Shown here piece by piece: positions 1 to 64,000 of a stretch of DNA of 64,000 bases. The DNA is taken from positions 1 through 64,000 of the forward strand of contig CACZFH010000009.1 of the NCBI GenBank assembly GCA_902780395.1, in the 5' to 3' direction. The stretch is from an uncultured Erysipelotrichaceae bacterium (GTDB taxonomy: Bacteria > Bacillota_I > Bacilli_A > RF39 > UBA660). The position numbers were made by a program, and so were the translations under genes. Position 1 is the stretch's first letter; every line of letters starts with the position of its first letter. The notes beneath the pieces are model-generated. The model ran no database searches. It was given only the letters and a program-made list of their open reading frames with translations, and was not told the DNA's origin.

Positions 1-1
1 T

Positions 2-376
2 GAATTAATAAATAATGAGCAAGGAGAATTTTATAATGTCTTTTCTGAAAGATTGAATAAGTATTTGACTAGAAAAGTTGGTGAAATTGCTAAAGCAGGG
101 GCTAATGTAATTTTTGAAAGAGGACTTTGGTCAAGTAAAGATAGAAAAGAAATAAAAGAATACTATAAAAATAATGATGTAGATTGTGAAATACATTATG
201 TATGTGTTGATGATGATACTTGGAAACAAAATATTACAGAAAGAAACCAAAGAGTTTTAGATGGTAATGGTGGTTCTGATTTCTATTTGGATGAAGGATT
301 AATGAAAAAACTAGAATCTAAATGGGAAGAACCTACTGAAGATGAATACGATGTAATATATAAAGTAGAAAGATAA
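2..376 (+). CDS. C-terminal part of a P-loop (AAA/zeta-like) kinase, partial
   Basis: The reading frame is open from the first base of the window, so the true start and the Walker A part lie upstream; the TTG at 53 is not a convincing start. The visible part reads like the second half of small P-loop kinases of the AAA_33/zeta-toxin type: a strand GANVIFERGL, an acidic region, then IHYVCVDDDTWKQNITERN, which resembles the lid/Arg region that closes over the nucleotide, and a Trp-containing tail. The substrate cannot be judged. It is cargo of the unit whose right end is near 1,690. Twelve bases after the stop begins a 61-bp palindromic repeat. Family assignment is moderate because the diagnostic N-terminus is missing. 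Confidence 0.6.
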   Translation, partial: ELINNEQGEFYNVFSERLNKYLTRKVGEIAKAGANVIFERGLWSSKDRKEIKEYYKNNDVDCEIHYVCVDDDTWKQNITERNQRVLDGNGGSDFYLDEGLMKKLESKWEEPTEDEYDVIYKVER

Positions 377-387
377 AAGTAGAATTT

Positions 388-448
388 ATGACACTATGAC
401 ACTATAAATGCTTGAGAGGTACTAACAAATGATGTGTCACAGTGTCAT
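388..448. repeat. 61-bp palindromic dispersed repeat, copy A
   Basis: The left half is two tandem ATGACACT units and the right half carries the inverted form (GTGTCAC, AGTGTCAT), with GAGGTAC in the centre. Copies B (7603-7663) and C (20771-20830) share the ends, length and central GGTAC. All three lie directly behind a stop codon and ahead of another gene. There is no T-run after it, so a terminator is less likely than a protein-binding or recombination site. Confidence 0.75.
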
Positions 449-475
449 GTAATAACATAATTAAAAGATTTATGA

Positions 476-566
476 TATAATGGTTATATAAAAGGGAAGC
501 GCTAGTACAGGCTTATAATTTATAAGTTTTTGTATTGGCGTTTTTTAGTAGTAAGGAAGTGAAAGT
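476..566 (+). promoter_or_regulatory. Promoter and structured leader of the DUF3644 gene
   Basis: A TATAAT at 476-481 would start a transcript near 488. At 497-546 the leader can fold: CGCTAGTACA pairs without mismatch (G-T allowed) with TGTATTGGCG, enclosing a second hairpin CTTAT-AATTT-ATAAG, and the outer stem is followed by six T. The gene's ribosome binding site (AAGGAAGTG) comes only about 10 bases later. This is either an attenuator or a short self-terminating RNA made ahead of the gene. The structure is from reading, not from a folding program. Confidence 0.6.
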
Positions 567-1553
567 ATGTCTAAAAAAATATCAAATAGATTATTAGAAA
601 AATCTTTGTCTGCAGCGTTACTTGCAATTGAATTATATAATAAACCTAATATTGAATATAGAGAAGAAAGTTTTGCAATTTTGATAATAAATGCTTATGA
701 ACTATTATTTAAAGCAAAAGTGGTTGAAGATACAGGAAAAATTAATTCAATTTATGAATATGAAAAAAAGAAACTCATTGATAATACTTCTAGTAAAAGA
801 GATTATATTAAGAAAAACAGAATTGGTGAGCCAATGACAAAAGGAATAATTTCTTTGATGAATTCATTAAAAAATCAAAAAAAGATATCATCTAATGTTA
901 TTGAAAATATTTTAATGTTGATTGAGATAAGAGATAATTCTATTCATTTCATAAATAGTAATAATGATTTAATGAAATATAAATTATATACTGTTTGTGT
1001 TGCAACAATAAAAAATTATTATCATTTAATAGAAAAGTGGTTTTCAAATTTTGAGTTATCAAAATATAATTTTTATATTACACCTATTAACTTTTCAGGA
1101 ATAGATGAAAATGTAGAAACAGCAAATTTAGATATAGCACAAAAAAATTTCATTAATTATTTAGAAATGGCTGCATCTGGTGCTATTAAGGATGATTTTG
1201 ATGTTTGTATTAAGACAGAACTAAGATTTACAAAAGTTGAAACTGATGAGGCACTATTATTGAAATATGCACAAGAGGGTAAAAAAGTAAATGTAGAACT
1301 ATCAGATGAGATTTTTAAAAAAATGTATCCACTTACATATTCGGAAATGTGTGCAAAATTTAAGAAAAAATATGGATTGAAAATTAATAATTTTTTTAAT
1401 AGAGCAAAAAAAGTTTTGGAACAAAATGAAATATGTTGTAAAGCAAGATATTTAAATCCAAATAAAAAGGGTATTTGTAAAATGTTTTACAATGGAAATT
1501 TTATTGATAAGTTATATGAACAAATGGAAAAAGATAAGAATTTAGAATTCTAG
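567..1553 (+). CDS. DUF3644 domain-containing protein
   Basis: The first ~170 residues match the DUF3644 pattern as I know it: a helical ALLAIELYNKPNIEYREESF stretch, then an INAYELLFKA segment and a later EIRDNSIHF motif, as in HEPN-like helical folds. The C-terminal half (about 215-328) is basic and helix-rich and could bind nucleic acid. No catalytic function is established for the family, which is common in accessory regions. The ATG has an AAGGAAGTG ribosome binding site. Its leader carries a promoter and a terminator-like hairpin (476-566). The TAG stop lies inside a TCTAGATACC arm-type repeat, so the gene runs to the very end of its mobile unit. A defence role is possible but unproven. 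Confidence 0.75.
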   Translation: MSKKISNRLLEKSLSAALLAIELYNKPNIEYREESFAILIINAYELLFKAKVVEDTGKINSIYEYEKKKLIDNTSSKRDYIKKNRIGEPMTKGIISLMNSLKNQKKISSNVIENILMLIEIRDNSIHFINSNNDLMKYKLYTVCVATIKNYYHLIEKWFSNFELSKYNFYITPINFSGIDENVETANLDIAQKNFINYLEMAASGAIKDDFDVCIKTELRFTKVETDEALLLKYAQEGKKVNVELSDEIFKKMYPLTYSEMCAKFKKKYGLKINNFFNRAKKVLEQNEICCKARYLNPNKKGICKMFYNGNFIDKLYEQMEKDKNLEF

Positions 1554-1573
1554 ATACCAAAACCAGATACTAA
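1549..1573. repeat. Arm-type direct repeat pair (TCTAGATACC type), copy 1
   Basis: TCTAGATACC followed at once by a second CCAGATAC. The same pair occurs at 16639, 22210, 22417, 22835, 23253, 24749 and 25145, always near unit ends. Paired short direct repeats beside a core are how Tn916-type tyrosine integrases mark their arm sites; that role is inferred here. Confidence 0.7.
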
Positions 1574-1625
1574 ATGTAAAAAATTAAGTTATTTTTATAA
1601 ACTTTAATAAACTTAAGAAAATGAA

Positions 1626-1648
1626 AAAGTCTTATTATAAAAGACTTT
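1626..1648. terminator. Hairpin behind the DUF3644 gene
   Basis: AAAGTCTT and AAAAGACTTT form a short stem about 75 bases behind the DUF3644 stop. A weak terminator is the simplest reading. Confidence 0.45.
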
Positions 1649-1659
1649 AACCGATTATT

Positions 1660-1745
1660 AAATTATTACGAACTGGTATTTAGATTTCCCCCTGAAATCT
1701 CAGCCGAAAGGCTGAGATACTTTGTTTTATAAGGGTTTTTAATGA
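1660..1745. other. Unit junction 1 (candidate att site)
   Basis: ATTACGAACTGG, then CCCCCTGAA and a hairpin ATCTCAGCC-GAAA-GGCTGAGAT (1697-1718), then TTTTATAAGGG. The same layout, with a different hairpin sequence, is seen at 22330-22390 (GTTACGGACTGG..CTCCTGAAG..hairpin..TTTTATAAGG). It separates the DUF3644 unit from the integrase-bearing unit. Confidence 0.6.
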
Positions 1746-1755
1746 TTATTTTTTG

Positions 1756-1785
1756 TTTCAACCACCATTTAACCACCCAAAATGG
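1756..1785. repeat. CAACCACC arm-type repeat, left copy
   Basis: TTTCAACCACC then AACCACCCAAAATGG, just inside the left end of the integrase unit. The matching pair is at 11046-11075 near the right end. Confidence 0.65.
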
Positions 1786-1830
1786 TGTTTTTTAATAAGT
1801 TTAAAGTGATTTAGAATAGTTTAATTTAGT

Positions 1831-2943
1831 TTAACTTAAACTATTTATGGTAGATACAATATCATTTAGTTTATTTTTATACATATGTGAATATGTGTTT
1901 AATGTTTCATCAATTTTAGTATGACCGAGATATTTTGCAACTATTGTGATATTTGCCCCATTATTGATTAGTAGGGAAGCACAACTATGTCTAAAATCGT
2001 GTATTCTTATTTGCTTTAGTTTTGCTTTCTTACATAATGAATTTTTATGACACCTAACTGTAGAATTAGTAATTGGATCAGTATTACCAAAAATGAACCA
2101 TTTATTATTAAATCCATATAATTGATTATCACTTTCTAATAGTGTTTTAAGGTCATTTAAGAGTATTTCAGGTATTGGTATATTTCTTATACTAGATTTA
2201 GTCTTTGGGGTTGTAATAGAGTAGAATTTAGATGATTCACTACCTATTGAAACGACATTTTTATTTACTCTTAATTCTTTATTCTCAAAATCTATATCTT
2301 CCCAAGTCAATGCTCTTGCTTCTCCTTTGCGAAGTCCACAATAGTATAGAGTTTCATATAAACATTTAAATTTGATGTTATCTTCACAAGATATAAATTG
2401 TTTAAACTCATCAAGAGTATAAAAATCCATTTCTTTTTTTATTTCATTTGGATTAACGAATTTAGTTATTTTGTTATAGAATAACCTAAAATCAAATCCA
2501 TACATTTTTGTTCCCCAATTTAAAACTATTTTGATAAATTTTTGAATATCATTTTTAGTGCTAGTTTTAATATCCACCTTTGATATTTCTTTTCTCCATA
2601 ATTCATAATGAGCCACATTTAAATCTTTAAGTTTTACCTTATCTAGTAATTGCATATATTTTATTCTATCTCTATAAGTTTTTAAAGTTGTTGCCTTGAC
2701 TTTATCTTCTTGATATTCATAATATGCAGTATATAAGTCTTTAAATGTCATACCTTTATCTTCAGTAAATACGGTTAATTTTGAAACATATTCACGTTCG
2801 GCTTCTAATGCCTCTTTTTTCGTATGAAATGCTTTAGAAGTATATTTTTTCCTTTTTCCATCTAAAGATTGAGTCCAAGTATAAAATACCCATTTACGAC
2901 CATCTTTAGTCCATTTATACTTTTCTAATTGTCTTGTAGCCAT
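1831..2943 (-). CDS. int: Tyrosine-type site-specific integrase (Tn916 Int-like)
   Basis: It cuts and rejoins DNA between element and chromosome through a 3'-phosphotyrosine. Domains in order: N-terminal arm-DNA-binding domain (about 1-60, with WTQSLDGKRKKYTSKAF), SAM-like core-binding domain (about 65-165), and the catalytic domain. The catalytic set is visible: Arg in CGLRKGE (~205), a Lys near 248, HDFRH (~316-320), LGHTK (~341) and the Tyr of NTYSHMY (~352). The length of 370 aa is normal. The start has AAAGGAGG nine bases upstream. It lies at the left edge of its unit, pointing outward, with CAACCACC arm repeats just behind the stop. It is the only integrase in the array and appears intact. 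Confidence 0.95.
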   Translation of the reverse strand: MATRQLEKYKWTKDGRKWVFYTWTQSLDGKRKKYTSKAFHTKKEALEAEREYVSKLTVFTEDKGMTFKDLYTAYYEYQEDKVKATTLKTYRDRIKYMQLLDKVKLKDLNVAHYELWRKEISKVDIKTSTKNDIQKFIKIVLNWGTKMYGFDFRLFYNKITKFVNPNEIKKEMDFYTLDEFKQFISCEDNIKFKCLYETLYYCGLRKGEARALTWEDIDFENKELRVNKNVVSIGSESSKFYSITTPKTKSSIRNIPIPEILLNDLKTLLESDNQLYGFNNKWFIFGNTDPITNSTVRCHKNSLCKKAKLKQIRIHDFRHSCASLLINNGANITIVAKYLGHTKIDETLNTYSHMYKNKLNDIVSTINSLS

Positions 2944-3048
2944 TTATTCAATCCTCCTTTGCTAACAAAACAATCACGCACTCCTAACTACCATTTTACC
3001 ATCTTTTTGGGTGGTTGAGAATGTTAGGAGTGGTAATTGTCATAATTC

Positions 3049-3246
3049 TTATAATTCTATTTCTATATCATTTTTATTCTGAAGTTCTTCTAATACCTTT
3101 TTGTGTTCTTCAAAAGCCATAGTATGATATTTAAGACTTTTGAAATCATTATTTTGTTTATCTTCAATAATAGATTTTTCTAAAGATTCAACAATAAACT
3201 TTTCTTTATGAATATTTGTGTTTTTATCAATAATAATTTCCATCAT
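3049..3246 (-). CDS. Small protein downstream of the relaxase
   Basis: This 65-aa charged, probably helical protein begins with tandem Met codons 15 bases after the relaxase stop and has AAAGGA upstream, so it is probably translated from the same mRNA. It has no Cys, no membrane segment and no motif I recognise. Its C-terminal half (KSLKYHTMAFEEHKKVLEEL) has the heptad look of a short coiled coil. Small accessory genes often follow MobV relaxases in Firmicutes mobilizable elements, but their role is unclear. Function unknown. Confidence 0.6.
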   Translation of the reverse strand: MMEIIIDKNTNIHKEKFIVESLEKSIIEDKQNNDFKSLKYHTMAFEEHKKVLEELQNKNDIEIEL

Positions 3247-3261
3247 ATTAACAAATCCTTT

Positions 3262-4704
3262 CTATCTTCCAATTTCAAAATCATCTTTATCGTTTTCGTA
3301 GTTTTTATCATAATTGTAATAGTCATAGTTGATAGCATCTGCTATATTTTCATAATCTTCTAAATTATCTTTAGGTTTATCTCTACCTAATACTTTATCT
3401 AATGCTTTACATACTTTTTTAAATAAATTTTTCCATTTATTGATTTCACGATCTAATTTAAATTTTAAAGTTTCAATATTGTTATTTAAAATATCTACTA
3501 ATTCACTTAATCTTCCTATTTCTTGCTTTTGTTCTTTAATAGTAGTTTTTTGTTCTTTGATAATATCTTTTTGTTTAAGATACTCTTTATTTTCTTTGAA
3601 GATTTTATTTTCTTTAGAAAGTTTATCAATCTCAAAATCTTTATTTTTATTATCGGTATTTAAAACTACAACTTTCTTTTCTAATTGTTTTGTATAATCA
3701 ACTATCTTTGAAATATCTTCCTCTTTATAACCAATAATTTTTCTTTTTACAGGATTTAGTAGTTCTTCCTTATCACTTTGTTTTTCGATATTTTTAAGCC
3801 CATTTTTAGAGTTTTCTATAATCTTTAGGGTATTTTCCTTTTCTTCTTTTAATTCCTCTAATTCTGCCTTTAATTCTTCGATTTGATATTCTGCTTTAGT
3901 TTGATTTTCTTTATCTGATCCAATATCTCCACGATACAAATTAAAACCTCTTTCAGTAATGAATTTATTGAAATCATCTTGTATTCTTTTATATGAAAAT
4001 TGTCCTCCTCGTTGTTTCCAAAATTCATCATTATTTAAAAATAATCCTTTTTCAAATTTATATACGATTTTACCTTTATCATCACGAAGTAATTTATATT
4101 TGAAAGATTTTTCTCCTTTTTTATTTACATATTCTTCTTTAACAATATTTCCATTTTTATCTTTTTCGTATTGCTTTCTTTTTGTTTCATTAACAATAGG
4201 CATAAAATATGCTTGTAGGTGAGGAGTATCTTCATCATAATGCACTTGTGCTAAAACAATATTTTCTTTACCAACATAATTTTCTAAATACTCCATACAA
4301 GAATCAAAAAAATACGTTATTGAATTGGGAATATCTTCTTTTGATTTTATATCAGGAACTAATACAGCTTGTCCTTTTTTGTTTCCTTTATGATAGGTTC
4401 TACCACTATCAATAAACTTCATTCCAAGTGCTTGAAAAAATTCAGGTCCACTTGTAAATGTTATTCCATTTAGAAAATTAGTTGATGGTTGGTTTTTATA
4501 TTCTATATTTCTGTCTTTCAAAACTTTTTTTACTTCTTGATATAAATTTCTTTCTGACATTGAAACATATTCTATATTAAATTGTGTTCTATCTTTATCG
4601 TAATTTCCTGTTCCTTTTCTTTCATCCATTTCTTTACCAATATTATATAAATCAGATTTTTTATAACTGTTTGCTACTCGTACTACTTGATTTCCATCAT
4701 GCAT
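3262..4704 (-). CDS. mobV: MobV-family relaxase (Mob/Pre)
   Basis: It nicks the element at oriT to start mobilization by a helper conjugation system. The N-terminal 200 residues carry the Mob/Pre pattern, with the family signature HYDEDTPHLQ at about 154-163 (consensus HxDExTPHxH, the metal-binding histidines; here the last His is Gln). From about residue 270 to 430 the protein is a long Glu/Lys-rich coiled coil, usual for MobV. ATG with AAAGGAGG upstream. The 346-base gap ahead of it is full of inverted repeats and is the likely oriT. It is followed by a 65-aa gene in the same direction. The length of 480 aa is normal and no damage is seen. Confidence 0.9.
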   Translation of the reverse strand: MHDGNQVVRVANSYKKSDLYNIGKEMDERKGTGNYDKDRTQFNIEYVSMSERNLYQEVKKVLKDRNIEYKNQPSTNFLNGITFTSGPEFFQALGMKFIDSGRTYHKGNKKGQAVLVPDIKSKEDIPNSITYFFDSCMEYLENYVGKENIVLAQVHYDEDTPHLQAYFMPIVNETKRKQYEKDKNGNIVKEEYVNKKGEKSFKYKLLRDDKGKIVYKFEKGLFLNNDEFWKQRGGQFSYKRIQDDFNKFITERGFNLYRGDIGSDKENQTKAEYQIEELKAELEELKEEKENTLKIIENSKNGLKNIEKQSDKEELLNPVKRKIIGYKEEDISKIVDYTKQLEKKVVVLNTDNKNKDFEIDKLSKENKIFKENKEYLKQKDIIKEQKTTIKEQKQEIGRLSELVDILNNNIETLKFKLDREINKWKNLFKKVCKALDKVLGRDKPKDNLEDYENIADAINYDYYNYDKNYENDKDDFEIGR

Positions 4705-5050
4705 TTAATTCCTCCTTTGCTTGTACTTCTTTAGAGTATAGGTCTTTTTAGACCTATCTCACTAGGGCTAAAATCCCATACGTGAGATTAGGGAGACCCT
4801 AATAACCCCTTGCTTGTTTAATCGCAAATGCCTAAACTTACGTAAAGGCAAATGCTTATAAACAAGATTAAATGAGAATTACCTACTAGGTATTTCCCAT
4901 TTAATTGAATTATCAAAATAGAGTAAATCTATTTTAATAATTGTAAAAATATTCACTATCGCCACTTTCATTTTTGTTCCAAAAACAAAACGTGCCACGT
5001 TCATTTTTTACTAACTTTTTGAAAAAAGTTATCAAAAACTTTGATGAAAA
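4705..5050. other. Gene-free region with stacked inverted repeats; candidate oriT
   Basis: Perfect or near-perfect inverted repeats follow one another: ATAGGTCT-TTTT-AGACCTAT (from 4739), ATTAGGG-AGA-CCCTAAT (about 4787), CTTGTTTA...TAAACAAG enclosing two GCAAATGC boxes (about 4812-4867), a TACCTACTAGGTA hairpin (about 4880-4895), and the palindrome AACGTG-C-CACGTT (4989-5001). Position directly upstream of a MobV gene is where oriT lies in this family. I do not find a clear match to the pMV158 nick sequence, so the nick site is not placed. Confidence 0.55.
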
Positions 5051-6010
5051 TTATTCATTTTCATCAATCGGTTCTTCATAGTGTACGTGATAAAATCTAC
5101 TATTTGCATTTCTATCTTTTGTTATGAAGATACCTTCTTTTTCTAATAGACCTTTATTAGAATTTAATAATCTACCAAATTGTTTTGGTGTTAACATTAA
5201 ACTTGCTTTATTAACAATTTCACTTGCAGTAAAATCAAAATCTTCTTTACCAACAACATATTTTATAAATAAAATTAGATTAGAATTTATTTCTTCATCT
5301 TGAATTGGATCAACTACATTAAATATTTGATTTTGTGATTTTTTTAGTTGAATATCTAACTCTGAAAAATCTCTATTGATAATATTTAATCTTACTAAAG
5401 ATTTATCGTTTTTATTTTCAATTAGAGTTAATTTACCATCAACAACAGCATCAAAAGCAGTACTACCTAATATCTTTCCATTCTTATTTAAATGATGAGT
5501 AAATAAAATAGTTATATTGTATTTTTCACATAAACTTCTTAATTTTGGTAGCAATTTTTGTCCTACATCTTGATAGTTATTTATATCATAATCAATTCCT
5601 AAATTAGTATCTTTTAACATATCAATAATTACTAATTTACCATTTTTATATTTGGAAAATTCCATTAAATCAACTTCAAAATCAAATATACTTACTTCGC
5701 CTTTACCGTCTCTATCTATGACAAAGAAAGAATCTTTTGGAAAAGTCAGCCCTAATGTTTTGATGCGATCTTGTATTTGACCGAAGTCTGATTCTGTGCT
5801 AATATATAGTACAGGAGAGGGCATTGTATTATGCCCTAGAAATTGCTTACCATTTATAATAGAGTTAGAAAGTTGTAGGGAAAACATTGACTTTCCAACT
5901 TTGGCATTTGATACAAGGCAATATAATCCTTTAGACTTCATTATTCCATCAATAATGTTGTCTTTTTTTATACTTGTATCAATTTCTTCTATTGCTCTCA
6001 TATTACTCAC
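5051..6010 (-). CDS. RepA/RadA-like AAA ATPase (AAA_25), probable replication helicase
   Basis: RecA-fold ATPase of the kind found as replicative helicase or RepA in small mobile elements. Walker A is SNAKVGKS at about 34-41, a Walker B-like strand is KLVIIDMLKD near 130, and TILFTHHLNKNGKILGSTAFDAVVDG matches the sensor/histidine loop of AAA_25 proteins. The C-terminal 90 residues look like a winged helix (LTPKQFGRLLNSNKGLLEKEG). It overlaps the small DNA-binding gene upstream by 8 bases, so the two are co-translated. Together with the relaxase it suggests that the excised circle can replicate. Assignment to replication rather than regulation is inference. Confidence 0.8.
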   Translation of the reverse strand: MSNMRAIEEIDTSIKKDNIIDGIMKSKGLYCLVSNAKVGKSMFSLQLSNSIINGKQFLGHNTMPSPVLYISTESDFGQIQDRIKTLGLTFPKDSFFVIDRDGKGEVSIFDFEVDLMEFSKYKNGKLVIIDMLKDTNLGIDYDINNYQDVGQKLLPKLRSLCEKYNITILFTHHLNKNGKILGSTAFDAVVDGKLTLIENKNDKSLVRLNIINRDFSELDIQLKKSQNQIFNVVDPIQDEEINSNLILFIKYVVGKEDFDFTASEIVNKASLMLTPKQFGRLLNSNKGLLEKEGIFITKDRNANSRFYHVHYEEPIDENE

Positions 6011-6242
6011 GACCTTTCTTTGTTCTTGATTCTAAATAATTGATGTTAATATCTAAATAATCTACAACTTCTTTCATAGGGATTAGATGGTTAGGAATTT
6101 TATAACCTTGTTTGGTTAACTTTGATTTAATATCTCTCTTAATTTTTAAAGCAGAGTTTCTACCCAATTGTCCTAAAGCCATTAAATCTTCTAAATTGCA
6201 CCATTGTTTAGAGATTAAACTTAATGTTTCTTCTGCGGTCAT
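6003..6242 (-). CDS. Small HTH protein, DUF3173/excisionase-like
   Basis: 79 aa with a helix-turn-helix-like core: NLEDLMALGQLGRNSALKIKRDIKSKL, then a Pro-containing wing (GYKIPNHLIPMKEVVDYLDI). This layout (a 'select and bind' helix followed by a residue-rich wing and a final VDYL helix) is that of DUF3173 and excisionase-type proteins in Firmicutes integrative elements. It is the first gene of the leftward operon, with GAGGTGG ahead of its ATG, and overlaps the ATPase gene by 8 bases. It may direct excision or act as replication co-factor; I cannot separate these. Confidence 0.6.
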   Translation of the reverse strand: MTAEETLSLISKQWCNLEDLMALGQLGRNSALKIKRDIKSKLTKQGYKIPNHLIPMKEVVDYLDININYLESRTKKGRE

Positions 6243-6672
6243 TTATCCACCTCACTTTCTTTTTTATTTTATAGATACAATTTACTGCAATCTATCTATG
6301 GATGGTTTTAGTATTACCAACAACTCCCTTTTAGGATGTATATATAGTTATTAGCCATATATGTAACGAGGATTTTAGATTATCCACAACTCCCGTACCA
6401 ATAGGGATATTTTGCCTTGTATTTATTTAACGAGTCAGCATATTATCGGCGATTTCCAACTCTATTTAGTTTTCAAAGAACAATTTAGTTTAATTTAATT
6501 CATATTATTCACCTCCGTTTCATTATTGAACCGATTATAAATTGTTTGGTTCAATTTAACACCATTATAACACCATAAAATAAAAAGTCAACCATTTTTG
6601 ATACAATTTTAATAAAAATGTTGCAAAATTGAAACAAAAGTGCTAAAATGGTACTTGTAAGGAGGAAGAAGT
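6243..6672. promoter_or_regulatory. Divergent control region between the repressor and replication genes
   Basis: 430 bases without a gene. For the rightward repressor: TTGCAA (6621-6626), 17 bases, TAAAAT (6644-6649), then GGAGG. An inverted repeat ATTGAACC (6525-6532) / GGTTCAAT (6548-6555) lies between the two transcription units and is a likely operator. On the minus strand a strong ribosome binding site (GGAGGTGA, about 6512-6519) precedes a two-codon frame ATG AAT TAA, which may be a leader peptide or chance. Upstream are short repeats such as ATTACCAACAACTCCC and TTATCCACAACTCCC. Confidence 0.6.
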
Positions 6673-7164
6673 ATGAAAACTAAAGTCGGAGAACTTGTTC
6701 AAAAAGGTCGTGAAGAACAAAATCTATCAATGCGACAATTAGCCGAACTTGCAAAAGTAAGTCATTCAGACATATCAAGAATTGAATCAGGAGAAAGAGA
6801 AGTACCTAATCCAAAAGTATTAAGAAAAATTAGTAAATACATAGGAGTAAATTATAATGACTTAATGTATGCTTCAGGTTTAGGTGCACAAGTTAGTCCT
6901 TTAAATCCATATTTAATAGAGCATTATAAAAAATTAAAAGGAGAAGATTTAAAGAAAGCATTAGATAGTATTGAAAGTAATATGAATAACAACGAAGTAG
7001 TGATTAGTTCATTAAAAAAATCAGCAGAGGAAACTACTGATGAGGAAAAGAAAGAAGTATTACTAGATACAATAGAAGATTTAGAGTATCAAAATGAAAC
7101 CAATAAAGAAATTTTGGAATTATTAAATAGTTTAGCGATAAAGGAGTTTAGAGATGGTAAATAG
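6673..7164 (+). CDS. XRE-family repressor of the mobile element
   Basis: The N-terminal 65 residues are a classical HTH_3 domain (MRQLAELAKVSHSDISRIESGEREVPNP). The rest (about 80-163) is acidic and helical, with a coiled-coil look, probably for dimerization. It faces away from the replication and mobilization operon across a region holding an 8-bp inverted repeat, as an immunity-type repressor would. Promoter TTGCAA-17-TAAAAT and GGAGGAAG ribosome binding site are good. Its last codons overlap the next gene by 11 bases. No peptidase domain or membrane anchor, unlike the larger XRE proteins in this island. Confidence 0.85.
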   Translation: MKTKVGELVQKGREEQNLSMRQLAELAKVSHSDISRIESGEREVPNPKVLRKISKYIGVNYNDLMYASGLGAQVSPLNPYLIEHYKKLKGEDLKKALDSIESNMNNNEVVISSLKKSAEETTDEEKKEVLLDTIEDLEYQNETNKEILELLNSLAIKEFRDGK

Positions 7165-7606
7165 TTTAAAGAGATTAAATAAACCTCAAATTATTGGTGT
7201 AATTATAGAAATAGTATCTTTTATTGGCTGTTGCTTTAATATAGATGCTTTTAAAAATTGGTTTTGGATTGGTACAGGTCTTAATATGATGGGTACAATA
7301 TATTTTATTGATGCTTGGGGTAGAGAAGGTAAAACTTGGTTTAAAAAATTAGATAAAAAAAGAGATAAAAACCTTACTCGAAAATCTTCTGAATTGATAT
7401 TCTTTTTAGCAATAGCACAAACAATGATAATATGTTTAGTATTTATTGCAGAATTTTGGTGGAAAGATTTCTCTAAACAATTTTCAACGATTATGGGTGT
7501 GTTTATAATGACAATGGTATTTTTAGTTATAATTCTAATGATTGTTGAGAGAACTTTTAAAGAAGTAGATATAATTGCTACCCGTAAAGATAAAATAAAA
7601 AAATGA
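7154..7606 (+). CDS. Four-helix membrane protein, function unknown
   Basis: Overlaps the repressor gene by 11 bases and must be translated from the same mRNA. Four hydrophobic segments at about 12-28, 36-51, 78-98 and 108-130, with a Lys/Arg-rich loop (KKLDKKRDKNLTRK) between the second and third. No motif known to me. A membrane protein coupled to a repressor can act as signal input or as superinfection exclusion, but nothing in the sequence decides this. The stop codon lies inside palindromic repeat B. Confidence 0.7.
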   Translation: MVNSLKRLNKPQIIGVIIEIVSFIGCCFNIDAFKNWFWIGTGLNMMGTIYFIDAWGREGKTWFKKLDKKRDKNLTRKSSELIFFLAIAQTMIICLVFIAEFWWKDFSKQFSTIMGVFIMTMVFLVIILMIVERTFKEVDIIATRKDKIKK

Positions 7607-7663
7607 CATTATGACATTATATTCTAGTATAGGGTACACATAAACTTAATGTCATAATGTCAT
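7603..7663. repeat. 61-bp palindromic dispersed repeat, copy B
   Basis: ATGACATT twice at the left, ATGTCATAATGTCAT at the right, and TATAGGGTACAC in the middle. The reverse complement of copy C has the same TATAGGGTACAC centre. It overlaps the preceding stop codon. Confidence 0.8.
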
Positions 7664-7760
7664 AAATTATATATTGAATTAAAAGAACATTTTTAAACTA
7701 AACCAACAGTCGAGTTCATATATAGTTTTTTATAGTATAATATTTTTGAGGTGAACGATT

Positions 7761-9584
7761 ATGGATAATAATAAAATAGGAAAATTTATCACATCTCGTA
7801 GAAAAGAAAAAGGATTAACACAGCAAGAACTTGGAGATAGACTATTTGTAACTGATAAGGCAGTTAGTAAATGGGAACGAGGATTAAGTCTTCCTGATAT
7901 AACACTTTTAGAAAAATTGGCGATTCAATTAGATGTTGATGTTTCTGAAATACTTTGTGGAGAACAAGGTAAAAAGGAAAAAATAAATATTCAAGAAGAA
8001 ATAGATAAAGCCATTGCAATTATTGAAGAAAATCAACTTCAAAATAAAAGAAGAATTAAAAAAAAGATAAAAAAGATTAGTATTATATTTTTATCTGTTC
8101 TTACGTTCTTTTTTATAGCATTTCTAATTAGATATAATTATTATCACCCATCAATAATTAAAGAAGGTAATAATAATTATGAAATAGGTTTTTTTGGATT
8201 ATATAATCTTGAGCGAAATGGATTAGATGAATTTATAGAAATTATGGAGAAAACCGAAAAACAAAATAACTTAAATTCTAACATTAATATGTTAAATATT
8301 GAATTATCTAAAAAGGGTAATATAAAAGAGATTAGTTTATCAATTAATTATTTTGATAATAAATATAATTATGTAGGAAGAGGAAATTATAGTTATAAAG
8401 ATAAAAATTTAAATTATTCTTATGAGAGTGTAGATGAATGTAAAACCGTAAGTGATTGTGAAGTTAATAGAAAATTAGTTAATGACTATGCGAAAAGTTT
8501 AAATATAAAATATTTAAGTGATAAATTTAAAAAGATTCCTTTTAGAGATCAAATTAAGTTAAGTAATTTAAAATTTTATAATGTTTCAATGTACCCTAAT
8601 CAAAAATTTTCTGAATCTACAAGTGTCTTTGATATGAGAGACAATAAAGAAATAAAAGCATTAACTTTAACAGACTATAAAGATGGTAAAGGTGGAATAA
8701 TAGAAACAGGTATTTATTTGGTTATCACACTTAATGATGGCAGTAGCACTATTGCAGATGAAACATATAAATATATTATTGATAATGTAGATGGTGATAT
8801 TAAAAAAACAGACTATACTATGGAAACAGATTATTATATAAATGGAAAGAATCAATTATTATTTACAAGAGATTATGGTAATAATTGGATTGAAACAGAT
8901 TTATCTCCTAATGAAGTAAAAGAAACATTAAATTTTTATAGAGACATTTCACTTCAAAATAGTAGTTGGTCTATTTCAACAAATGAACTAATTCCTATTG
9001 CATATTTTTATGGTGAAAAACCAAAGTTAAAAATATCTGTTGATAATGGGGCAACTTGGAATGAAAAAACTTTTGATATTATGGCTAGTGATATGTATAA
9101 AGATATAACACATAGAATTGTAGGATTTACTAATCAAAATTTTGGTTATGTTGCACTAGGTACTGATTGGACTATGGGTAGTGGTGAGATAAAAAAGGCA
9201 TTTTTAACAACAAATAGTGGTAAAGATTGGGAAAGTATTGACTTGCCTGAAAATTGTACAAGTAAAACCTTAATAGATTTTATAATGTATGATGAGAACA
9301 ATGGAATTGTTTTACTCAATAATAATCAAGAAAGTGAATTTCCATATATGTATATGACAACAGATAAAGGAAAAAATTGGGAAAAAGTAGAATATGCACA
9401 TAGAGTAGTTAAAGAAGTTGATTATATAAGTAATATAGATTCTTTAGATAAAAAAGATAATCAATATATTATGGTTTTAAGTCAAGGTGATTCATCAACA
9501 AAAAAAATTAGATTAAAATCTGCAAATTTAAAAGATTGGATATATGATTCAACATTTACTAGTAATATTCATACTGTTGGATAG
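7761..9584 (+). CDS. Membrane-tethered XRE regulator with extracellular Asp-box (BNR) domain
   Basis: Three parts: an HTH_3 domain at 1-65 (VTDKAVSKWERGLSLPD), one membrane helix at about 101-122 (IIFLSVLTFFFIAFLI), and a ~480-residue outer part. The outer part contains four Asp-box-like motifs of the form S/T-x-D/N-x-G-x-x-W: RDYGNNW (~370), DNGATW (~428), NSGKDW (~485) and DKGKNW (~535), typical of beta-propellers. So the protein could sense an outside ligand and act directly on DNA, as CadC-type one-component regulators do. The three small surface genes that follow at once are likely targets or partners. Two further XRE-membrane proteins in the island (12478, 19413) share the HTH but not the outer part. 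Confidence 0.8.
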   Translation: MDNNKIGKFITSRRKEKGLTQQELGDRLFVTDKAVSKWERGLSLPDITLLEKLAIQLDVDVSEILCGEQGKKEKINIQEEIDKAIAIIEENQLQNKRRIKKKIKKISIIFLSVLTFFFIAFLIRYNYYHPSIIKEGNNNYEIGFFGLYNLERNGLDEFIEIMEKTEKQNNLNSNINMLNIELSKKGNIKEISLSINYFDNKYNYVGRGNYSYKDKNLNYSYESVDECKTVSDCEVNRKLVNDYAKSLNIKYLSDKFKKIPFRDQIKLSNLKFYNVSMYPNQKFSESTSVFDMRDNKEIKALTLTDYKDGKGGIIETGIYLVITLNDGSSTIADETYKYIIDNVDGDIKKTDYTMETDYYINGKNQLLFTRDYGNNWIETDLSPNEVKETLNFYRDISLQNSSWSISTNELIPIAYFYGEKPKLKISVDNGATWNEKTFDIMASDMYKDITHRIVGFTNQNFGYVALGTDWTMGSGEIKKAFLTTNSGKDWESIDLPENCTSKTLIDFIMYDENNGIVLLNNNQESEFPYMYMTTDKGKNWEKVEYAHRVVKEVDYISNIDSLDKKDNQYIMVLSQGDSSTKKIRLKSANLKDWIYDSTFTSNIHTVG

Positions 9585-9597
9585 ATTGGAGAAATAT

Positions 9598-10119
9598 ATG
9601 AAACAAATAATATTTTTAATTGGCTCAGTACTATTAATAGTTTTGTCGGTGGGATGTTCAAAAAATAACATTAAGATAGAATATAAGGATGATATAGAAC
9701 ATCAATTTTCTAATAATTATACATATAAATTTGTAGGTGAATCAGAACATTTTTATTTTGAAACAGGCAAAGTATATTATAATGGCAATGAAAGAGAGTT
9801 ACTAATTAGCAATTTTAAATTAAAAGACAATATGAGTTCTTCAACAACATATTTAGTTAATTTATATTTTAACGATAGATTATTATATGGAAATGATTTT
9901 GGTAAAGCAGATTTAACAAAAAAAGAATATATGAACATTGTTATAGGAGAAAATGGAAAGTTAGGCGAAATGGATCAAAATGGAGATGTTATTGGAGAAT
10001 CTGATTCTTTTTTAGAAACTACAAAAGAAACTTTTAAAGATAGCATTAAGTTAGAAATCAAATATTGTCAAAATAAAAAGTGTTATACAGAAGAAATGAA
10101 ATTTACCTATATTCAATAA
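9598..10119 (+). CDS. Putative lipoprotein
   Basis: I start it at the ATG at 9598 (GGAGA upstream) because this gives a clean lipoprotein signal: a basic start, a hydrophobic stretch FLIGSVLLIVLSV, then a lipobox ending VGC with Cys near residue 19. The mature part of about 155 residues is rich in Asn, Lys and aromatic residues and ends with two Cys in CQNKKCY. No family recognised. It follows the Asp-box regulator by 13 bases and precedes two further single-pass proteins, so all four probably form one cell-surface operon. Confidence 0.75.
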   Translation: MKQIIFLIGSVLLIVLSVGCSKNNIKIEYKDDIEHQFSNNYTYKFVGESEHFYFETGKVYYNGNERELLISNFKLKDNMSSSTTYLVNLYFNDRLLYGNDFGKADLTKKEYMNIVIGENGKLGEMDQNGDVIGESDSFLETTKETFKDSIKLEIKYCQNKKCYTEEMKFTYIQ

Positions 10120-10131
10120 TATGGAGGGAAA

Positions 10132-10521
10132 ATGGAGTTTAATGATGAAGAAGAAATTATTAAAACTAAGAGCAAAATGTATACTATAACTATTTTATCG
10201 GTTATAGGCTTTATAGTTCTGTCCATTACTATATTTGTATTTTCGATTAAATCTTTATTTTATGATGTTTCTAAACATAAATATTATGTTTTAGATATAA
10301 ATACTGAAAACAAGGATAAAATTATTTATCTTTTGAAAGAAGAAAATATAAAATATTGTGAGTCAATTTATAAAATAGAATATGAACAATTATTTCCAAA
10401 TGATAAAAGTGCTAAAATATATTGTCAAAATGAGAAAGATGTAGAATTTAGTATTTATGATAATAAAGAAAGCCAACTTGCTAATTATATTTATAATAAT
10501 GGAGTTTTAGAAAGGAAATAA
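10132..10521 (+). CDS. Single-pass membrane protein, function unknown
   Basis: 129 aa, with a cytoplasmic acidic start, one membrane helix at about 18-40 (TITILSVIGFIVLSITIFVF) and an outer domain of about 85 residues containing two Cys (YCES, YCQN). The ribosome binding site GGAGGG is very good. It is the third gene of the surface operon at 7761-10964. No family recognised. Confidence 0.7.
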   Translation: MEFNDEEEIIKTKSKMYTITILSVIGFIVLSITIFVFSIKSLFYDVSKHKYYVLDINTENKDKIIYLLKEENIKYCESIYKIEYEQLFPNDKSAKIYCQNEKDVEFSIYDNKESQLANYIYNNGVLERK

Positions 10522-10529
10522 TATAGTTT

Positions 10530-10964
10530 ATGAGTAAAAAAATAAAGTTTATAATAATACCTTTAATTATTTTATTAATTACTTTTTTATCTTTTATCTT
10601 ATTAAATCAACATAATAAAGCAAATGAAAAAAAACTAAATGAAAATAGGTATAGTGAGATAAGAAGAAGTGTGGAAAAAGCAGTTAAATGGAATATAAGT
10701 GCTATGTACCCTAATTGTGAAATATCTGATGGTTTTAAAGATTTATCAGGTACACACTATAATTCATCATTTTTAATAAATAATGGTTATATAAAAAAAG
10801 AAGAATTATTAGATATAGACAATAAATCATATTGTGATGTATATGTAGATATAAGATCAGAGTATAAAGATGAGTTAGATCATCAAAGAGATTGTAAAAT
10901 ATACTACAAGATTTATTTAAAATGCAATGAATTTGAAGATAAAGGCTATATAAATTGGGGATAA
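10530..10964 (+). CDS. Membrane-anchored outer-surface protein, function unknown
   Basis: 144 aa. Basic start MSKKIK, one helix at about 6-26, then an outer domain with four Cys (YPNCE, SYCDV, RDCKI, LKCNE) that may pair. The helix followed by an extended acidic segment faintly resembles pseudopilin-like proteins, but the pilin cleavage motif is absent. Last gene of the surface operon; a terminator follows at 10992. Confidence 0.65.
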   Translation: MSKKIKFIIIPLIILLITFLSFILLNQHNKANEKKLNENRYSEIRRSVEKAVKWNISAMYPNCEISDGFKDLSGTHYNSSFLINNGYIKKEELLDIDNKSYCDVYVDIRSEYKDELDHQRDCKIYYKIYLKCNEFEDKGYINWG

Positions 10965-10991
10965 TTTATATATTTAATTGCAAAAAAAATA

Positions 10992-11030
10992 AACCTAGAA
11001 ATCAATTAAGCTTTCTAGGTTATTATTTTC
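10992..11030 (+). terminator. Terminator of the surface operon
   Basis: AACCTAGAAA and TTTCTAGGTT form a 10-bp stem with a 10-base loop, followed by TATTATTTT. Confidence 0.8.
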
Positions 11031-11045
11031 TCTTAAAATTGTTCT

Positions 11046-11220
11046 TTCAACCACCCATTCAACCACCAAAAAGGTAGTTTTTAATTAAATTTTAATAAAC
11101 TTTTTTAAACTTTATTGTTTGAAAAGTGTTGAAAAATAAGAGAAAAATCAAGTTAATGTAATAAGGAGTACGTGATTTGAGTTTGCCCCTCCTTAAGGCC
11201 TTAAAGGTCTTGCCTTATTA
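11046..11220. other. Unit junction 2: CAACCACC arm repeats and core
   Basis: TTTCAACCACCC then TTCAACCACCAAAAAGG (11046-11075) mirrors the pair at the left end of the integrase unit. About 110 bases on lies GCCCCTCCTTAAGGCC with a hairpin AAGGCC-TTAA-AGGTCTT and a T-rich tail (11185-11220). I take this as the right end of the integrase unit. The core is the least well conserved of the set. Confidence 0.5.
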
Positions 11221-11243
11221 TTTATTCCTATTATTTTATATAT

Positions 11244-11567
11244 TTATTTATTATGTTGGATCGCTTGTTCTACTAACTCGGAAAAATAGTTCGGATTAGT
11301 TAGACGTTCTTGGTTTATTATGATTCTTCTTCTGAATGATTGTCTATCTTCGATTTTAATGAAGTAGTGATCTTCTAATATTCTTAACAATTTAGTAATT
11401 GTTCTAGTAGAACAATCTAACTTTTCTGCATAGTATTGATTTCTTCCATATGCGTAACCATGCTGTTTTGAGTTAGATATTAATAATCCCAATAATAAAA
11501 TAGCTTTATCTGGAATTGAGATTCCTAAAGCTGTAAGTGGTACCATTATAAATCCTTCCATTGTCAT
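11244..11567 (-). CDS. Winged-helix DNA-binding protein (HTH_36-like)
   Basis: 107 aa. The centre (GYAYGRNQYYAEKLDCSTRTITKLLRIL) is the HTH_36/RepA_N-type winged helix found at the start of plasmid replication initiators, and is followed by a basic wing (RQSFRRRIIINQE). A full initiator would be several hundred residues, so this is either a shortened initiator or a free-standing regulator. ATG at 11567 has AAAGGAG very close; ATG at 11561 has better spacing. It is the first gene of a unit with no integrase of its own. Confidence 0.65.
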   Translation of the reverse strand: MTMEGFIMVPLTALGISIPDKAILLLGLLISNSKQHGYAYGRNQYYAEKLDCSTRTITKLLRILEDHYFIKIEDRQSFRRRIIINQERLTNPNYFSELVEQAIQHNK

Positions 11568-12295
11568 ATTCTCCTTTCTTTATTGCATAAAAAAAGAGGA
11601 AGATTACCTTCCTCAAAAATAAATTGTCTTTACTAAGTCACGGTGCTCTCGGCATATACATTCCACCTTTCGTTAAATAAAAAAAGAGGAAATATAATTC
11701 CTCTTTGCATAATTTATCTACTTTATCAAAATATATAATAGTTTAAGTCCTTTTACAAGTACCTTTTGAAATCCTTTTTGAGATCCTTTTTGAAATCCTT
11801 TTTGAAATTTATTAAAATCTCTCTAATTTTACTTAATTATAGCACGTTATTCTAAAAAGTCTACACAATAGAATCACAAATAAATCACAAAAAAATTCAC
11901 ATTTAAATTAATCATATCCTAGTTTACTATATTTTATCATTGCTATTTTTAATTACAAGAGCAAAAGAGTACCAATTTAGTATCATAAAAGTATCATTTT
12001 TTCTTATAAATAAAATGATATATATTTTATTATATTGTAGGTCTTGACAATAAATAAATCTATACCCATTTTTTTAATAAAAATTAAACGGATTTTTAAC
12101 TGTTTTTTTCATAATAATTCCTAGTTTATATCATTGTAACATTTTAAAAATGAAAGTCCATAAGAATAAAGTTTGAATTTTATTAGATTATTATGGGGGA
12201 TTGGGGTCTCCTCATTGATCATTTTTTGATTGTAAGAAAAATAGTTCTATCTATTTTTAACATAGAACAAAAAATGCGAATTTGAGATTTGTACC
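11568..12295. other. Gene-free region: two hairpins and a short tandem repeat
   Basis: Hairpins GAGGAAG-ATTAC-CTTCCTC (11596-11614) and GAGGAA...TTCCTC (about 11689-11705) each have runs of A ahead and so fit terminators for the leftward HTH gene. At about 11757-11812 a unit close to CCTTTTTGAAAT is repeated four times. At 12241-12268 GTTCTAT and ATAGAAC form a stem. I see no coding potential. Confidence 0.6.
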
Positions 12296-12374
12296 ACAAA
12301 TTCAGTGCTTGCTAGTAAACATAGACTAGAAAGCACTGATTATTTGATGTATGACAAATTCAGTACTTGCTAGT
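12296..12374. repeat. 21-bp direct repeat enclosing a hairpin
   Basis: ACAAATTCAGTGCTTGCTAG at 12296 recurs at 12354 with one difference. Between them TCAGTGCTT.CTAGT and ACTAG.AAGCACTGA (12302-12339) form a 14-bp stem with one mismatch. It lies 100-180 bases ahead of an XRE gene and may be its operator region. Confidence 0.6.
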
Positions 12375-12477
12375 ATTATTTTATTAGTTATTGATTATAA
12401 AATTATCAGGTGAACTAATGGTATGTTTAAATTTTTTCTTATTATGATATGATATTAATATAATATAGGAGGAGAAA

Positions 12478-13542
12478 ATGGATCAAAAAAAGATTGGTAA
12501 ATTTATTGCTGAGTTAAGAAAAAAAAATAATCTCACACAAGAAGAACTAGCTAATAAATTAGGGATAACAAAAAATGCAGTTAGTAAGTGGGAACGTGGA
12601 TTAAGTATGATGGATGTATCATTATTGAATCCAGTTTGTAATATATTGGGAATTTCTATTGTAGAATTATTGAATGGTGAAAAAATAAAGCAAGATGAAC
12701 TTATAATAAAAACTGATGATACAATAAAAAATACAATTGAATATTCAAATAAGCAAATTAAAAATAGTAGAATAAAAAGTATTATCTTAACATCGTTAGT
12801 TATTGCTATTGTGTGTGTAGGCGTATTCTTTGGATATAAAATAGTATTATTAAATAAATATACTTTAAAAAAACCAGATAATGTAGAAGAAATTGTAAAA
12901 GGATTAAAGAATCAAAAAGAAATAAAAATATATAAAAGAACACTTTCTAATGATGAGTATTTTGAAATTGAGAATCTAAAAATTAGAAATGATTTTAAAG
13001 ACTTCGAACTTGCTAATACAGTTGGTGAAAATATGGCTTTTAGAACATATACATATAAGAACTCTAATAGTGGAATTTCTATTAGTATTGGTGATGATAG
13101 TTTAGCTCTAAATAATGCTTTTGGTGCAGAAGAAGTTACATTCTTTGGTGATGAAAATTCAAAAATTAATCCTGATGCATTTAATTCAGCTGATAGAAAA
13201 TTCTTTTTGTTAAAAAATGACATTAATAATGAAATGGATTTTTATAAATATGTTGCAGATAATTATTACAAAGAAAATAATATCTTCATGGATAAAAGAA
13301 CTATGATGGAAAACTATGCGTTTAATTTATTTACTTCAATTTCGGTTCCAAAGGTTGATGAGTTTATTATCATAAAGGGAGATTATCAAGGATACATTTT
13401 TAAGATAATTAAAGATGATGTTCAAATAACTCAAGTAACAATTTTAAGAGATGGAAAATCATATGGATTTCTAACTAATGATCAAAGATTCAAAGATGAG
13501 AATTATTTAATAGATTTACTTGGAACGATTGAAATAAGATAA
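12478..13542 (+). CDS. Membrane-tethered XRE regulator
   Basis: HTH_3 domain at 1-65 (ITKNAVSKWERGLSMMD), membrane helix at about 102-124 (IILTSLVIAIVCVGVFFGY), and an outer domain of about 230 residues that I do not recognise. The HTH and the KIGKFI start closely match the proteins at 7761, 16748 and 19413, while the outer domain is unrelated to theirs. GGAGGAG lies ahead of the ATG. As with CadC-type regulators, an outside signal could pass straight to DNA. Its target may be the HNH and nuclease genes that follow, although a promoter of their own (CTATAATAG near 13611) argues for separate transcription. Confidence 0.75.
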   Translation: MDQKKIGKFIAELRKKNNLTQEELANKLGITKNAVSKWERGLSMMDVSLLNPVCNILGISIVELLNGEKIKQDELIIKTDDTIKNTIEYSNKQIKNSRIKSIILTSLVIAIVCVGVFFGYKIVLLNKYTLKKPDNVEEIVKGLKNQKEIKIYKRTLSNDEYFEIENLKIRNDFKDFELANTVGENMAFRTYTYKNSNSGISISIGDDSLALNNAFGAEEVTFFGDENSKINPDAFNSADRKFFLLKNDINNEMDFYKYVADNYYKENNIFMDKRTMMENYAFNLFTSISVPKVDEFIIIKGDYQGYIFKIIKDDVQITQVTILRDGKSYGFLTNDQRFKDENYLIDLLGTIEIR

Positions 13543-13631
13543 TTTATTTAGAAATAATCTATGATATTATGTGAATATTGAGAGAATGAAATATTTCTCT
13601 TTTTTTCATGCTATAATAGTTCGTAGGTGAT

Positions 13632-14543
13632 GTGAATATGGATTTAATAGATGTATATGAAGAAGAAAAGCAATGTGAATATAATGGAGAAGTTTATTCT
13701 GTAAGAGATAATGGTGCTATTATGCGTCATCCTAAAGATAATAATAAACCTAGATCTCTTGATAATACTTGGACGTTTGGAACAATTAATAAACAAAATG
13801 GATATCTAATGATATCATCTGATAGAGTTCATCGTATTGTAGCTACTGCATTTTTAGGAGAGGCACCTTCAAAGGATTATATTGTTGACCATATAGATAC
13901 TAATAGGCAAAATAATAGGCCAAGTAATTTGAGATGGATTACAAAACTTGAAAATATTTTATTAAATCCTATAACATGTAAAAAAATAGAACTATTATGC
14001 GGATGTCCTATTGAAGATGTTCTAAACGACATTTCAATTCTTAGAAATAAATCTTTAACTCCTCAGTTTGAATGGATGAAAACTGTAAGTAAGGAGGAAG
14101 CCCAACATTCATTAGAATCTTGGAAAAAATGGACAGAAAGTAGTTCAACAATTCAAAATGATAAGAGAAAAGAATATGTAAACTATAATAAATTAAACAG
14201 TGAAATGATTTATCCTTTGGAACCAGAAGGAAATCTATCTTTGGAAGACTATTTCAATAGATTAAATATTGGAAAAGAGTTATGCTATAAGTATTATGAC
14301 GGTGAGAGAAATTCATATCAAATAAAAGATTATTATTTAAATAAAGAGACAAATGTTTTATCGGTTGCAACAATAAATGATAGTAGTATGAAAAAATATT
14401 ATCTTACAAGTATTACTTTAAATAATAATTGTTATTGTTATAGTGTAGATAGTTATTTTCAAGAAGAAAGTCTTAATAAATATATGACACTAGCAAAAGG
14501 TGAAGAATGGACAGGTGGAGATGTATTTGATGATTATTGTTAG
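13632..14543 (+). CDS. HNH endonuclease-like protein (NUMOD/HNH_3)
   Basis: Residues 20-60 resemble a NUMOD4-type segment (YSVRDNGAIMRHPKDN) and about 62-105 form an HNH_3 domain: HRIVATAFLG, then VDHIDTNRQNNRPSNLRWIT, with the metal-binding DH and the closing Asn. This is how homing-type HNH nucleases look. The remaining 190 residues are unlike homing nucleases and may be a separate recognition domain. Two starts are possible, GTG at 13632 or ATG at 13638; AGGTGAT suits the latter slightly better. It lies 68 bases ahead of a large composite nuclease. An own promoter (CTATAATAG) precedes it. Confidence 0.8.
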   Translation: MNMDLIDVYEEEKQCEYNGEVYSVRDNGAIMRHPKDNNKPRSLDNTWTFGTINKQNGYLMISSDRVHRIVATAFLGEAPSKDYIVDHIDTNRQNNRPSNLRWITKLENILLNPITCKKIELLCGCPIEDVLNDISILRNKSLTPQFEWMKTVSKEEAQHSLESWKKWTESSSTIQNDKRKEYVNYNKLNSEMIYPLEPEGNLSLEDYFNRLNIGKELCYKYYDGERNSYQIKDYYLNKETNVLSVATINDSSMKKYYLTSITLNNNCYCYSVDSYFQEESLNKYMTLAKGEEWTGGDVFDDYC

Positions 14544-14611
14544 TAATCATTGATTTAAAGTAGGTAGAAACCTACTTTTAATATGTTATAATAAGGCATG
14601 GAGGGAATGCT

Positions 14612-16297
14612 ATGGTAAATATTGATTCAAAAAAATATGTTTTACTTGATGTTGAAACTAATGGTTTATCATCATTACAAAATGATCTTTTATCAATTTC
14701 TTTGTATAGACCAGATGATGGTAAAATATATGATAGATTTTTACCACTTGAGTTAGAAGAAATTGTTTGGCCTTGGATATCAGAAATCAATGGCATAGAT
14801 GATGAAATGTTAATTGATAAATTGCCATTAACTCAGGAAGAATTTGATTCCGTTATTAGTGATTTTGATTTGGAAAATAGAATAATATTACATTATGGAA
14901 ACATTGATGAAAAATTTCTTAAAAATTATTTAAAAAGAAAGAAAATTAATGGATTTGAAAAATTATCATTTTATAATTTTAAACATGATATTATTTCTAA
15001 CAAGTTTTCCGAAGGAAATATAACTAAAGATAATTTATGTAGAATTTATGGTATAGAGAATGTTAATAAAGTACATACCGGTTTAAATGATTGTATTCTG
15101 GAATGGAAATTATTTGAAAAAATGAATGGCAATAAACTAATAGTAATTGGAAATACTGTTTATGAGTTTAATGATGAATATATTATTCCAGTAAGTTATT
15201 TACAAAATTACACTAATTTTAAATATCATATAAATAATTTTCCTAAGATTTCTTATGATATGGAGGAAGTAAAAACAATAAGAATTAGTTCTCCTGAAAT
15301 AAAAAAGTTTGATAATAATATTAGTGGAATAACTATTGAGCATTTAATTAATTCACTGTTGAATGTTGAAGATAAAAATCAAGAAACAATGTTATTTCAA
15401 GCTCAAAATAGAGGAAAATTAAAGAAAATTGGTGAACTTCCTTCAATGATACATACAATTCCAATATCGATGAATACAGATGGAACAATTACAGCAATTA
15501 ATAAAGAAGATAGAAAAACAGTCAATGATATAAATAAAGTAACTGAGATTATAAAAAAAGAAATTAAACCTTTAATAGATTTTATCAAACATGATATTTT
15601 TAATGATGAACTAATAATGTCTCAAGAATTAGTGATAAACAAGGAAGATAATGTTTTAGCAAAATGTGATTTATCCACAGATGATAAAATTCTTGAAATA
15701 AAAGGATTCAATATTGATGTTGAAAAAATGAAGTATCAATTATATTATGAGGCTAACGGAAGAGAAATATATATTTTACAAACATTTTGGAGAACAAATT
15801 TAAAACAAGGATTAAAATTTGTTATATACAAAGTTATTCCTAAAGAATATACACGAAAAATTCCCGATAGAACTAAATCAATTTTGAAATGGAAACAAGC
15901 ATTTGAAAAAAAGATTAATAATAAGAATTTGGAAGTAATTGAATATCAAAACTCAGAATCAGATGTAAAAATGAGATGTAAAATTTGCGGTATGGAGTGG
16001 AAAACATCTTATCGTTCAATTATTAGAAAACCACTTTGTATTAATTGTAATAAAAATCAATTCTTTAAAAATGAAGAACCAAAAAGAGTGTTAACATTAG
16101 AAGAAAAGAATCGTATGAAATTGATTTCGTATCAAGAAAAACTAACAGAAAGATCACATGGAAAATTGTTAGCTATCAATTATCATGGCTCTAGAGAAAA
16201 ATTATCAGTCGGATGTTCTGAGTGTGGAAATGTTTGGAAAATAAGAGCTGATCACCTTCTTGATAGACCTTATTGCCCTAAATGTAGAAAGAAATAA
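14612..16297 (+). CDS. Composite nuclease: DnaQ-like exonuclease, PD-(D/E)XK-like region and two zinc ribbons
   Basis: The N-terminal ~165 residues are a DEDDh exonuclease: LLDVETNGL gives Asp12 and Glu14, an Asp near 95, and HTGLNDC gives His155 and Asp160. In the middle, KCDLSTDDKILEIKGF (Asp353...Glu362-x-Lys364) fits the PD-(D/E)XK core. The end carries two four-Cys ribbons, CKIC..17..CINC (~454-478) and CSEC..CPKC (~537-558), of the WKTSYRS..R..LC type seen in DUF4379-like DNA-binding ribbons. I know no named family with this order. It follows the HNH gene by 68 bases, with a promoter TATAAT at 14587-14592 of its own. Confidence 0.75.
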   Translation: MVNIDSKKYVLLDVETNGLSSLQNDLLSISLYRPDDGKIYDRFLPLELEEIVWPWISEINGIDDEMLIDKLPLTQEEFDSVISDFDLENRIILHYGNIDEKFLKNYLKRKKINGFEKLSFYNFKHDIISNKFSEGNITKDNLCRIYGIENVNKVHTGLNDCILEWKLFEKMNGNKLIVIGNTVYEFNDEYIIPVSYLQNYTNFKYHINNFPKISYDMEEVKTIRISSPEIKKFDNNISGITIEHLINSLLNVEDKNQETMLFQAQNRGKLKKIGELPSMIHTIPISMNTDGTITAINKEDRKTVNDINKVTEIIKKEIKPLIDFIKHDIFNDELIMSQELVINKEDNVLAKCDLSTDDKILEIKGFNIDVEKMKYQLYYEANGREIYILQTFWRTNLKQGLKFVIYKVIPKEYTRKIPDRTKSILKWKQAFEKKINNKNLEVIEYQNSESDVKMRCKICGMEWKTSYRSIIRKPLCINCNKNQFFKNEEPKRVLTLEEKNRMKLISYQEKLTERSHGKLLAINYHGSREKLSVGCSECGNVWKIRADHLLDRPYCPKCRKK

Positions 16298-16570
16298 TAA
16301 ATAGTGTGACCACTGGGCGCAAAGTGTGCCAAGTTGGCGAGAAGTTACTTTTGGACCAAATGTCCAGAAGTTTTATCAAATAAAAAAAGAGAGAGATTTC
16401 TACCAATACAGAAATCTCTCTTTTCCCTTAATATAAACTTCTTACCAATAATTTCACCAATACAAAATAATAAAAAATAGTAAAACTTTATAATATTTTG
16501 AAAACTAACAATTCGTTTTTAGCCTTATTTTATCCAAGAAAGGCAGAATATCCTCATTTTATCAATCGAC
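16298..16570. other. Gene-free region with hairpins and a terminator
   Basis: Just behind the nuclease gene is a less AT-rich patch (16310-16375) with stems TTTGGAC-CAAAT-GTCCAGAA and TGGGCGC...GTGCCA. A strong terminator GAGAGATTTC-TACCAATACA-GAAATCTCTC (16391-16420) with TTTT follows. ACCAATA-ATTTC-ACCAATAC (about 16444-16465) is a direct repeat that may be yet another arm type. Confidence 0.6.
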
Positions 16571-16663
16571 CCCCTGAAGACACTGTCGTGAGACAGTGTC
16601 ACTTTATTTTATAAGGGTTTTAGAAGCTTTGGTTTTTTTCTAGATACCAAGCCAGATACCAAG
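16571..16663. other. Unit junction 3: core, GACACTGTC hairpin and TCTAGATACC arm pair
   Basis: CCCCTGAA, hairpin GACACTGTC-GTGA-GACAGTGTC (16579-16600), TTTATTTTATAAGGG, AAGCTTTG, then TCTAGATACC..CCAGATACC (16639-16663). The hairpin and flanks recur almost unchanged at 22351-22438 and 24691-24770. Confidence 0.7.
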
Positions 16664-16747
16664 AATATTGGTATTTTTTTTACTGACTTAACAAGTCATT
16701 GAAAAAATAAAGTGTTTATTTTATATTTAAAATACGAGGTGATAAAT

Positions 16748-17707
16748 ATGAATCAAGAAAAAATAGGATTATTTATTTCTGAATTAAGAAAAGAAAAAAA
16801 TCTCACTCAAAAAGATTTAGGAGATTTATTAGATATTACAGATAATTCTGTATCAAAATGGGAAAGAGGTATTAATGCACCTGATATTTCACAATTAAAA
16901 AGAATAGCCTCTATTTTTAATATAACAGTTGGAGAATTACTTAATGGAGAAAGACATTTTAAAAAGAGAGAAAATAATAATGGTGAAAGAATTCTTGAAG
17001 TTAAAAATTTATCAAAATCTTTTGGAACAAGTAAGATATTAAATAATATTAACTTTGAATTGTATTCAGGAGATGTTGTAGGATTAATTGGACCAAATGG
17101 TTGTGGAAAAACAACGTTAATGAAATGTATTTTAGGACTATATCATAGTGATACTGGAAAAGTAGAAATTGATGGTAATGATATTAGATATAATCTAGAA
17201 GAAGCTCTTAAAGTAGTAGGTTCTGTAATAGAAAATCCGGATTTTTATTTAAATATTTCAGGATTAAAGAACTTAAAAATAAGAATGACTTTATTTGATA
17301 TGAAAGATATTGGATATATGAATGCAGTTATTCATGAAGTTAAGCTTGATGATAGTATTAAGAAAAAAGTTAAGACTTATTCATTAGGTATGAAACAAAG
17401 GTTAGGCATTGCTAATGCACTTATAAATAAACCAAAATTATTAATATTAGATGAACCTACTAATGGATTGGATCCAATAGGTATAAAACAACTTAGAGAA
17501 TTATTGATTAATTTAAGTAGAAATAGTAATGTTGGGATTCTAATCAGTAGTCATAATCTTCCTGAAATAGAAAATATTTGTGATAGAATTTTAATGCTTG
17601 ATCATGGAACTATTGTAGAAGATTTTGGAATAGAAAAAGTTAAATATAAAAATATTACATTAGAAGAAGAATTTATGAATAAGTTAGAAGGTGAAAAGAA
17701 TGAGTAA
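16748..17707 (+). CDS. XRE regulator fused to an ABC transporter ATPase
   Basis: Residues 1-68 are the same HTH_3 domain as in the neighbouring XRE-membrane proteins (ITDNSVSKWERGINAPD). From about 80 onward it is a full ABC ATPase: Walker A GPNGCGKTT (~114-122), signature YSLGMKQRLG (~210), Walker B LLILDEPTNG (~229) and switch SSHNLPE. This resembles BcrA/CcmA-type exporters that pair with ABC-2 permeases. I start it at ATG 16748 behind GAGGTGAT; the upstream ORF extension has no ribosome binding site. The permease gene overlaps its end by 8 bases. The fusion suggests that transport state and gene control are linked in one polypeptide. Confidence 0.9.
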   Translation: MNQEKIGLFISELRKEKNLTQKDLGDLLDITDNSVSKWERGINAPDISQLKRIASIFNITVGELLNGERHFKKRENNNGERILEVKNLSKSFGTSKILNNINFELYSGDVVGLIGPNGCGKTTLMKCILGLYHSDTGKVEIDGNDIRYNLEEALKVVGSVIENPDFYLNISGLKNLKIRMTLFDMKDIGYMNAVIHEVKLDDSIKKKVKTYSLGMKQRLGIANALINKPKLLILDEPTNGLDPIGIKQLRELLINLSRNSNVGILISSHNLPEIENICDRILMLDHGTIVEDFGIEKVKYKNITLEEEFMNKLEGEKNE

Positions 17708-19289
17708 ACTAATAAAGGCAGAGTTTATTAAGAATTATTCTATAAAAAAAATAATAGTTAGTTTATTAATTCTATTTGTTGGATCGTTACTTCTAATTCT
17801 TTTTGAGAAAACATTTGGCAATAGAGTCACTTATGATAATTCTTTTTCTTATCATGAATCAGAGTACAATTCTATTATAAATAAATATAAAACTGACAAT
17901 GAAAAAAATCCTTCTGATTTTAATGAAGATTTAGTTTCTGTTATGGAAGAAGTACATGAAAATTTTAAACTTACAAATAATGTTATTAAAGGTCATAATG
18001 AAACAATGTGGCAAAAGTATTTTATACGTGTATATATGCAAGAAGTTGCACATAAATATGCACTAAACAGATTAGATGACTGTGATAAAGATGAAATTTC
18101 AAATTATATTTTAAGATATGAAAATACTGGAAGTTTAGATACATATCACATTATTAAAGAAGCTTATATTGATTATTTAGACTCTTACAAAAATGCAGAT
18201 TATCAAAATAAAAAGAAAGAAGTAGAAGCCAAAATTATAAGGTATGATAAGATTATTAAGGATAATAAGTTTTATCAATATATGGAATATAATTGTGAAA
18301 AAACTGGAAATTTTTCAAATAGCCGATATAAAGAATATTGTGAATATATCATAAGAAATAAAATAGATGAACAGTATGATTATAGAGTTGTAAATGTATC
18401 AGAATATATGTATTTTAACGATTTATGGAATTCTAATAGTGTATTAAATAAAAATGGTGATTCATATACTTTAAAATTGAACAGCAACTTAAAGAATATT
18501 TATAAAAATCAAGAAAAAATAATAAAATATGCTTATGAGAAAGAAATAAAACATGATTTAAAGATACCAGGTGATTATTTGGCATATGATGGACAATATT
18601 TGAATACTAAGAACTATACAAATAAGGGATTAAGTTTAGGATTTATTATATGCTTTATTTTAATATTTAGTTGTAGTGGAATTGTGTCTCGTGAACATGA
18701 TAAGGGAACTGTCAAACTACTATTAACCGTTCCAATGAAAAGAGAAAAAATATTGATATCAAAGTTTATCTATTTAATAATTAATATGTTCTTATTGTGG
18801 ATTATTGGAAGTATTTTTATATTTATAATCAGTGGAATAAATTATGGATTCGATGATTTATTTGTTAATGAATTAGTATTGATTGGTGGAAAAGTCCATG
18901 AAATTAATTATTTTATTTGGTATTTTGGAAAGTTGCTATTACATAGTATTCCTGTAATATGTTTCTTATCATTTATGTATTTTTTATCTGCTACATTCAA
19001 AAATACAGTAGTTACTTCAAGTGTTTGTTCTGTTTTAACACTTTTATCCATACTAATTTGGGTTATACTTGATAATTTAAAAATTAAAGTATTATATTTT
19101 ATAGCATATCTTCCAATAAGTTATTTAGATTATAATATTATTAGAGAAAATAATATCTTCTATATTAATAGTATATCTAACACAAACTTAACTAGTATAT
19201 ATGGAATCATTATTAGTGTAATTTGTACTATTATCTTTCTATTCATAAGTGTTAGTTATTATAAAAAGATAGATATTGTAAATAAATAA
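17700..19289 (+). CDS. ABC-2 type permease
   Basis: Partner of the XRE-ABC ATPase. The ATG at 17700 overlaps the ATPase stop and has GGTGAAAAG upstream. One helix near 16-33, a large outer loop of about 270 residues with four or more Cys, then five or six helices from about 310 to the end (GLSLGFIICFILIFSCSGIVSREHDKG is split as FILIFSCSGIVSREHDKG, the ABC-2 hallmark: helix then a cytoplasmic 'E..G' loop followed by KLLLTVPMKREKIL). Such permeases usually export peptides, lantibiotics or other amphiphiles. The substrate is unknown. A strong terminator follows. Confidence 0.85.
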   Translation: MSKLIKAEFIKNYSIKKIIVSLLILFVGSLLLILFEKTFGNRVTYDNSFSYHESEYNSIINKYKTDNEKNPSDFNEDLVSVMEEVHENFKLTNNVIKGHNETMWQKYFIRVYMQEVAHKYALNRLDDCDKDEISNYILRYENTGSLDTYHIIKEAYIDYLDSYKNADYQNKKKEVEAKIIRYDKIIKDNKFYQYMEYNCEKTGNFSNSRYKEYCEYIIRNKIDEQYDYRVVNVSEYMYFNDLWNSNSVLNKNGDSYTLKLNSNLKNIYKNQEKIIKYAYEKEIKHDLKIPGDYLAYDGQYLNTKNYTNKGLSLGFIICFILIFSCSGIVSREHDKGTVKLLLTVPMKREKILISKFIYLIINMFLLWIIGSIFIFIISGINYGFDDLFVNELVLIGGKVHEINYFIWYFGKLLLHSIPVICFLSFMYFLSATFKNTVVTSSVCSVLTLLSILIWVILDNLKIKVLYFIAYLPISYLDYNIIRENNIFYINSISNTNLTSIYGIIISVICTIIFLFISVSYYKKIDIVNK

Positions 19290-19306
19290 TTGTAATCATG
19301 AAAAAA

Positions 19307-19345
19307 TAATTAAAAGGCAAACAAATTGCCTTTTTAATTTTGTAA
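19307..19345 (+). terminator. Terminator of the ABC operon
   Basis: AATTAAAAGGCAA-ACAAA-TTGCCTTTTTAATT, 13-14 bp stem with T-rich end (19308-19339). Confidence 0.85.
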
Positions 19346-19412
19346 CTCAACGGAGAGTTTGTTGAAAAAAATCAATTATTTTTATATACTGATTACAAGG
19401 TAGGTGTAAAAA

Positions 19413-20354
19413 ATGAATTATGATAAGATTGGTAGTTTTATTCAACAAAAGCGAAAAGATAAGAATCTTACCCAAAAACAACTTGCTGAAAAAATAGGAG
19501 TTACTGATAGAGCTATTTCTAAATGGGAGCGAGGACAAGGCTGTCCGGATGTTTCTATTTTAGAAGTATTATCTAAAGAACTTGGTTGTTCTATATTAGA
19601 ATTGTTAAAAGGAAGAAAAATTGAAAATGAAGTAATTCCTGTTACTGAAGCTGATGACTATGTTCGTGATAGTATGAATATATCAAAACAAGTTACAAAA
19701 GAAAAAATCATTTCATTATTTAATAAAATTATTGTTGCATCAATTATATTTATATTTGTGTTGCTTTTATATTTTAATATTGTTCAAATTATATATGTTA
19801 ATAAAGAATATACATTAAGTATAGATAAAGAAACATATAAAAGAGTAACTGAAATAGTAGATTCAATTAATAATAATTTAAATATAATTGAACAATATAA
19901 AGGTATATATATGGAAGATGATTATGATAAGATAGTTGAAAATCTACATAGTTGTTTGGATAATATTAAGAATGAAAAAACATATTATTATGTTTTAGAA
20001 AGAAAGGATATTAAATATACAGTAAATGATATATTTACATATCTTGAAACAGATGAAATAATTAGTGCTCAACTTGATACAACTAGAATATTAGATAAAT
20101 ATTCAGATGATGACTTAACTAGTTATTATAGAGATGTTATTACAAGTGGTTTCTTAGTTTCTGCGTATTCTGCAGATGAATTTGTAACATTTACTTCTTA
20201 TCAATATAGAATTAATCCATTTATTGATGATAATGAATTTTATCATGTTGAAAATAGAGAATTGAGACACGAAATCTATAAACTAGAGAATAAATTAGCA
20301 CAGTTAGAGTATATGACTGAATTAGTAATAGAAGTGGGTGATATTCATGAATAA
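19413..20354 (+). CDS. Membrane-tethered XRE regulator
   Basis: HTH_3 domain at 1-66 (VTDRAISKWERGQGCPD), helix at about 108-130 (IIVASIIFIFVLLLYFNIVQII), and an outer domain of about 180 residues, helical and acidic, with no family known to me. It shares its HTH with 7761, 12478 and 16748. The next gene, a membrane protein, overlaps by 8 bases and is probably its partner. The terminator ahead means it is not read from the ABC operon. Confidence 0.75.
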   Translation: MNYDKIGSFIQQKRKDKNLTQKQLAEKIGVTDRAISKWERGQGCPDVSILEVLSKELGCSILELLKGRKIENEVIPVTEADDYVRDSMNISKQVTKEKIISLFNKIIVASIIFIFVLLLYFNIVQIIYVNKEYTLSIDKETYKRVTEIVDSINNNLNIIEQYKGIYMEDDYDKIVENLHSCLDNIKNEKTYYYVLERKDIKYTVNDIFTYLETDEIISAQLDTTRILDKYSDDDLTSYYRDVITSGFLVSAYSADEFVTFTSYQYRINPFIDDNEFYHVENRELRHEIYKLENKLAQLEYMTELVIEVGDIHE

Positions 20355-20769
20355 GATATTACGAATTGTTCGTTTTATATTATTTGTTATTGTTTGTTTC
20401 TTGAATATATATTGTATTTATATTAGACATACTGGTTTGATAAGCTGGAGTAATGTGTTATATGTATTTTTATTATTTATTATGTTTATATTATTTATAA
20501 AAGATTTTATTAAGAAAAGTAAGATTAATGATAATAATACTTATGTTATTATTTGTATTTTGTGTTTTTTGATTATGAGCTTTATTTTATATAGAACATC
20601 ATTCGATACATCTTTGTTTTTTAATAAGTATTTTACTAATCCATATGGTGGTTCTTTTATAGAGTATAGAATGCCATATTTAAAGCAGAACATGATTTAT
20701 TTTAATATTATGTTAATTTTATTATTAATATATAGAAGAATTAATTTTAATAAAAAGATAAATGATTAA
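20347..20769 (+). CDS. Multi-pass membrane protein, function unknown
   Basis: I start it at ATG 20347, which overlaps the end of the XRE-membrane gene by 8 bases. Four hydrophobic segments (about 7-24, 34-54, 64-81, 113-130), basic loops. No motif recognised. Tight coupling suggests it works with the regulator, perhaps as sensor or stabiliser. Palindromic repeat C begins two bases after its stop codon, just as repeat B sits on the stop of another repressor-coupled membrane gene (7154-7606). Confidence 0.7.
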   Translation: MNKILRIVRFILFVIVCFLNIYCIYIRHTGLISWSNVLYVFLLFIMFILFIKDFIKKSKINDNNTYVIICILCFLIMSFILYRTSFDTSLFFNKYFTNPYGGSFIEYRMPYLKQNMIYFNIMLILLLIYRRINFNKKIND

Positions 20770-20770
20770 T

Positions 20771-20830
20771 ATGACACATGACACATTGTTTGCGTGTACC
20801 CTATATGCATTTAGTGTGTCATAGTGTCAT
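20771..20830. repeat. 60-bp palindromic dispersed repeat, copy C (inverted relative to B)
   Basis: ATGACACATGACACAT at the left, GTGTCATAGTGTCAT at the right, GTGTACCCTATA in the centre. Its reverse complement aligns with copies A and B over the ends and the GGTAC centre. Confidence 0.8.
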
Positions 20831-20898
20831 TTTTCTATTTCGCAAATTCATAAATAATTAGATTTTGGGAAATGATATTTAATTATTAAATAGCAATT

Positions 20899-20949
20899 TC
20901 ATTTCGCAAAAAAGAAAAAAATTGCTTTTTGCGAAATGAGTAGTATAAT
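20899..20949 (+). promoter_or_regulatory. Promoter with overlapping 14-bp inverted repeat
   Basis: TCATTTCGCAAAAA (20899-20912) and TTTTTGCGAAATGA (20926-20939) are perfect inverted copies. TTGCTT (20922-20927), 16 bases, TATAAT (20944-20949) overlaps the right arm, so a bound protein would block the promoter of the AAA/DUF4143 gene. Confidence 0.7.
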
Positions 20950-20970
20950 ATTACTAGAGGTGATTATCAC

Positions 20971-22167
20971 ATGAAAATAATAAAAAGAAAGTATTTGCAA
21001 GATATAATTGATGTTATGGGAACACTAGATATAAAAGTTATTACTGGTGTTAGGCGTAGTGGAAAATCAGAATTATTACATATGTTTAGTGATTACGTAA
21101 AAAATAATGATGAAAAGTCTAATATCATATATATTGACTTCAATCTTGATGAGTTTGATTATTTAAAAGATTATAAAGAATTAATCAAATATGTTAGTGA
21201 AAGATTTGATTCTAAAAAGAATAATTATATTATGATTGATGAAGTTCAAATGTGTAATGATTTTGAAAAAGCAATTAATAATTTTCATGCCGAGGCTAAA
21301 TATGATATTTATATAACTGGATCTAATGCTTTTCTTTTATCTAGTGATTTAGCAACTTTATTTACTGGAAGAACATATAGTATAGAAGTTTATCCATTTT
21401 CATATAAAGAATTTCTAGAATATTATGAGTTAGACAATACTGATGATAGTTTTGATAGATATGTATTAGAAGGTGGATTTTCAGGTTCTTATTTATACAA
21501 AGAAATAGAAAAGAAATATAATTATATTAGAGATGTTTATAAAACTATGATTGTTAGAGATATTGTTCAAAGAAACAAGATACAAAATACTACTCTACTT
21601 GATAGTATTAGTGATTTCTTAATAGATAATGTATCAAGAATAACTTCATATAGAAGTATTACAGATACTCTTAATACAAATAAGGCTGATACTAATGATA
21701 AGACAGTTGGAGCATATATAAAATATTTATGTGAGGCATTTGCTTTCTATAAGGTAAGAAGATATGATATTCAAGGTAAGAAGTATCTAGCAACACAAGA
21801 TAAGTATTATTTATCTGATCATGCAGTTAAATATGCTATACAAGGTACTAAAAATATGAATTATGGTAATATCTATGAAAATATAGTTGCAATGGAATTA
21901 ATTAGAAGAGGATATGAAGTATATGTTGGTGTCTTATATGAAAAAGAAGTTGATTTTGTCGCTACTAAAAGAAATGAAAAAATCTATATTCAAGTTTCAA
22001 GTGATTTAGGTGATGACTTTGATAGTGATACCTTTAAACGAGAAGTTGATCCATTACTAAAAATAAAAGATGCCTATCCTAAAATGATAATTGCAAGAAC
22101 AAAACATGATGATTATCAATATGAAGGTATTCAAATAGTTGATATAGCTAATTGGTTATCTAGATAA
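20971..22167 (+). CDS. AAA_14/DUF4143 ATPase
   Basis: Single-domain P-loop ATPase followed by DUF4143. Walker A GVRRSGKSELL (~26-36), Walker B NNYIMIDEVQ (~84-93), a sensor region YITGSNAFLLSSDLATLFTG, and the Y-rich PFSYKEFLEYY that marks AAA_14. The C-terminal part (DNVSRITSYRSI...YYLSDHAVKYAIQG...GNIYENIVAMELIRRGYEVYVG...KEVDFVATKRNE) is DUF4143, which has a PD-(D/E)XK-like fold (ENIVAMEL...EVDFVA...IQVS). The family is abundant in gut bacteria and its role is unsettled. 398 aa is full length. Transcription is likely self-controlled through the inverted repeat at its promoter. Confidence 0.9.
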   Translation: MKIIKRKYLQDIIDVMGTLDIKVITGVRRSGKSELLHMFSDYVKNNDEKSNIIYIDFNLDEFDYLKDYKELIKYVSERFDSKKNNYIMIDEVQMCNDFEKAINNFHAEAKYDIYITGSNAFLLSSDLATLFTGRTYSIEVYPFSYKEFLEYYELDNTDDSFDRYVLEGGFSGSYLYKEIEKKYNYIRDVYKTMIVRDIVQRNKIQNTTLLDSISDFLIDNVSRITSYRSITDTLNTNKADTNDKTVGAYIKYLCEAFAFYKVRRYDIQGKKYLATQDKYYLSDHAVKYAIQGTKNMNYGNIYENIVAMELIRRGYEVYVGVLYEKEVDFVATKRNEKIYIQVSSDLGDDFDSDTFKREVDPLLKIKDAYPKMIIARTKHDDYQYEGIQIVDIANWLSR

Positions 22168-22209
22168 TAAAAAAACAACTAGTTATTGAGATATAACTAG
22201 TTTTTGCTT

Positions 22210-22438
22210 TCTAGATACCAAATCCAGATACTAATTGCAAAAAATCATGATATTTTTATAAACTTAAAAAAACTTATAAAAATTAAAAAGGTTATAAAAT
22301 AAGCATTTTATATTTATATGTATTGTTACGGACTGGTTAATTAATTTCCTCCTGAAGACACTGTCGTGAGACAGTGTCACTTTATTTTATAAGGATTCGC
22401 AAAGCTTTGACTTTTTTCTAGATACCATATAGATACCA
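22210..22438. other. Unit junction 4: right arm pair, core hairpin, left arm pair
   Basis: This junction shows the complete order: TCTAGATACC..CCAGATAC (22210-22234), an AT-rich stretch, GTTACGGACTGG (about 22325), CTCCTGAA, hairpin GACACTGTC-GTGA-GACAGTGTC (22357-22378), TTTTATAAGG, AAGCTTTG, and a second arm pair TCTAGATACC..TAGATACC (22417-22438). I read it as the right end of the XRE-ABC unit joined to the left end of the next. Confidence 0.7.
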
Positions 22439-22499
22439 AAAATTCAAAAAATTTGATATTTTTAATTGTTTACTTTAGTTTGTATGCGTTTATGGTATT

Positions 22500-22648
22500 T
22501 TGACAAAGATATAAAAGTATGATATTATGTATACAGATGAGGGAAACTTCATAAAATAAAAAAGGGAACATTCAGTTTTTGCATGTTGAATGTCTACCCA
22601 AATTTCTTTGTTAGACATTTAAGTCATAGACTTAAGTGTCATTTTTTT
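22500..22648 (+). ncRNA. Candidate type I antitoxin RNA 1 (with promoter)
   Basis: TTGACA (22500-22505), 17 bases, TATTAT (22523-22528) is the strongest-looking promoter in the island and has no ORF behind it. A start near 22535 gives an RNA of about 114 bases: a hairpin ACATTCA...TGAATGT (about 22569-22592) and a terminator GACATTTAAGTC..GACTTAAGTGTC with seven T (22614-22648). Its end overlaps the stop codon of the toxin gene on the other strand, and its body is antisense to that gene's 3' untranslated part. The promoter and first 45 bases are almost identical in copies 2 and 3. Confidence 0.75.
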
Positions 22649-22731
22649 ATTACTAAAACCAGTAAGGTTAAGAGTAGTAAAATGAGTGATATGTAGCGAA
22701 GCAACTTTATGTTGTATTCACGTTTTTTCAT
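22639..22731 (-). CDS. Candidate type I toxin peptide 1 (30 aa)
   Basis: A small frame that ordinary gene finding misses. The peptide starts MKKREYNIKLLRYI and continues as an almost pure Leu/Ile/Val helix (SLILLLLTLLVLVI) ending in two Lys: one membrane span with charged ends, the usual form of type I toxins. GAGGAGG lies 9 bases ahead of the ATG. On the minus strand TTGACA, 16 bases, TATACT (within about 22792-22823) gives a ~65-base leader. The message can end at the hairpin near 22569-22592, which on this strand is followed by CCCTTTTTT, so it overlaps the antitoxin RNA along nearly all its length. No match to Fst, TxpA/BsrG or Ldr sequences that I can see. Confidence 0.7.
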   Translation of the reverse strand: MKKREYNIKLLRYISLILLLLTLLVLVIKK

Positions 22732-22834
22732 TCTCTCAAACCTCCTCTCTAATGTTGGATTGGAGGTAGACACTCAACAACTAAATGTTCCTAAGATTAG
22801 TATATCAAATATACGTTCTATGTCAATGTATGTT

Positions 22835-22859
22835 TCTAGATACCAAATCCAGATACTAA
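22835..22859. repeat. Arm-type repeat pair between toxin-antitoxin units 1 and 2
   Basis: TCTAGATACC..CCAGATAC followed by AAAAATTCG and TTTGATAATTATAATTGC, the same continuation as at 22417 and 24749. Units 1 and 2 are thus tandem copies of a roughly 415-bp segment starting with this repeat. Confidence 0.7.
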
Positions 22860-22921
22860 AAATTCGAAAAAAATTTGATAATTATAATTGCTTACTTTAG
22901 TTTGTATGCGTTTATGGTATT

Positions 22922-23075
22922 TTGACAAAGATATAAAAGTATGATATTATGTATACAGATGAGGGAAACTTCATAAAATAAAAAGGGAACACTTAATTTT
23001 CAGAGGTTGAGTGTTACCCAAAAATTTTTGGTTTGCACCTATCTCAATGTTGAGTTAGGTGCTTCTTTTATTTTA
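22922..23075 (+). ncRNA. Candidate type I antitoxin RNA 2 (with promoter)
   Basis: Promoter TTGACA (22922-22927), 17 bases, TATTAT (22945-22950), same as copy 1. RNA start near 22957. Terminator GCACCTATCTCAA-TGT-TGAGTTAGGTGC (23035-23062) with a T-rich tail. The first part is near-identical to copy 1, while the hairpin loops and terminator differ, so the two RNAs may each act only on their own toxin. Confidence 0.75.
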
Positions 23076-23151
23076 GTATTACGAAAAGTAATGCTATAAG
23101 TAAAAGGATGATGAGAACTAAAGAAGAGATTAAAAAATCTTTCTTGCTCAT
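23068..23151 (-). CDS. Candidate type I toxin peptide 2 (27 aa)
   Basis: Starts MSKKDFLISSLVLII and ends LLFVILK: a charged start, about 20 hydrophobic residues and a final Lys. Sequence differs from peptide 1 though the architecture is the same. Ribosome binding site GGAGGTGAT, ATG at 23151. Minus-strand promoter TTGATA, 16 bases, TATAAT (within about 23216-23243). The stop TAA lies in the T-rich tail of the antitoxin terminator, so the two transcripts converge and overlap. Confidence 0.7.
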   Translation of the reverse strand: MSKKDFLISSLVLIILLLIALLFVILK

Positions 23152-23252
23152 TTGCATCACCTCCAATCATAAGTATGATGAAGGTAGCACCCAACTTATT
23201 AAGTATTCCAATGTTTATTATATCAAACATAAATTTTATATCAATATATATT

Positions 23253-23413
23253 TCTAGATACTAAATCCAGATACTAATTGCCAAAAATTAAGATATTTTT
23301 ATAAACTTATAAAAATCGAAATAGTTATAAAATAAGGGTTTTATATTTAGATGCATTGTTACGGACTAGTTCATAAATTGCCCTCAGAAGAGGACACGAA
23401 TCAATGTGTCCTC
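23253..23413. other. Unit junction 5: right arm pair and core hairpin
   Basis: TCTAGATAC..CCAGATAC (23253-23276), AT-rich spacer, GTTACGGACTAG, CCCTCAGAA, hairpin GAGGACAC-GAATCAAT-GTGTCCTC (23390-23413). The right-hand half matches 22210-22355 closely; the hairpin is different. Behind it (23499-23520) TTACATACGA is directly repeated, possibly the left arms of the EamA unit. Confidence 0.6.
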
Positions 23414-23645
23414 ATTTTTGTTGTAAAAAATTACAAGAAAATAAGCAAATCTTACAACTTTTTTGTAAAATCTTCAACTTTGGTATACTTTTTACATACG
23501 AATTACATACGAATTTCTGGGGAAAAAATATAAAAAACGTGATTTTTAGTGGTTAAAAACCTAATAAATACTGACTTAAATGGTTTTGTTCTCTTCACAC
23601 TCAAGGGAGTGAAGTTTATGATATAATAATTATGGAGGGAATAAT

Positions 23646-24566
23646 ATGACTACAGCAGTTTTATTTGCAATTTTTGCATCATTTCTTTGGAGTGTTACAA
23701 ATCATATAGATAAATTTATGATTACAGGAATTGAAGAAAGCAAAAATAGTATAAAAATATTGTTAGTTTTTTCAACTTTTGTAGCTGGTATAGTTTTAAC
23801 TCCTATTTGGTTAATATTAAGCCATTTTACTGTTAGTATTAGTTTTGTTTCCCTGTTTAGTGTATTAAGTGCATCTTTAATTTATATTATAGCAACAGTA
23901 TTTTATTTTAAAGCTATTGAAAAAAATGATGCATCGCTTGTAGTTGTAATGTTTCAAATGATACCTGTATTCAGCTATATTTTAGCCTTGATATTATTCA
24001 AAGAAAATTTAACAATTCGCCAAATAGTAGGATCAATTATAATAATACTTTCTGCCATCATAATTTCTTTTGATTTTAATGAAAAAAATAATAGAAAAAA
24101 ATTTAAGGCATTATTACTTATGATATTATCTTCTTTATGTTATTCAATATATTTCATATTATTTGATATTGGAATAAGAAATAGTGCATATTATTCATGT
24201 GCATTTTGGTATCAAATAGGATTTTTAATTATGGGTATAGTTCTACTTTTATTAAGATCTTTTAGAATACCGTTTGTAAATGTTATTAAGAAAAATGGGA
24301 AAAGATATTTGATACTAAATACTACTAATGAAGTCATTAATTTAATTGCCAATTTATTAGTTAACTATGCAAATTTATTAATTCCAATAGCACTTGTAAA
24401 TGTTTTGAGTGGCTTTCAAGGCGCATTTGCATTCATTCTTGGAATAATAGGAACTTTATTATTACCAAAATACATAAAAGAAGATTTAAGTAAAAGAGTA
24501 GTAATTCAAAAAATAGTGTGCATTATTTTAGGAATAATTGGTCTTATTATTCTAGTTTATAAATAG
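23646..24566 (+). CDS. EamA-family (DMT) transporter
   Basis: Ten hydrophobic segments in two repeated halves of five, as in drug/metabolite transporters. The first half includes FYFKAIEKNDASLVVVMFQMIPVFSY, the family's typical helix 3-4 region, and the second half repeats it (NLLVNYANLLIPIALVNVLSGFQGAFAF). It starts with TTAVLFAIFASFLWSV, normal for EamA, with GGAGGG ahead. 306 aa is full length. Substrate unknown. It is the only gene of its unit (about 23,385-24,693), with its own promoter region around 23,590-23,635 that also holds TTCACACTCAAGGGAGTGAA, a possible operator or arm site. Confidence 0.85.
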   Translation: MTTAVLFAIFASFLWSVTNHIDKFMITGIEESKNSIKILLVFSTFVAGIVLTPIWLILSHFTVSISFVSLFSVLSASLIYIIATVFYFKAIEKNDASLVVVMFQMIPVFSYILALILFKENLTIRQIVGSIIIILSAIIISFDFNEKNNRKKFKALLLMILSSLCYSIYFILFDIGIRNSAYYSCAFWYQIGFLIMGIVLLLLRSFRIPFVNVIKKNGKRYLILNTTNEVINLIANLLVNYANLLIPIALVNVLSGFQGAFAFILGIIGTLLLPKYIKEDLSKRVVIQKIVCIILGIIGLIILVYK

Positions 24567-24603
24567 ATTTTTTACATACGAAAAAACTAAATTCCCAAGT
24601 TGT

Positions 24604-24770
24604 CTCGAGTGTGCTCAAGTGTGAAAATAACGAGTAATATTGGAATTTAAAGAGTTACGAATATCCCATAAAGCCGAAATCCCGGACCCATTGAAGACAC
24701 TGTCGTGAGACAGTGTCATTTTATTTTATTTTAGAAGTTTATGATTTTTCTAGATACCATACAGATACCA
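24604..24770. other. Unit junction 6
   Basis: CTCGAGTGTG-CTCAAGTGTG (24604-24623) is a 10-bp direct repeat, followed by AACGAGTAAT, GAGTTACGAA, CCCATTGAA, hairpin GACACTGTC-GTGA-GACAGTGTC (24696-24717) and TCTAGATACC..CAGATACC (24749-24770). The piece GTCTCGAGTG...AACGAGTAAT recurs in altered form at 27985-28026. Confidence 0.65.
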
Positions 24771-24832
24771 AAAATTCGAAAATATTTGATAATTATAATT
24801 GTTTACTTTAGTTTGTATGCGTTTATAGAATT

Positions 24833-24985
24833 TTGACAAAGTTATATATATATGATATTATGTATACAGATGAAGGAAGCTTCATAAAATAAAAAAGGGA
24901 ACATTCAGTTTTCGCAAGTTGAATGTCTACCCTAAATTGGGTTTTGACACTTAATCAGTGCTGATTAGAGTGTCATTTTTTTATT
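24833..24985 (+). ncRNA. Candidate type I antitoxin RNA 3 (with promoter)
   Basis: TTGACA (24833-24838), 17 bases, TATTAT (24856-24861). RNA start near 24868. Hairpin ACATTCA...TTGAATGT, then terminator GACACTTAATCAG-TG-CTGATTAGAGTGTC with seven T (24946-24982). The promoter is fully kept although the toxin opposite is damaged. Confidence 0.7.
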
Positions 24986-25041
24986 ACTAAAATGAGTGAT
25001 ATGTAACGAAGCAACTTTATGTTGTATTCACGTTTTTTCAA
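24973..25041 (-). pseudogene. Decayed type I toxin 3
   Basis: Same peptide as toxin 1 (KKREYNIKLLRYISLI) but with the start ATG changed to TTG, an in-frame loss of 24 bases that removes eight residues of the membrane helix, GGAGG reduced to GGAGA, and the minus-strand -10 box TATACT changed to TCTACT. Each change should lower toxin output or activity. The antitoxin side is intact. Confidence 0.7.
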
Positions 25042-25144
25042 ATCTCTCAAATCTCCTCTCTATGTTGGATTGGAGGTAGACACTCAACAACTAAATGTTC
25101 CTAAAATTAGTAGATCAAATATATGTTCTATGTCAATATATGTT

Positions 25145-25330
25145 TCTAGATACCAAATCCAGATACTATTTTTAAAAAAATAAGTTTTTTTCTTAAACTA
25201 AAAAACTTATAAATATGAAATAGTTATAAAATAATGGCTTTATATTTATATGTATTGTTAGGATTAGTTAATTAATTAAATTACTCCTGAATGAGTCTTA
25301 TATAAAAGAGGGTACGAAACATAGATTATA
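25145..25330. other. Unit junction 7
   Basis: TCTAGATACC..CCAGATAC (25145-25168), AT-rich spacer with GTTATAAAATAATGG, GTTAGGATTAGTTAATTAATT, then CTCCTGAA near 25285. The hairpin seen at other junctions is not evident here. Next comes the ASCH-NUDIX gene with TATAAT about 40 bases ahead. Confidence 0.55.
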
Positions 25331-25376
25331 TAATTTATATTTGATATAATAATTTAATAAACAAAGAGGTATTGTT

Positions 25377-26168
25377 ATGGAACATATAATGAAACTTAAT
25401 GAAAATGCATTTGAAAGAATAAAAAGTGGTAAGAAAAAAAGAGAATATAGGATAAATGATGCTAAAAGACAACATATAAGAGTTGGAGATATTATCGTTT
25501 TTCAGAAACTACCGGAGTTAAAAGAAAATATAAAAGTAGAAGTTATAAATATAGATCGATATGTAAATCTTGAAGATGCAATTACTAAACACTTTGAAGA
25601 AGATTTTAGAGAAAGACATTCTAGTATAGAAGAAACAATTAATTCTTTTTATGAAAAAGGATATTATACTGAAGAAGAAGTAAAAGAAAATGGTGTAGTT
25701 GTTTTTGAAATTAAGAAACAAAGACTTTTACACTATAATGCTACGGCATGTTATTTGAAAAAAGATGATAAAGTATTAATGATTAAATTTAATAAAAAAT
25801 GGGGACAAGTATATGCCCCTCCTGGTGGTAAGTTTGAAGAGTGTGAGTCACCCCTTGAATGTATAACAAGAGAGTTTTATGAAGAAACTGGATTAAATTT
25901 AGTTAACCCTAGATTACAAGGTATATCTTTTTGGCATGATTCAGTTGATGGAATAATATTTGTCTATACTGCAGAAAATTTTACAGGAGATTTAAAGATA
26001 ACATCCGAAGAAGGAACATTAGAATGGATAAGATTTGATGATTTATTACAAGTTAACCAATTTGATCAAAATAAATTATTTTCTCCTTATTTATTTAAAC
26101 CTGAAGTGTTTGAAGCAAAGTTTATATTAGATGAAAAATGTAAGGTTAAAGAGTATACAATAAAATAA
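25377..26168 (+). CDS. ASCH domain fused to a NUDIX hydrolase
   Basis: Residues 1-117 are an ASCH domain (KLNENAFERIKSGKKKREYR, then GDIIVFQK and a closing VVFEIKK strand), a PUA-like fold thought to bind RNA or modified nucleotides. Residues 120-263 are a NUDIX hydrolase with a full box: GKFEECESPLECITREFYEE followed by TGL (GX5EX7REXXEEXG), which cleaves nucleoside diphosphates linked to another group. The two domains on one chain suggest that the ASCH part selects the nucleotide or RNA cap-like substrate; this is inference. GAGGT lies ahead of the ATG. A regulator with a WYL domain follows 71 bases on. Confidence 0.85.
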   Translation: MEHIMKLNENAFERIKSGKKKREYRINDAKRQHIRVGDIIVFQKLPELKENIKVEVINIDRYVNLEDAITKHFEEDFRERHSSIEETINSFYEKGYYTEEEVKENGVVVFEIKKQRLLHYNATACYLKKDDKVLMIKFNKKWGQVYAPPGGKFEECESPLECITREFYEETGLNLVNPRLQGISFWHDSVDGIIFVYTAENFTGDLKITSEEGTLEWIRFDDLLQVNQFDQNKLFSPYLFKPEVFEAKFILDEKCKVKEYTIK

Positions 26169-26239
26169 AGATAAAGATAAGATTCTGTTCTTTCTAGAGG
26201 AGAATATATGATACAATCATGTATAGGAGCTGATTCTAT

Positions 26240-26866
26240 ATGTCAAAAATAAGTAATGTTATTCTTATGCTAGAGTACTTAAGTACTGGAAGAAAATATA
26301 GTATTCAGGAACTATCTGATTTGCTAGAAGTTTCACCTAGAATGATAAGAATATATAAAGATGAACTTGAAAAAGCTGGTATTTTTGTAGATACTCTTAA
26401 AGGAATATATGGTGGTTATGTATTAAATCAGCATATTAATATTCCGTATTTACTTTTTGATAATAAAGATGTGGATATTATTAAAAAATGTATTTCTAAA
26501 ACTAATGATTTTGAATTAAAAACAGAATTAATAAGTATAGAAAAAAAGCTGGCAACAAATTTATTAAAGGAAAAAAATACTAAAGATATTTTAATAGCAG
26601 ATGATAGTGAGCTTAATGTTTATAATAAACTAAATAGGGCTATCAAAAATCATTGTAAGGTGAAGATTAGATATTTTAACTTACAACATGGTGAGTCAAT
26701 TAGGACAATTTATCCTTTAGGAATGTATTTATTTCAAGATGAATGGTGGTGCTCATCTTATTGGGAAGAAAAAGATGATATGAGACAATTTCATATAAAA
26801 AGAATCTTAGATTGTGAAATTTTATCTGAAACTTTTGATCCTAAAAAAATTAATATAAAATTTTAA
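26240..26866 (+). CDS. WYL-domain transcriptional regulator
   Basis: HTH_11 at 1-60 (YSIQELSDLLEVSPRMIRIYKDELEKAGI, then a GGY wing), a linker, and a WYL domain at about 135-200 (KVKIRYFNLQHGESIRTIYPLGMYLFQDEWWCSSY, with H.KRI). WYL domains bind small ligands or nucleotides and are common switches in defence and DNA-damage islands. 208 aa is shorter than the usual ~310, with the WCX extension missing. It has its own promoter (TATGATACAATC near 26208-26219). Possible targets are the ASCH-NUDIX gene before it and the SIS gene behind. Confidence 0.85.
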   Translation: MSKISNVILMLEYLSTGRKYSIQELSDLLEVSPRMIRIYKDELEKAGIFVDTLKGIYGGYVLNQHINIPYLLFDNKDVDIIKKCISKTNDFELKTELISIEKKLATNLLKEKNTKDILIADDSELNVYNKLNRAIKNHCKVKIRYFNLQHGESIRTIYPLGMYLFQDEWWCSSYWEEKDDMRQFHIKRILDCEILSETFDPKKINIKF

Positions 26867-26882
26867 AACTGACGTAAATATT

Positions 26883-26920
26883 ACCTCTATTCTTGTTATT
26901 CTTATTGCAAGAAGGGAGGT
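26883..26920 (+). promoter_or_regulatory. Hairpin that hides the ribosome binding site of the SIS gene
   Basis: ACCTCTATTCTTG (26883-26895) pairs with CAAGAAGGGAGGT (26908-26920) over 13 positions with one A-G mismatch and one G-T pair. The GGGAGG in the right arm is the ribosome binding site for the ATG at 26928. Folded, it should block translation. TTTTA follows, so partial termination is also possible. Confidence 0.65.
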
Positions 26921-26927
26921 TTTATTT

Positions 26928-27947
26928 ATGTTACAAACCACAAAAGAAAATTTTTATAGGTTAGAAAATCGATTGCTATCCATTAATTCTAATCTTGATA
27001 ATATTAATGCTATGAGGGAAATGATATATGGCTTAGTAGTGAGTGACAAACCTACATTAATCATGGCAACAGGTGGTTCTAAAGTAGTCGCGTATTATTT
27101 GCAACTGCTTTTAGAAAGACTTTGGCCAACAGGAATAATTTGTGAGGTGATAGAACCAAGAGATTATTTTTATAAACATGATAGAGAAGAATTTTCTAAT
27201 TTAGTAGCTATTTCTGCGAGTGGAAATACCAATGGTGTTAAAGATGCATTAGATGATTTTCGTGGTCAAAAGTATTTAGTTTGTGAAAAAAAACAGGTCG
27301 GTAATTATGAAGTCGTATCGTGGGGAAATGAAACATATGATACGGAACATAGTTTCATTTCAATTGCATCAAGTCTAGGTCCAATATCAATGCTTTTGGA
27401 TACTGCTACAGTTTTTGGTGGATACAGAATGGAAATAGGATATAATGAAATAAAAAAAGCAAATGAAAGAATTGTTGAATTATTGCGTAGAAGCCAAGAA
27501 AAAATATTGAATTTGCCTCATTCATTTAAAGAAGATAGTATTATTCATATAATGAGTGGTTATGACACAAAATGTTCTAGTAGCGCATTAGAGTCAAATC
27601 TAGTGGAATCTGGATTATGTGCTCCAATTATCCACGACAAAGGTTCTTTTTGTCATGGAAGAAGTAATTTAATAAGCGGTAGTACTCCAATTATATACTT
27701 ATCTCATGATCAAGATGATTTAGATACATTTTTATTGGATACAATATCCCAAGAGTATGAAACAGTTTATCAACTTAATTCATCAGATTTATATGGAGAA
27801 AATTACTTTTGGAGAGAATATTATTTATTGTTACAAATGTATTATTTGTCTAAAAAGATAGCGGAAGATAAAGATAAAGATTTAACTAAGCCTGATTATA
27901 ATCCTAGATTAATTAAGTCACTCTACAATTATAGAGGAAACCTATAA
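26928..27947 (+). CDS. SIS-domain protein
   Basis: A sugar-isomerase fold protein of 339 aa. TLIMATGGSKVVAYYLQLLLER and LVAISASGNTNGVKDALDDF are the two strand-loop-helix elements of a SIS domain, with the Ser/Thr-rich SASGNT loop that holds phosphate. The second half (HGRSNLISGSTPIIYLSHDQDDLDTFLL) is a second SIS lobe as in GlmS/FrlB-type enzymes. Which phosphosugar or nucleotide it handles is not visible. Its proximity to ASCH-NUDIX and WYL genes is unusual for a sugar catabolic enzyme, and there are no transporter or kinase genes. Translation may be controlled by the hairpin at 26883. Confidence 0.75.
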   Translation: MLQTTKENFYRLENRLLSINSNLDNINAMREMIYGLVVSDKPTLIMATGGSKVVAYYLQLLLERLWPTGIICEVIEPRDYFYKHDREEFSNLVAISASGNTNGVKDALDDFRGQKYLVCEKKQVGNYEVVSWGNETYDTEHSFISIASSLGPISMLLDTATVFGGYRMEIGYNEIKKANERIVELLRRSQEKILNLPHSFKEDSIIHIMSGYDTKCSSSALESNLVESGLCAPIIHDKGSFCHGRSNLISGSTPIIYLSHDQDDLDTFLLDTISQEYETVYQLNSSDLYGENYFWREYYLLLQMYYLSKKIAEDKDKDLTKPDYNPRLIKSLYNYRGNL

Positions 27948-27984
27948 TTTACATATTATTTTGTATATGGAAAAAATAAATTTC

Positions 27985-28095
27985 TAGGTTGACTCAAGTC
28001 TATTTAAGCGCAAAATTAACGAGTAATGAAGGTATTATTTGAATGTTTACCGATATTTAGGCATTTAAGTCTTTGACTTAAGTGTCATTTTTTTA
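27985..28095. repeat. Relics of a unit end and of a fourth antitoxin RNA
   Basis: 27985-28026 (GGTTGACTCAAGTC...AACGAGTAAT) matches the end of the EamA unit at 24597-24635. 28041-28095 (GAATGTTTACC, then GCATTTAAGTC..GACTTAAGTGTC and seven T) matches the last part of antitoxin RNA 1. The promoter and toxin are gone. I take this as the right border of the island. Confidence 0.6.
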
Positions 28096-28178
28096 TAACT
28101 GATTAGTTACATTGTTTTATGAGGTATTTCTTTTTTCCTTTTCTTTTTTATTATATAATATATTTTATAGGTGATAAA

Positions 28179-29588
28179 ATGAAAAACTATAAACCAAATA
28201 AGTATATTTGTTATTTATATGCTATAGTTCCATTAATTATAAATGCAATTTTATCTTATTCTTCTAATGAAGATATTTGGTATATTATGAAATATGGAGA
28301 AATAATTTTACAGAAAGGTTTTATTCATACAGATATTTTGTCTATTCATAGTGGTTTACATATTGTAATTCAACAAGGATTTTCTAATGTTATTTTTTAT
28401 TTAATATATAAGTACTTAGGTGACTATGGCTTTTTTCTTTTATGTGAAGTCTTTATTGCTTTGTATTTGTTTATTATATATAAAATATGTATGTTATTAA
28501 GTAATAAAAAAGTGTTTTTATCGATGTTAATTGCTTGTATTACTTGTACTTTATTAGAAATAAACTTTATAACACCTAGGCCACAGATTTTTACATTTCT
28601 AAATTTGTTGTTGATAATTTATATAATGGAAGTATTTTATTCAAATAATAAGACAAAACTGATATATTTTTTACCATTAATTTCTTTAATTCAAATAAAT
28701 TTACATGCTTCTTTATGGTATTATTTATTTTTATTTATTTTACCTTATATTACTGATTTGATAATTAGGAAAAATAAGAGTTGTTTTAAAATAATTGGGA
28801 TTATGATTGTTATGTTTTTAGTTGGTTTTATTAATCCATATACTTATGAAAATGTGTTTTTTCCTTTTACAACATATGATCCTATTATAAATGAATATAT
28901 ATATGAATTATATCCAATTAATATAGTAAGTTCTGAACCTCCCATCTTAGCTATTTCAGTATTCTTTTTTGTGGTGCTTGTGTCTGAATTATTAATTTAC
29001 ATATACTATAAAAAGGGGAAACTTGAATTAAGACATCTGTTTTTATGTTTAGGAACGACTGTATTAGCATTTGCTAATGTAAGAAATATTCCTGTGTTTT
29101 TAATTGCGACATTGCCTCTTTTGGCAAATTATTTAAAAACTATGAAATTTAGTGTTACCAATTACTATATTGAAACTAAAAAATATTGGATAGTTTTAAT
29201 TATCCTTATTTTATTAGTTGCATATTTTCATCCGAGTAGACTTGAATCAGAAGTGAAAAATGGGGGAGATTATTTAAAAAATAATTATAATCAAGATATA
29301 GTTGTTTATACTAATTTAGATTATGGTTCATATATTGAGTATTTAGGATTCCATTCTTATTTTGATACTAGAGCAGAGGTGTTTTTAAAGAAAGCTAATA
29401 AAAAAGAAGATATTTTCTTGGAGGCAATGAAAATAGAAAAATCATGTATTGATTATAAGAATTTTATAAAGAAATATAAATTCACGCATATGATTGTTTA
29501 TAAAGACACATGTCTATATTATTATTTGAAGAATGATAATACTAAAATAGTTTTTAATGATAAAAAATATGCAATCTTTGAGTTGTAA
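28179..29588 (+). CDS. GT-C-like multi-pass membrane protein
   Basis: I start it at ATG 28179 behind AGGTGAT. About 12 hydrophobic segments, an early outer loop with SNEDIWYIMKYGEII, and a soluble tail of about 110 residues (VYTNLDYGSYIEYLGFHSYFDTRAEVF). This layout is that of GT-C-fold glycosyltransferases or O-antigen-type membrane proteins; the Asp in EDIW is where the catalytic acid of GT-C enzymes sits. Donor and acceptor are unknown. It is probably the first resident gene to the right of the island. A bidirectional terminator separates it from the next gene, which points towards it. Confidence 0.6.
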   Translation: MKNYKPNKYICYLYAIVPLIINAILSYSSNEDIWYIMKYGEIILQKGFIHTDILSIHSGLHIVIQQGFSNVIFYLIYKYLGDYGFFLLCEVFIALYLFIIYKICMLLSNKKVFLSMLIACITCTLLEINFITPRPQIFTFLNLLLIIYIMEVFYSNNKTKLIYFLPLISLIQINLHASLWYYLFLFILPYITDLIIRKNKSCFKIIGIMIVMFLVGFINPYTYENVFFPFTTYDPIINEYIYELYPINIVSSEPPILAISVFFFVVLVSELLIYIYYKKGKLELRHLFLCLGTTVLAFANVRNIPVFLIATLPLLANYLKTMKFSVTNYYIETKKYWIVLIILILLVAYFHPSRLESEVKNGGDYLKNNYNQDIVVYTNLDYGSYIEYLGFHSYFDTRAEVFLKKANKKEDIFLEAMKIEKSCIDYKNFIKKYKFTHMIVYKDTCLYYYLKNDNTKIVFNDKKYAIFEL

Positions 29589-29624
29589 AGTTATTACTTT
29601 GTCGTGATACTTAATAAGACTTAA

Positions 29625-29658
29625 TTATAAAAAAATAAGACTATTGTCTTATTTTTTT
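29625..29658. terminator. Bidirectional terminator
   Basis: AAAAATAAGAC-TATT-GTCTTATTTTT (29631-29656) between two converging genes; runs of A and T on both sides. Confidence 0.8.
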
Positions 29659-30726
29659 CTTTGGATTACTTGATTCTTGAATAGATATAATAAAGTCTTC
29701 TAATTCTTTTTTGTCTACAGATATACTTACTTGACTGTATCGATAATGGTCTCTTTCATGAATTTTTAGTGACTTAAAATTATCATCTAATAAGTAATAT
29801 AGTTTTTTTAAAATGATAGGATAAAATTCGACCTTAGTTATTACAGAATCTTCATTTAGAAGGGGATAAAGAATTATTCTATTAAAAGTTTCTTTTTCTA
29901 TTCTAGAACGAAAATCCGCATCATAATTAGAACGAGAATATATATCATTAATGATTTTAGTTAAATAATAGTATTCACTTTGAGTATCATTATTAAACCA
30001 TTTAATTATTGTATAGCAGGATTCGGTATATGGATTGTTTTTATACTCATTTATTAATTTCTTAATGATATCTAAGTATACCTTTTTAAGATATGAAGTG
30101 TTCATTGTGTCTATAAATGACTTAACTTCTTCTTCTTTTGCTTTCATTCTTAGATATGAATTATTTAACATTTCTATAATATCTTTATCAAAAAGTTCAC
30201 TATCTAATTCGTTGTTATGGGCTTTAATTGTTAAATCTTTTATTTTTTTTATATCTGTATAAATAAATATACAATCTATACCAAGCTCTACTTTATCAAT
30301 AATGTCAGCTTTTTCTAATTTCTTTAAATCTAGTTTTACTGTAGTCCATTCTTTTATACCATTTTTATTAATCATATGAAAATATATTTTATTTTCAATT
30401 TTAGTATCATCAATTGATTCATTATATCTATGAATTATTTTTTTTTCTTTTTCTGAATAATTATCTTTTTCTAAAAGAGGTGGAATAGTAATCCTAATTG
30501 TTTCTTTTTCATCAGAATTAGTAATGGCAAATGAATTGCATTCATATTCTTCTAATAATAATTTAAATATTTCTTTTATTAATAAATCTTTGTTTTTATC
30601 TGCTTCTTTTATAAGTTTGTTTTTTGTAGAACTTTTCTCTTTTTTTGCTTCTAAAGCTTTTTGGGCATTCCTATATGCTTTTATATCTATTCCTTCAACA
30701 ATGTCTTCATATTCTGTAAATGTCAT
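29641..30726 (-). CDS. Conserved-looking hypothetical protein, helical
   Basis: 361 aa, soluble, very rich in Lys, Glu, Ile and Asn. Residues 18-60 are a likely coiled coil (RNAQKALEAKKEKSSTKNKL). About 60-165 alternate strands and charged loops (IRITIPPLLEKD, WTTVKLDLKKLEK, IDCIFIYTD), and the remainder is helical with many Tyr. AAAGGAGA stands ahead of the ATG. I recognise no family. It shares its terminator with the GT-C gene. Nothing nearby suggests a role. Confidence 0.7.
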   Translation of the reverse strand: MTFTEYEDIVEGIDIKAYRNAQKALEAKKEKSSTKNKLIKEADKNKDLLIKEIFKLLLEEYECNSFAITNSDEKETIRITIPPLLEKDNYSEKEKKIIHRYNESIDDTKIENKIYFHMINKNGIKEWTTVKLDLKKLEKADIIDKVELGIDCIFIYTDIKKIKDLTIKAHNNELDSELFDKDIIEMLNNSYLRMKAKEEEVKSFIDTMNTSYLKKVYLDIIKKLINEYKNNPYTESCYTIIKWFNNDTQSEYYYLTKIINDIYSRSNYDADFRSRIEKETFNRIILYPLLNEDSVITKVEFYPIILKKLYYLLDDNFKSLKIHERDHYRYSQVSISVDKKELEDFIISIQESSNPKKKIRQ

Positions 30727-30897
30727 ATTATCTCCTTTTTTGTGATAATATTCTATATATTGATTGAATGTTTGTCAATAATTTTGTTTTTCATAATCTA
30801 GATAATAATGATAGATATGTAATCTATTGAATTATTATTCTATTCTTGTGTAATTATAATGTTTTTGGTAAACTATATATAGTAAAGGTAGGGTAAT

Positions 30898-32820
30898 ATG
30901 AAGAAATTATTTTTTTTGATTATTATATTATTTTTATTTCCTCTTGGAGTAGGTGCTGAATCATGTGATTCAAATGGTATTGTTATTAAAGAGGTTTCTT
31001 TAGAAAAATTGAGTGAAGAAGTGGAAGAATTATCTCCTCCATCAGTGGATGATAATATTATTAAGTTAAATTTAAAAATGAAAGAAGTAGGAGATTACGC
31101 TAATTATAAAGTAACAATTAAAAATAATACTGATGAAACCTATCAATTTAATCCAAATAGTTTGGTAGTAAATAGTAGTTTTATTAATTATAGCTTTGAC
31201 ATAAAAAATAATAAAGTAATTAATCCTCATCAAACTATAGAAGTACATATGCTTGTTCAATATAATAAGAAAGTATCTGCAAATTCTTTTGATAATGGGG
31301 TTTTTCATGAGCAGAAAAAAATAATAACAACTCTAAAAGAGTTTTCATTAGTTAATCCAAATACAGGTGTGGCTGTTTTTGGATATATTTTATTAATTGC
31401 TATTGTTTTACTTTTTTGCTATTTATTTGGTAAGAACAAGAAAGCTATTAATATTATTCTTTTAATATTATGTGCATTAGTTCCAATTAGTGCTTATTGT
31501 TTATGTGATTATGAAATAAATGTTGAGGCTAATGTTGAAATTGAAGAATATAATGGACGTACTTTTTATCACGTTAGTGGTGATGATTCTTTATTAGATA
31601 ATATTTCAAGCAAGAATGTTTCTTCTAATCGAGGAATTGATTTCTCAGCTCCTTCGAGTGATTCTAATGGAAAGGGTATCTATGTTCGTAGTGGTACAGA
31701 AAATGATCAATATCCTATTTATTATTATCGTGGGAATGTCACTAATAACAATGTTTTATTTGGTGGCTTTTGTTGGAAAATATTGAGAACAACTTCAACT
31801 GGTGGAGTAAAACTAATTTATAATGGAGTTTCTGAGAATGGTAGTTGTGATAATAATGGTGATGATACATTAATATCATCAGGAGTTAAGTGGGGCTTAT
31901 CAGGCAATCTTAGTTATTTTGGTTATGCTTATCAAGCGGGTCATGCTTTTAAGAATATAAAGATTACTGCTATTCCTAATGGTGCTGTTTTTGCAGAAGA
32001 TGTTTCATATGAGAATGGGAAATATATATTTAATAATGAAAAGTATATTAAAGATGCTAATTTAGCAAATGCTGTGGATGAGAATCTTCAAAATCATCAT
32101 TATTCTTGTTTTAAAACAGAAAATGATGAGTGTACAACCGTTAATTATGTTTATATGACTCGTGGTGGCTATCTGTATTATATTATTCTTGATAGTGGGG
32201 ATACAATTGATAAGGCATTAGAAAAAGATTTATTTAATTCATCTAATACTGTTGATTCAAATATAAAAACTGTTGTTGAGAATTGGTTTGAAAGTAATCT
32301 TGTTGAAGAAACAGATTTATTGGAAGATACAGAATGGTGTAATGATAGAACAATTGGTTCTTATGGGGCATGGAATAAACATGGAAGCCTTGATGATAAA
32401 GTGTTTTTTGGAGGGCTTTATAGAGCTATGAATGGAACTCCTAAATTAACTTGTACTAATAGAAATGATAGATTTACTACAAGTGAAGAAAATGGTAATG
32501 GATTGGCTCGTTATCCTATTGGTTTAATTACATTAGATGAAGCAATGCTTGCTGGTTTTGCTTGGAATCAAGATGATGAATCTAATTATTTATATAATGG
32601 AAAAGTTTGGTGGACAATGACTCCTTCTTTAATTAGTGTTCAATTGGATTATATAGGTGTGTTGCATTCTATGGCTGACAATGTAACAACAGTTTATGTT
32701 ACAGGTGGTGCTGGGGGAGTTAGACCTTCAATATCTTTAAATCATTCTGCTAGAATTAGTGGTGGAGATGGAAGCGTAGATAATCCATTTATTGTTTTAA
32801 AAACTCCTAGTAATGAATAA
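30898..32820 (+). CDS. Large secreted or membrane surface protein
   Basis: Signal peptide at 1-21 (KKLFFLIIILFLFPLGVGA). Residues ~55-145 look like an immunoglobulin-type fold (YKVTIKNNTDETYQFNPNSLVV). Two membrane helices lie at about 160-200, then a ~430-residue outer part with paired Cys and a closing GGAGGVRPSISLN segment. That ending resembles FGE/C-type-lectin-like surface modules (DUF6273-like), common in large surface proteins of gut Firmicutes. Sorting signals such as LPXTG are absent. The gene ends 16 bases before an IS element, whose inverted repeat may now serve as its terminator. Confidence 0.6.
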   Translation: MKKLFFLIIILFLFPLGVGAESCDSNGIVIKEVSLEKLSEEVEELSPPSVDDNIIKLNLKMKEVGDYANYKVTIKNNTDETYQFNPNSLVVNSSFINYSFDIKNNKVINPHQTIEVHMLVQYNKKVSANSFDNGVFHEQKKIITTLKEFSLVNPNTGVAVFGYILLIAIVLLFCYLFGKNKKAINIILLILCALVPISAYCLCDYEINVEANVEIEEYNGRTFYHVSGDDSLLDNISSKNVSSNRGIDFSAPSSDSNGKGIYVRSGTENDQYPIYYYRGNVTNNNVLFGGFCWKILRTTSTGGVKLIYNGVSENGSCDNNGDDTLISSGVKWGLSGNLSYFGYAYQAGHAFKNIKITAIPNGAVFAEDVSYENGKYIFNNEKYIKDANLANAVDENLQNHHYSCFKTENDECTTVNYVYMTRGGYLYYIILDSGDTIDKALEKDLFNSSNTVDSNIKTVVENWFESNLVEETDLLEDTEWCNDRTIGSYGAWNKHGSLDDKVFFGGLYRAMNGTPKLTCTNRNDRFTTSEENGNGLARYPIGLITLDEAMLAGFAWNQDDESNYLYNGKVWWTMTPSLISVQLDYIGVLHSMADNVTTVYVTGGAGGVRPSISLNHSARISGGDGSVDNPFIVLKTPSNE

Positions 32821-32935
32821 TGGTGATTATTTAATAAAAAAGCTACTTTAAAGTGAAGTTGTAAGATAAAAGTAGACACAAAAAAAGATGTGTTTACTTT
32901 TTCTTTTGATAAAATTAAATAAAGGAGATGATAAT

Positions 32936-33289
32936 ATGGGAAGACCAAAAGGTGGAAAAAACAAATATTGGTCAGCAGAAGCTAAATATGAAATCATTAA
33001 ACCAATACTTGAATATAAGAAATCATCTAGAGAAGTTACTAGAGAAACTGGAATTAGTAATGGAATGATAAGTACTTGGGTTAGTAAATACAAACAATAT
33101 GGAAAAAAAGGATTAGAAAATAAGATAAAACCTGGTAATCCACTAGCCAAAATATATTTGAAAAAGAAATTTGCAAATCGTGAAGAACAATTAGAATACG
33201 AAGTAATGAAATTAAGAATCGAGAATGAACGATTAAAAAAAGGATACCTTGTGAAAGGAGATGGTTCAATTGTAGTATTCAAGAAATAA
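32936..33289 (+). CDS. IS3-family transposase OrfA
   Basis: 117 aa from ATG 32936 with AAAGGAGATG ahead. A helix-turn-helix (SSREVTRETGISNGMISTWVSKYKQYG) that binds the IS ends, followed by a leucine-zipper-like helix (NREEQLEYEVMKLRIENERLKKG). It holds seven A followed by GG at 33235-33241 in its last third, a slippery site of the A-AAA-AAG type. A -1 shift there enters the orfB frame and yields a fused transposase of about 413 aa, as usual in IS3 elements. Confidence 0.9.
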   Translation: MGRPKGGKNKYWSAEAKYEIIKPILEYKKSSREVTRETGISNGMISTWVSKYKQYGKKGLENKIKPGNPLAKIYLKKKFANREEQLEYEVMKLRIENERLKKGYLVKGDGSIVVFKK

Positions 33290-33315
33290 AACAAAAAGAA
33301 TTTGAAATAGTTGAA

Positions 33316-34176
33316 TTGTTAAGTAAAGAATATAATATTAAATCATTATGTAAGGTGATGAATATATCAAGAAGTGGATATTATAAATGGTTAAAAACTA
33401 GAAACATATTAAATAGGTATGAAATTAATCGTAAAGATTTGGGAGAACTAATAGATAATATTCATAAAAGAAAACCAAGCTATGGTTATCATAGAATAAA
33501 CACTATTATAAGACGTGAAGTTGGCTGGGTAGTATCAGATAATTTAGTTCATAAAGTATGTAAGTTATTAAACATTAAATCAAAAGCAAAACATTATAAA
33601 TATAAAAAAACTGGTGAAGAATCGATTAAATATGAAAATTTAATCGGATATAATTGGAATACAAAAAGACCTTTTGAAAAAGTTGTTTCAGATACAACAT
33701 CGTTTTGGTTTAAAAAGAAAAAATATGACTGGACTTTCTATTTGGATGTTTTCAATAATGAAATAATTGGTTCAGATGTCAGAGAAACAATGTATGGTAA
33801 TGGAGTGTTAAATCATAATAAAGCAGTTAAAAGTATGTTAAATAGCAAAATAAAAAGAGGATATAAAGACCTAGATACAATAGTTCATACAGATCAAGGT
33901 ATAGTATATTCCTCAGCGTCATTTAACAATATATTTAATTCTTATGAAGTGACGAGATCTATGTCTAGAGCTGGTACACCAACAGATAATCCAGTAATCG
34001 AATCAAAAAATGGCTGGATTAAGAAAGAAATGTATATTGATTATGACATTAATAATTATAACACAGTTCAAGAATTTATTGATGAAATAATTTGGGATAA
34101 CAATAATTATAGACCGAGTTTCGCATTAAATTATAAAACCCCAATTGAGTATAGATCTCAACTAGGGTTTAAATAA
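33316..34176 (+). CDS. IS3-family transposase OrfB (DDE integrase core)
   Basis: RNase H-fold rve domain. Catalytic residues are the Asp of VVSDTTSFW, the Asp of VHTDQGIVYSS and the Glu of NPVIESKNGWIKKE. The N-terminal HTH_21 region (KPSYGYHRINTIIRRE) is typical. The frame is open well upstream of the TTG at 33316, back past the slippery site in orfA, so it is most likely made as a -1 frameshift fusion and not from its own start. No damage seen. Confidence 0.9.
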   Translation: MLSKEYNIKSLCKVMNISRSGYYKWLKTRNILNRYEINRKDLGELIDNIHKRKPSYGYHRINTIIRREVGWVVSDNLVHKVCKLLNIKSKAKHYKYKKTGEESIKYENLIGYNWNTKRPFEKVVSDTTSFWFKKKKYDWTFYLDVFNNEIIGSDVRETMYGNGVLNHNKAVKSMLNSKIKRGYKDLDTIVHTDQGIVYSSASFNNIFNSYEVTRSMSRAGTPTDNPVIESKNGWIKKEMYIDYDINNYNTVQEFIDEIIWDNNNYRPSFALNYKTPIEYRSQLGFK

Positions 34177-34449
34177 TTGCTTTTTAACTGTCTACTTTTT
34201 ATTGACAAGTTCACTTTAAAGTAGCTTTTTGTATTTTTATTTCATTTTTAAGTTTACTATAATTACTTGGATATTGCATATATCCTGAGGCTGAGTTTTT
34301 TTTGTTAGTATTTGCGTTTCTAAATAAAAAACTAATAAACACTTTTGTTGACATATTGTAACTTCCTATAACTTATTTTTTTAATGTTTTAATCTATTAA
34401 TATTATATCATGATTATATGTGGTACAATATAATATGAGGTGATAGGGA

Positions 34450-35679
34450 ATGGATAAGATATTAGAAGAAGCTCTAAGGTTAGAGGAAAAGAGACAGAAT
34501 GAAAATATTGAATTAATTGCATCTGAAAATTATGTAAGTGATGATGTTAGGAAATTACAGGGAAGTATTTTAACTAATAAATATGCTGAAGGTTATCCTG
34601 GTAAAAGGTATTATGGTGGTTGTGAATATATTGATATTTTTGAAAAACAGGCTATTGAGTATGTAACTGAATTGTTTCATTGTAAATATGCGAATGTTCA
34701 GCCACATTCTGGTAGTAGTGCCAATATGGCTGTTTATAAAGCATTACTGAATATTGGAGATAAAGTAATGGGAATGAATTTATCTCATGGAGGACATTTA
34801 ACTCATGGACATCCAATTAACTTTAGTGGTATGGATTATAATATTGTTTCTTATAATGTGAATAAAGAAACTGGAAGAATAGATTATGATGAATTAGAAA
34901 AAATTGCTATTCAAGAGAAACCAAAAATGATTATTGCTGGTTGTAGTGCTTATTCAAGAGAGATTGATTTTAAAAGATTTAGGGAAATTGCTGATAAATG
35001 TGGTGCTTATTTAATGGTAGATATGGCTCATATAGCTGGTTTAGTAGCAACTAATTTACATCAAAGTCCATTTCCTTATGCAGATGTAGTAACTTCTACT
35101 ACTCATAAAACATTAAGAGGTCCTCGGGGAGGAATTGTTTTAACAAATTCTGAAGATATTATAAAGAAAATTAATAAAACGATTTTTCCTGGTATTCAAG
35201 GTGGCCCTTTAATGCATGTAATTGGTGCAAAAGCTGAATGCTTTTATGAAGCTTTACAACCAGAGTTTGTGGAATATCAAAAGCAAGTAGTAAAAAATGC
35301 TCAAGCAATGGCTAATAAATTTATTGATGATAATGTAAGAATTATTTCTGGTGGAACAGATAATCATATGTTTTTAATTGATGTAAAAAAATCTTATGAT
35401 ATTACTGGAAAAATGGCTGAAAAAACACTGGATAATATTCATATTACTTGTAATAAAAATACTATTCCATTTGATGAAGAATCACCTAATATAACGAGTG
35501 GAATAAGAATAGGTACACCAGCCATGACTACAAGAGGTTTAAAAGAAGATGATTTTGAATTAATAGAATATATTATTAATAGAAGTTTAACTAATATTGG
35601 GAATGAGGAAATACAAAATGAGTGTAATGAAAAAGTATTACAATTAACAAGAAAATATCCAATTAATAGTAATTTTTAA
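34450..35679 (+). CDS. glyA: Serine hydroxymethyltransferase
   Basis: PLP enzyme that turns serine and tetrahydrofolate into glycine and 5,10-methylene-THF in the cytosol. Seen: [15 protein letters not shown] start, [34 protein letters not shown], and the PLP lysine in [12 protein letters not shown] at about residue 220. 409 aa is full length. GAGGTGAT lies ahead of the ATG, and TACAAT (about 34425) is the probable -10. A strong terminator follows at once, so it is a single-gene unit. Unrelated to the IS just upstream. Confidence 0.98.
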
Positions 35680-35706
35680 AAACTAGTTGATGACTAGTTT
35701 TTTTAC
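35678..35706 (+). terminator. Terminator of glyA
   Basis: AAACTAGT-TGATG-ACTAGTTT followed by TTTT. Confidence 0.85.
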
Positions 35707-35808
35707 TTAAAAAACATTTTGCTGTAAAGTTAACACATGATAGCTGTAAATTTTACATTTATTTTTTATTGTTTGCTATAATTATTATATTGAAGAGTAG
35801 GTGTTATT

Positions 35809-37617
35809 ATGAGCAAAAAAATTAAGATTATAATAATGATATTATTAGCAATTGGGATTGTTACTATTCCAGTATCTTTGTTTTTTAAATTAGCAAATGT
35901 GAATAAAAATGAAACTAGTAGTTATGTTAATTATGATACTAATAGTAAACAATCTGATGATGATGATAATAGTGAAATTAATGATGAGAAAAATAATATA
36001 ATTAATACTCAAGATGTTATTGATAAAGAAGAAAATGATAATGATAAATCTACTACTAAAAAAGATAATAATACTAGTACTAAGAATAATAAGAATGGTA
36101 AAAATAGTAAGAAGAATACTAGTAATAGTTCAACTAATAAAAATAGTAATAGCAGTAATTCTAATAATGGTAATAATAATTCGTCTGCTCCAGAAAAAAC
36201 AATAAGAGAAAGAATTCAAGCAGCTTATGCTAAAGCTAGTGGTGGTCTTGCTAATTTTAAGAATCAATTAAATGGAGAATTTGGAGCTGAAGGAGTAGGA
36301 TATAGAGTAGTAGAAAATGGTAATACTTGGATGATAGAGATATTAAGTGAAAACTATATTGAAGTTATGAATTCAAATGGTAGTATAGAAAGTTATTTGA
36401 TTCCAGAAAGAGATTGTGGAGCAGTAGGAAATGGTAGTAATGATGACACTGCTGCAATTAAAACGTGTTTAGAATCAAATATAAAAAATATTGTTTTGAG
36501 AGGAACATATTTGATAAGTAATAATATAGAGACTTATAAAGAGAAAAATATCTTTAATGGTAATTTTTTGATACAAGTACAAAATGGTTCTAGAGCTTTA
36601 TCATTTAGAAATATAGTAAGAATGAATGGAACATCTTTTACAAGTTATATAAAAAGGACTGGAACTAGTCCTCATGGAGAAACATTTAATAGTACAAGTA
36701 ATATTGATTTTGTTGAAGTATGGGGAAGAGAAGCAAGTTTTATTAACTGTAAATTTAATAATGCTTTAAGAGCAATTAGAGGTAGAATTTCAACTGGTTC
36801 GACTGCTTATCCAGAAACTCTATATATTAATAATTGTGAGTTTATAGATAGTAAAGCTCCAGTACAAGGTTATTTTGTTAATACTGTGATTGAAAATAGT
36901 TATTTTAAAAATAATGGGGATTTATATAGTGGAGATCATGCTGTTTATTTAGAAGCTGCTAGTACTAATTCTTTAATTGTGAGAAATTCTAGAGTTGAGA
37001 CATATAATACAGAAAGTGGTGCAGCATTTCAAACATATGGTAAGAGAAGTGGGCAATCTACACCTAAGATAAATATTGTTAGTAGTGTTATTAATGCTAA
37101 TGGAATAGTTTCAGCAGATTTAGCTGATGTATCTATTAATAATACTAGTTTTGTTTCTCAACATACTAATAGAAATGCAATAATAGTTGAGAGTGGTAGT
37201 GTGTTAATTGATAATAGTAAAATTAATCATAATCTGTTGATGGCAAGATATCCTAATACTTTAGTTATTGCAAAAAATACAGAGTTTAAATTAAATAATT
37301 CTAGTAGAGCAATATTTCCTACGGAATCTATTAATTGTACTTTTGTTAATTGGGGTGGATATGTTGTTTATCCAGTTACTAAAGTTACTAATAGTATTTT
37401 TACTAGGGATACTGAGCATGTAGTAGGTAAATACTATATTGGTGTAGGAGAAGGAAATGCTATATATGTTGATTCTTCAGCATTTAAAGCAGGTGACAAT
37501 ATAGCTTATAATTCTCCTGGAACACTTAGTATTAAAAATAGTTATTTTACAAATAATATAGGAATAAATGTGCCAAATGTTATATTAGAAGGTAATATTA
37601 ATAGAGATGTTACATAA
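35809..37617 (+). CDS. Membrane-anchored beta-helix protein (pectate-lyase-3-like)
   Basis: Membrane helix at 6-26, then a ~95-residue Asn/Ser/Asp/Lys-rich spacer that holds the domain away from the membrane, and a right-handed beta-helix from about 190 to the end. The helix opens with RDCGAVGNGSNDDTAAIKTCL, the hallmark of the Pectate_lyase_3/GH28-like entry segment, and has regular turns with N-cap residues (FINCKFNNALRAIRG, YINNCEFIDSKAPV). This fold binds or cleaves polysaccharide. No catalytic set can be assigned with certainty. GAGTAGGTG ribosome binding site. Confidence 0.75.
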   Translation: MSKKIKIIIMILLAIGIVTIPVSLFFKLANVNKNETSSYVNYDTNSKQSDDDDNSEINDEKNNIINTQDVIDKEENDNDKSTTKKDNNTSTKNNKNGKNSKKNTSNSSTNKNSNSSNSNNGNNNSSAPEKTIRERIQAAYAKASGGLANFKNQLNGEFGAEGVGYRVVENGNTWMIEILSENYIEVMNSNGSIESYLIPERDCGAVGNGSNDDTAAIKTCLESNIKNIVLRGTYLISNNIETYKEKNIFNGNFLIQVQNGSRALSFRNIVRMNGTSFTSYIKRTGTSPHGETFNSTSNIDFVEVWGREASFINCKFNNALRAIRGRISTGSTAYPETLYINNCEFIDSKAPVQGYFVNTVIENSYFKNNGDLYSGDHAVYLEAASTNSLIVRNSRVETYNTESGAAFQTYGKRSGQSTPKINIVSSVINANGIVSADLADVSINNTSFVSQHTNRNAIIVESGSVLIDNSKINHNLLMARYPNTLVIAKNTEFKLNNSSRAIFPTESINCTFVNWGGYVVYPVTKVTNSIFTRDTEHVVGKYYIGVGEGNAIYVDSSAFKAGDNIAYNSPGTLSIKNSYFTNNIGINVPNVILEGNINRDVT

Positions 37618-37685
37618 TTTTTTTAATGATTATTTATAATATATAAATAGTTTATTTTAGATGATATAATTATTATGGTGATAAT

Positions 37686-38279
37686 ATGGAAAAGAAAACA
37701 CATATAGCTTGTGCAAGCTTAATATCTTTATCGCTAATTAAACCTAGTAGTATACATGAATTGTTAATAACAATAGGGGTATCAGCCTTAGGTGGAGTAT
37801 TGCCTGATGTTGATTTAAAAGATTCTACAAGTGATAAATTATTTGATCGATTAATGACATCTTTAATTACTATTATAATTATGAGTATTATAATAAATTA
37901 TTATTTTAATATAAATTTATATAATATAATTAAAGGATATAACAATATTTTTAACTATGTTTTATGTATAAGTATATTTATAATAATGTCATACTTAGGA
38001 AGTAAAACTCCTCATCGCTCATTTACTCATTCATTATTGGGATTATTTATTTATAGTGCAATAATATCTTATAGTTTTAGTAAAGAAATAGTATTAATTT
38101 TTTCTATATCTTTTTTAAGTCATATTTTATTGGATTTATTTAATATGAAGGGAATAACGCTTTTTTATCCATTAAAGAATGGATTTTCTTTAAATATATG
38201 TGAGGTAAAAGGAACAGTAAATAGGATACTATTTATTGTCGCATCTATATTAAATTTAGTAGTATTAATACTATTGTAA
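37686..38279 (+). CDS. YdjM-like membrane metal-dependent hydrolase (DUF457)
   Basis: 197 aa with several membrane helices. Metal-binding motifs of the LexA-regulated YdjM family are visible: an early TH (residues 5-6), PDVD (~42), HRSFTHS (~112-118) and LSHILLDLFN (~148-157). Family members are thought to be zinc hydrolases or phospholipase-like; the substrate is not known. Length fits. GGTGATAAT precedes the ATG. No operon partner. Confidence 0.85.
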   Translation: MEKKTHIACASLISLSLIKPSSIHELLITIGVSALGGVLPDVDLKDSTSDKLFDRLMTSLITIIIMSIIINYYFNINLYNIIKGYNNIFNYVLCISIFIIMSYLGSKTPHRSFTHSLLGLFIYSAIISYSFSKEIVLIFSISFLSHILLDLFNMKGITLFYPLKNGFSLNICEVKGTVNRILFIVASILNLVVLILL

Positions 38280-38360
38280 TAATTATTTTTTTTAAAATAG
38301 TTATTATAATGCTATTGTTTATGTTTATATTGACTGTTTTTTTTTATAATAATATAATTA

Positions 38361-38380
38361 ATATGAATTATATTTCATAT
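38361..38380. promoter_or_regulatory. Operator O1 ahead of feoA1
   Basis: ATATGAATTATATTTCATAT. It shares both half-sites (ATATGAA and TTCATAT, six bases between) with O2 and O3 next to the divergent tetR and feoA2 genes. It lies 18 bases before the ATG of feoA1. Confidence 0.75.
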
Positions 38381-38397
38381 TATGTGGTGGTGAAATT

Positions 38398-38670
38398 ATG
38401 AATAAATTGAGAGAGTGTAAGGCAGGAGATCAATTTCGCATTCAATATATTAATGGTACAGAAGAGCAAAAGAGACTTTTGCAAAAACTTGGTTTTATTC
38501 CTACTTCTATTATTTCTGTCATTAATACAAGTGAAGATAATATGATTGTTCAAGTGTTTCAGTCAAGAATTGCTATTAATTATGAAATCAGTGATCTTGT
38601 TTGTGGAACAATCATAACGAAAGAAAAACAGTCTTTTAAGATATTGTCGTTATTAAAGAGTAAAAAATAA
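38398..38670 (+). CDS. feoA: FeoA-family protein 1
   Basis: 90 aa SH3-like FeoA domain: LRECKAGDQFRIQYINGTEEQKRLL, then LGFIPTSIISV and a closing VVQVFQSRIAINYEIS type strand pair. FeoA proteins bind the cytosolic side of FeoB and help ferrous iron uptake. The C-terminal tail is basic. It stands apart from feoA2-feoB, separated by the minus-strand tetR gene, but carries the same operator in its promoter. GGTGGTGA is its ribosome binding site. Confidence 0.85.
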   Translation: MNKLRECKAGDQFRIQYINGTEEQKRLLQKLGFIPTSIISVINTSEDNMIVQVFQSRIAINYEISDLVCGTIITKEKQSFKILSLLKSKK

Positions 38671-38671
38671 A

Positions 38672-38697
38672 AGCATATTCAATTGAATATGTTTTTT
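38672..38697. terminator. Bidirectional terminator between feoA1 and tetR
   Basis: CATATTC-AATT-GAATATG (38674-38691), with T-run on the plus strand and A-run before it serving the other strand. Confidence 0.8.
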
Positions 38698-39307
38698 ATT
38701 GGTAATTATCTTTAAATAATTGTTTGATAGACTCTATTACGATTGTAGTCATTTTATCATAGTCCATATTGTCATGTTTATGATAAATTATTTCATGACA
38801 TAAATTATCTATTAAACCAATCATGATATGAACTTTTTCAGTTAAATCATTTTCTTTAAAACCATTTTTTATTAATAATTCTTTGATGGTTTTAGTCATC
38901 AATAGTTCATTTTTATAAAAGTAGGTAGCAACTTCTTTATCTGAATGAATCATAGATGTTATTTCTTCATGAGCCCTTTGTGATACTTTATGATCTTTGA
39001 TATGACTTTTAATTATTTCTTGGATTGATGAACTGAAATCATCTATAGAAAAATTATTGATATCAATGTTTAACATTGGAAAAAATATTTCATTTCCATA
39101 TTTTTCTAATCCTTCCATAAAAATATCGTGTTTATCTTTAAAATATTGATAAACTATTCCCGTAGATACATTTGCAGCTTTAGCAATTTCAGCTGTATTA
39201 GTATTATAATATCCATTTTTACATATTAATTCAAAACCAGATTTAATGATTCTATCTTTTTTTTCTATTGCTCTTTTTTGTTTTGGTTCTCTAATAATAT
39301 CATCCAT
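38696..39307 (-). CDS. TetR-family repressor, likely regulator of the feo genes
   Basis: 203 aa. TetR_N at about 13-60: RIIKSGFELICKNGYYNTNTAEIAKAANVSTGIVYQYFKDKHDIF, with the recognition helix VSTGIVYQYF. The C-terminal ~140 residues form the ligand-binding helical domain (QRAHEEITSMIHSDKEV). It is divergent from feoA2-feoB and convergent with feoA1, and three copies of one 20-bp palindrome lie in front of all three. So it probably represses itself and both feo units. The signal may be iron, haem or a metabolite; no metal-binding set is obvious. Iron uptake genes are usually under Fur or DtxR. Confidence 0.85.
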   Translation of the reverse strand: MDDIIREPKQKRAIEKKDRIIKSGFELICKNGYYNTNTAEIAKAANVSTGIVYQYFKDKHDIFMEGLEKYGNEIFFPMLNIDINNFSIDDFSSSIQEIIKSHIKDHKVSQRAHEEITSMIHSDKEVATYFYKNELLMTKTIKELLIKNGFKENDLTEKVHIMIGLIDNLCHEIIYHKHDNMDYDKMTTIVIESIKQLFKDNYQ

Positions 39308-39347
39308 GGTATCACTCCTTGAAGGTATTATATCATATTTATTGATA

Positions 39348-39422
39348 ATATGAAATGTTCTTCATATTATATTGACTATTAAATGATGAAGAATTATAAT
39401 TAATATGAAATGCATTTCATAT
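39348..39422. promoter_or_regulatory. Operators O2 and O3 between tetR and feoA2
   Basis: O2: ATATGAAATGTTCTTCATAT (39348-39367). O3: ATATGAAATGCATTTCATAT (39403-39422), a perfect 20-bp palindrome. TTGACT (39372-39377) and TAATAT-like sequences lie between, so a bound repressor would cover the feoA2 promoter and the tetR start region. Confidence 0.8.
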
Positions 39423-39438
39423 TTTAAGGAGGATAGAT

Positions 39439-39681
39439 ATGGAAAAGAATATATGTACGGCAGATTCGTTAGAGATAGGTCAAAAAGCAAGAGTTATAGA
39501 GTTAGATGTATCTAATAAAGAGATAAGAAGACATTTATTAGATATGGGTATTACTAGAGGTGTATCTTTTTATGTTAAGAAGAAAGCTCCTATGGGAGAT
39601 CCTATTGATATTTGTTTAAGAGATTATGAACTGTGTATTAGTAAAAGGGAATTGGTAAATATTAAAGTGGAGGTAATTTAA
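39439..39681 (+). CDS. feoA: FeoA-family protein 2
   Basis: 80 aa FeoA domain (EIGQKARVIELDVSNKEIRRHLLDMGITRG, then DPIDICLRDYELCISKRE). Partner of FeoB in ferrous iron import. AAGGAGG ribosome binding site directly behind operator O3, and feoB begins one base after its stop, so they are translated together. Confidence 0.95.
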   Translation: MEKNICTADSLEIGQKARVIELDVSNKEIRRHLLDMGITRGVSFYVKKKAPMGDPIDICLRDYELCISKRELVNIKVEVI

Positions 39682-39682
39682 G

Positions 39683-41782
39683 ATGAAAATTGCTTTAGTT
39701 GGAAATCAAAATAGTGGAAAAACTACTTTATTTAATACTCTTACTGGAATGCATGCAAAAATAGGAAATTGGCCAGGAGTAACAATTGAAAAAAAGTCTG
39801 GTAAAATTAAGGGTACTAATCATGAAATAACAGACTTACCAGGAATTTATTCTTTAAGTCCTTATTCTATTGAAGAAGATATTTCTCGTAAATATGTATT
39901 TGATGAAAAACCAGATGTTATTATTAATATTTTGGATAGTACCCAATTAGAGAGAAGTTTATATTTGACTACTCAATTATTAGAATTAGATACACCTGTT
40001 GTTGTAGCTTTAAATATGGCTGATCTTTTAGAGAAAAAAGGTATTGAGATTGATGCTCAGGAACTTTCAAAAAAAATTGGGGCTCCAGCAATTATTATTT
40101 CGGCTTTAAAAGGTGATGGTATTGATCAATTAATGGAGGAAGTAGAAAAAAAAGCGGTTTCTAAAAAGATTGCTTTATATGATACATTAATTGAAAAAGC
40201 TATTGATGAAATAAGAAAAGAATTACCTAAGAAAGAAATTCATAAAAGATTTGTAGCTGTTAAATTATTAGAAGATGATCCTCGCTTTTTAGAATATCAA
40301 AATAAAAAAATAAAAGTTATTAGAGATAATCTAAGAAAGGAATATGAATTTGATTTAGAAGAGGTAATTGCTACTGAAAGATATGATTCTATTTCTAAAA
40401 TTAAAAGTGGTAGTATTAGGGGGAAGAGGCAAAAAGAAAGTTTTTCCGATAGACTTGATAAAGTGTTTTTAAATAAATGGTTAGCTTTTCCAATATTTGT
40501 TGTTATTATGTTTTTTGTTTATTTCTTATCAGTAGGACTTGTTGGAACTTATACTGTTGATTTGATTGGAGAATGGATGGAGGCATTAGGTTCTGTTACA
40601 GGAGATTGGTTAACATCACTTGGGGTTTCAGCTTGGATTGTATCACTTGTTGTTGATGGTATGATTGCAGGAGTTGGGGCAGTACTGGGATTTGTTCCTC
40701 AATTAATTATATTGTTTATTTGTATTAGTATATTAGAAACAACTGGTTATATGTCTAGAATTTCGTTGTTTTTAGATAAAATATTTAGACGAATTGGTTT
40801 AAGTGGAAAGAGTTTAATTCCATTTATTGTTGGGACTGGATGTTCGGTTCCTGGTATTATGGGATCAAGAATTATTGAAAATCCTGATGAAAGGGAAATG
40901 ACGACAATTTTAACTCCTTTTATTCCATGCAGTGCCAAATTACCAATTATTTCTTTATTTTCTGGATATTTCTTTGGAAAAAATTCGGGGATTATTTCAT
41001 TTTCTTTATATTTTTTATCTATTGTTATTATTATATTAACGGCTTTATTGTTAAAAAAATTCATTTATAAGAGAACGAGTAGTACTTATATTTCAGAATT
41101 ACCAGAGTATAAATTACCTAGTGTTAAATACGTAGCAAAAGATGTATTTGATAAAGTGATTGCTTTTATTAAAAGAGCAGGAACAATTATTTTACTATGT
41201 TCTATGATTATTTGGTTTTTGTTATCATTTAACTTTAAAATGGAATATGGAGTAGATGTTGAGGATAGTATTTTAGCTAAGATTGGAGATAAAATGTCTA
41301 TTGTATTTGAGCCAATGCTTGGAACACGTAGCTGGGGTTCTACTGTTTCTGCTATACAAGGATTAGTTGCTAAAGAGCAAGTTGTTTCATCTATGTCTAT
41401 TATTGCTGGTTTTGGAGAAGAAGGAGAAGCTAGTGATATATTTAGTAGTACTTCCTCATTTGGATTCTTTAGTCCTATAAGTGCTTATGCTTTTATGATA
41501 TTTAATCTATTCTCTGCACCTTGTTTTGGGGCAATTGGAGCTATGAGAAGAGAATTAGGTAGTAGAAAGAAAATGTTAATAGCAGTAGTATGTCAAACTG
41601 TTTATGCTTGGCTTATTGGAACTTTGTTTTATCAGATAGCTTCTCATATTAAAGGTATTAATATAGCTAATACAATTATTATCAGTTTATTAATACTAAT
41701 CTTAATATTAGTTATTAAGAGTACTAAAAAGAATATCGGTTGTGAAAATTGTCCTTATTGTGAATCTTGTAGTAGAAAATAG
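39683..41782 (+). CDS. feoB: Ferrous iron transporter FeoB
   Basis: GTP-dependent Fe2+ importer of the cell membrane. N-terminal G domain: G1 GNQNSGKTT (7-15), G3 DLPGIYSL (~51), G4 NMAD (~112) and a helical GDI-like region to ~260. The membrane part has two Gate motifs (GCSVPGIMGSRIIENPDEREMT, shown as GTGCSVPGIMGSR then ERE; and later APCFGAIGAMRRELGS) and about eight helices. The C-terminus has a Cys-rich tail, CENCPYCESC, seen in other Firmicutes FeoB and perhaps a metal or redox sensor replacing FeoC. 699 aa is full length. Confidence 0.98.
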   Translation: MKIALVGNQNSGKTTLFNTLTGMHAKIGNWPGVTIEKKSGKIKGTNHEITDLPGIYSLSPYSIEEDISRKYVFDEKPDVIINILDSTQLERSLYLTTQLLELDTPVVVALNMADLLEKKGIEIDAQELSKKIGAPAIIISALKGDGIDQLMEEVEKKAVSKKIALYDTLIEKAIDEIRKELPKKEIHKRFVAVKLLEDDPRFLEYQNKKIKVIRDNLRKEYEFDLEEVIATERYDSISKIKSGSIRGKRQKESFSDRLDKVFLNKWLAFPIFVVIMFFVYFLSVGLVGTYTVDLIGEWMEALGSVTGDWLTSLGVSAWIVSLVVDGMIAGVGAVLGFVPQLIILFICISILETTGYMSRISLFLDKIFRRIGLSGKSLIPFIVGTGCSVPGIMGSRIIENPDEREMTTILTPFIPCSAKLPIISLFSGYFFGKNSGIISFSLYFLSIVIIILTALLLKKFIYKRTSSTYISELPEYKLPSVKYVAKDVFDKVIAFIKRAGTIILLCSMIIWFLLSFNFKMEYGVDVEDSILAKIGDKMSIVFEPMLGTRSWGSTVSAIQGLVAKEQVVSSMSIIAGFGEEGEASDIFSSTSSFGFFSPISAYAFMIFNLFSAPCFGAIGAMRRELGSRKKMLIAVVCQTVYAWLIGTLFYQIASHIKGINIANTIIISLLILILILVIKSTKKNIGCENCPYCESCSRK

Positions 41783-41848
41783 AAAAAGAATTTCGTAATT
41801 GACAAATGATTTGCTTTTTAGTATTATGATTTTTAAAGAAAAAACTCA

Positions 41849-42073
41849 TTGATAAGATTGAACCATTTGAAGACACATTTTATTTTTTTAGAGAAAACAA
41901 AAACAATTAATTATTTGACAGAAGCTAGTATGGTTCCTGAATCTAAAAGATTAATATTGGGGACAGGACCAATTACGGCTCATGAAATAAATGAACATAT
42001 ATCTATTGATAGCTATGAAAAATTAATAGAGCAGTATAAGGAATTAATAAATAAAATATGTAATGATATTTAA
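41849..42073 (+). pseudogene. 3' remnant of an M20-family peptidase gene
   Basis: The frame gives INYLTEASMVPESKRLILG, then GPITAHEINEHISIDSYEK, which is the extreme C-terminus of M20 peptidases/deacylases (GPG...AH..NE.i.i). Everything else of the ~400-residue enzyme is missing. A few residues of matching type appear in another frame just upstream (KIEPFEDTFYFF), suggesting a frameshift as well. No ribosome binding site or start. A terminator ATCTAGTC..GACTAGAT with TTTTT follows (about 42073-42096). Confidence 0.65.
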
Positions 42074-42204
42074 TCTAGTCATTTGACTAGATTTTTTGAT
42101 GTCATAAGACTATTCTTTACAGGTATTATTATTATCTTTTTTCTCTTTATTTACATTTTTTTTGTTTTTTTTTATAATGGTATCAATGATAATAGGAGAT
42201 ATTT

Positions 42205-42774
42205 ATGAGATTAAAAGAATTTATTATTACAATTTCTATCTTTACAGTTTTTTATATTCTCTTTTTTATTTTCTTTGATAAATATACTTTTCATTTAGAA
42301 AAAAAGAAAGAAGAAAAAAAGCTGGAATCTATTTTGGATGAGAATAAATTTCTTTTATTTTCGAGATTTTATGGGGTAGATGCTACGATTTCAAAAAATA
42401 TTCTAAAACAAATAATGAATGATATTTCTAAAATGCCTTCTATATCTATTTCTAATTGTAGTAATAATTATCAAATCCTTCCTTATCAGTTTGTTATTGT
42501 GATTCTTTATTTAGAATATTTTCAATTATTTGGTTTAAGAGAAGTTTATTTTGAGGGAAATGTTATAGTTCCTGTTAGGCAGAGTAATCAAGGACTTATA
42601 ACAAAATATAAACCTTATTTTGCTAGTAAGTTATCTTATGAAGAGATTGTTCAAAAAATGGGGCAAAGTGCTGTTAAAGAATTAGCGTTGTTAAATCAAT
42701 TGTTTTTAATTCCTGGAGTAAGAATTATTGGGACTCAGATTTATTATGTAGGTGATTTAGATGAAAATAAATAG
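42205..42774 (+). CDS. Membrane-anchored hypothetical protein
   Basis: 189 aa: one helix at about 7-26, a Lys/Glu coil, then a ~145-residue domain with no motif known to me (YQILPYQFVIVILYLEYFQLFG, which may be a buried or amphipathic helix). AGGAGA lies ahead of the ATG. It overlaps the next gene, a transglutaminase-like protein, by 14 bases, so the two very likely work together at the cell surface. Confidence 0.7.
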   Translation: MRLKEFIITISIFTVFYILFFIFFDKYTFHLEKKKEEKKLESILDENKFLLFSRFYGVDATISKNILKQIMNDISKMPSISISNCSNNYQILPYQFVIVILYLEYFQLFGLREVYFEGNVIVPVRQSNQGLITKYKPYFASKLSYEEIVQKMGQSAVKELALLNQLFLIPGVRIIGTQIYYVGDLDENK

Positions 42775-43621
42775 AATTTCATTATATTTTTTATTAGTTT
42801 TTCTTTTTTTTCTTTTTAATTTCTATTATCGACCAGTTTCTTCTAATCCATTTATGACAAAACAATATAAAAAGAGTACTAATTATGTTAATAATTTATA
42901 TGTAAGCGATGAATATTTTAAAGAAAAGACAATTTCAAAGGATAATTATTATATTTATGAGAAGTTATTAAGTGATGTAAAAAAAGGAAAGGGTACTTCT
43001 AAAGTTGAATGTAAGAAAGAAGGTTGTTCTAGTTCTTTTATGCAAGCTTATAAAGCAATCTATTTAGATCATCCTGAATTAATTGCTTTTAAATCTTGTA
43101 CTTGGCGTGATTATAAATCTTATTTAGATGTTCGATATGATAATTTAAGTCAAATACAGGCATACTTTGGTACTAGAAGAATTGAAAGAGAAATTGATAT
43201 TGTTAGAGAAGAGACTAAAGAAATGTCTGATAAAGAAAAAATATTATTTGTATATGATTATGTTTCTAAACGTTCATATGATCATTTATTTATGTTTTCT
43301 AATTCTAATCAATCGGCATATAGTTTCTTTACAAAAGGAACTTCTGTTTGTGCTGGCTTTGCTAAAGCAAGTCAAATTTTATTTCAAAATATAGGTATTA
43401 AATCATATTTAGTAATGAATGAAGAACATATGTGGAATTATGTTGAATATGAGGGGAAATACTATGTGTTTGATTCTACTATGGGAGCTTGCTATATTAA
43501 GGGTAGTGAGCATTATTATGATGGGTTAGGTAAAACAACTGTTGGAGTTATTGAAGGTGATTATTCGTCTTTTTATCCACCGATTGAAGTTACGCCTTTA
43601 AGAGAAGTATTTAATGTGTGA
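42761..43621 (+). CDS. Transglutaminase-like cysteine peptidase, membrane-anchored
   Basis: Helix at 6-22 as signal or anchor. A transglutaminase-core domain at about 150-260, with the catalytic triad visible: Cys of TSVCAGFAKAS (~197), His of NEEHMWNYV (~224) and Asp of YVFDSTMG (~239). Such bacterial domains are mostly peptidases or peptide cross-linkers outside the membrane. 286 aa is normal. The upstream gene overlaps it by 14 bases. Substrate unknown. Confidence 0.85.
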   Translation: MKINRISLYFLLVFLFFLFNFYYRPVSSNPFMTKQYKKSTNYVNNLYVSDEYFKEKTISKDNYYIYEKLLSDVKKGKGTSKVECKKEGCSSSFMQAYKAIYLDHPELIAFKSCTWRDYKSYLDVRYDNLSQIQAYFGTRRIEREIDIVREETKEMSDKEKILFVYDYVSKRSYDHLFMFSNSNQSAYSFFTKGTSVCAGFAKASQILFQNIGIKSYLVMNEEHMWNYVEYEGKYYVFDSTMGACYIKGSEHYYDGLGKTTVGVIEGDYSSFYPPIEVTPLREVFNV

Positions 43622-43645
43622 TATAATATTTTTAGGAGGATCTTT

Positions 43646-43849
43646 ATGGATATTGTAAAAGAAATAAAAAAACAGGCTAAAGATATTTTGAAAGATGATA
43701 AGAAGAAGGAAAAAGTAGGAGATACTGTAGAGGGAGTTTTAAAATCTGTTAAAAAGAATGTTAAAGATGATAAGAGTAAAAAAGTGATAGATGGTTTAAT
43801 TCAGAGTGTTGATAAAGCTACTACTAGTAAAAAGAAAAAGAAAAAGTAA
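43646..43849 (+). CDS. Small lysine-rich protein
   Basis: 67 aa, about one third Lys, no Cys or aromatic residues, predicted as two amphipathic helices ending KKKKKK. TAGGAGGAT ribosome binding site is strong. The helix pattern (KDILKDDKKKEKVGDTVEGVL) recalls small MT0933-type or CsbD-type stress proteins, but this is only a likeness in composition. It could bind nucleic acid. Runs just behind the transglutaminase gene. Confidence 0.7.
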   Translation: MDIVKEIKKQAKDILKDDKKKEKVGDTVEGVLKSVKKNVKDDKSKKVIDGLIQSVDKATTSKKKKKK

Positions 43850-43910
43850 TTTTTCTTTTTTTGTATTATTTAATATTTATTTACATATATTAATAATGTA
43901 TTAATTATTT

Positions 43911-43952
43911 TTAGCACTTTCTATTGACAAGTGCTAAAAATAGTGGTACTAT
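43911..43952 (+). promoter_or_regulatory. CIRCE element and promoter of hsp20
   Basis: TTAGCACTT, nine bases, AAGTGCTAA (43911-43937) matches the HrcA operator CIRCE (TTAGCACTC-N9-GAGTGCTAA) with a symmetric change of one base per arm. It overlaps the -35 box TTGACA (43924-43929); 17 bases on is TACTAT (43947-43952). HrcA itself is not in this window. Confidence 0.9.
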
Positions 43953-44043
43953 TAAGTTGTAGTAAGAGATTACTACGGTAGACATTAATATTTGTGCTAC
44001 CAAAAAGATAACACATAAAGATAAAGAAAGGAAGTTGATTTAT

Positions 44044-44460
44044 ATGATGTTAATGCCTAGAGTATTTGATGATGACTTTTTTAGAGATGATTTTTTCAAG
44101 AAACCAGAAAAAATGAACTTTCAATTGATGAAAACAGATATTAGAGAAACAGGTGATAAGTATATATTAGAGGTGGATCTTCCTGGATATAAAAAAGAAG
44201 ATATTAAAATCGATGTTACGGAAGGATATCTTACTATTAATGCTAAAACTGATCATGAGGAAAAGAAAGAAGAAAAAGGAAATTACGTTAGACGTGAAAG
44301 ATTTACTGGAGAATGTACACGTAGTTTCTATGTAGGAGAAGATGTTAAGACAAATGAAATTAAAGCTTCTTTCAAAAATGGTATTTTAATACTTGAAGTA
44401 CCTAAAGTAAATCCTGATGATAGTTTACCTGAAAAGAAATATATTGAAATTGAAGATTAA
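44044..44460 (+). CDS. hsp20: Small heat-shock protein Hsp20
   Basis: Alpha-crystallin domain at about 30-125 (DIRETGDKYILEVDLPGYKKEDIKIDV, written here as ILEVDLPGYKKEDI and NGILILEVPK), which holds unfolding proteins. I start at ATG 44044; the ORF extends to a TTG at 44035 but AAAGGAAG fits the ATG. 138 aa is normal. The promoter carries a CIRCE element, so it should be induced by heat through HrcA. A terminator follows at 44471. Confidence 0.95.
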   Translation: MMLMPRVFDDDFFRDDFFKKPEKMNFQLMKTDIRETGDKYILEVDLPGYKKEDIKIDVTEGYLTINAKTDHEEKKEEKGNYVRRERFTGECTRSFYVGEDVKTNEIKASFKNGILILEVPKVNPDDSLPEKKYIEIED

Positions 44461-44470
44461 TAGAGAAGAG

Positions 44471-44506
44471 GGAATAGTTGTACTATTCCTTTTTTTTTGC
44501 TATAAT
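44471..44506 (+). terminator. Terminator of hsp20, followed at once by the rluD -10 box
   Basis: GGAATAGT-TGT-ACTATTCC with nine T (44471-44498). TATAAT of the next gene begins at 44501. Confidence 0.9.
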
Positions 44507-44531
44507 ATGGAGGAAAAGAGAGGGGATTTCT

Positions 44532-45413
44532 ATGATTATTGTTGAAGAGAATGAGGGATTGAGAATTGACCGATATTTAGCTTCAGAGTTAGATATTTCT
44601 CGTAGTAAAATTCAAAAGTTAATTGAAGAAGAAAAAGTGTTTGTTAATGGAAAAGTAGTTCCTTCTTCTTATGCTGTTAAAATAGATGATAAAATAGAAG
44701 TACAAGATGATTTGGATTATAATATTAAGGTAGAAGCTGAAGATATTCCTATTGATATTGTATATGAAGATGATGATTTGTTAATTATTAATAAAGAAAG
44801 TGGGATGGTTGTTCATCCTGCTCCAGGACATTATCATGGTACTTTGGTTAATGCTTTACTTTATTTATATCCACTTAATAGTGGAGAAAAAGAAAGACCT
44901 GGTATTGTTCACCGTTTAGATAAAGATACTAGTGGTTTAATGGTAGTGGCAAAAAATGAATGGACACATGAAAAGTTAAGTGAAATGATTTCCACAAAAC
45001 TTGTGGAAAGAAAGTATTTAGCTATTGTTCAAGGAGTTATTAAACATGATACTGGGGAAATTGATGCTCCTATTGGAAGAGATTCTCATAATAGACAAAA
45101 AATGGCTGTTACAGATGTTCATGGAAAAGATGCTATTACGCATTTTAAAGTGTTAGAAAGATTTAATAATTCTACTTATATAGAATGCAAGTTAGATACA
45201 GGTAGAACTCATCAAATAAGAGTTCATATGGCTTATATCGGTCATCCTGTTTTAAATGATCCTTTATATGGTAGAGGTAAGAGTAGTGAATTTGGTCAAA
45301 TGTTACATTCATATTCTATACGTTTCAATCATCCTAGAACTAATAAAGAATTGTTCTTTACAGTTGATCCACCTAAGGAATTTAAAGATAAATTAGAAGA
45401 ATTAAGAAAGTAA
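44532..45413 (+). CDS. rluD: RluD-family 23S rRNA pseudouridine synthase
   Basis: S4 RNA-binding domain at about 10-75 (RIDRYLASELDISRSKIQKLI), then the synthase domain with HRLDKDTSGLMVVAK; its Asp (~130) is the catalytic residue. GRTHQIRVHMAYIGHPVLND is the conserved closing motif. RluD makes pseudouridines in helix 69 of 23S rRNA. I start at ATG 44532 behind GAGGGG; the upstream extension is AT-rich promoter sequence. 293 aa is normal. In Bacillus relatives the orthologue is YlyB. Confidence 0.93.
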   Translation: MIIVEENEGLRIDRYLASELDISRSKIQKLIEEEKVFVNGKVVPSSYAVKIDDKIEVQDDLDYNIKVEAEDIPIDIVYEDDDLLIINKESGMVVHPAPGHYHGTLVNALLYLYPLNSGEKERPGIVHRLDKDTSGLMVVAKNEWTHEKLSEMISTKLVERKYLAIVQGVIKHDTGEIDAPIGRDSHNRQKMAVTDVHGKDAITHFKVLERFNNSTYIECKLDTGRTHQIRVHMAYIGHPVLNDPLYGRGKSSEFGQMLHSYSIRFNHPRTNKELFFTVDPPKEFKDKLEELRK

Positions 45414-45488
45414 TAAAATAGGTATTAAAAATACTTATTTTATTTTTTTAATTTTTAGTGTATAATCTACACTAAGAGGTGTATTATT

Positions 45489-45857
45489 ATGAAGTTTCAA
45501 GAGTACAATCCAGTAATTCAAAACTGTGATTGCATTATTCGTACTTTTATGAAATTACTTGATAAGACATATTTAAATGTAAAAGAAGATTTATTATCTT
45601 TGGCTTCAACTCTAGGTTATGATTCTTATCAAGAGACAGAAGTTTTTGAAAAATATTTTGAAAAGAATGGTTTTACTAAAATAGAGGGTGAACCAATATT
45701 TGTAAATGATTTATCGTTTGATAGTGGTACATATGGTATTTTATGTTATAACGATGATCAATATCATTTATTCCCAGTAATTGATCATACGGCTTATGAT
45801 GAGTCAGATTATTTTTGGAAAATGAGTGTAGAAACTCTATATCGATTAGAAAAATAA
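45489..45857 (+). CDS. Papain-like cysteine peptidase-like small protein
   Basis: 122 aa. QNCDCIIRTFMKLLDKTY near the start looks like the helix that bears the catalytic Cys in C39/papain-like folds, and YHLFPVIDHTAYDESD near the end supplies a possible His and Asp. Similar short proteins occur in phages and Firmicutes. AAGAGGTG ribosome binding site. Terminators lie on both sides, so it is a single-gene unit. No export signal, so a cytosolic role is likely. Confidence 0.55.
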   Translation: MKFQEYNPVIQNCDCIIRTFMKLLDKTYLNVKEDLLSLASTLGYDSYQETEVFEKYFEKNGFTKIEGEPIFVNDLSFDSGTYGILCYNDDQYHLFPVIDHTAYDESDYFWKMSVETLYRLEK

Positions 45858-45875
45858 GGCTTAGGCCTTGTTTTT
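45857..45875 (+). terminator. Terminator behind 45489-45857
   Basis: AAGGC-TTAG-GCCTT with seven T. Confidence 0.8.
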
Positions 45876-46027
45876 TTAGATTTGACTTTTTATTTTTATT
45901 TCGTTATATTAAAGTTAATCTTGAAAAATCTTATTAATTGTGTTATAATATGTGGCAATTAAAGGGGTAGAAGTAAAAAAAAGATAAAATAGTATAAATT
46001 AATTAATTTATATTTGGGGGGATTTAT

Positions 46028-48037
46028 ATGCAAACAAGGGAATATACAAAACAAACTGGACGATTAAAGACATTTCATTTAGAGGATGAAATTGATTCTC
46101 TATTGAAAGTTCCTTATAGTAAGCCTTCATCCAGAGTACTTAGAACAAAAAAAGGTAAAAAAGCGATAGAAGGTTTAATTGATCTTGAACGTAATCATAA
46201 CCATTCTTGGTATGCTGAGTTACTTGAAAGAGCAAAAAAAGACCCTGATGCAATTGCATTGTTTTATAGGGGTACTAAGATAACTTTTAGAGAAATGTTT
46301 GCTAAAGCTGATCAAATTGCTAAAGCATTTGCAGAAAAAGGAGTAGTAAAAGGTGATGAAATTCCGGCTTGTTTAAGCAACACACCAGAGAGTATTTATA
46401 TTTTATTAGCTTTAAATAAAATTGGTGCTAAAATTAATCTTTTTGGCAATGCATTGAGCGAGGATTATATAAATGAGATTTTAGATGGTTGTAGTGATAA
46501 ATTATTTATTGCTACAGATGACCAGTATGCTAAATTAGAAAGAATTGTTTCTAAAAGAAATTATAAGGATATATGTTTGACTTCATTAGCTGATTCTCTT
46601 CCTGAGCATCCTGAATTATGTGATGAGTATGAGCCAACGTTAGATAAGTATTATCATTATGATAATATGGTGGATTCGTTTAAGGTGCGAGACGAGAGAA
46701 TAATTAACTTTGATCAACTAATGAATATAGGAAAAAAGAGTAATAAAACTATTATTGATTCTGGTACTTTAGATACTGATTTTTTAGTTACTTATACTAG
46801 TGGTTCAACAATTGTAGGACATCCTAGTCCGTTAATGCATACAAATCGTAGTTTAATTACTAGTGGTAGATTTCATGATTCTGAATTATCTGGTAATCCT
46901 GACTTAAAAGGGCTAAGAGGTTTGGCCCATATTCATACTGATTCAAATACAGATGTAATTACTTGTATTTCTGATAACTTAATGCAATTATGGTCTGTTG
47001 GACTTGAACCTGAATATGGAAAAGAATCTGCATTAGATGTTTTATTTATTAATAAACCTAATTATTTAAACATGACTACCTCTCATTTAATAGAGGCGTT
47101 TAAACAATATCTTATTGACAAAAGATTTCATGAAAATGGAGTAGGAAGAAAAATGCCGTGGTTATTTGCATGCTTTGCAGTTGGTGAACCAACATCAAAA
47201 GGGGAACAGAAGTTCATTAGTAAAGGGTTACGTGTTGCACGAGCTGGATCTGGTGTTAAAATTGGTGGGTTATCATTGCCTTATACTACAATATGTATAG
47301 GTGGTGGAGATTGTGAACATGGTGGAATATATTATACTTTATGGGTACCGTTACAGGATAAAGCATATTATTTATTTTTAAAAAATCATGAAATTGGCAT
47401 GCTTCCTGAAGGGTATGCTATAGTTAGTGCATTTAAAAAGAATGCTGATGGTACATTTTCTGAATGTGATTTTGGTGAATATGGATTAATTGCTGCAAAT
47501 TCTGCGACAACTATGTCTGGTTATAAGGGTTTGCCTGAAAAAACTTATAACACTATTATTACAGATGACATGGGAAGAGATTGGATTTCTTCAAATGTAT
47601 ATGGATATATTGATGAAATTGGTGGTGTTCATGTAAAAGGACGTATGAATAGTAATATTTCATTAAAAACTTTAGATATGGAAATTCCAAAATATATAAT
47701 TGAAGATTTAGTTTGTAGAGATACAAAAAGCATTTTGTCTTGTACTGTTTCTAGTTGTGAGGTTGATAACGAATCATATAATGTTATTAATATTGAGTTT
47801 CAACCAGATAAGAAAAAGCCTGATGAAGTTGTCTTAAGGGGTATTGTTAACAGATTTAAAAGCAAATATAATTATGATATTTCAGATGATTTTCTTTTCA
47901 GACTTATGTCTTATGAAGAGTCTTTTCCTCTTTCTCCTTCTGGAAAAAGAAGTATAAGAGCTTTAGAAGATATGGGATTAATCAATACATTTATTATAGA
48001 TAGTAGTGTTTATGGAAAAACATTAGTTAGGAAATAA
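46028..48037 (+). CDS. AMP-binding (ANL superfamily) acyl-CoA synthetase-like protein
   Basis: 669 aa. ANL fold: AIALFYRGTKITFREMFAKADQIAKAF at the start, TYTSGSTIVGHPSPL (~254-268) as the phosphate-binding A3 motif, and the closing HVKGRMNSN..SLKTLDMEIPKYIIEDL and PLSPSGKR with the C-terminal Lys. The A3 loop lacks the usual TSGTTGxPKG lysine spacing, so substrate or activity may differ. It activates a carboxylic acid as acyl-AMP; which acid is not visible. GGGGGG ribosome binding site. A hybrid kinase gene follows after a strong terminator. Confidence 0.85.
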   Translation: MQTREYTKQTGRLKTFHLEDEIDSLLKVPYSKPSSRVLRTKKGKKAIEGLIDLERNHNHSWYAELLERAKKDPDAIALFYRGTKITFREMFAKADQIAKAFAEKGVVKGDEIPACLSNTPESIYILLALNKIGAKINLFGNALSEDYINEILDGCSDKLFIATDDQYAKLERIVSKRNYKDICLTSLADSLPEHPELCDEYEPTLDKYYHYDNMVDSFKVRDERIINFDQLMNIGKKSNKTIIDSGTLDTDFLVTYTSGSTIVGHPSPLMHTNRSLITSGRFHDSELSGNPDLKGLRGLAHIHTDSNTDVITCISDNLMQLWSVGLEPEYGKESALDVLFINKPNYLNMTTSHLIEAFKQYLIDKRFHENGVGRKMPWLFACFAVGEPTSKGEQKFISKGLRVARAGSGVKIGGLSLPYTTICIGGGDCEHGGIYYTLWVPLQDKAYYLFLKNHEIGMLPEGYAIVSAFKKNADGTFSECDFGEYGLIAANSATTMSGYKGLPEKTYNTIITDDMGRDWISSNVYGYIDEIGGVHVKGRMNSNISLKTLDMEIPKYIIEDLVCRDTKSILSCTVSSCEVDNESYNVINIEFQPDKKKPDEVVLRGIVNRFKSKYNYDISDDFLFRLMSYEESFPLSPSGKRSIRALEDMGLINTFIIDSSVYGKTLVRK

Positions 48038-48070
48038 GTTTGTTTAGGTTATTTACCAAAAAAATATTTG

Positions 48071-48107
48071 GCTTATTTTGTTATATAAAACAAAATAAGC
48101 TTTTTTT
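48071..48107 (+). terminator. Terminator of the AMP-binding gene
   Basis: GCTTATTTTG-TTATATAAAA-CAAAATAAGC with seven T. Confidence 0.9.
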
Positions 48108-48206
48108 CGCTATAATGATTTTTATTATTGCGTTAATTAGGTATAAGAAAAACATGTATACTAATATTTATTTTTTTATGGTATAATTGTTTAAGGTGAA
48201 TAATAT

Positions 48207-50669
48207 ATGAGTATGATGTTTTTGACAAGCTTTTTATATTTACTACTAATTACTGCTGTATATTTTTCAAAAGAAAAGATTAGCACAGTTGAAAATAGAA
48301 TATATAGTGTGATTTTAGTAGTAACGATTTGTGGTTTGACTTATGATTTTCTTCAATTGTTATTATCTAAGGTATTGGATATTAGTATTCTTATGATGAT
48401 TAATAAGTTTTTCTTAATGTATGTTATTGCTTGGGCATTATTATTTTCTTTGTATGTTATTAATATAGGAAATAAAGATTGTGTACATCTTGTTAAGGAG
48501 CATCTTATTATTTGGTTCTTATGTGCTTTAATGATTCTTATTCTTCCAGAATCATATAAAATAAACTCGGATGGAATTCCAATAGTTAGTGGACCTGCAC
48601 TTTTGTTTTCCTTTGGATTTGTTTCTTTAATAATTGTTGGTTTGATTATTATAACAATTTCAAAAATGTTTAAAAATTCAAATACTAATAAGATTAAATA
48701 TGTACCTTTATTTGCATTTTTATTTTTTGGTTCAGTTGGAACTATTATTCAACATTTTTATCCACATATTTTATTAACTACTCCAATTGAGTCATTTATT
48801 ACTATTTTAACGTTTTTCTTTATAGAAAATCCTGATGTTAAGATGCTTGAACAGATGGAACTTGCTAAGGATCAGGCTGAGAAGGCTAATAGGGCTAAGA
48901 CTGATTTCTTATCTAGTATGTCTCATGAGATTCGTACTCCTTTGAATGCTATTGTTGGTTTTAGTGATTGTATTATGGATGCTTCTAGTTTAGGAGAGGC
49001 TAAGGAAAATGCTAAGGATATAGTTAATGCTTCTCAAACATTACTTGAGATTGTTAATGGAATATTAGATATTTCTAAGATTGAAGCTGGTAAGTTAGAT
49101 ATTATTAATACTCCTTATAATGCACATGAGACATTTGAAGAGCTTGCTAAGTTAATTACTCCTAAGATGCATGAAAAAGGTCTTGATTTTACTTATAGTA
49201 TTGCTCCTGATTTACCTACTACTTTATTTGGTGATCATGCAAATATAAAGAAAATAGTTACGAATTTGCTTAGTAATGCTTGTAAATATACTGAACGTGG
49301 TTATGTTCATTATGAAGTTAATTGTGTGAATGCTAATGGGGTTTCTAAACTAATTATTTCAGTTGAAGATTCTGGAAGAGGAATTAAAAAAGAAAATATA
49401 GATAAATTATTTACGAAATTTCAAAGACTTGATGAAGATCGTAATACTACAATTGAAGGTACTGGATTAGGACTAGCTATTACAAAACAATTAATTGAAT
49501 TAATGGGTGGAAGAATTATTGTTCATACTGTATATGGAGAAGGTTCTAAGTTTACAGTTGTATTGAATCAAAAAATAGAGGCTAATGAAGTGGAAGAAAA
49601 GAAACATGTAAAAACCACTTTAGATTTACATGATGTTCGTATTTTGATGGTTGATGATACTCCATTAAATTTGAAAGTTGGTTGTAAATTACTTGAGAGA
49701 TATAATGCTAATCATATTGTGACTTGTGATAGTGGCTTTGAATGTATTGAAAGAATTCAACGTGGTGAAGTGTATGACTTAATTCTTCTTGATGATATGA
49801 TGCCTAGAATGAGTGGTGTGGAAACTCTTAAAAAATTAAAAGAAATACCAGGATTTAAGATTCCTACGGTAGCATTAACAGCTAATGCTATTACAGGAAT
49901 GAGAGAAAAGTATTTAGCTGATGGTTTTGATGATTATTTAGCAAAACCAATTGAGAAAGAGCAATTAATTCAAGTAGTCAATCAAATCTTAGGAAGAAGT
50001 ATGACAGAAGAGATCAATGTTCAAAAAGTAAATGAAAGTAATTCAGCTACTGGAACAATTCGCGATGATGAGATAATAAGTGTAGAAAATATGGAAAAAG
50101 ATTCTTCTAGTTTTGATAATAATGGTATAATACCAGTAGAGGAGGATAAGGTTGAAATGTTAGAAAACCAAGATACAGAAAATGTTAAAGAAGAGTCACC
50201 TATACCGGTAGATGTTCTTGAAGGAATTAATCCAAATCCAGTTGTAGATTTAGTTCCAGTAGTAGATCTTAATGTAGGTGGTGTTCAGCAAGAAGGTTAT
50301 GATCGCTCTTATTTAGAGAAAAATGGTGTAGATGTTAATCATGCTTTAGAGTTACTTGGTGATATGGATATGTATAATATGACTATTTCTGACTTTATGA
50401 AAGAAGTAGAAGATAAATGGAATCGTATTGTTGAATATCGTAATAGTAATAATATGCCAGACTATGCTATTGAGGTTCATTCATTAAAGAGTGATTGTAA
50501 ATACTTAGGATTTATGACTTTAGCAGATATTGCTTATCAGCATGAATTAAAAAGTAAAGAAAATGATTTATTCTATGTCCAAGATCATTTTGCTGAATTA
50601 GAAGAAGAATATAAGAAAGTTTTAGAAATTGCTCGTAAATATGTAGAAAATAATCCAGTAAGTGAATAG
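48207..50669 (+). CDS. Hybrid sensor histidine kinase with receiver and HPt domains
   Basis: 820 aa phosphorelay protein. Six or seven membrane helices fill 1-210. HisKA: FLSSMSHEIRTPLNAIVGF with His ~240. HATPase: NLLSNACKYTERG, DSGRGIKKENIDKLF and GTGLGLAITKQLIELMGG. Receiver at about 475-600: VRILMVDDTPLN, phospho-Asp ~529 in LLDDMMPRMSG, and KPIEKEQL. An acidic, Pro/Val-rich linker (605-695) leads to an HPt domain with HSLKSDCKYLG, His ~758. All four relay sites are thus on one chain; the final response regulator is not nearby. The membrane sensor resembles 7TM diverse-intracellular-signalling modules. Confidence 0.93.
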   Translation: MSMMFLTSFLYLLLITAVYFSKEKISTVENRIYSVILVVTICGLTYDFLQLLLSKVLDISILMMINKFFLMYVIAWALLFSLYVINIGNKDCVHLVKEHLIIWFLCALMILILPESYKINSDGIPIVSGPALLFSFGFVSLIIVGLIIITISKMFKNSNTNKIKYVPLFAFLFFGSVGTIIQHFYPHILLTTPIESFITILTFFFIENPDVKMLEQMELAKDQAEKANRAKTDFLSSMSHEIRTPLNAIVGFSDCIMDASSLGEAKENAKDIVNASQTLLEIVNGILDISKIEAGKLDIINTPYNAHETFEELAKLITPKMHEKGLDFTYSIAPDLPTTLFGDHANIKKIVTNLLSNACKYTERGYVHYEVNCVNANGVSKLIISVEDSGRGIKKENIDKLFTKFQRLDEDRNTTIEGTGLGLAITKQLIELMGGRIIVHTVYGEGSKFTVVLNQKIEANEVEEKKHVKTTLDLHDVRILMVDDTPLNLKVGCKLLERYNANHIVTCDSGFECIERIQRGEVYDLILLDDMMPRMSGVETLKKLKEIPGFKIPTVALTANAITGMREKYLADGFDDYLAKPIEKEQLIQVVNQILGRSMTEEINVQKVNESNSATGTIRDDEIISVENMEKDSSSFDNNGIIPVEEDKVEMLENQDTENVKEESPIPVDVLEGINPNPVVDLVPVVDLNVGGVQQEGYDRSYLEKNGVDVNHALELLGDMDMYNMTISDFMKEVEDKWNRIVEYRNSNNMPDYAIEVHSLKSDCKYLGFMTLADIAYQHELKSKENDLFYVQDHFAELEEEYKKVLEIARKYVENNPVSE

Positions 50670-50671
50670 AA

Positions 50672-50730
50672 AAAGTAGACAGTAATTTTTTTACTTGTCT
50701 ACTTTTACTTTACTACTTTAAAAGAGTACT
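50672..50730. terminator. Terminator; possible IS-end relic
   Basis: AAAAGTAGACA...TGTCTACTTTT forms an 11-bp stem. The right arm and what follows (TGTCTACTTTT..ACTTTAAAAGAGTACTTTTT) look like the right end of the IS at 34188-34230 with changes. Confidence 0.6.
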
Positions 50731-50734
50731 TTTT

Positions 50735-51193
50735 TTAAATATTTAATAAATAGATAGAAATTGATAATATAGTGGCAAATAATGATAATAATATATAGGG
50801 ATAGAGTAATTTAGATATTTTATTATTCATGAGAGATGTTTCTTCTTGTAAAAATAGGGCAGATAGGAAAGTTACTAGACAAGATATTATTCCTAAAAAA
50901 TGATTTTTTAAGCCAAAGAAGACAATTGTATAACTTTGATTGAATAAATAATTAATTATTAGGGAATATTTATATGTATTAGATAAATCCTTTAGTTTAT
51001 AAGAGTTAATTATAGAATATACTGTAAAGGCTATTAAAATGTAAACAATTGTCCAAGCTATTGGATAGAAACTAGTTGGTGGGGCAAAGAATGGTGTTTT
51101 TATTTCTTTGAAATATTGGTAATCTACGGGAATTAAGTTATTAGCAAACCAGGGTAATAAACATATTAAATAGATAAATATTTTTTTTATCAT
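50735..51193 (-). CDS. tspO: TspO/MBR-family membrane protein
   Basis: 152 aa with five membrane helices. The family motif is clear: KTPFFAPPTSFYPIAWTIVYILIA, then a helix pair with NYLFNQSYTIVFFGLKNHFLG where most TspO proteins have W(S)xxFF. TspO proteins bind porphyrins and take part in stress signalling. ATG has GAGGAGATG ahead. Stands alone between two plus-strand genes. Confidence 0.9.
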   Translation of the reverse strand: MIKKIFIYLICLLPWFANNLIPVDYQYFKEIKTPFFAPPTSFYPIAWTIVYILIAFTVYSIINSYKLKDLSNTYKYSLIINYLFNQSYTIVFFGLKNHFLGIISCLVTFLSALFLQEETSLMNNKISKLLYPYILLSLFATILSISIYLLNI

Positions 51194-51262
51194 TTCATCA
51201 TCTCCTCTTTTATTATTTTATGTTTTAAGTTATAATATTATTAGTTTTTTAGGAGGAATTTT

Positions 51263-52417
51263 ATGGAGACAGATATTATGTTAGACAATAAAAATGTTCT
51301 TACGATGAAACTACTTCATTATTTCATTACTGAGAAGAATTATAATCCTATTATTCTTCAAGGGGTTGAAAATGAGATTTGGTTAGAGAATTTAGATGAA
51401 GATTGTGAAGTTGTTCGTATTGTTACTAATTATATACATAATGATGAACAATATAATTTTGATGTTTTTAAGACGAAAAGAATTGTTAGTAAAATTAAGA
51501 AAAAAACTTTTTCTTTTCATATGAATGTGATGAGTATTTTTCTTGATTTAGGAGATAATGTTACTCAGGATTTAAATGAAAATCCTAAATTAATGGCAAT
51601 TAATGTAAAAGATGAAGATGATATTACTAATAGTGATGTTATAAAAAAATTGTTTCCTGATTTAAGTAAAAAGATGGAATATAATGAAGATGGTTTAGAA
51701 TTATTTGCTAAGATTACGAGTGATATTAATAAGCATAATAAGGAAGATGCTGATCGTTTAGAGAATGTTTTTAAGGATAAGGGACCTTATATTACTTATT
51801 TTTTAATTGCTTTGTGTATTATTTTCTATATTGTTCCAATTCTTCTTTCTCAATACAATTATATTATTAGTTCCTATGGGGTACATGGACCTAGTATTCG
51901 TTTTGGGCAATATTATCGATTATTAACAGGTATTTTTCTACATGCTGATATTATCCATTTAACTTGTAATTGTTATGCTTTATATATAATTGGTTCTCAA
52001 ATTGAAAACTATTTAGGACGTGTTAAGTATTTTATTATTTATTTGTTTTCAGGAATAATAGGTTCTTTGTTTTCTATGACATTTGGTGGAGACGCTATTT
52101 CAATTGGTGCTAGTGGAGCTATATTCGGTTTAATGGGAGCTTTATTATATTTTGGATATTATTATAGAGTTTATTTAGGAAATGTTGTTAAGAGTCAGAT
52201 TATTCCATTAATCTTATTAAATTTAGGTTTAGGATTTGTTTTATCTAATGTTGATAATTTTGCTCATATAGGTGGTTTGATTGGTGGAGCTATGATGGCT
52301 ATGGCATTAGGTGTTAAAGATAAAAGCTCTATGTTTGAAAAGGTTAATGGTTGGATAATAGTTTCTATTTTTACAGTTTTTATATGTTATATTGCCTTTA
52401 TTTATAGTGCAGTATAG
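51263..52417 (+). CDS. Rhomboid-family intramembrane serine protease
   Basis: The N-terminal ~165 residues are soluble and resemble the cytosolic domain of B. subtilis GluP/YqgP. Six helices follow. Catalytic Ser is in ISIGASGAIFGLMG and His in NFAHIGGLIGG; the HADIIHLTCNCYAL segment is the typical HxxxN-like region of helix 2 with Asn. It cleaves substrates within the membrane; in Bacillus the orthologue takes part in magnesium transporter quality control. AGGAGGAAT ribosome binding site. 384 aa, intact. Confidence 0.93.
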   Translation: METDIMLDNKNVLTMKLLHYFITEKNYNPIILQGVENEIWLENLDEDCEVVRIVTNYIHNDEQYNFDVFKTKRIVSKIKKKTFSFHMNVMSIFLDLGDNVTQDLNENPKLMAINVKDEDDITNSDVIKKLFPDLSKKMEYNEDGLELFAKITSDINKHNKEDADRLENVFKDKGPYITYFLIALCIIFYIVPILLSQYNYIISSYGVHGPSIRFGQYYRLLTGIFLHADIIHLTCNCYALYIIGSQIENYLGRVKYFIIYLFSGIIGSLFSMTFGGDAISIGASGAIFGLMGALLYFGYYYRVYLGNVVKSQIIPLILLNLGLGFVLSNVDNFAHIGGLIGGAMMAMALGVKDKSSMFEKVNGWIIVSIFTVFICYIAFIYSAV

Positions 52418-52474
52418 GGTTGTAAAAGATTTTATCAAATGATAAAATAAAGGTGTATTGGTGAGGTGATTTTG

Positions 52475-52729
52475 ATGCCACAAGAACAAACTAGTTTATT
52501 TAATATTGAAGAAATTGATTCTGAAATTATTCGTAAAACTTTGAATGAAGTTTATAAATCATTAGAAGAAAGAGGTTATAATCCAACAAATCAAATTGTT
52601 GGATACTTGATTAGTGGAGATCCTGGGTATATTTCTAATTTTCAAAATGCTAGAACTAAGATTCAGGAAATTGATCGTGCTAAGATAGTAGAAATTCTAT
52701 TAACAGAATTTCAAAAAAATGTAAAATGA
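52475..52729 (+). CDS. ireB: IreB regulatory phosphoprotein
   Basis: 84 aa, DUF965: TSLFNIEEIDSEIIRKTLNEV then GYNPTNQIVGYLISGDPGYI, the family's near-invariant core. In Enterococcus it is the target of the kinase IreK and affects cephalosporin resistance. GAGGTGAT ahead of ATG 52475; the ORF extends to a GTG at 52466 but that would bury the ribosome binding site. Overlaps ruvX by 4 bases and is first gene of the conserved operon ireB-ruvX-DUF1292-mltG. Confidence 0.95.
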   Translation: MPQEQTSLFNIEEIDSEIIRKTLNEVYKSLEERGYNPTNQIVGYLISGDPGYISNFQNARTKIQEIDRAKIVEILLTEFQKNVK

Positions 52730-53139
52730 GATATTTAGGATTAGATTTAGGTAGTAGAACTTTAGGAATTGCGGTTAGTGATCCTTCAGGAATAATTGCT
52801 AGTAATTATCAAGTAATTCGTCATCAGGAAGAATATGATGAGTTGATTTTGAAAGTTAAAGAAATTGTTGAAGAATTGAAGGTAGAAGGTATTGTATTAG
52901 GATTCCCTAAAAATATGAATAATACTGTTGGTCCTAAAGGAGAATTAAGTTTAGCTTTTCAAAAAAAATTGGAAGAGGAGATTGGAATTCCGGTTTATTT
53001 GCAAGATGAAAGACTTACTACGAAAACTGCTACGGATATTTTAATAAAGGGAAATGTCTCTAGAAAAGGAAGAAAAAAAGTTGTTGATAGTGTTGCAGCT
53101 CAAATTATTTTGCAATCATTTTTAGATAGGAGGAATTAA
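52726..53139 (+). CDS. ruvX: Holliday junction resolvase-like RuvX (YqgF)
   Basis: 137 aa RNase H-like fold: RYLGLDLGSRTLGIAVSDPSG, GIVLGFPKNMNNTVG, QDERLTTKTA and KKVVDSVAAQIILQ, with the acidic residues of the active site in place (DLG, DER, DS). It acts on Holliday junctions or in 16S rRNA 5' processing. Starts inside the ireB stop (ATGA). Its last 45 bases are part of an 81-bp sequence that is repeated 792 bases downstream. Confidence 0.95.
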   Translation: MRYLGLDLGSRTLGIAVSDPSGIIASNYQVIRHQEEYDELILKVKEIVEELKVEGIVLGFPKNMNNTVGPKGELSLAFQKKLEEEIGIPVYLQDERLTTKTATDILIKGNVSRKGRKKVVDSVAAQIILQSFLDRRN

Positions 53140-53140
53140 A

Positions 53141-53587
53141 ATGGAAAAAAATTCTTTTTCAATGAAAGATGAAAAGGCCGAAGAAGTCTTTGAGTATACG
53201 TTCGATTGTCGTGACGGATACATGATACTTTACGCGCTGGCCACCACGGACGGCATCCCCATAGAAAGGATACGCATCGACCATTGGGCCGACATCCACT
53301 CTGGGGTGACAGAAGATGTTTACAGCAAGGTGTTGTTTCTGAGGGAGTATCCGACGCCTAATGACTTCTCTAGCTCTGATTATGACCACGACATGGGGCC
53401 ATGGCTTATCACCCTGAAAGACGGGAGCACAATCAGCGGAGAAAAAGGACCCGTCGTACGGGTCAGAACGAGGTCCGGTAGGGATACTATAATGGGATTC
53501 TTTGCGCTTATCAAGGACAGGGACCATGCCCTTCTCCACGGCACAGGGGACACCACATCCAAAAAACAAAATCGTGATGAAACATGA
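53141..53587 (+). CDS. Chimeric ORF: DUF1292 start joined to foreign coding sequence
   Basis: 148 aa. The first 12 residues (MEKNSFSMKDEK) come from the duplicated start of the DUF1292 gene; the rest (FDCRDGYMILYALATTDG..., HALLHGTGDTTSK) is in high-G+C DNA. The foreign part has G/C-rich third codon positions, as real coding sequence of another genome would. It is placed in frame behind a host GGAGG, directly after ruvX, so it should be translated. No family recognised; it contains SSDYDHDMGPW, and a similar EYDHDL occurs in the second half of the insert. Confidence 0.6.
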   Translation: MEKNSFSMKDEKAEEVFEYTFDCRDGYMILYALATTDGIPIERIRIDHWADIHSGVTEDVYSKVLFLREYPTPNDFSSSDYDHDMGPWLITLKDGSTISGEKGPVVRVRTRSGRDTIMGFFALIKDRDHALLHGTGDTTSKKQNRDET

Positions 53588-53886
53588 GAAAACATGAACA
53601 TAGAAAGGAAAATCACTATGAGGATTAACAACCTGTAAAATGAAACAAGGCATTACACAAAAAGACTCGGGAACTTCAGGACCCTCGAATATGACCACGA
53701 CCTCAGCGTCTCGGGAGGGAACGCTATGGAGCAGTATTTTATGGGGCAGATCTACGATTGAGACCCCTGACAAGAACATTTTGTCCCCCCCTGATGAGGG
53801 AAAACTCATGCAGAAGATAAGGATCGAGGCCGGAAAAGATAAAGATATAACTCCCTACAACCGGAATTTGTGTCCTGGATCAAGGC
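53588..53886 (+). other. Second half of the insert, no convincing gene
   Basis: High-G+C sequence with short frames only. One plus frame begins MNIERKITMRINNL, has a stop, and goes on to FRTLEYDHDLSVSGGNAMEQ, which may be a broken gene related to the first. I would not annotate a product. Confidence 0.5.
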
Positions 53887-53932
53887 GCAGCTCAAATTAT
53901 TTTGCAATCATTTTTAGATAGGAGGAATTAAG

Positions 53933-54229
53933 ATGAAAAAAAATTCTTTTTCAATGATAGATGAAAATGGAAATGAAGTTGTTTATGATGTATTATTTAC
54001 TTTTGAAAGTGATGAAACTAAGAAAAATTATATAGTTTATACAGATAATACAAAAGATGAAAATGGTAATATAGAAGTGTATGCTTCTATTTATGATCCA
54101 GAAGATCCTCAGAGTAAATTAGAGGCTATTACGACTGATAAAGAATGGAAAGTAATTGAAACTATTTTGAATACTTTACAAGAAGAAATTCGTAATAAAA
54201 AGGATAAAGATGAAAATGATGAGCAATAG
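53933..54229 (+). CDS. DUF1292 protein (YrzB-like)
   Basis: 98 aa acidic protein; SMIDENGNEVVYDVLFTFESDETKKNYIVYTD is the DUF1292 core, followed by YASIYDPEDPQSKLEAI and a charged helix. In Bacilli it lies between ruvX and mltG, as here. The role is unknown. Its ribosome binding site and first codons are the right-hand copy of the 81-bp repeat, so it is intact after the insertion. mltG follows 24 bases on. Confidence 0.92.
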   Translation: MKKNSFSMIDENGNEVVYDVLFTFESDETKKNYIVYTDNTKDENGNIEVYASIYDPEDPQSKLEAITTDKEWKVIETILNTLQEEIRNKKDKDENDEQ

Positions 54230-54253
54230 CTCATTCTTTTTTCTGGAGGTATT

Positions 54254-55333
54254 ATGGCAGTAGTGAAAAAGACTAAACCTAAACCATTATTATTTGGTTT
54301 TATATTTGTTTTAGCTGTTATACTAATAGCTATTGGTGTTTTATGGATTTATTTAGCAAGCTCTATTGAAGCTGGTAATAAAGAAGAAATGGAAGTTGTT
54401 GTTGAGAGTGGTAGTACTACTAGTCAAATAGGATCACTTTTAAAAGAAAAAGGATTAATCCGTAGTGAATTATTGTTTAAAATTTATATTCGTCTTAATC
54501 ATGTTTCTTCTTTAAAGGCAGATACTTATATTTTTACTAAAGATATGGATTTAGGGAAAATAATTGAAGTCTTGGAAAAGGGTAGTAATTATAATCCTAA
54601 TTTAATAAAATTAACTTTTAAAGAGGGATTAAGAATAACTGACTATGCTAAGGTAATAGGAGATAATACTAATCATACTTATGATGAAGTTATAAGTGTA
54701 ATGAAAGATAAAGAGTATATTAATTCCTTAATTACTAAGTATTGGTTTTTAACAGATAGTATTTTGGATCCTAATATTTATTATCCTTTAGAGGGATATT
54801 TAGCTCCTAATACTTATCATTTTGATAATAAAGATGTTCCTATAAATGATATTATTGAGACGATGTTAAGTCAAATGGAAAAAGAATTAGAGACTTATAA
54901 ATCTATAATAGTTTCTGATCCACATTATTATATAACTATGGCTTCTATTGTTGAATTAGAAGGGACTAATACTGAAAATAGAAAAATGATAGTTGGTATT
55001 TTTCGAAATCGTTTAGATTCAGGAATGAATTTAGGTAGTGATGTTACTACTTATTATGGATTACAAGTTGCTATGACGAGTGATTTAACAGGGGAACAAT
55101 TTGCTAGTGTTAATGCTTACAATACTCGTAGTACTACAATGATTGGAAAAATGCCTATTGGGCCTATTTGTAATCCAGGATTATCTAGTATTGAAGCTAG
55201 TATTAATCCAACGAATAATGATTATTTATTCTTTGTAGCAGACAAGAATGGTAAAATATATTATACAAAGACGAATCGTGAACATGAAGCAAAGATTGCT
55301 GAAATAAAAGCAAATGGAGATTGGATTTGGTAG
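54254..55333 (+). CDS. mltG: Endolytic transglycosylase MltG
   Basis: Membrane helix at about 12-35, a LysM-like region (VVVESGSTTSQIGSLLKEKGLI) and the YceG catalytic domain. The active Glu is in ASIVELEG (~234), where most members have ASIVEKE. Later PIGPICNPGLSSIEASINPTNNDYLFFVADKNG is strongly conserved. MltG cuts new glycan strands at the membrane to set their length. 359 aa. The TTCTTTTTTCTGGAGGT ahead contains the end of a weak hairpin and the ribosome binding site. Confidence 0.95.
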   Translation: MAVVKKTKPKPLLFGFIFVLAVILIAIGVLWIYLASSIEAGNKEEMEVVVESGSTTSQIGSLLKEKGLIRSELLFKIYIRLNHVSSLKADTYIFTKDMDLGKIIEVLEKGSNYNPNLIKLTFKEGLRITDYAKVIGDNTNHTYDEVISVMKDKEYINSLITKYWFLTDSILDPNIYYPLEGYLAPNTYHFDNKDVPINDIIETMLSQMEKELETYKSIIVSDPHYYITMASIVELEGTNTENRKMIVGIFRNRLDSGMNLGSDVTTYYGLQVAMTSDLTGEQFASVNAYNTRSTTMIGKMPIGPICNPGLSSIEASINPTNNDYLFFVADKNGKIYYTKTNREHEAKIAEIKANGDWIW

Positions 55334-55336
55334 TTT

Positions 55337-55927
55337 ATGGTAAATGAAAATATAATAAAACAGATTAAAGATTATGCAGAATTGAATAATGTTCCTATTA
55401 TGATGGATGAAAGTATTAATTTTATTATGAAATATATAAAAGATAATAATATTAAAAATATATTAGAAATAGGAACTGCTATTGGATATTCGGCTATTAT
55501 GATGAGTAGTGTAGACTCTGATATTTTTATTACGACAATTGAAAGAGATGAAAAAAGATATTTAGAAGCACTTAAAAATATTAAAAAATTAAAATTAGAA
55601 GATCGTATTCAATTGATTTATCATGATGCTTTAGATGTTAAGCTAGAGGATACTTATGATTTAATACTCATTGATGCTGCTAAGGCACAGAATCAAAAGT
55701 TTTTTCAAAAATTTGAAAAAAACTTAGCTCCTCGAGGAACTATTATTACGGATAATATGCAATTTCATGGATTAGTAGAACAAGAAAATAAAGATATAAA
55801 AAGTAGAAATTTACGTCAGTTAGTACGAAAAGTAAAGGATTATAAAACTTTTTTAGAGAAGAATATTCGTTATGAAACAAAATTATATAATATAGGAGAT
55901 GGACTTGCTATTAGTAGAAAATTGTAA
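55337..55927 (+). CDS. trmR: tRNA 5-hydroxyuridine methyltransferase TrmR (YrrM)
   Basis: 196 aa SAM-dependent O-methyltransferase (class I fold): ILEIGTAIGYSAIMMS holds SAM, followed by IERDEKRYLEALKNIKKL and LILIDAAKAQNQKFFQKF with the metal-binding acidic residues. In B. subtilis TrmR methylates ho5U34 of tRNA, made by TrhP1/P2, to mo5U. Both partner genes lie downstream, so the pathway is complete here. The gene begins 3 bases after mltG. Confidence 0.92.
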   Translation: MVNENIIKQIKDYAELNNVPIMMDESINFIMKYIKDNNIKNILEIGTAIGYSAIMMSSVDSDIFITTIERDEKRYLEALKNIKKLKLEDRIQLIYHDALDVKLEDTYDLILIDAAKAQNQKFFQKFEKNLAPRGTIITDNMQFHGLVEQENKDIKSRNLRQLVRKVKDYKTFLEKNIRYETKLYNIGDGLAISRKL

Positions 55928-55939
55928 TGAGGTGGTGAT

Positions 55940-56863
55940 ATGATGCCTATTCAAATATTAAGCTGTGATTCGGTACTTGGTTCTTGTTGTAATAGTAATA
56001 CTTTGGTAGTATTATTATCAGTTGCTAAAAGAATATTTCAATTGATTCAAATTATTATACCTATTCTTTTGATATTAGGTAGTACTATTCATTTGGTAAA
56101 ACGAGTAAATGATCCAGATATGAAAAATGGTACTAAAAAATTTATAAATATGTATATAGCGGCAATTATAGTATTCTTTTTACCAGTTATTATGAATGCT
56201 GTATTGGGTTTATTACCAGATTCTTTTAGTGTTACAGCTTGTTGGAAGAATGCAAAAAACATGGGTGAAACTCTTCATGTATCTAAGGTTTCTTATCAAA
56301 ACCCATATTCTAATGGTAAGGAAGATGATAAAGATGGAAGATCTACTATTTTTGTAAATCCTGATCATTATGAAAAAGGTGAGAAAGCAAAAGTTTCGGA
56401 ATTTGACTTTTTTGGATTATTTAATAAAAATTCTTCTAATACTTATACTAGTACTGGAGCAGGTAATGGTAGTGCTAAAGGTAAAGCGATTGTTAATTAT
56501 GCTTTGAGTTTAGTTGGTAAGCCATATTCATTTGGTGGTTATTGGAATGGTGAACTTCCTTATACTTCTACTGATTGTAGTGGCTTTGTCCAAGGTGTTT
56601 ATAAGCATTTTGGAATCAAATTAACTCGTTCTACTTATACTCAGTGGGCTGATAGGTCATCTTATACTTTAGTAAAAAATGGTGAGGAAATAAGGGCTGG
56701 AGATTTAGTAATGTATAATGGACATGTAGCTATTCTAACAGGAAATGGTGGAGAAATTGTTCATGCTAAAGGAAGAAAATGGGGAATTGTAGTAGATAGT
56801 GATTATAGAAAGTCTTCTTCTAAATCTATTTTAGGAATAATGAGAATTAATGGAGTAAATTAG
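55940..56863 (+). CDS. NlpC/P60 peptidase with TrbC/VirB2-like membrane N-terminus
   Basis: Two or three hydrophobic segments at about 25-90 (LIQIIIPILLILGSTIHLV, INMYIAAIIVFFLPVIMNAV) resemble the paired helices of TrbC/VirB2-type proteins. After a spacer of ~90 residues comes an NlpC/P60 domain (~185-307): Cys of TDCSGFVQGVYKHF (~213), His of NGHVAILTG (~256), His of IVHAKG (~272). This cuts peptidoglycan stem peptides. AGGTGGTG ribosome binding site. It lies between trmR and trhP1, a place normally without such a gene, but next to mltG, which fits cell-wall work. Confidence 0.8.
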   Translation: MMPIQILSCDSVLGSCCNSNTLVVLLSVAKRIFQLIQIIIPILLILGSTIHLVKRVNDPDMKNGTKKFINMYIAAIIVFFLPVIMNAVLGLLPDSFSVTACWKNAKNMGETLHVSKVSYQNPYSNGKEDDKDGRSTIFVNPDHYEKGEKAKVSEFDFFGLFNKNSSNTYTSTGAGNGSAKGKAIVNYALSLVGKPYSFGGYWNGELPYTSTDCSGFVQGVYKHFGIKLTRSTYTQWADRSSYTLVKNGEEIRAGDLVMYNGHVAILTGNGGEIVHAKGRKWGIVVDSDYRKSSSKSILGIMRINGVN

Positions 56864-56871
56864 GTGGTTTT

Positions 56872-57606
56872 ATGAAAAATAGGTATCAAATAGATGATAA
56901 AACTAAAATAATACTTTTTATTGTTGGTTTAATAATTCTTATTTCAACTATGATTTTTGTCATTTATTATCAAAAACAAGGGGAAAACTATAATTATATT
57001 AAACAGAATAAAAATAAGTATCTTGTTTATACAAAATATGAAGAGAATAAAGATGATTCTTATGTGATTGTTCCTTATTTGAATATAAAGGGAAAAAATG
57101 CAAAGCTTATTAATGATAACATAGATTCTTATGTGTCTCCTTTGTTAGAGAAAGATAACGTTATTATTTCTTATGAATATGATATTAATGGTATAATTCT
57201 TTCTTTAGTAGTTAAGATACTTGATAATAATGATGATTATGCTTTAGAGCCTGTATTTATTAGTTATAATTTTAATTTAGATACTTTGGAAATTATTTCT
57301 GATGATAGTTTATTGGATTATTTTGGTATAGATCAAGAAACTGCAAAGAATATTATAGATGATAAGTTACATGAATATTATGAAAAAATTATTGAAGAAG
57401 AATACTATAGTGAAGAAGAATGTGATTATAGTTGTTTTTTAGAATATCGTGGTATTTCTAATATTTTGGATTCTATTTCATACTATGTTAAAGATAAAAA
57501 GTTATATGCTTATCGTCCTTTTATAATTCATTCTATTTTTGGAGAAGAAAACTTTTTTAAATTAGATGATTATGACTTTTTAATTGCAACGAAAGAAAGT
57601 TCTTAA
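56872..57606 (+). CDS. Membrane-anchored protein, DUF3298-like
   Basis: 244 aa: one helix at about 12-32, then a ~205-residue outer domain. YVIVPYLNIKGKNAKLINDNIDSYV and a closing FIIHSIFGEENFFKLD strand are like RsiV/DUF3298-type domains, which bind ligands such as lysozyme at the surface, but the likeness is weak. 8 bases after the NlpC/P60 gene, so presumably a partner in wall maintenance or its sensing. Confidence 0.6.
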   Translation: MKNRYQIDDKTKIILFIVGLIILISTMIFVIYYQKQGENYNYIKQNKNKYLVYTKYEENKDDSYVIVPYLNIKGKNAKLINDNIDSYVSPLLEKDNVIISYEYDINGIILSLVVKILDNNDDYALEPVFISYNFNLDTLEIISDDSLLDYFGIDQETAKNIIDDKLHEYYEKIIEEEYYSEEECDYSCFLEYRGISNILDSISYYVKDKKLYAYRPFIIHSIFGEENFFKLDDYDFLIATKESS

Positions 57607-57653
57607 CTTTCTTTTTTCTATTATTAGTTATATAATATGAGGGAGGTGTCTTT

Positions 57654-58511
57654 ATGAAGTTATTAATAGAGTGTTCTTCAAAAGAAAATTTATATACTAA
57701 TAAAACAGATGGGATTATTCTACCATTAGAAGGTTTTAGTGTTGAAAGCAAATGTTTTTTTTCCATGACTGAAATAAAAGATATTAAAGATAAATCTTCT
57801 TGTATGGTATTTGTTAAAGTAAATAAGAATTTTATGAATGAAGAAATAGATGATTTGAAAAAGGTTTTACAAGAATTAGATGATTGTGGAGTTGATGGAG
57901 TTTTCTTTTATGATTTAGCTGTATTAGAAATAAAAAATGAGTTGAATTTACAATTACCTCTTGTTTGGAATCAAACACATATGGTTAATAATTATAAAAC
58001 TTGTGATTATTATTATTCTAAAGGGGTTTCTTATGCTTTAGTGGGAAAGGAAATAACCTTAGAAGAGATTAAAGAGATAGTTCAAAATAGTCATATTTCG
58101 GTTATGGTAGAAGTTGTTTCTAAACCTAGTGTGGCTTTTTCTAAGAGAAAACTAATTACTCATTATTATCAAGATTTGGGGAAAGTTAAGAAGAATGATA
58201 TGATTATTCATGAAAGAGGAACAAATCAGGATTATGAATTGTTTGAAAATCAAGATGGTACTAGTTTCTTCTTAGATATTGTTACGAATGGGACAAGTGT
58301 TATTAAGGATTTATTTGATATTGATACGCCTTTTATTATTATGAGGGAGTATGGACTTGAAAATATATTTTCTCAGTTAATACAAGATACTATGAATTAT
58401 ATAAGTAATGGATGTAATGATTCTTCTTATGTTGAAAAATATAAAATGATAGGGGATAGTACTAATTTCTTTTTTCGAAAAACTATTTATAAGGTGAAAA
58501 AAAATGGATAA
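57654..58511 (+). CDS. trhP1: U32-family protein TrhP1 (YrrN), tRNA hydroxylation
   Basis: 285 aa. It has the TIM-barrel layout of U32 proteins but is shorter than usual and has no Cys cluster: KLLIECSSKENL, DCGVDGVFFYDLAVLEIKNEL, LPLVWNQTHMVNNYKTCDYYYSKGVSYALVGKE. In B. subtilis YrrN and YrrO together hydroxylate U34 of tRNA with prephenate as donor. It overlaps the next gene, the Cys-bearing partner, by 8 bases. GGGAGGTG ribosome binding site. Assignment rests mainly on synteny and fold pattern. Confidence 0.85.
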   Translation: MKLLIECSSKENLYTNKTDGIILPLEGFSVESKCFFSMTEIKDIKDKSSCMVFVKVNKNFMNEEIDDLKKVLQELDDCGVDGVFFYDLAVLEIKNELNLQLPLVWNQTHMVNNYKTCDYYYSKGVSYALVGKEITLEEIKEIVQNSHISVMVEVVSKPSVAFSKRKLITHYYQDLGKVKKNDMIIHERGTNQDYELFENQDGTSFFLDIVTNGTSVIKDLFDIDTPFIIMREYGLENIFSQLIQDTMNYISNGCNDSSYVEKYKMIGDSTNFFFRKTIYKVKKNG

Positions 58512-59685
58512 AGTAGAATTATTGTCTCCAGCTGGAGATTTAGAAAGATTAAAAGTAACTCTATTATATGGAGCAGATGCTGTTTATATTGGAGGGCAAA
58601 ACTATAGTTTAAGGGCAAATGCTAATAACTTTAGTTTAGAAGAAATTAAAGAGGGTTGTATTTTTGCTCATTCTTTGGGAAAAAGAGTTCATTTAACTTT
58701 GAATATTGTTTTTCATAATGAAGATATGGCTGATGTGGAAAAATATATTCAAGATGTTGTTGATTGTGGAATAGATGCTTTTATAGTAAGTGATCCTTTT
58801 ATTATTTCATATATTAAAACTAATTTTCCACAAGTAGAAGTGCACTTATCTACTCAAAATTCTACTAGTAATTATAAAGCTATTGAGTTTTTTGAAAAAG
58901 AGGGGGTAGATCGAGTTGTTTTAGCTCGAGAATTAAGTAAGAAACAAATTGCTGAGATTGTGGAAAAAGTTGGGGTAGATATAGAAGTATTTATTCATGG
59001 GGCTATGTGTACTTGTTTTAGTGGGAGATGTGCTTTGTCTAACTATGTAACTAATAGAGATGCTAATCGAGGAGGTTGTGCTCAAGTATGCCGTTTTTCT
59101 TTTCAAAATGGTGAAGAGAAAGATTTTACAATGGCTCTAAAAGATATGAATATGGCTGAGTATATTGGTGATTTGATTGAGATAGGTGTTAAGAGTTTTA
59201 AAGTAGAAGGAAGAATGAGATCACTTTATTATTTAGCAACTGTTATAGGAGCTTATAGAGAGATTATTGATGGTTATTATGATCATTCTTTAACTCCTAA
59301 TAAAATGAAAAAATTAGAAGAGAGACTTGATCGAGTTGCTAATAGGGAAACTTCTACTCATTATTTTAAAAAAGAGGCAGATTATACAGATCAGTATTAT
59401 TCGGGACGAAGTGAAGTATCTAATCAAGATTATTTAGGGCAAGTAATTGAATATGATAAAGAAACTAAGTTAGTTAAATTCTATGAAAGAAATTATTTTG
59501 AAATAGGAGATGAAATAGAATTATTTACTCCTAAAGGAGAACATATAGAGTTTAAATTAGCAAAACTTTATAATGAAGATATGGAAGAAATTGATGTTGC
59601 AAGACATCCTGATAATATTTATTATTTATATTTAGATACTGATATAGAAATACCAGAGTATTCTATGATAAAAATGGGAGGTTAA
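58504..59685 (+). CDS. trhP2: U32-family protein TrhP2 (YrrO), tRNA hydroxylation
   Basis: 393 aa. ELLSPAGDLERLKVTLLYGADAVYIGG is the U32 signature start; VFIHGAMCTCFSGRC and GGCAQVCRF supply the cysteines of the iron-sulfur cluster. FKVEGRMRSLYYLATVIGAYR follows. The C-terminal beta domain (YDKETKLVKFYERNYFEIGDEIELF) is complete. It works with TrhP1 to make 5-hydroxyuridine at the tRNA wobble position, then methylated by TrmR. AAGGTG ribosome binding site lies within trhP1. Confidence 0.95.
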   Translation: MDKVELLSPAGDLERLKVTLLYGADAVYIGGQNYSLRANANNFSLEEIKEGCIFAHSLGKRVHLTLNIVFHNEDMADVEKYIQDVVDCGIDAFIVSDPFIISYIKTNFPQVEVHLSTQNSTSNYKAIEFFEKEGVDRVVLARELSKKQIAEIVEKVGVDIEVFIHGAMCTCFSGRCALSNYVTNRDANRGGCAQVCRFSFQNGEEKDFTMALKDMNMAEYIGDLIEIGVKSFKVEGRMRSLYYLATVIGAYREIIDGYYDHSLTPNKMKKLEERLDRVANRETSTHYFKKEADYTDQYYSGRSEVSNQDYLGQVIEYDKETKLVKFYERNYFEIGDEIELFTPKGEHIEFKLAKLYNEDMEEIDVARHPDNIYYLYLDTDIEIPEYSMIKMGG

Positions 59686-59694
59686 GGTTTAAAA

Positions 59695-60177
59695 ATGGAT
59701 GAAAAGTATTATATTGTTGATTTGTATCATTTGTTAGGAATAGATTTTTCAAGAATAATGTGTGATGTCGAATCTTTAGGTAAAATAATAGTGTCTGCTT
59801 CTTTGAATGGTGGTACGAATTCTGAAAGAGTAATTGGTGAATGTAGGGAAATAACAGAAGATTTTAATATTAATGTTGTAAAGTGTTATACATCATCTTA
59901 TTATGATGGTTGGTATGATGAAACCATACCAGTATTTTATCTTCCAAATGAATATAATTGTAATTTTTGGAATAAGCATAGTTTATATTTAGTTTTAGCT
60001 AGTGATTTAAATGAGGCTAACCTAGCAACAGAAGAAGATATTAAAGAATATGATCCTCAAAGCAAAATATGGTATAAATATTTAAAGGAAATCCAAGAAA
60101 AAGGAATAGACTTTGATTATGAAAAGGAATTTTATGAAAAAACATTTGGAAAAAAAGTATTAAGTAAAGGAAAATAA
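59695..60177 (+). CDS. Hypothetical protein, acidic, soluble
   Basis: 160 aa, rich in Tyr, Asn and Glu. Strand-like segments (KIIVSASLNGG, SLYLVLASDLNE) alternate with charged stretches (ATEEDIKEYDPQSKIWYKYLKEIQEKG). No motif or export signal. It lies 9 bases after trhP2 and 1 base before the dGTPase-like gene, so it is transcribed with both; the ribosome binding site (GGAGGT) is good. Function unknown. Confidence 0.7.
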   Translation: MDEKYYIVDLYHLLGIDFSRIMCDVESLGKIIVSASLNGGTNSERVIGECREITEDFNINVVKCYTSSYYDGWYDETIPVFYLPNEYNCNFWNKHSLYLVLASDLNEANLATEEDIKEYDPQSKIWYKYLKEIQEKGIDFDYEKEFYEKTFGKKVLSKGK

Positions 60178-60178
60178 A

Positions 60179-61306
60179 ATGAATAATATAGAAGAAGCTA
60201 AAAAAAATTTTTTAAAGAAAGAAAAAGATCTTAGTAAATATGCTACTAAAACGAGTGATGCTATTAGACTTAGAGAAGATAATGAGGATATAAGGCCAGC
60301 ATTCTTTAGAGATATTGATCGTATTATTTATTCATTAAGTTATACTAGATATCTTGATAAGACTCAGGTATTTACTAAATCTGAAAATGATCATATTAGT
60401 AAGAGAATTACGCATGTTCAATTTGTTAGTAAAATTGCTAGAACAATAGGAAGGGCTTTATCTTTAAATGAAGATTTAATTGAAGCTATTGCATTAGGAC
60501 ATGATATTGGGCATACACCATTAGGTCACTCTGGAGAGGCTATTCTAAACGATATTTCAAGAAGAGAATTAGGAGAATATTTTGCTCATAATATTCAAAG
60601 TGTAAGGCATTTAATGAATGTAGAACATTATGGAGAAGGATTAAACTTAACTATTCAAGTTTTAGATGGAATTATGTGTCATAATGGAGAAATTTTGAAT
60701 GCTATATATGAGCCTGTTGCTAAGACTAAGGAAGAGTTTTTAAAAGAATATGAAGAAGCTTACTATGATCTTAAAAAAGCTAATAAAAATCATCCTATGA
60801 CTTTAGAAGGATGTGTTGTTAGAATTAGTGATGTTATTGGTTATATTGGAAGAGATATTGAAGATGCTATTATGATAGGTAAAATAAAAAGAGAAGATAT
60901 TCCTAATGAAATTACTTCTGTATTAGGTACTACTAATAAAGATATTATTAATACAATTATTTTAGATATTATTGAACATAGTATGGGTAAGCCTTATATA
61001 GAAATGAGTCCAAAAGTATATGATGCATTGCTAAAATTAAAGAATTTTAATTATCAATATATTTATCAATATAGTTTAAGTTTAGAGGAAAAAGAGTTCT
61101 ATACAAAGGGTATGAATTGTATTTATGAGTGCTATTTAAATGATTTGGAAAATAAGAATATGGATAGTATAATTTATAAAATCTTTTTAAACGAGCAATG
61201 TTCTTCTTATTTGGATTATACTTCTGATAAAAGAAAGGTAATTGATTTTATAGCTGGTATGACAGATGAGTTCTTTATTAAAGAAATTAATAAGAATATG
61301 AAATAA
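60179..61306 (+). CDS. dgt: dGTPase-like HD-domain triphosphohydrolase
   Basis: 375 aa. HD domain with RITHVQFVSKIARTIGRAL (first His), then ALGHDIGHTPLGHSGE with His108-Asp109, and an Asp in RISDVIGYIGRDIEDAI as last ligand. This is the pattern of dGTP triphosphohydrolases, which split dNTPs into nucleoside and tripolyphosphate; such enzymes can also limit phage replication. The starting KYATKTSDAIRLREDNEDIRPAFFRDIDRIIYS is the family's typical N-terminus. Shorter than E. coli Dgt, similar to Bacilli homologues. Terminator GACAAG..CTTGTC with T-rich tail follows (61329-61350). Confidence 0.9.
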   Translation: MNNIEEAKKNFLKKEKDLSKYATKTSDAIRLREDNEDIRPAFFRDIDRIIYSLSYTRYLDKTQVFTKSENDHISKRITHVQFVSKIARTIGRALSLNEDLIEAIALGHDIGHTPLGHSGEAILNDISRRELGEYFAHNIQSVRHLMNVEHYGEGLNLTIQVLDGIMCHNGEILNAIYEPVAKTKEEFLKEYEEAYYDLKKANKNHPMTLEGCVVRISDVIGYIGRDIEDAIMIGKIKREDIPNEITSVLGTTNKDIINTIILDIIEHSMGKPYIEMSPKVYDALLKLKNFNYQYIYQYSLSLEEKEFYTKGMNCIYECYLNDLENKNMDSIIYKIFLNEQCSSYLDYTSDKRKVIDFIAGMTDEFFIKEINKNMK

Positions 61307-61395
61307 TTATTATAAATATAGTTATAGAGACAAGTAAATTCTTGTCTTTATTTTTGTTTTATGGTATTATAGCAATTACATTTGGGGGCTATGTT

Positions 61396-62307
61396 ATGGG
61401 ACTACAAGACTTTTTTATGCAAAAAAAAATTAAAGAAAAAAAAGCACTTTTAGAAAGAAATTTTGGTTCTTATGGTAAGGTTGTTGAGCAAGATAAGAAA
61501 ATTATGGTTTATGTTTCTCAGAAATTTGTAGAGGGAAAGAGACATATTAATTTTAATTGGTTATATGATATTGATCATCTTGTAAGTCATACTGAGATGT
61601 GTGATGCTTTTGAAGACTTTTCAATTCATTATATTATAGATGGATTGACTTTCTCAGATGATGTTTATTTTACCTTTCCAATTTTTGGTAATATATGTAT
61701 TTCTCATTGTTTTTTTGAAGCAGATGTGGATATTTATAATGAAGGAGCTAATACTACTTTGGATAATAATCGTTATTGTGGATCTCTTTGTGTATATCCA
61801 ACTTCTCAACACTTTATTATTGATGTAGATAGTAAATGTACAATTAAAAATGACGAAATGAAAAATTGCTTTGATGATCAACTATTTAAAAAACTTAAAA
61901 TTTATTCAGATGAAGTTGTGATTATTTCTTCTAATCTACATGTAAATTAGGCAATTATTATCAGTAAAGAAATGATTATGAAGAATTCAAAAATAGTATC
62001 AGAAGGTGATATTTCTATAAATGCTAATAGAATACAAGCAAAAGATTGTTTAATACAGTCTAAATCTGCAGTAATGATTGAAAATAAATGTTTAAATTTT
62101 GATGGAAAAGTAGAGGCTCCAATATATTTTTATAATAATGATGATTTATCACCGAAGGTGGTTGTTGAAAAAAATAATGCCAGAAAAGATTTTGTAAATG
62201 TATTACGGCAAATAAGAGATTCTCTTAATCAGCAAAATCAAGAAAAGATTCTTTCTTTTCAAAGAGAATTAGAATCTCAAAAAGTAGGGAAATTATTAAT
62301 CAAATAG
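61396..62307 (+). pseudogene. Beta-helix-like family protein, copy 1, interrupted by one TAG
   Basis: Reading starts at ATG 61396 (GGGGG upstream). The frame LHVN-TAG-AIIISKEMIMKNSK (TAG at 61948-61950) continues without shift to 62307. Copy 2 has LKVSKFKTITKQLIMENSK at the same place, residue for residue, so a Lys codon has become TAG. Everything else aligns: FDGKVEAPIYFYNNDDLSPKVV against FNGKVDSPIYFYNHEDLSTCVV. Without suppression the product ends after 184 aa and loses the last turns and coiled C-terminus. It could be restarted at ATG 61972. Family: short repeating strands as in right-handed beta-helices; role unknown. Confidence 0.75.
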
Positions 62308-62324
62308 TTTGAGGGAGGTTCATT

Positions 62325-63101
62325 ATGGCTATATTGGATATTATAAAACAAAAGAATAGAGAAAGTTTTATTAATAAAAGATATAAAGATCTAGGAAAGG
62401 TAGTTATTAATGATGAAGATATAACAGTTTATGCTTCTTTAGAGTTAGTTAGTGATAAAGATATATTATTCTGTGCTGGTATGTTTTCAATTGGAGAAAA
62501 CCATAGTTATTCAATTGAGCCTGTTACTTTTATTTTTGAGAATATTACTTTTCATAAAAGTATTATTGTTGCTATTAGAAATGGGGCAAATGTAATTTTT
62601 AAGAATTGTGTTTTTGATGATAAAGTTGTTTTTTTTAATTCTGTTAACTTAGAACTAATTAATAACTATTATAATTATGGTTTTTTTGTAACGACAGATT
62701 TATGTTCTGGAGATGTTACTATACAAAATGATTATTCTATTGGTAGTTTTAATTATGTAGATAATGGAGATGTTTCTATTCAATGTAATAAATTAGAAAT
62801 AGTTAACACTAATTTGAAAGTTTCTAAATTTAAGACTATTACTAAGCAATTGATTATGGAGAACTCTAAAATAATATCAGATAGTGAGATTATTATTAAG
62901 TCCTTAAGTATGCAGGCAAATGATTGTTTAATACAATCTAATTTTGGAGTAGCAATTGAAAATAGAAATAATGATTTTAATGGTAAAGTAGATTCTCCTA
63001 TATATTTTTATAATCATGAAGATTTATCGACATGTGTGGTAAATGAAGAAATGAAAGCTAGAAAAATTTATTTCATATCATTAGGAAGGATATTAATATA
63101 A
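62325..63101 (+). CDS. Beta-helix-like family protein, copy 2
   Basis: 258 aa, cytosolic by lack of signal. After a basic start (KQKNRESFINKRYKDLGKVV) come regular short strands with Asn/Cys ladders (FENITFHKSIIVAIRNGANVIFKNCVFDD; written in part) typical of pentapeptide-like or right-handed beta-helix folds, then IQANDCLIQS-type turns and a PIYFYNHEDLS motif. GGGAGGT ribosome binding site. Closely related to its neighbours on both sides; compared with copy 1 it lacks the C-terminal coil. No known family recognised. Confidence 0.7.
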   Translation: MAILDIIKQKNRESFINKRYKDLGKVVINDEDITVYASLELVSDKDILFCAGMFSIGENHSYSIEPVTFIFENITFHKSIIVAIRNGANVIFKNCVFDDKVVFFNSVNLELINNYYNYGFFVTTDLCSGDVTIQNDYSIGSFNYVDNGDVSIQCNKLEIVNTNLKVSKFKTITKQLIMENSKIISDSEIIIKSLSMQANDCLIQSNFGVAIENRNNDFNGKVDSPIYFYNHEDLSTCVVNEEMKARKIYFISLGRILI

Positions 63102-63107
63102 TAATTT

Positions 63108-63878
63108 ATGAATCTTTTAGATATATATAATAATAGGCAAATAGAAAAAATAGTAAAAAAGAAATATGAAAATATGGGAAATGTTTTTATGACAGATGGT
63201 ATTCCTACTGTATATATTTTCCATGATTTAATTGATTATAATTATCATTTAGATGGAGTTTATAAATATCGTTTTAATCATCTAAAATCTATTTTGCCAA
63301 TTCATTTTATTTTTGATGGAATTATTTTTCATAAAGATATCAATTGTACTATTGGGAAGGGAGCCAAGGTTTTCTTTAAGAATTGTGTTTTTAATAGTCA
63401 TTTAAATATATTTAATAAGGGTAATATTGTTTTGGAAAATAATAATTATTCTAAGGGTTTTTTTGTTACTGGTGATTATCATTCTGGAAATATTGTGATA
63501 AAAAATGATGGTAATTATGATTGCTTTGATATGATAGATTATGACGAGGATTCAATATTTAAACTTGATGGGGAAAGAATAGATATTATTGATTCTCATA
63601 TTGAAGCTTATGGGCATAAAATATCTTTATGTGGTACTAAGAATATTAATATTTGTCATTCTAAAATATCTGGAAATATTATTGATATATCATCTTATCA
63701 TATTAGTGCTATTGATAGTGTTTTTTTTGCTACTGAAATGATGACAGTGTGGGATATAAAAAATAGTTTTGAAGGAACTGTTTATGCTCCATTATTAGAT
63801 TATAATGGTAATCAGTTTTCTTCTAATTATGACACTAATTATATTAAGGATTTCAATGGTAATAGAATAAAAAAATGA
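63108..63878 (+). CDS. Beta-helix-like family protein, copy 3
   Basis: 256 aa. Same order of elements as copy 2: a basic start with IEKIVKKKYENMGNVFM, HFIFDGIIFHKDINCTIGKGAKV then FFKNCVFNS, FFVTGDYHSGNIVIKND, and a closing EGTVYAPLLDYNG in place of PIYFYN. More diverged than copies 1 and 2 are from each other. Six bases after copy 2, so part of one operon. Tandem copies with different amounts of change suggest diversification of a binding surface, but no function is known. Confidence 0.7.
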   Translation: MNLLDIYNNRQIEKIVKKKYENMGNVFMTDGIPTVYIFHDLIDYNYHLDGVYKYRFNHLKSILPIHFIFDGIIFHKDINCTIGKGAKVFFKNCVFNSHLNIFNKGNIVLENNNYSKGFFVTGDYHSGNIVIKNDGNYDCFDMIDYDEDSIFKLDGERIDIIDSHIEAYGHKISLCGTKNINICHSKISGNIIDISSYHISAIDSVFFATEMMTVWDIKNSFEGTVYAPLLDYNGNQFSSNYDTNYIKDFNGNRIKK

Positions 63879-63898
63879 TTTGAAAAATCAAGTATATA

Positions 63899-63927
63899 TT
63901 GCTTTTTTTGGGATATTATGATATAAT
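63899..63927 (+). promoter_or_regulatory. Promoter of the next gene (beyond the window)
   Basis: TTGCTT (63899-63904), 17 bases, TATAAT (63922-63927), then GGAAAGGA. No start codon can be fixed before the window ends. Confidence 0.65.
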
Positions 63928-64000
63928 ATGTCTACTTTTGTTGGAAAGGAATTTTTAGGAATAATCCTTTATTCTTTGAAATAAAAGATTGATATTTGTT

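Follow-up and report, generated by a model that had tools for sequence, protein, structure and literature searches.

The locus described here raises the question of whether two nuclease genes lying side by side work as one system and, if they do not, what the larger of the two proteins does. The window (the whole 64,000-nucleotide stretch of DNA that was analyzed) is part of a 1.8-Mb draft genome (G000:C9; 22-35% GC). Both open reading frames (ORFs) proved to be real and lie where the preliminary description had placed them: an HNH endonuclease gene (303 aa, GTG start) at 13632..14543 on the + strand and, 68 bp further on and on the same strand, a gene at 14612..16297 for a 561-aa protein with DEDDh, PD-(D/E)XK-like, and double zinc-ribbon regions. 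They lie in an accessory region of ABC transporter and HTH_3 regulator genes, with an HTH gene on one side and an HTH-ABC gene on the other; because the congener G763 has matching HTH and HTH-ABC genes with other genes between them, the two nuclease genes occupy a variable slot. The preliminary description had read them as a single unit, and their adjacency on one strand within this slot does favor a two-component defense or gene-drive system.

However, a hairpin followed by a T-rich stretch (14557-14578, + strand, fold z=-2.9) and an extended -10 promoter-like site found by promoter scan (14565-14592, + strand, ~20 bp before the second start codon) lie between the genes and suggest that they are transcribed separately; extended -10 sites are frequent by chance in AT-rich DNA, so this one is weak evidence taken alone. 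Scanning 84,980 species genomes with two exonuclease-derived peptide patterns, we found 58 loci of the family to which the 561-aa protein belongs, a count which is a lower bound because only these two patterns were used. A search of the other loci, whose flanks extended to at most 8 kb and in some cases were truncated at a contig end, turned up no neighboring HNH gene, and a conserved HNH-exonuclease pair was therefore rejected: as far as the data reach, the two genes never occur together elsewhere. HNH relatives also exist without the exonuclease, as the nearest one found, on a Chryseobacterium oryzae plasmid (51% over residues 4-183), has no exonuclease gene beside it. The idea that the two genes make up one two-component system is thus largely refuted, and we regard it as very improbable.

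By its sequence relationships, the product of the HNH gene is an I-HmuI-like nuclease in its own right and an independent neighbor. It carries an I-HmuI-like HNH_3 motif at residues 65-108 (13824..13955, + strand, E=1.4e-17), its residues 7-109 match the homing endonuclease structure 1u3e (I-HmuI, E=1.6e-6), and it matches the PADLOC model 'HEase' (E=2e-13); no intron was found around its gene, an Rfam search of the window returning no match. Unlike I-HmuI-type HNH homing endonucleases, it bears an extra C-terminal domain (residues 193-303; 14208..14540, + strand; ending ...WTGGDVFDDYC), which Pfam does not match and which is found alone or on other plasmid proteins: Rhizobiaceae plasmids encode a counterpart of the last 110 residues (...GGDVFDDYC) as a stand-alone protein of 137 aa, and a 766-aa protein of Rhizobium, whose gene follows a DUF1156 gene, has the same domain as its tail. 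A C-terminal ending GG(D/E)x(I/F)D(D/E)YC or similar is shared among 14208-14540 of the window, L110:3923-4336, and L182:1554-3854.

In the 561-aa protein, the DnaQ-like exonuclease domain that had been proposed is clear. Residues 7-172 (14630..15127, + strand) match the PADLOC DEDDh model (E=8.9e-13) and, in the PDB, DnaQ and Cas2-DEDDh; the fold is nearest to DnaQ, RNase T, and ExoI, the D-x-E, D, and H-x4-D motifs are present, and all five catalytic residues of this predicted 3'-5' exonuclease (D13, E15, D99, H155, and D160) are kept in 44 of 44 aligned family members. The fold and catalytic residues of the N-terminal 170 residues are thus common to the DnaQ-like DEDDh exonucleases (DnaQ, the PolC exonuclease, Cas2-DEDDh, and RNase T), but unlike these the 561-aa protein adds a second nuclease domain and a putative DNA-binding tail and has no polymerase or Cas domain.

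For the second nuclease core proposed in the middle of the protein, the conserved motifs and the predicted topology provide good support, but searches against known nucleases by fold and by profile provide only weak support. Residues 173-415 are conserved and carry a RecB/Cas4-like signature (H244, Q338-E339, D353, E362-x-K364, and Q376), the core itself spanning residues 236-412 (15317..15847, + strand), and the D...(D/E)xK active-site motif (D353, E362-x-K364) is intact in 41 of 44 aligned members. AlphaFold gave a pLDDT of 90 for the whole protein and, for the middle domain alone, a pLDDT of 93 and a pTM of 0.89; the latter model has a helix at 126-145, strands at 164-171, 176-183, and 187-192, a helix at 202-209, and a strand at 213-222 (domain numbering), that is, the alpha-beta-beta-beta-alpha-beta order of the PD-(D/E)XK superfamily. 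Foldseek searches of the PDB with this domain returned nothing significant (best E 0.04); the highest-probability match was the RecE exonuclease (prob 0.60, not significant), and HincII chains occupied much of the top 30, RecE and HincII both being PD-(D/E)XK enzymes. In local mode, hhalign aligned the domain with a Cas4 alignment at E=0.0025 and a probability of only 11.9%, against ~0.1% for unrelated controls, with the D, ExK, and Q in register; nothing was found against AddB. Across 44 relatives, residues 173-415 matched no convincing Pfam family and no Pfam PD-(D/E)XK model. The domain therefore resembles the RecB/Cas4-like nucleases (Cas4, RecE, and AddB) in its D...ExK...Q order, in register with Cas4, and differs from them in being fused to a DEDDh domain and in escaping the Pfam models. 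The presence of a nuclease fold in this region had been set beforehand as a test, and such a fold is what the model predicts; in our judgment, residues 173-415 are likely a PD-(D/E)XK nuclease. One bin, CAMVRG01, holds two members (L085:6488-7993 and L093:3954-5705) in which the PD-(D/E)XK motif is broken and the DEDDh domain is intact.

The two C-terminal ribbons are real as well. Ribbon 1 (residues 437-482; 15920..16057, + strand; C456, C459, C476, and C479) and ribbon 2 (residues 517-561; 16160..16294, + strand; C535, C538, C555, and C558; DUF4379-like, PF14311) are both of the C4 type, CxxC...CxxC, with a DUF4379 match at E=1.3e-5, and both are seen in the AlphaFold model. The double ribbon appears related to the treble-clef/zinc-ribbon tails of phage intron and free-standing homing endonucleases of the VSR or HNH type: it matches phage endonuclease tails, several annotated HNH or intron, in 94 phage records, at modest E-values (best 2e-6). 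It may bind DNA. Unlike the phage homing endonucleases, the family has another catalytic core and no common insertion site, and its core was not found in the viral or plasmid collections.

Most family members end in a double ribbon. In others the tail is an XRE-type HTH (L051 and L053-L055), a single ribbon, or a winged helix, or is missing; in two of the winged-helix cases (L079 and L095), a repeat that on visual inspection resembles the NUMOD/IENR type comes next. Tail types were read from the sequences by eye, with support from HTH_3, HTH_24, and DUF4379 matches. The core tree shows at least 13 switches of tail type and places the XRE-tailed L051 and L053 in the sister clade of the window's own clade; judged from this tree, the C-terminus of the family is exchangeable. 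Purifying selection acts on both nuclease domains (dN/dS 0.04-0.19 in 8 pairs), while dN/dS of the tail ranged from 0.06 to 0.59 (0.59 being the window versus L044) and lay above that of the core in most pairs. Tail swapping together with the faster evolution of the tail suggests that its targets change. Multi-zinc-ribbon proteins with the look of DUF4379 lie within a few kilobases of six members (L045, L046, L063, L073, L084, and L097).

The family is scattered through mostly gut-derived bacterial genomes, mainly of Bacillota with some Actinomycetota (Coriobacteriia and Bifidobacterium), includes a divergent branch with an N-terminal extension of ~150 aa, and is patchy within the window's genus, where it is present in 5 of 39 genomes. 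The domain order had been described as one known from no named system, and indeed no Pfam, NCBIfam, PHROGs, or PADLOC model spans the whole architecture. PADLOC matched no known defense family over most of the protein and returned only the generic DEDDh model and a weak PDC-S48; membership of PDC-S48 was rejected, as its weak matches fall on the DEDDh domain only. In Foldseek searches with the whole protein, matches to the DEDDh domain predominated, joined in the viral library by matches to the ribbon tails. A literature search covering few subscription journals found no description of a protein combining DEDDh, RecB-like, and zinc-ribbon domains. TM0106-type proteins likewise fuse a RecB-like domain with a DEDD-type RNase H-fold domain; their domain order is opposite to that of the 561-aa protein, and they are not known to have a DNA-binding tail.

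A prophage or plasmid gene was rejected, as no relatives of the core were found in viral contigs, phages, or plasmids. Three members (L047, L048, and L049) are 88-94% identical in DNA, with homology that ends ~26-50 bp beyond the gene and flanks that are unrelated; L065 shows much the same gene-only homology at 81%. Homology reaches further in some close groups: in L057 and L058 it also covers ~320 bp upstream, and L053 and L055 match across an entire 17-kb stretch. A single insertion site of the homing type was not seen, close copies lying in different flanks, and the one search for an empty site, around thioredoxin-[gene]-HTH within one Bacilli family, gave no joined match, no relative having kept both flanks.

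Neighbors are not conserved across the loci, and a conserved neighbor of any kind was rejected; the genomes are mostly metagenome bins, so neighborhoods may be broken or mixed, and gene calls in the loci are heuristic. Many members sit among housekeeping genes (named by eye). Defense-type neighbors include the Shango pair SngA/SngB 123 bp downstream in L057, Wadjet JetC/JetD preceding the family gene in L069 and a type II restriction-modification pair following it in L087 (both loci assigned from the sequences), PDC-S11 in L082, PDC-S01 in L063, and a caspase-like gene nearby in L062. In a comparison of same-sized gene sets from the same loci, defense matches within 2 genes were not clearly commoner than among genes at least 4 positions away; since the farther set scored nearly as many, the defense neighborhood is suggestive only. 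In three loci (L082:7397-8344, L086:7584-8531, and L097:3923-4870), an upstream gene of 315 aa overlaps the member by ~50 bp and itself ends in a DEDDh domain.

What, then, does the 561-aa protein do? We tentatively favor a solitary, horizontally moving, DNA-targeted dual nuclease that would act as a single-gene defense against mobile elements. The tail would most likely direct the enzyme to some sequence or structure that characterizes incoming DNA, the PD-(D/E)XK domain would nick, cut, or resect one strand, and the DEDDh domain would degrade the other from 3' ends, so that both strands would be degraded; the exchangeable tail on the conserved two-nuclease core, in this protein a double zinc ribbon, would set the target. 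Because tail swapping and tail evolution suggest changing targets, defense against mobile DNA fits best. Counted against it are the similar scores of near and far genes for defense matches, the many housekeeping neighborhoods, and the middle domain, whose fold matches include none below E 0.04. Of the defense or gene-drive role first put forward for the locus, defense is still plausible, if unproven, and gene drive is less likely because close copies occupy different sites. The broader proposal of a single-gene defense (or selfish) system in which a fixed core is retargeted by tail swaps and the gene itself is the unit of transfer is possible, though we consider it rather unlikely.

Two other readings draw on much the same evidence. 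The protein could be a free-standing selfish gene of the homing type, in which the tail finds a site, the core breaks and resects the DNA there, and repair copies the gene in; the kinship of its tail with phage endonuclease tails, the homology blocks that stop so close to the gene, a tail that in most pairs evolves faster than the core, and the lack of conserved neighbors all agree with this. Homing would nevertheless be expected to leave close copies at one cognate site, whereas L047, L048, and L049 lie in unrelated flanks, the sole empty-site search yielded no joined match, and exonuclease domains are, to our knowledge, not typical of homing enzymes; we consider such a gene quite unlikely, and defense against mobile elements more likely than homing. 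Alternatively, the protein could be an accessory nuclease of host DNA repair, processing ends at breaks in the manner of ExoI or AddAB, with ribbons that would bind single-stranded DNA. A steadier presence than the patchy one within a single genus and a more stable architecture than one with frequent tail swaps would then be expected, and gene-only transfer is unlike a core repair gene; for these reasons a repair role seems unlikely to us, even with a DEDDh fold nearest to DnaQ, RNase T, and ExoI, many chromosomal neighborhoods of housekeeping genes (as named by eye), and purifying selection on both nuclease domains.

No named model covers this family, widespread as it is in genomes of mostly gut origin. 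Because its tails are swapped in nature while the two-nuclease core stays fixed, targeting can be tested directly. Should the family serve in defense, it would be a compact, single-gene addition to the known systems; should it prove homing-like, it would exemplify the spread of a gene alone by an enzyme that both degrades and cuts.

Elsewhere in the window, an interspersed hairpin repeat occurs at 16570-16649, 22348-22427, and 24687-24766 and consists of GACACTGTC-GTGA-GACAGTGTC plus a second hairpin with a T-run. It has no Rfam match, recurs in many genomes of the same genus, and marks the exact point at which the homology of the HTH-ABC module with G793 begins. Longer direct repeats, with units of 145, 168, and 104 nt, are interleaved across 3 kb at 22136-25374.
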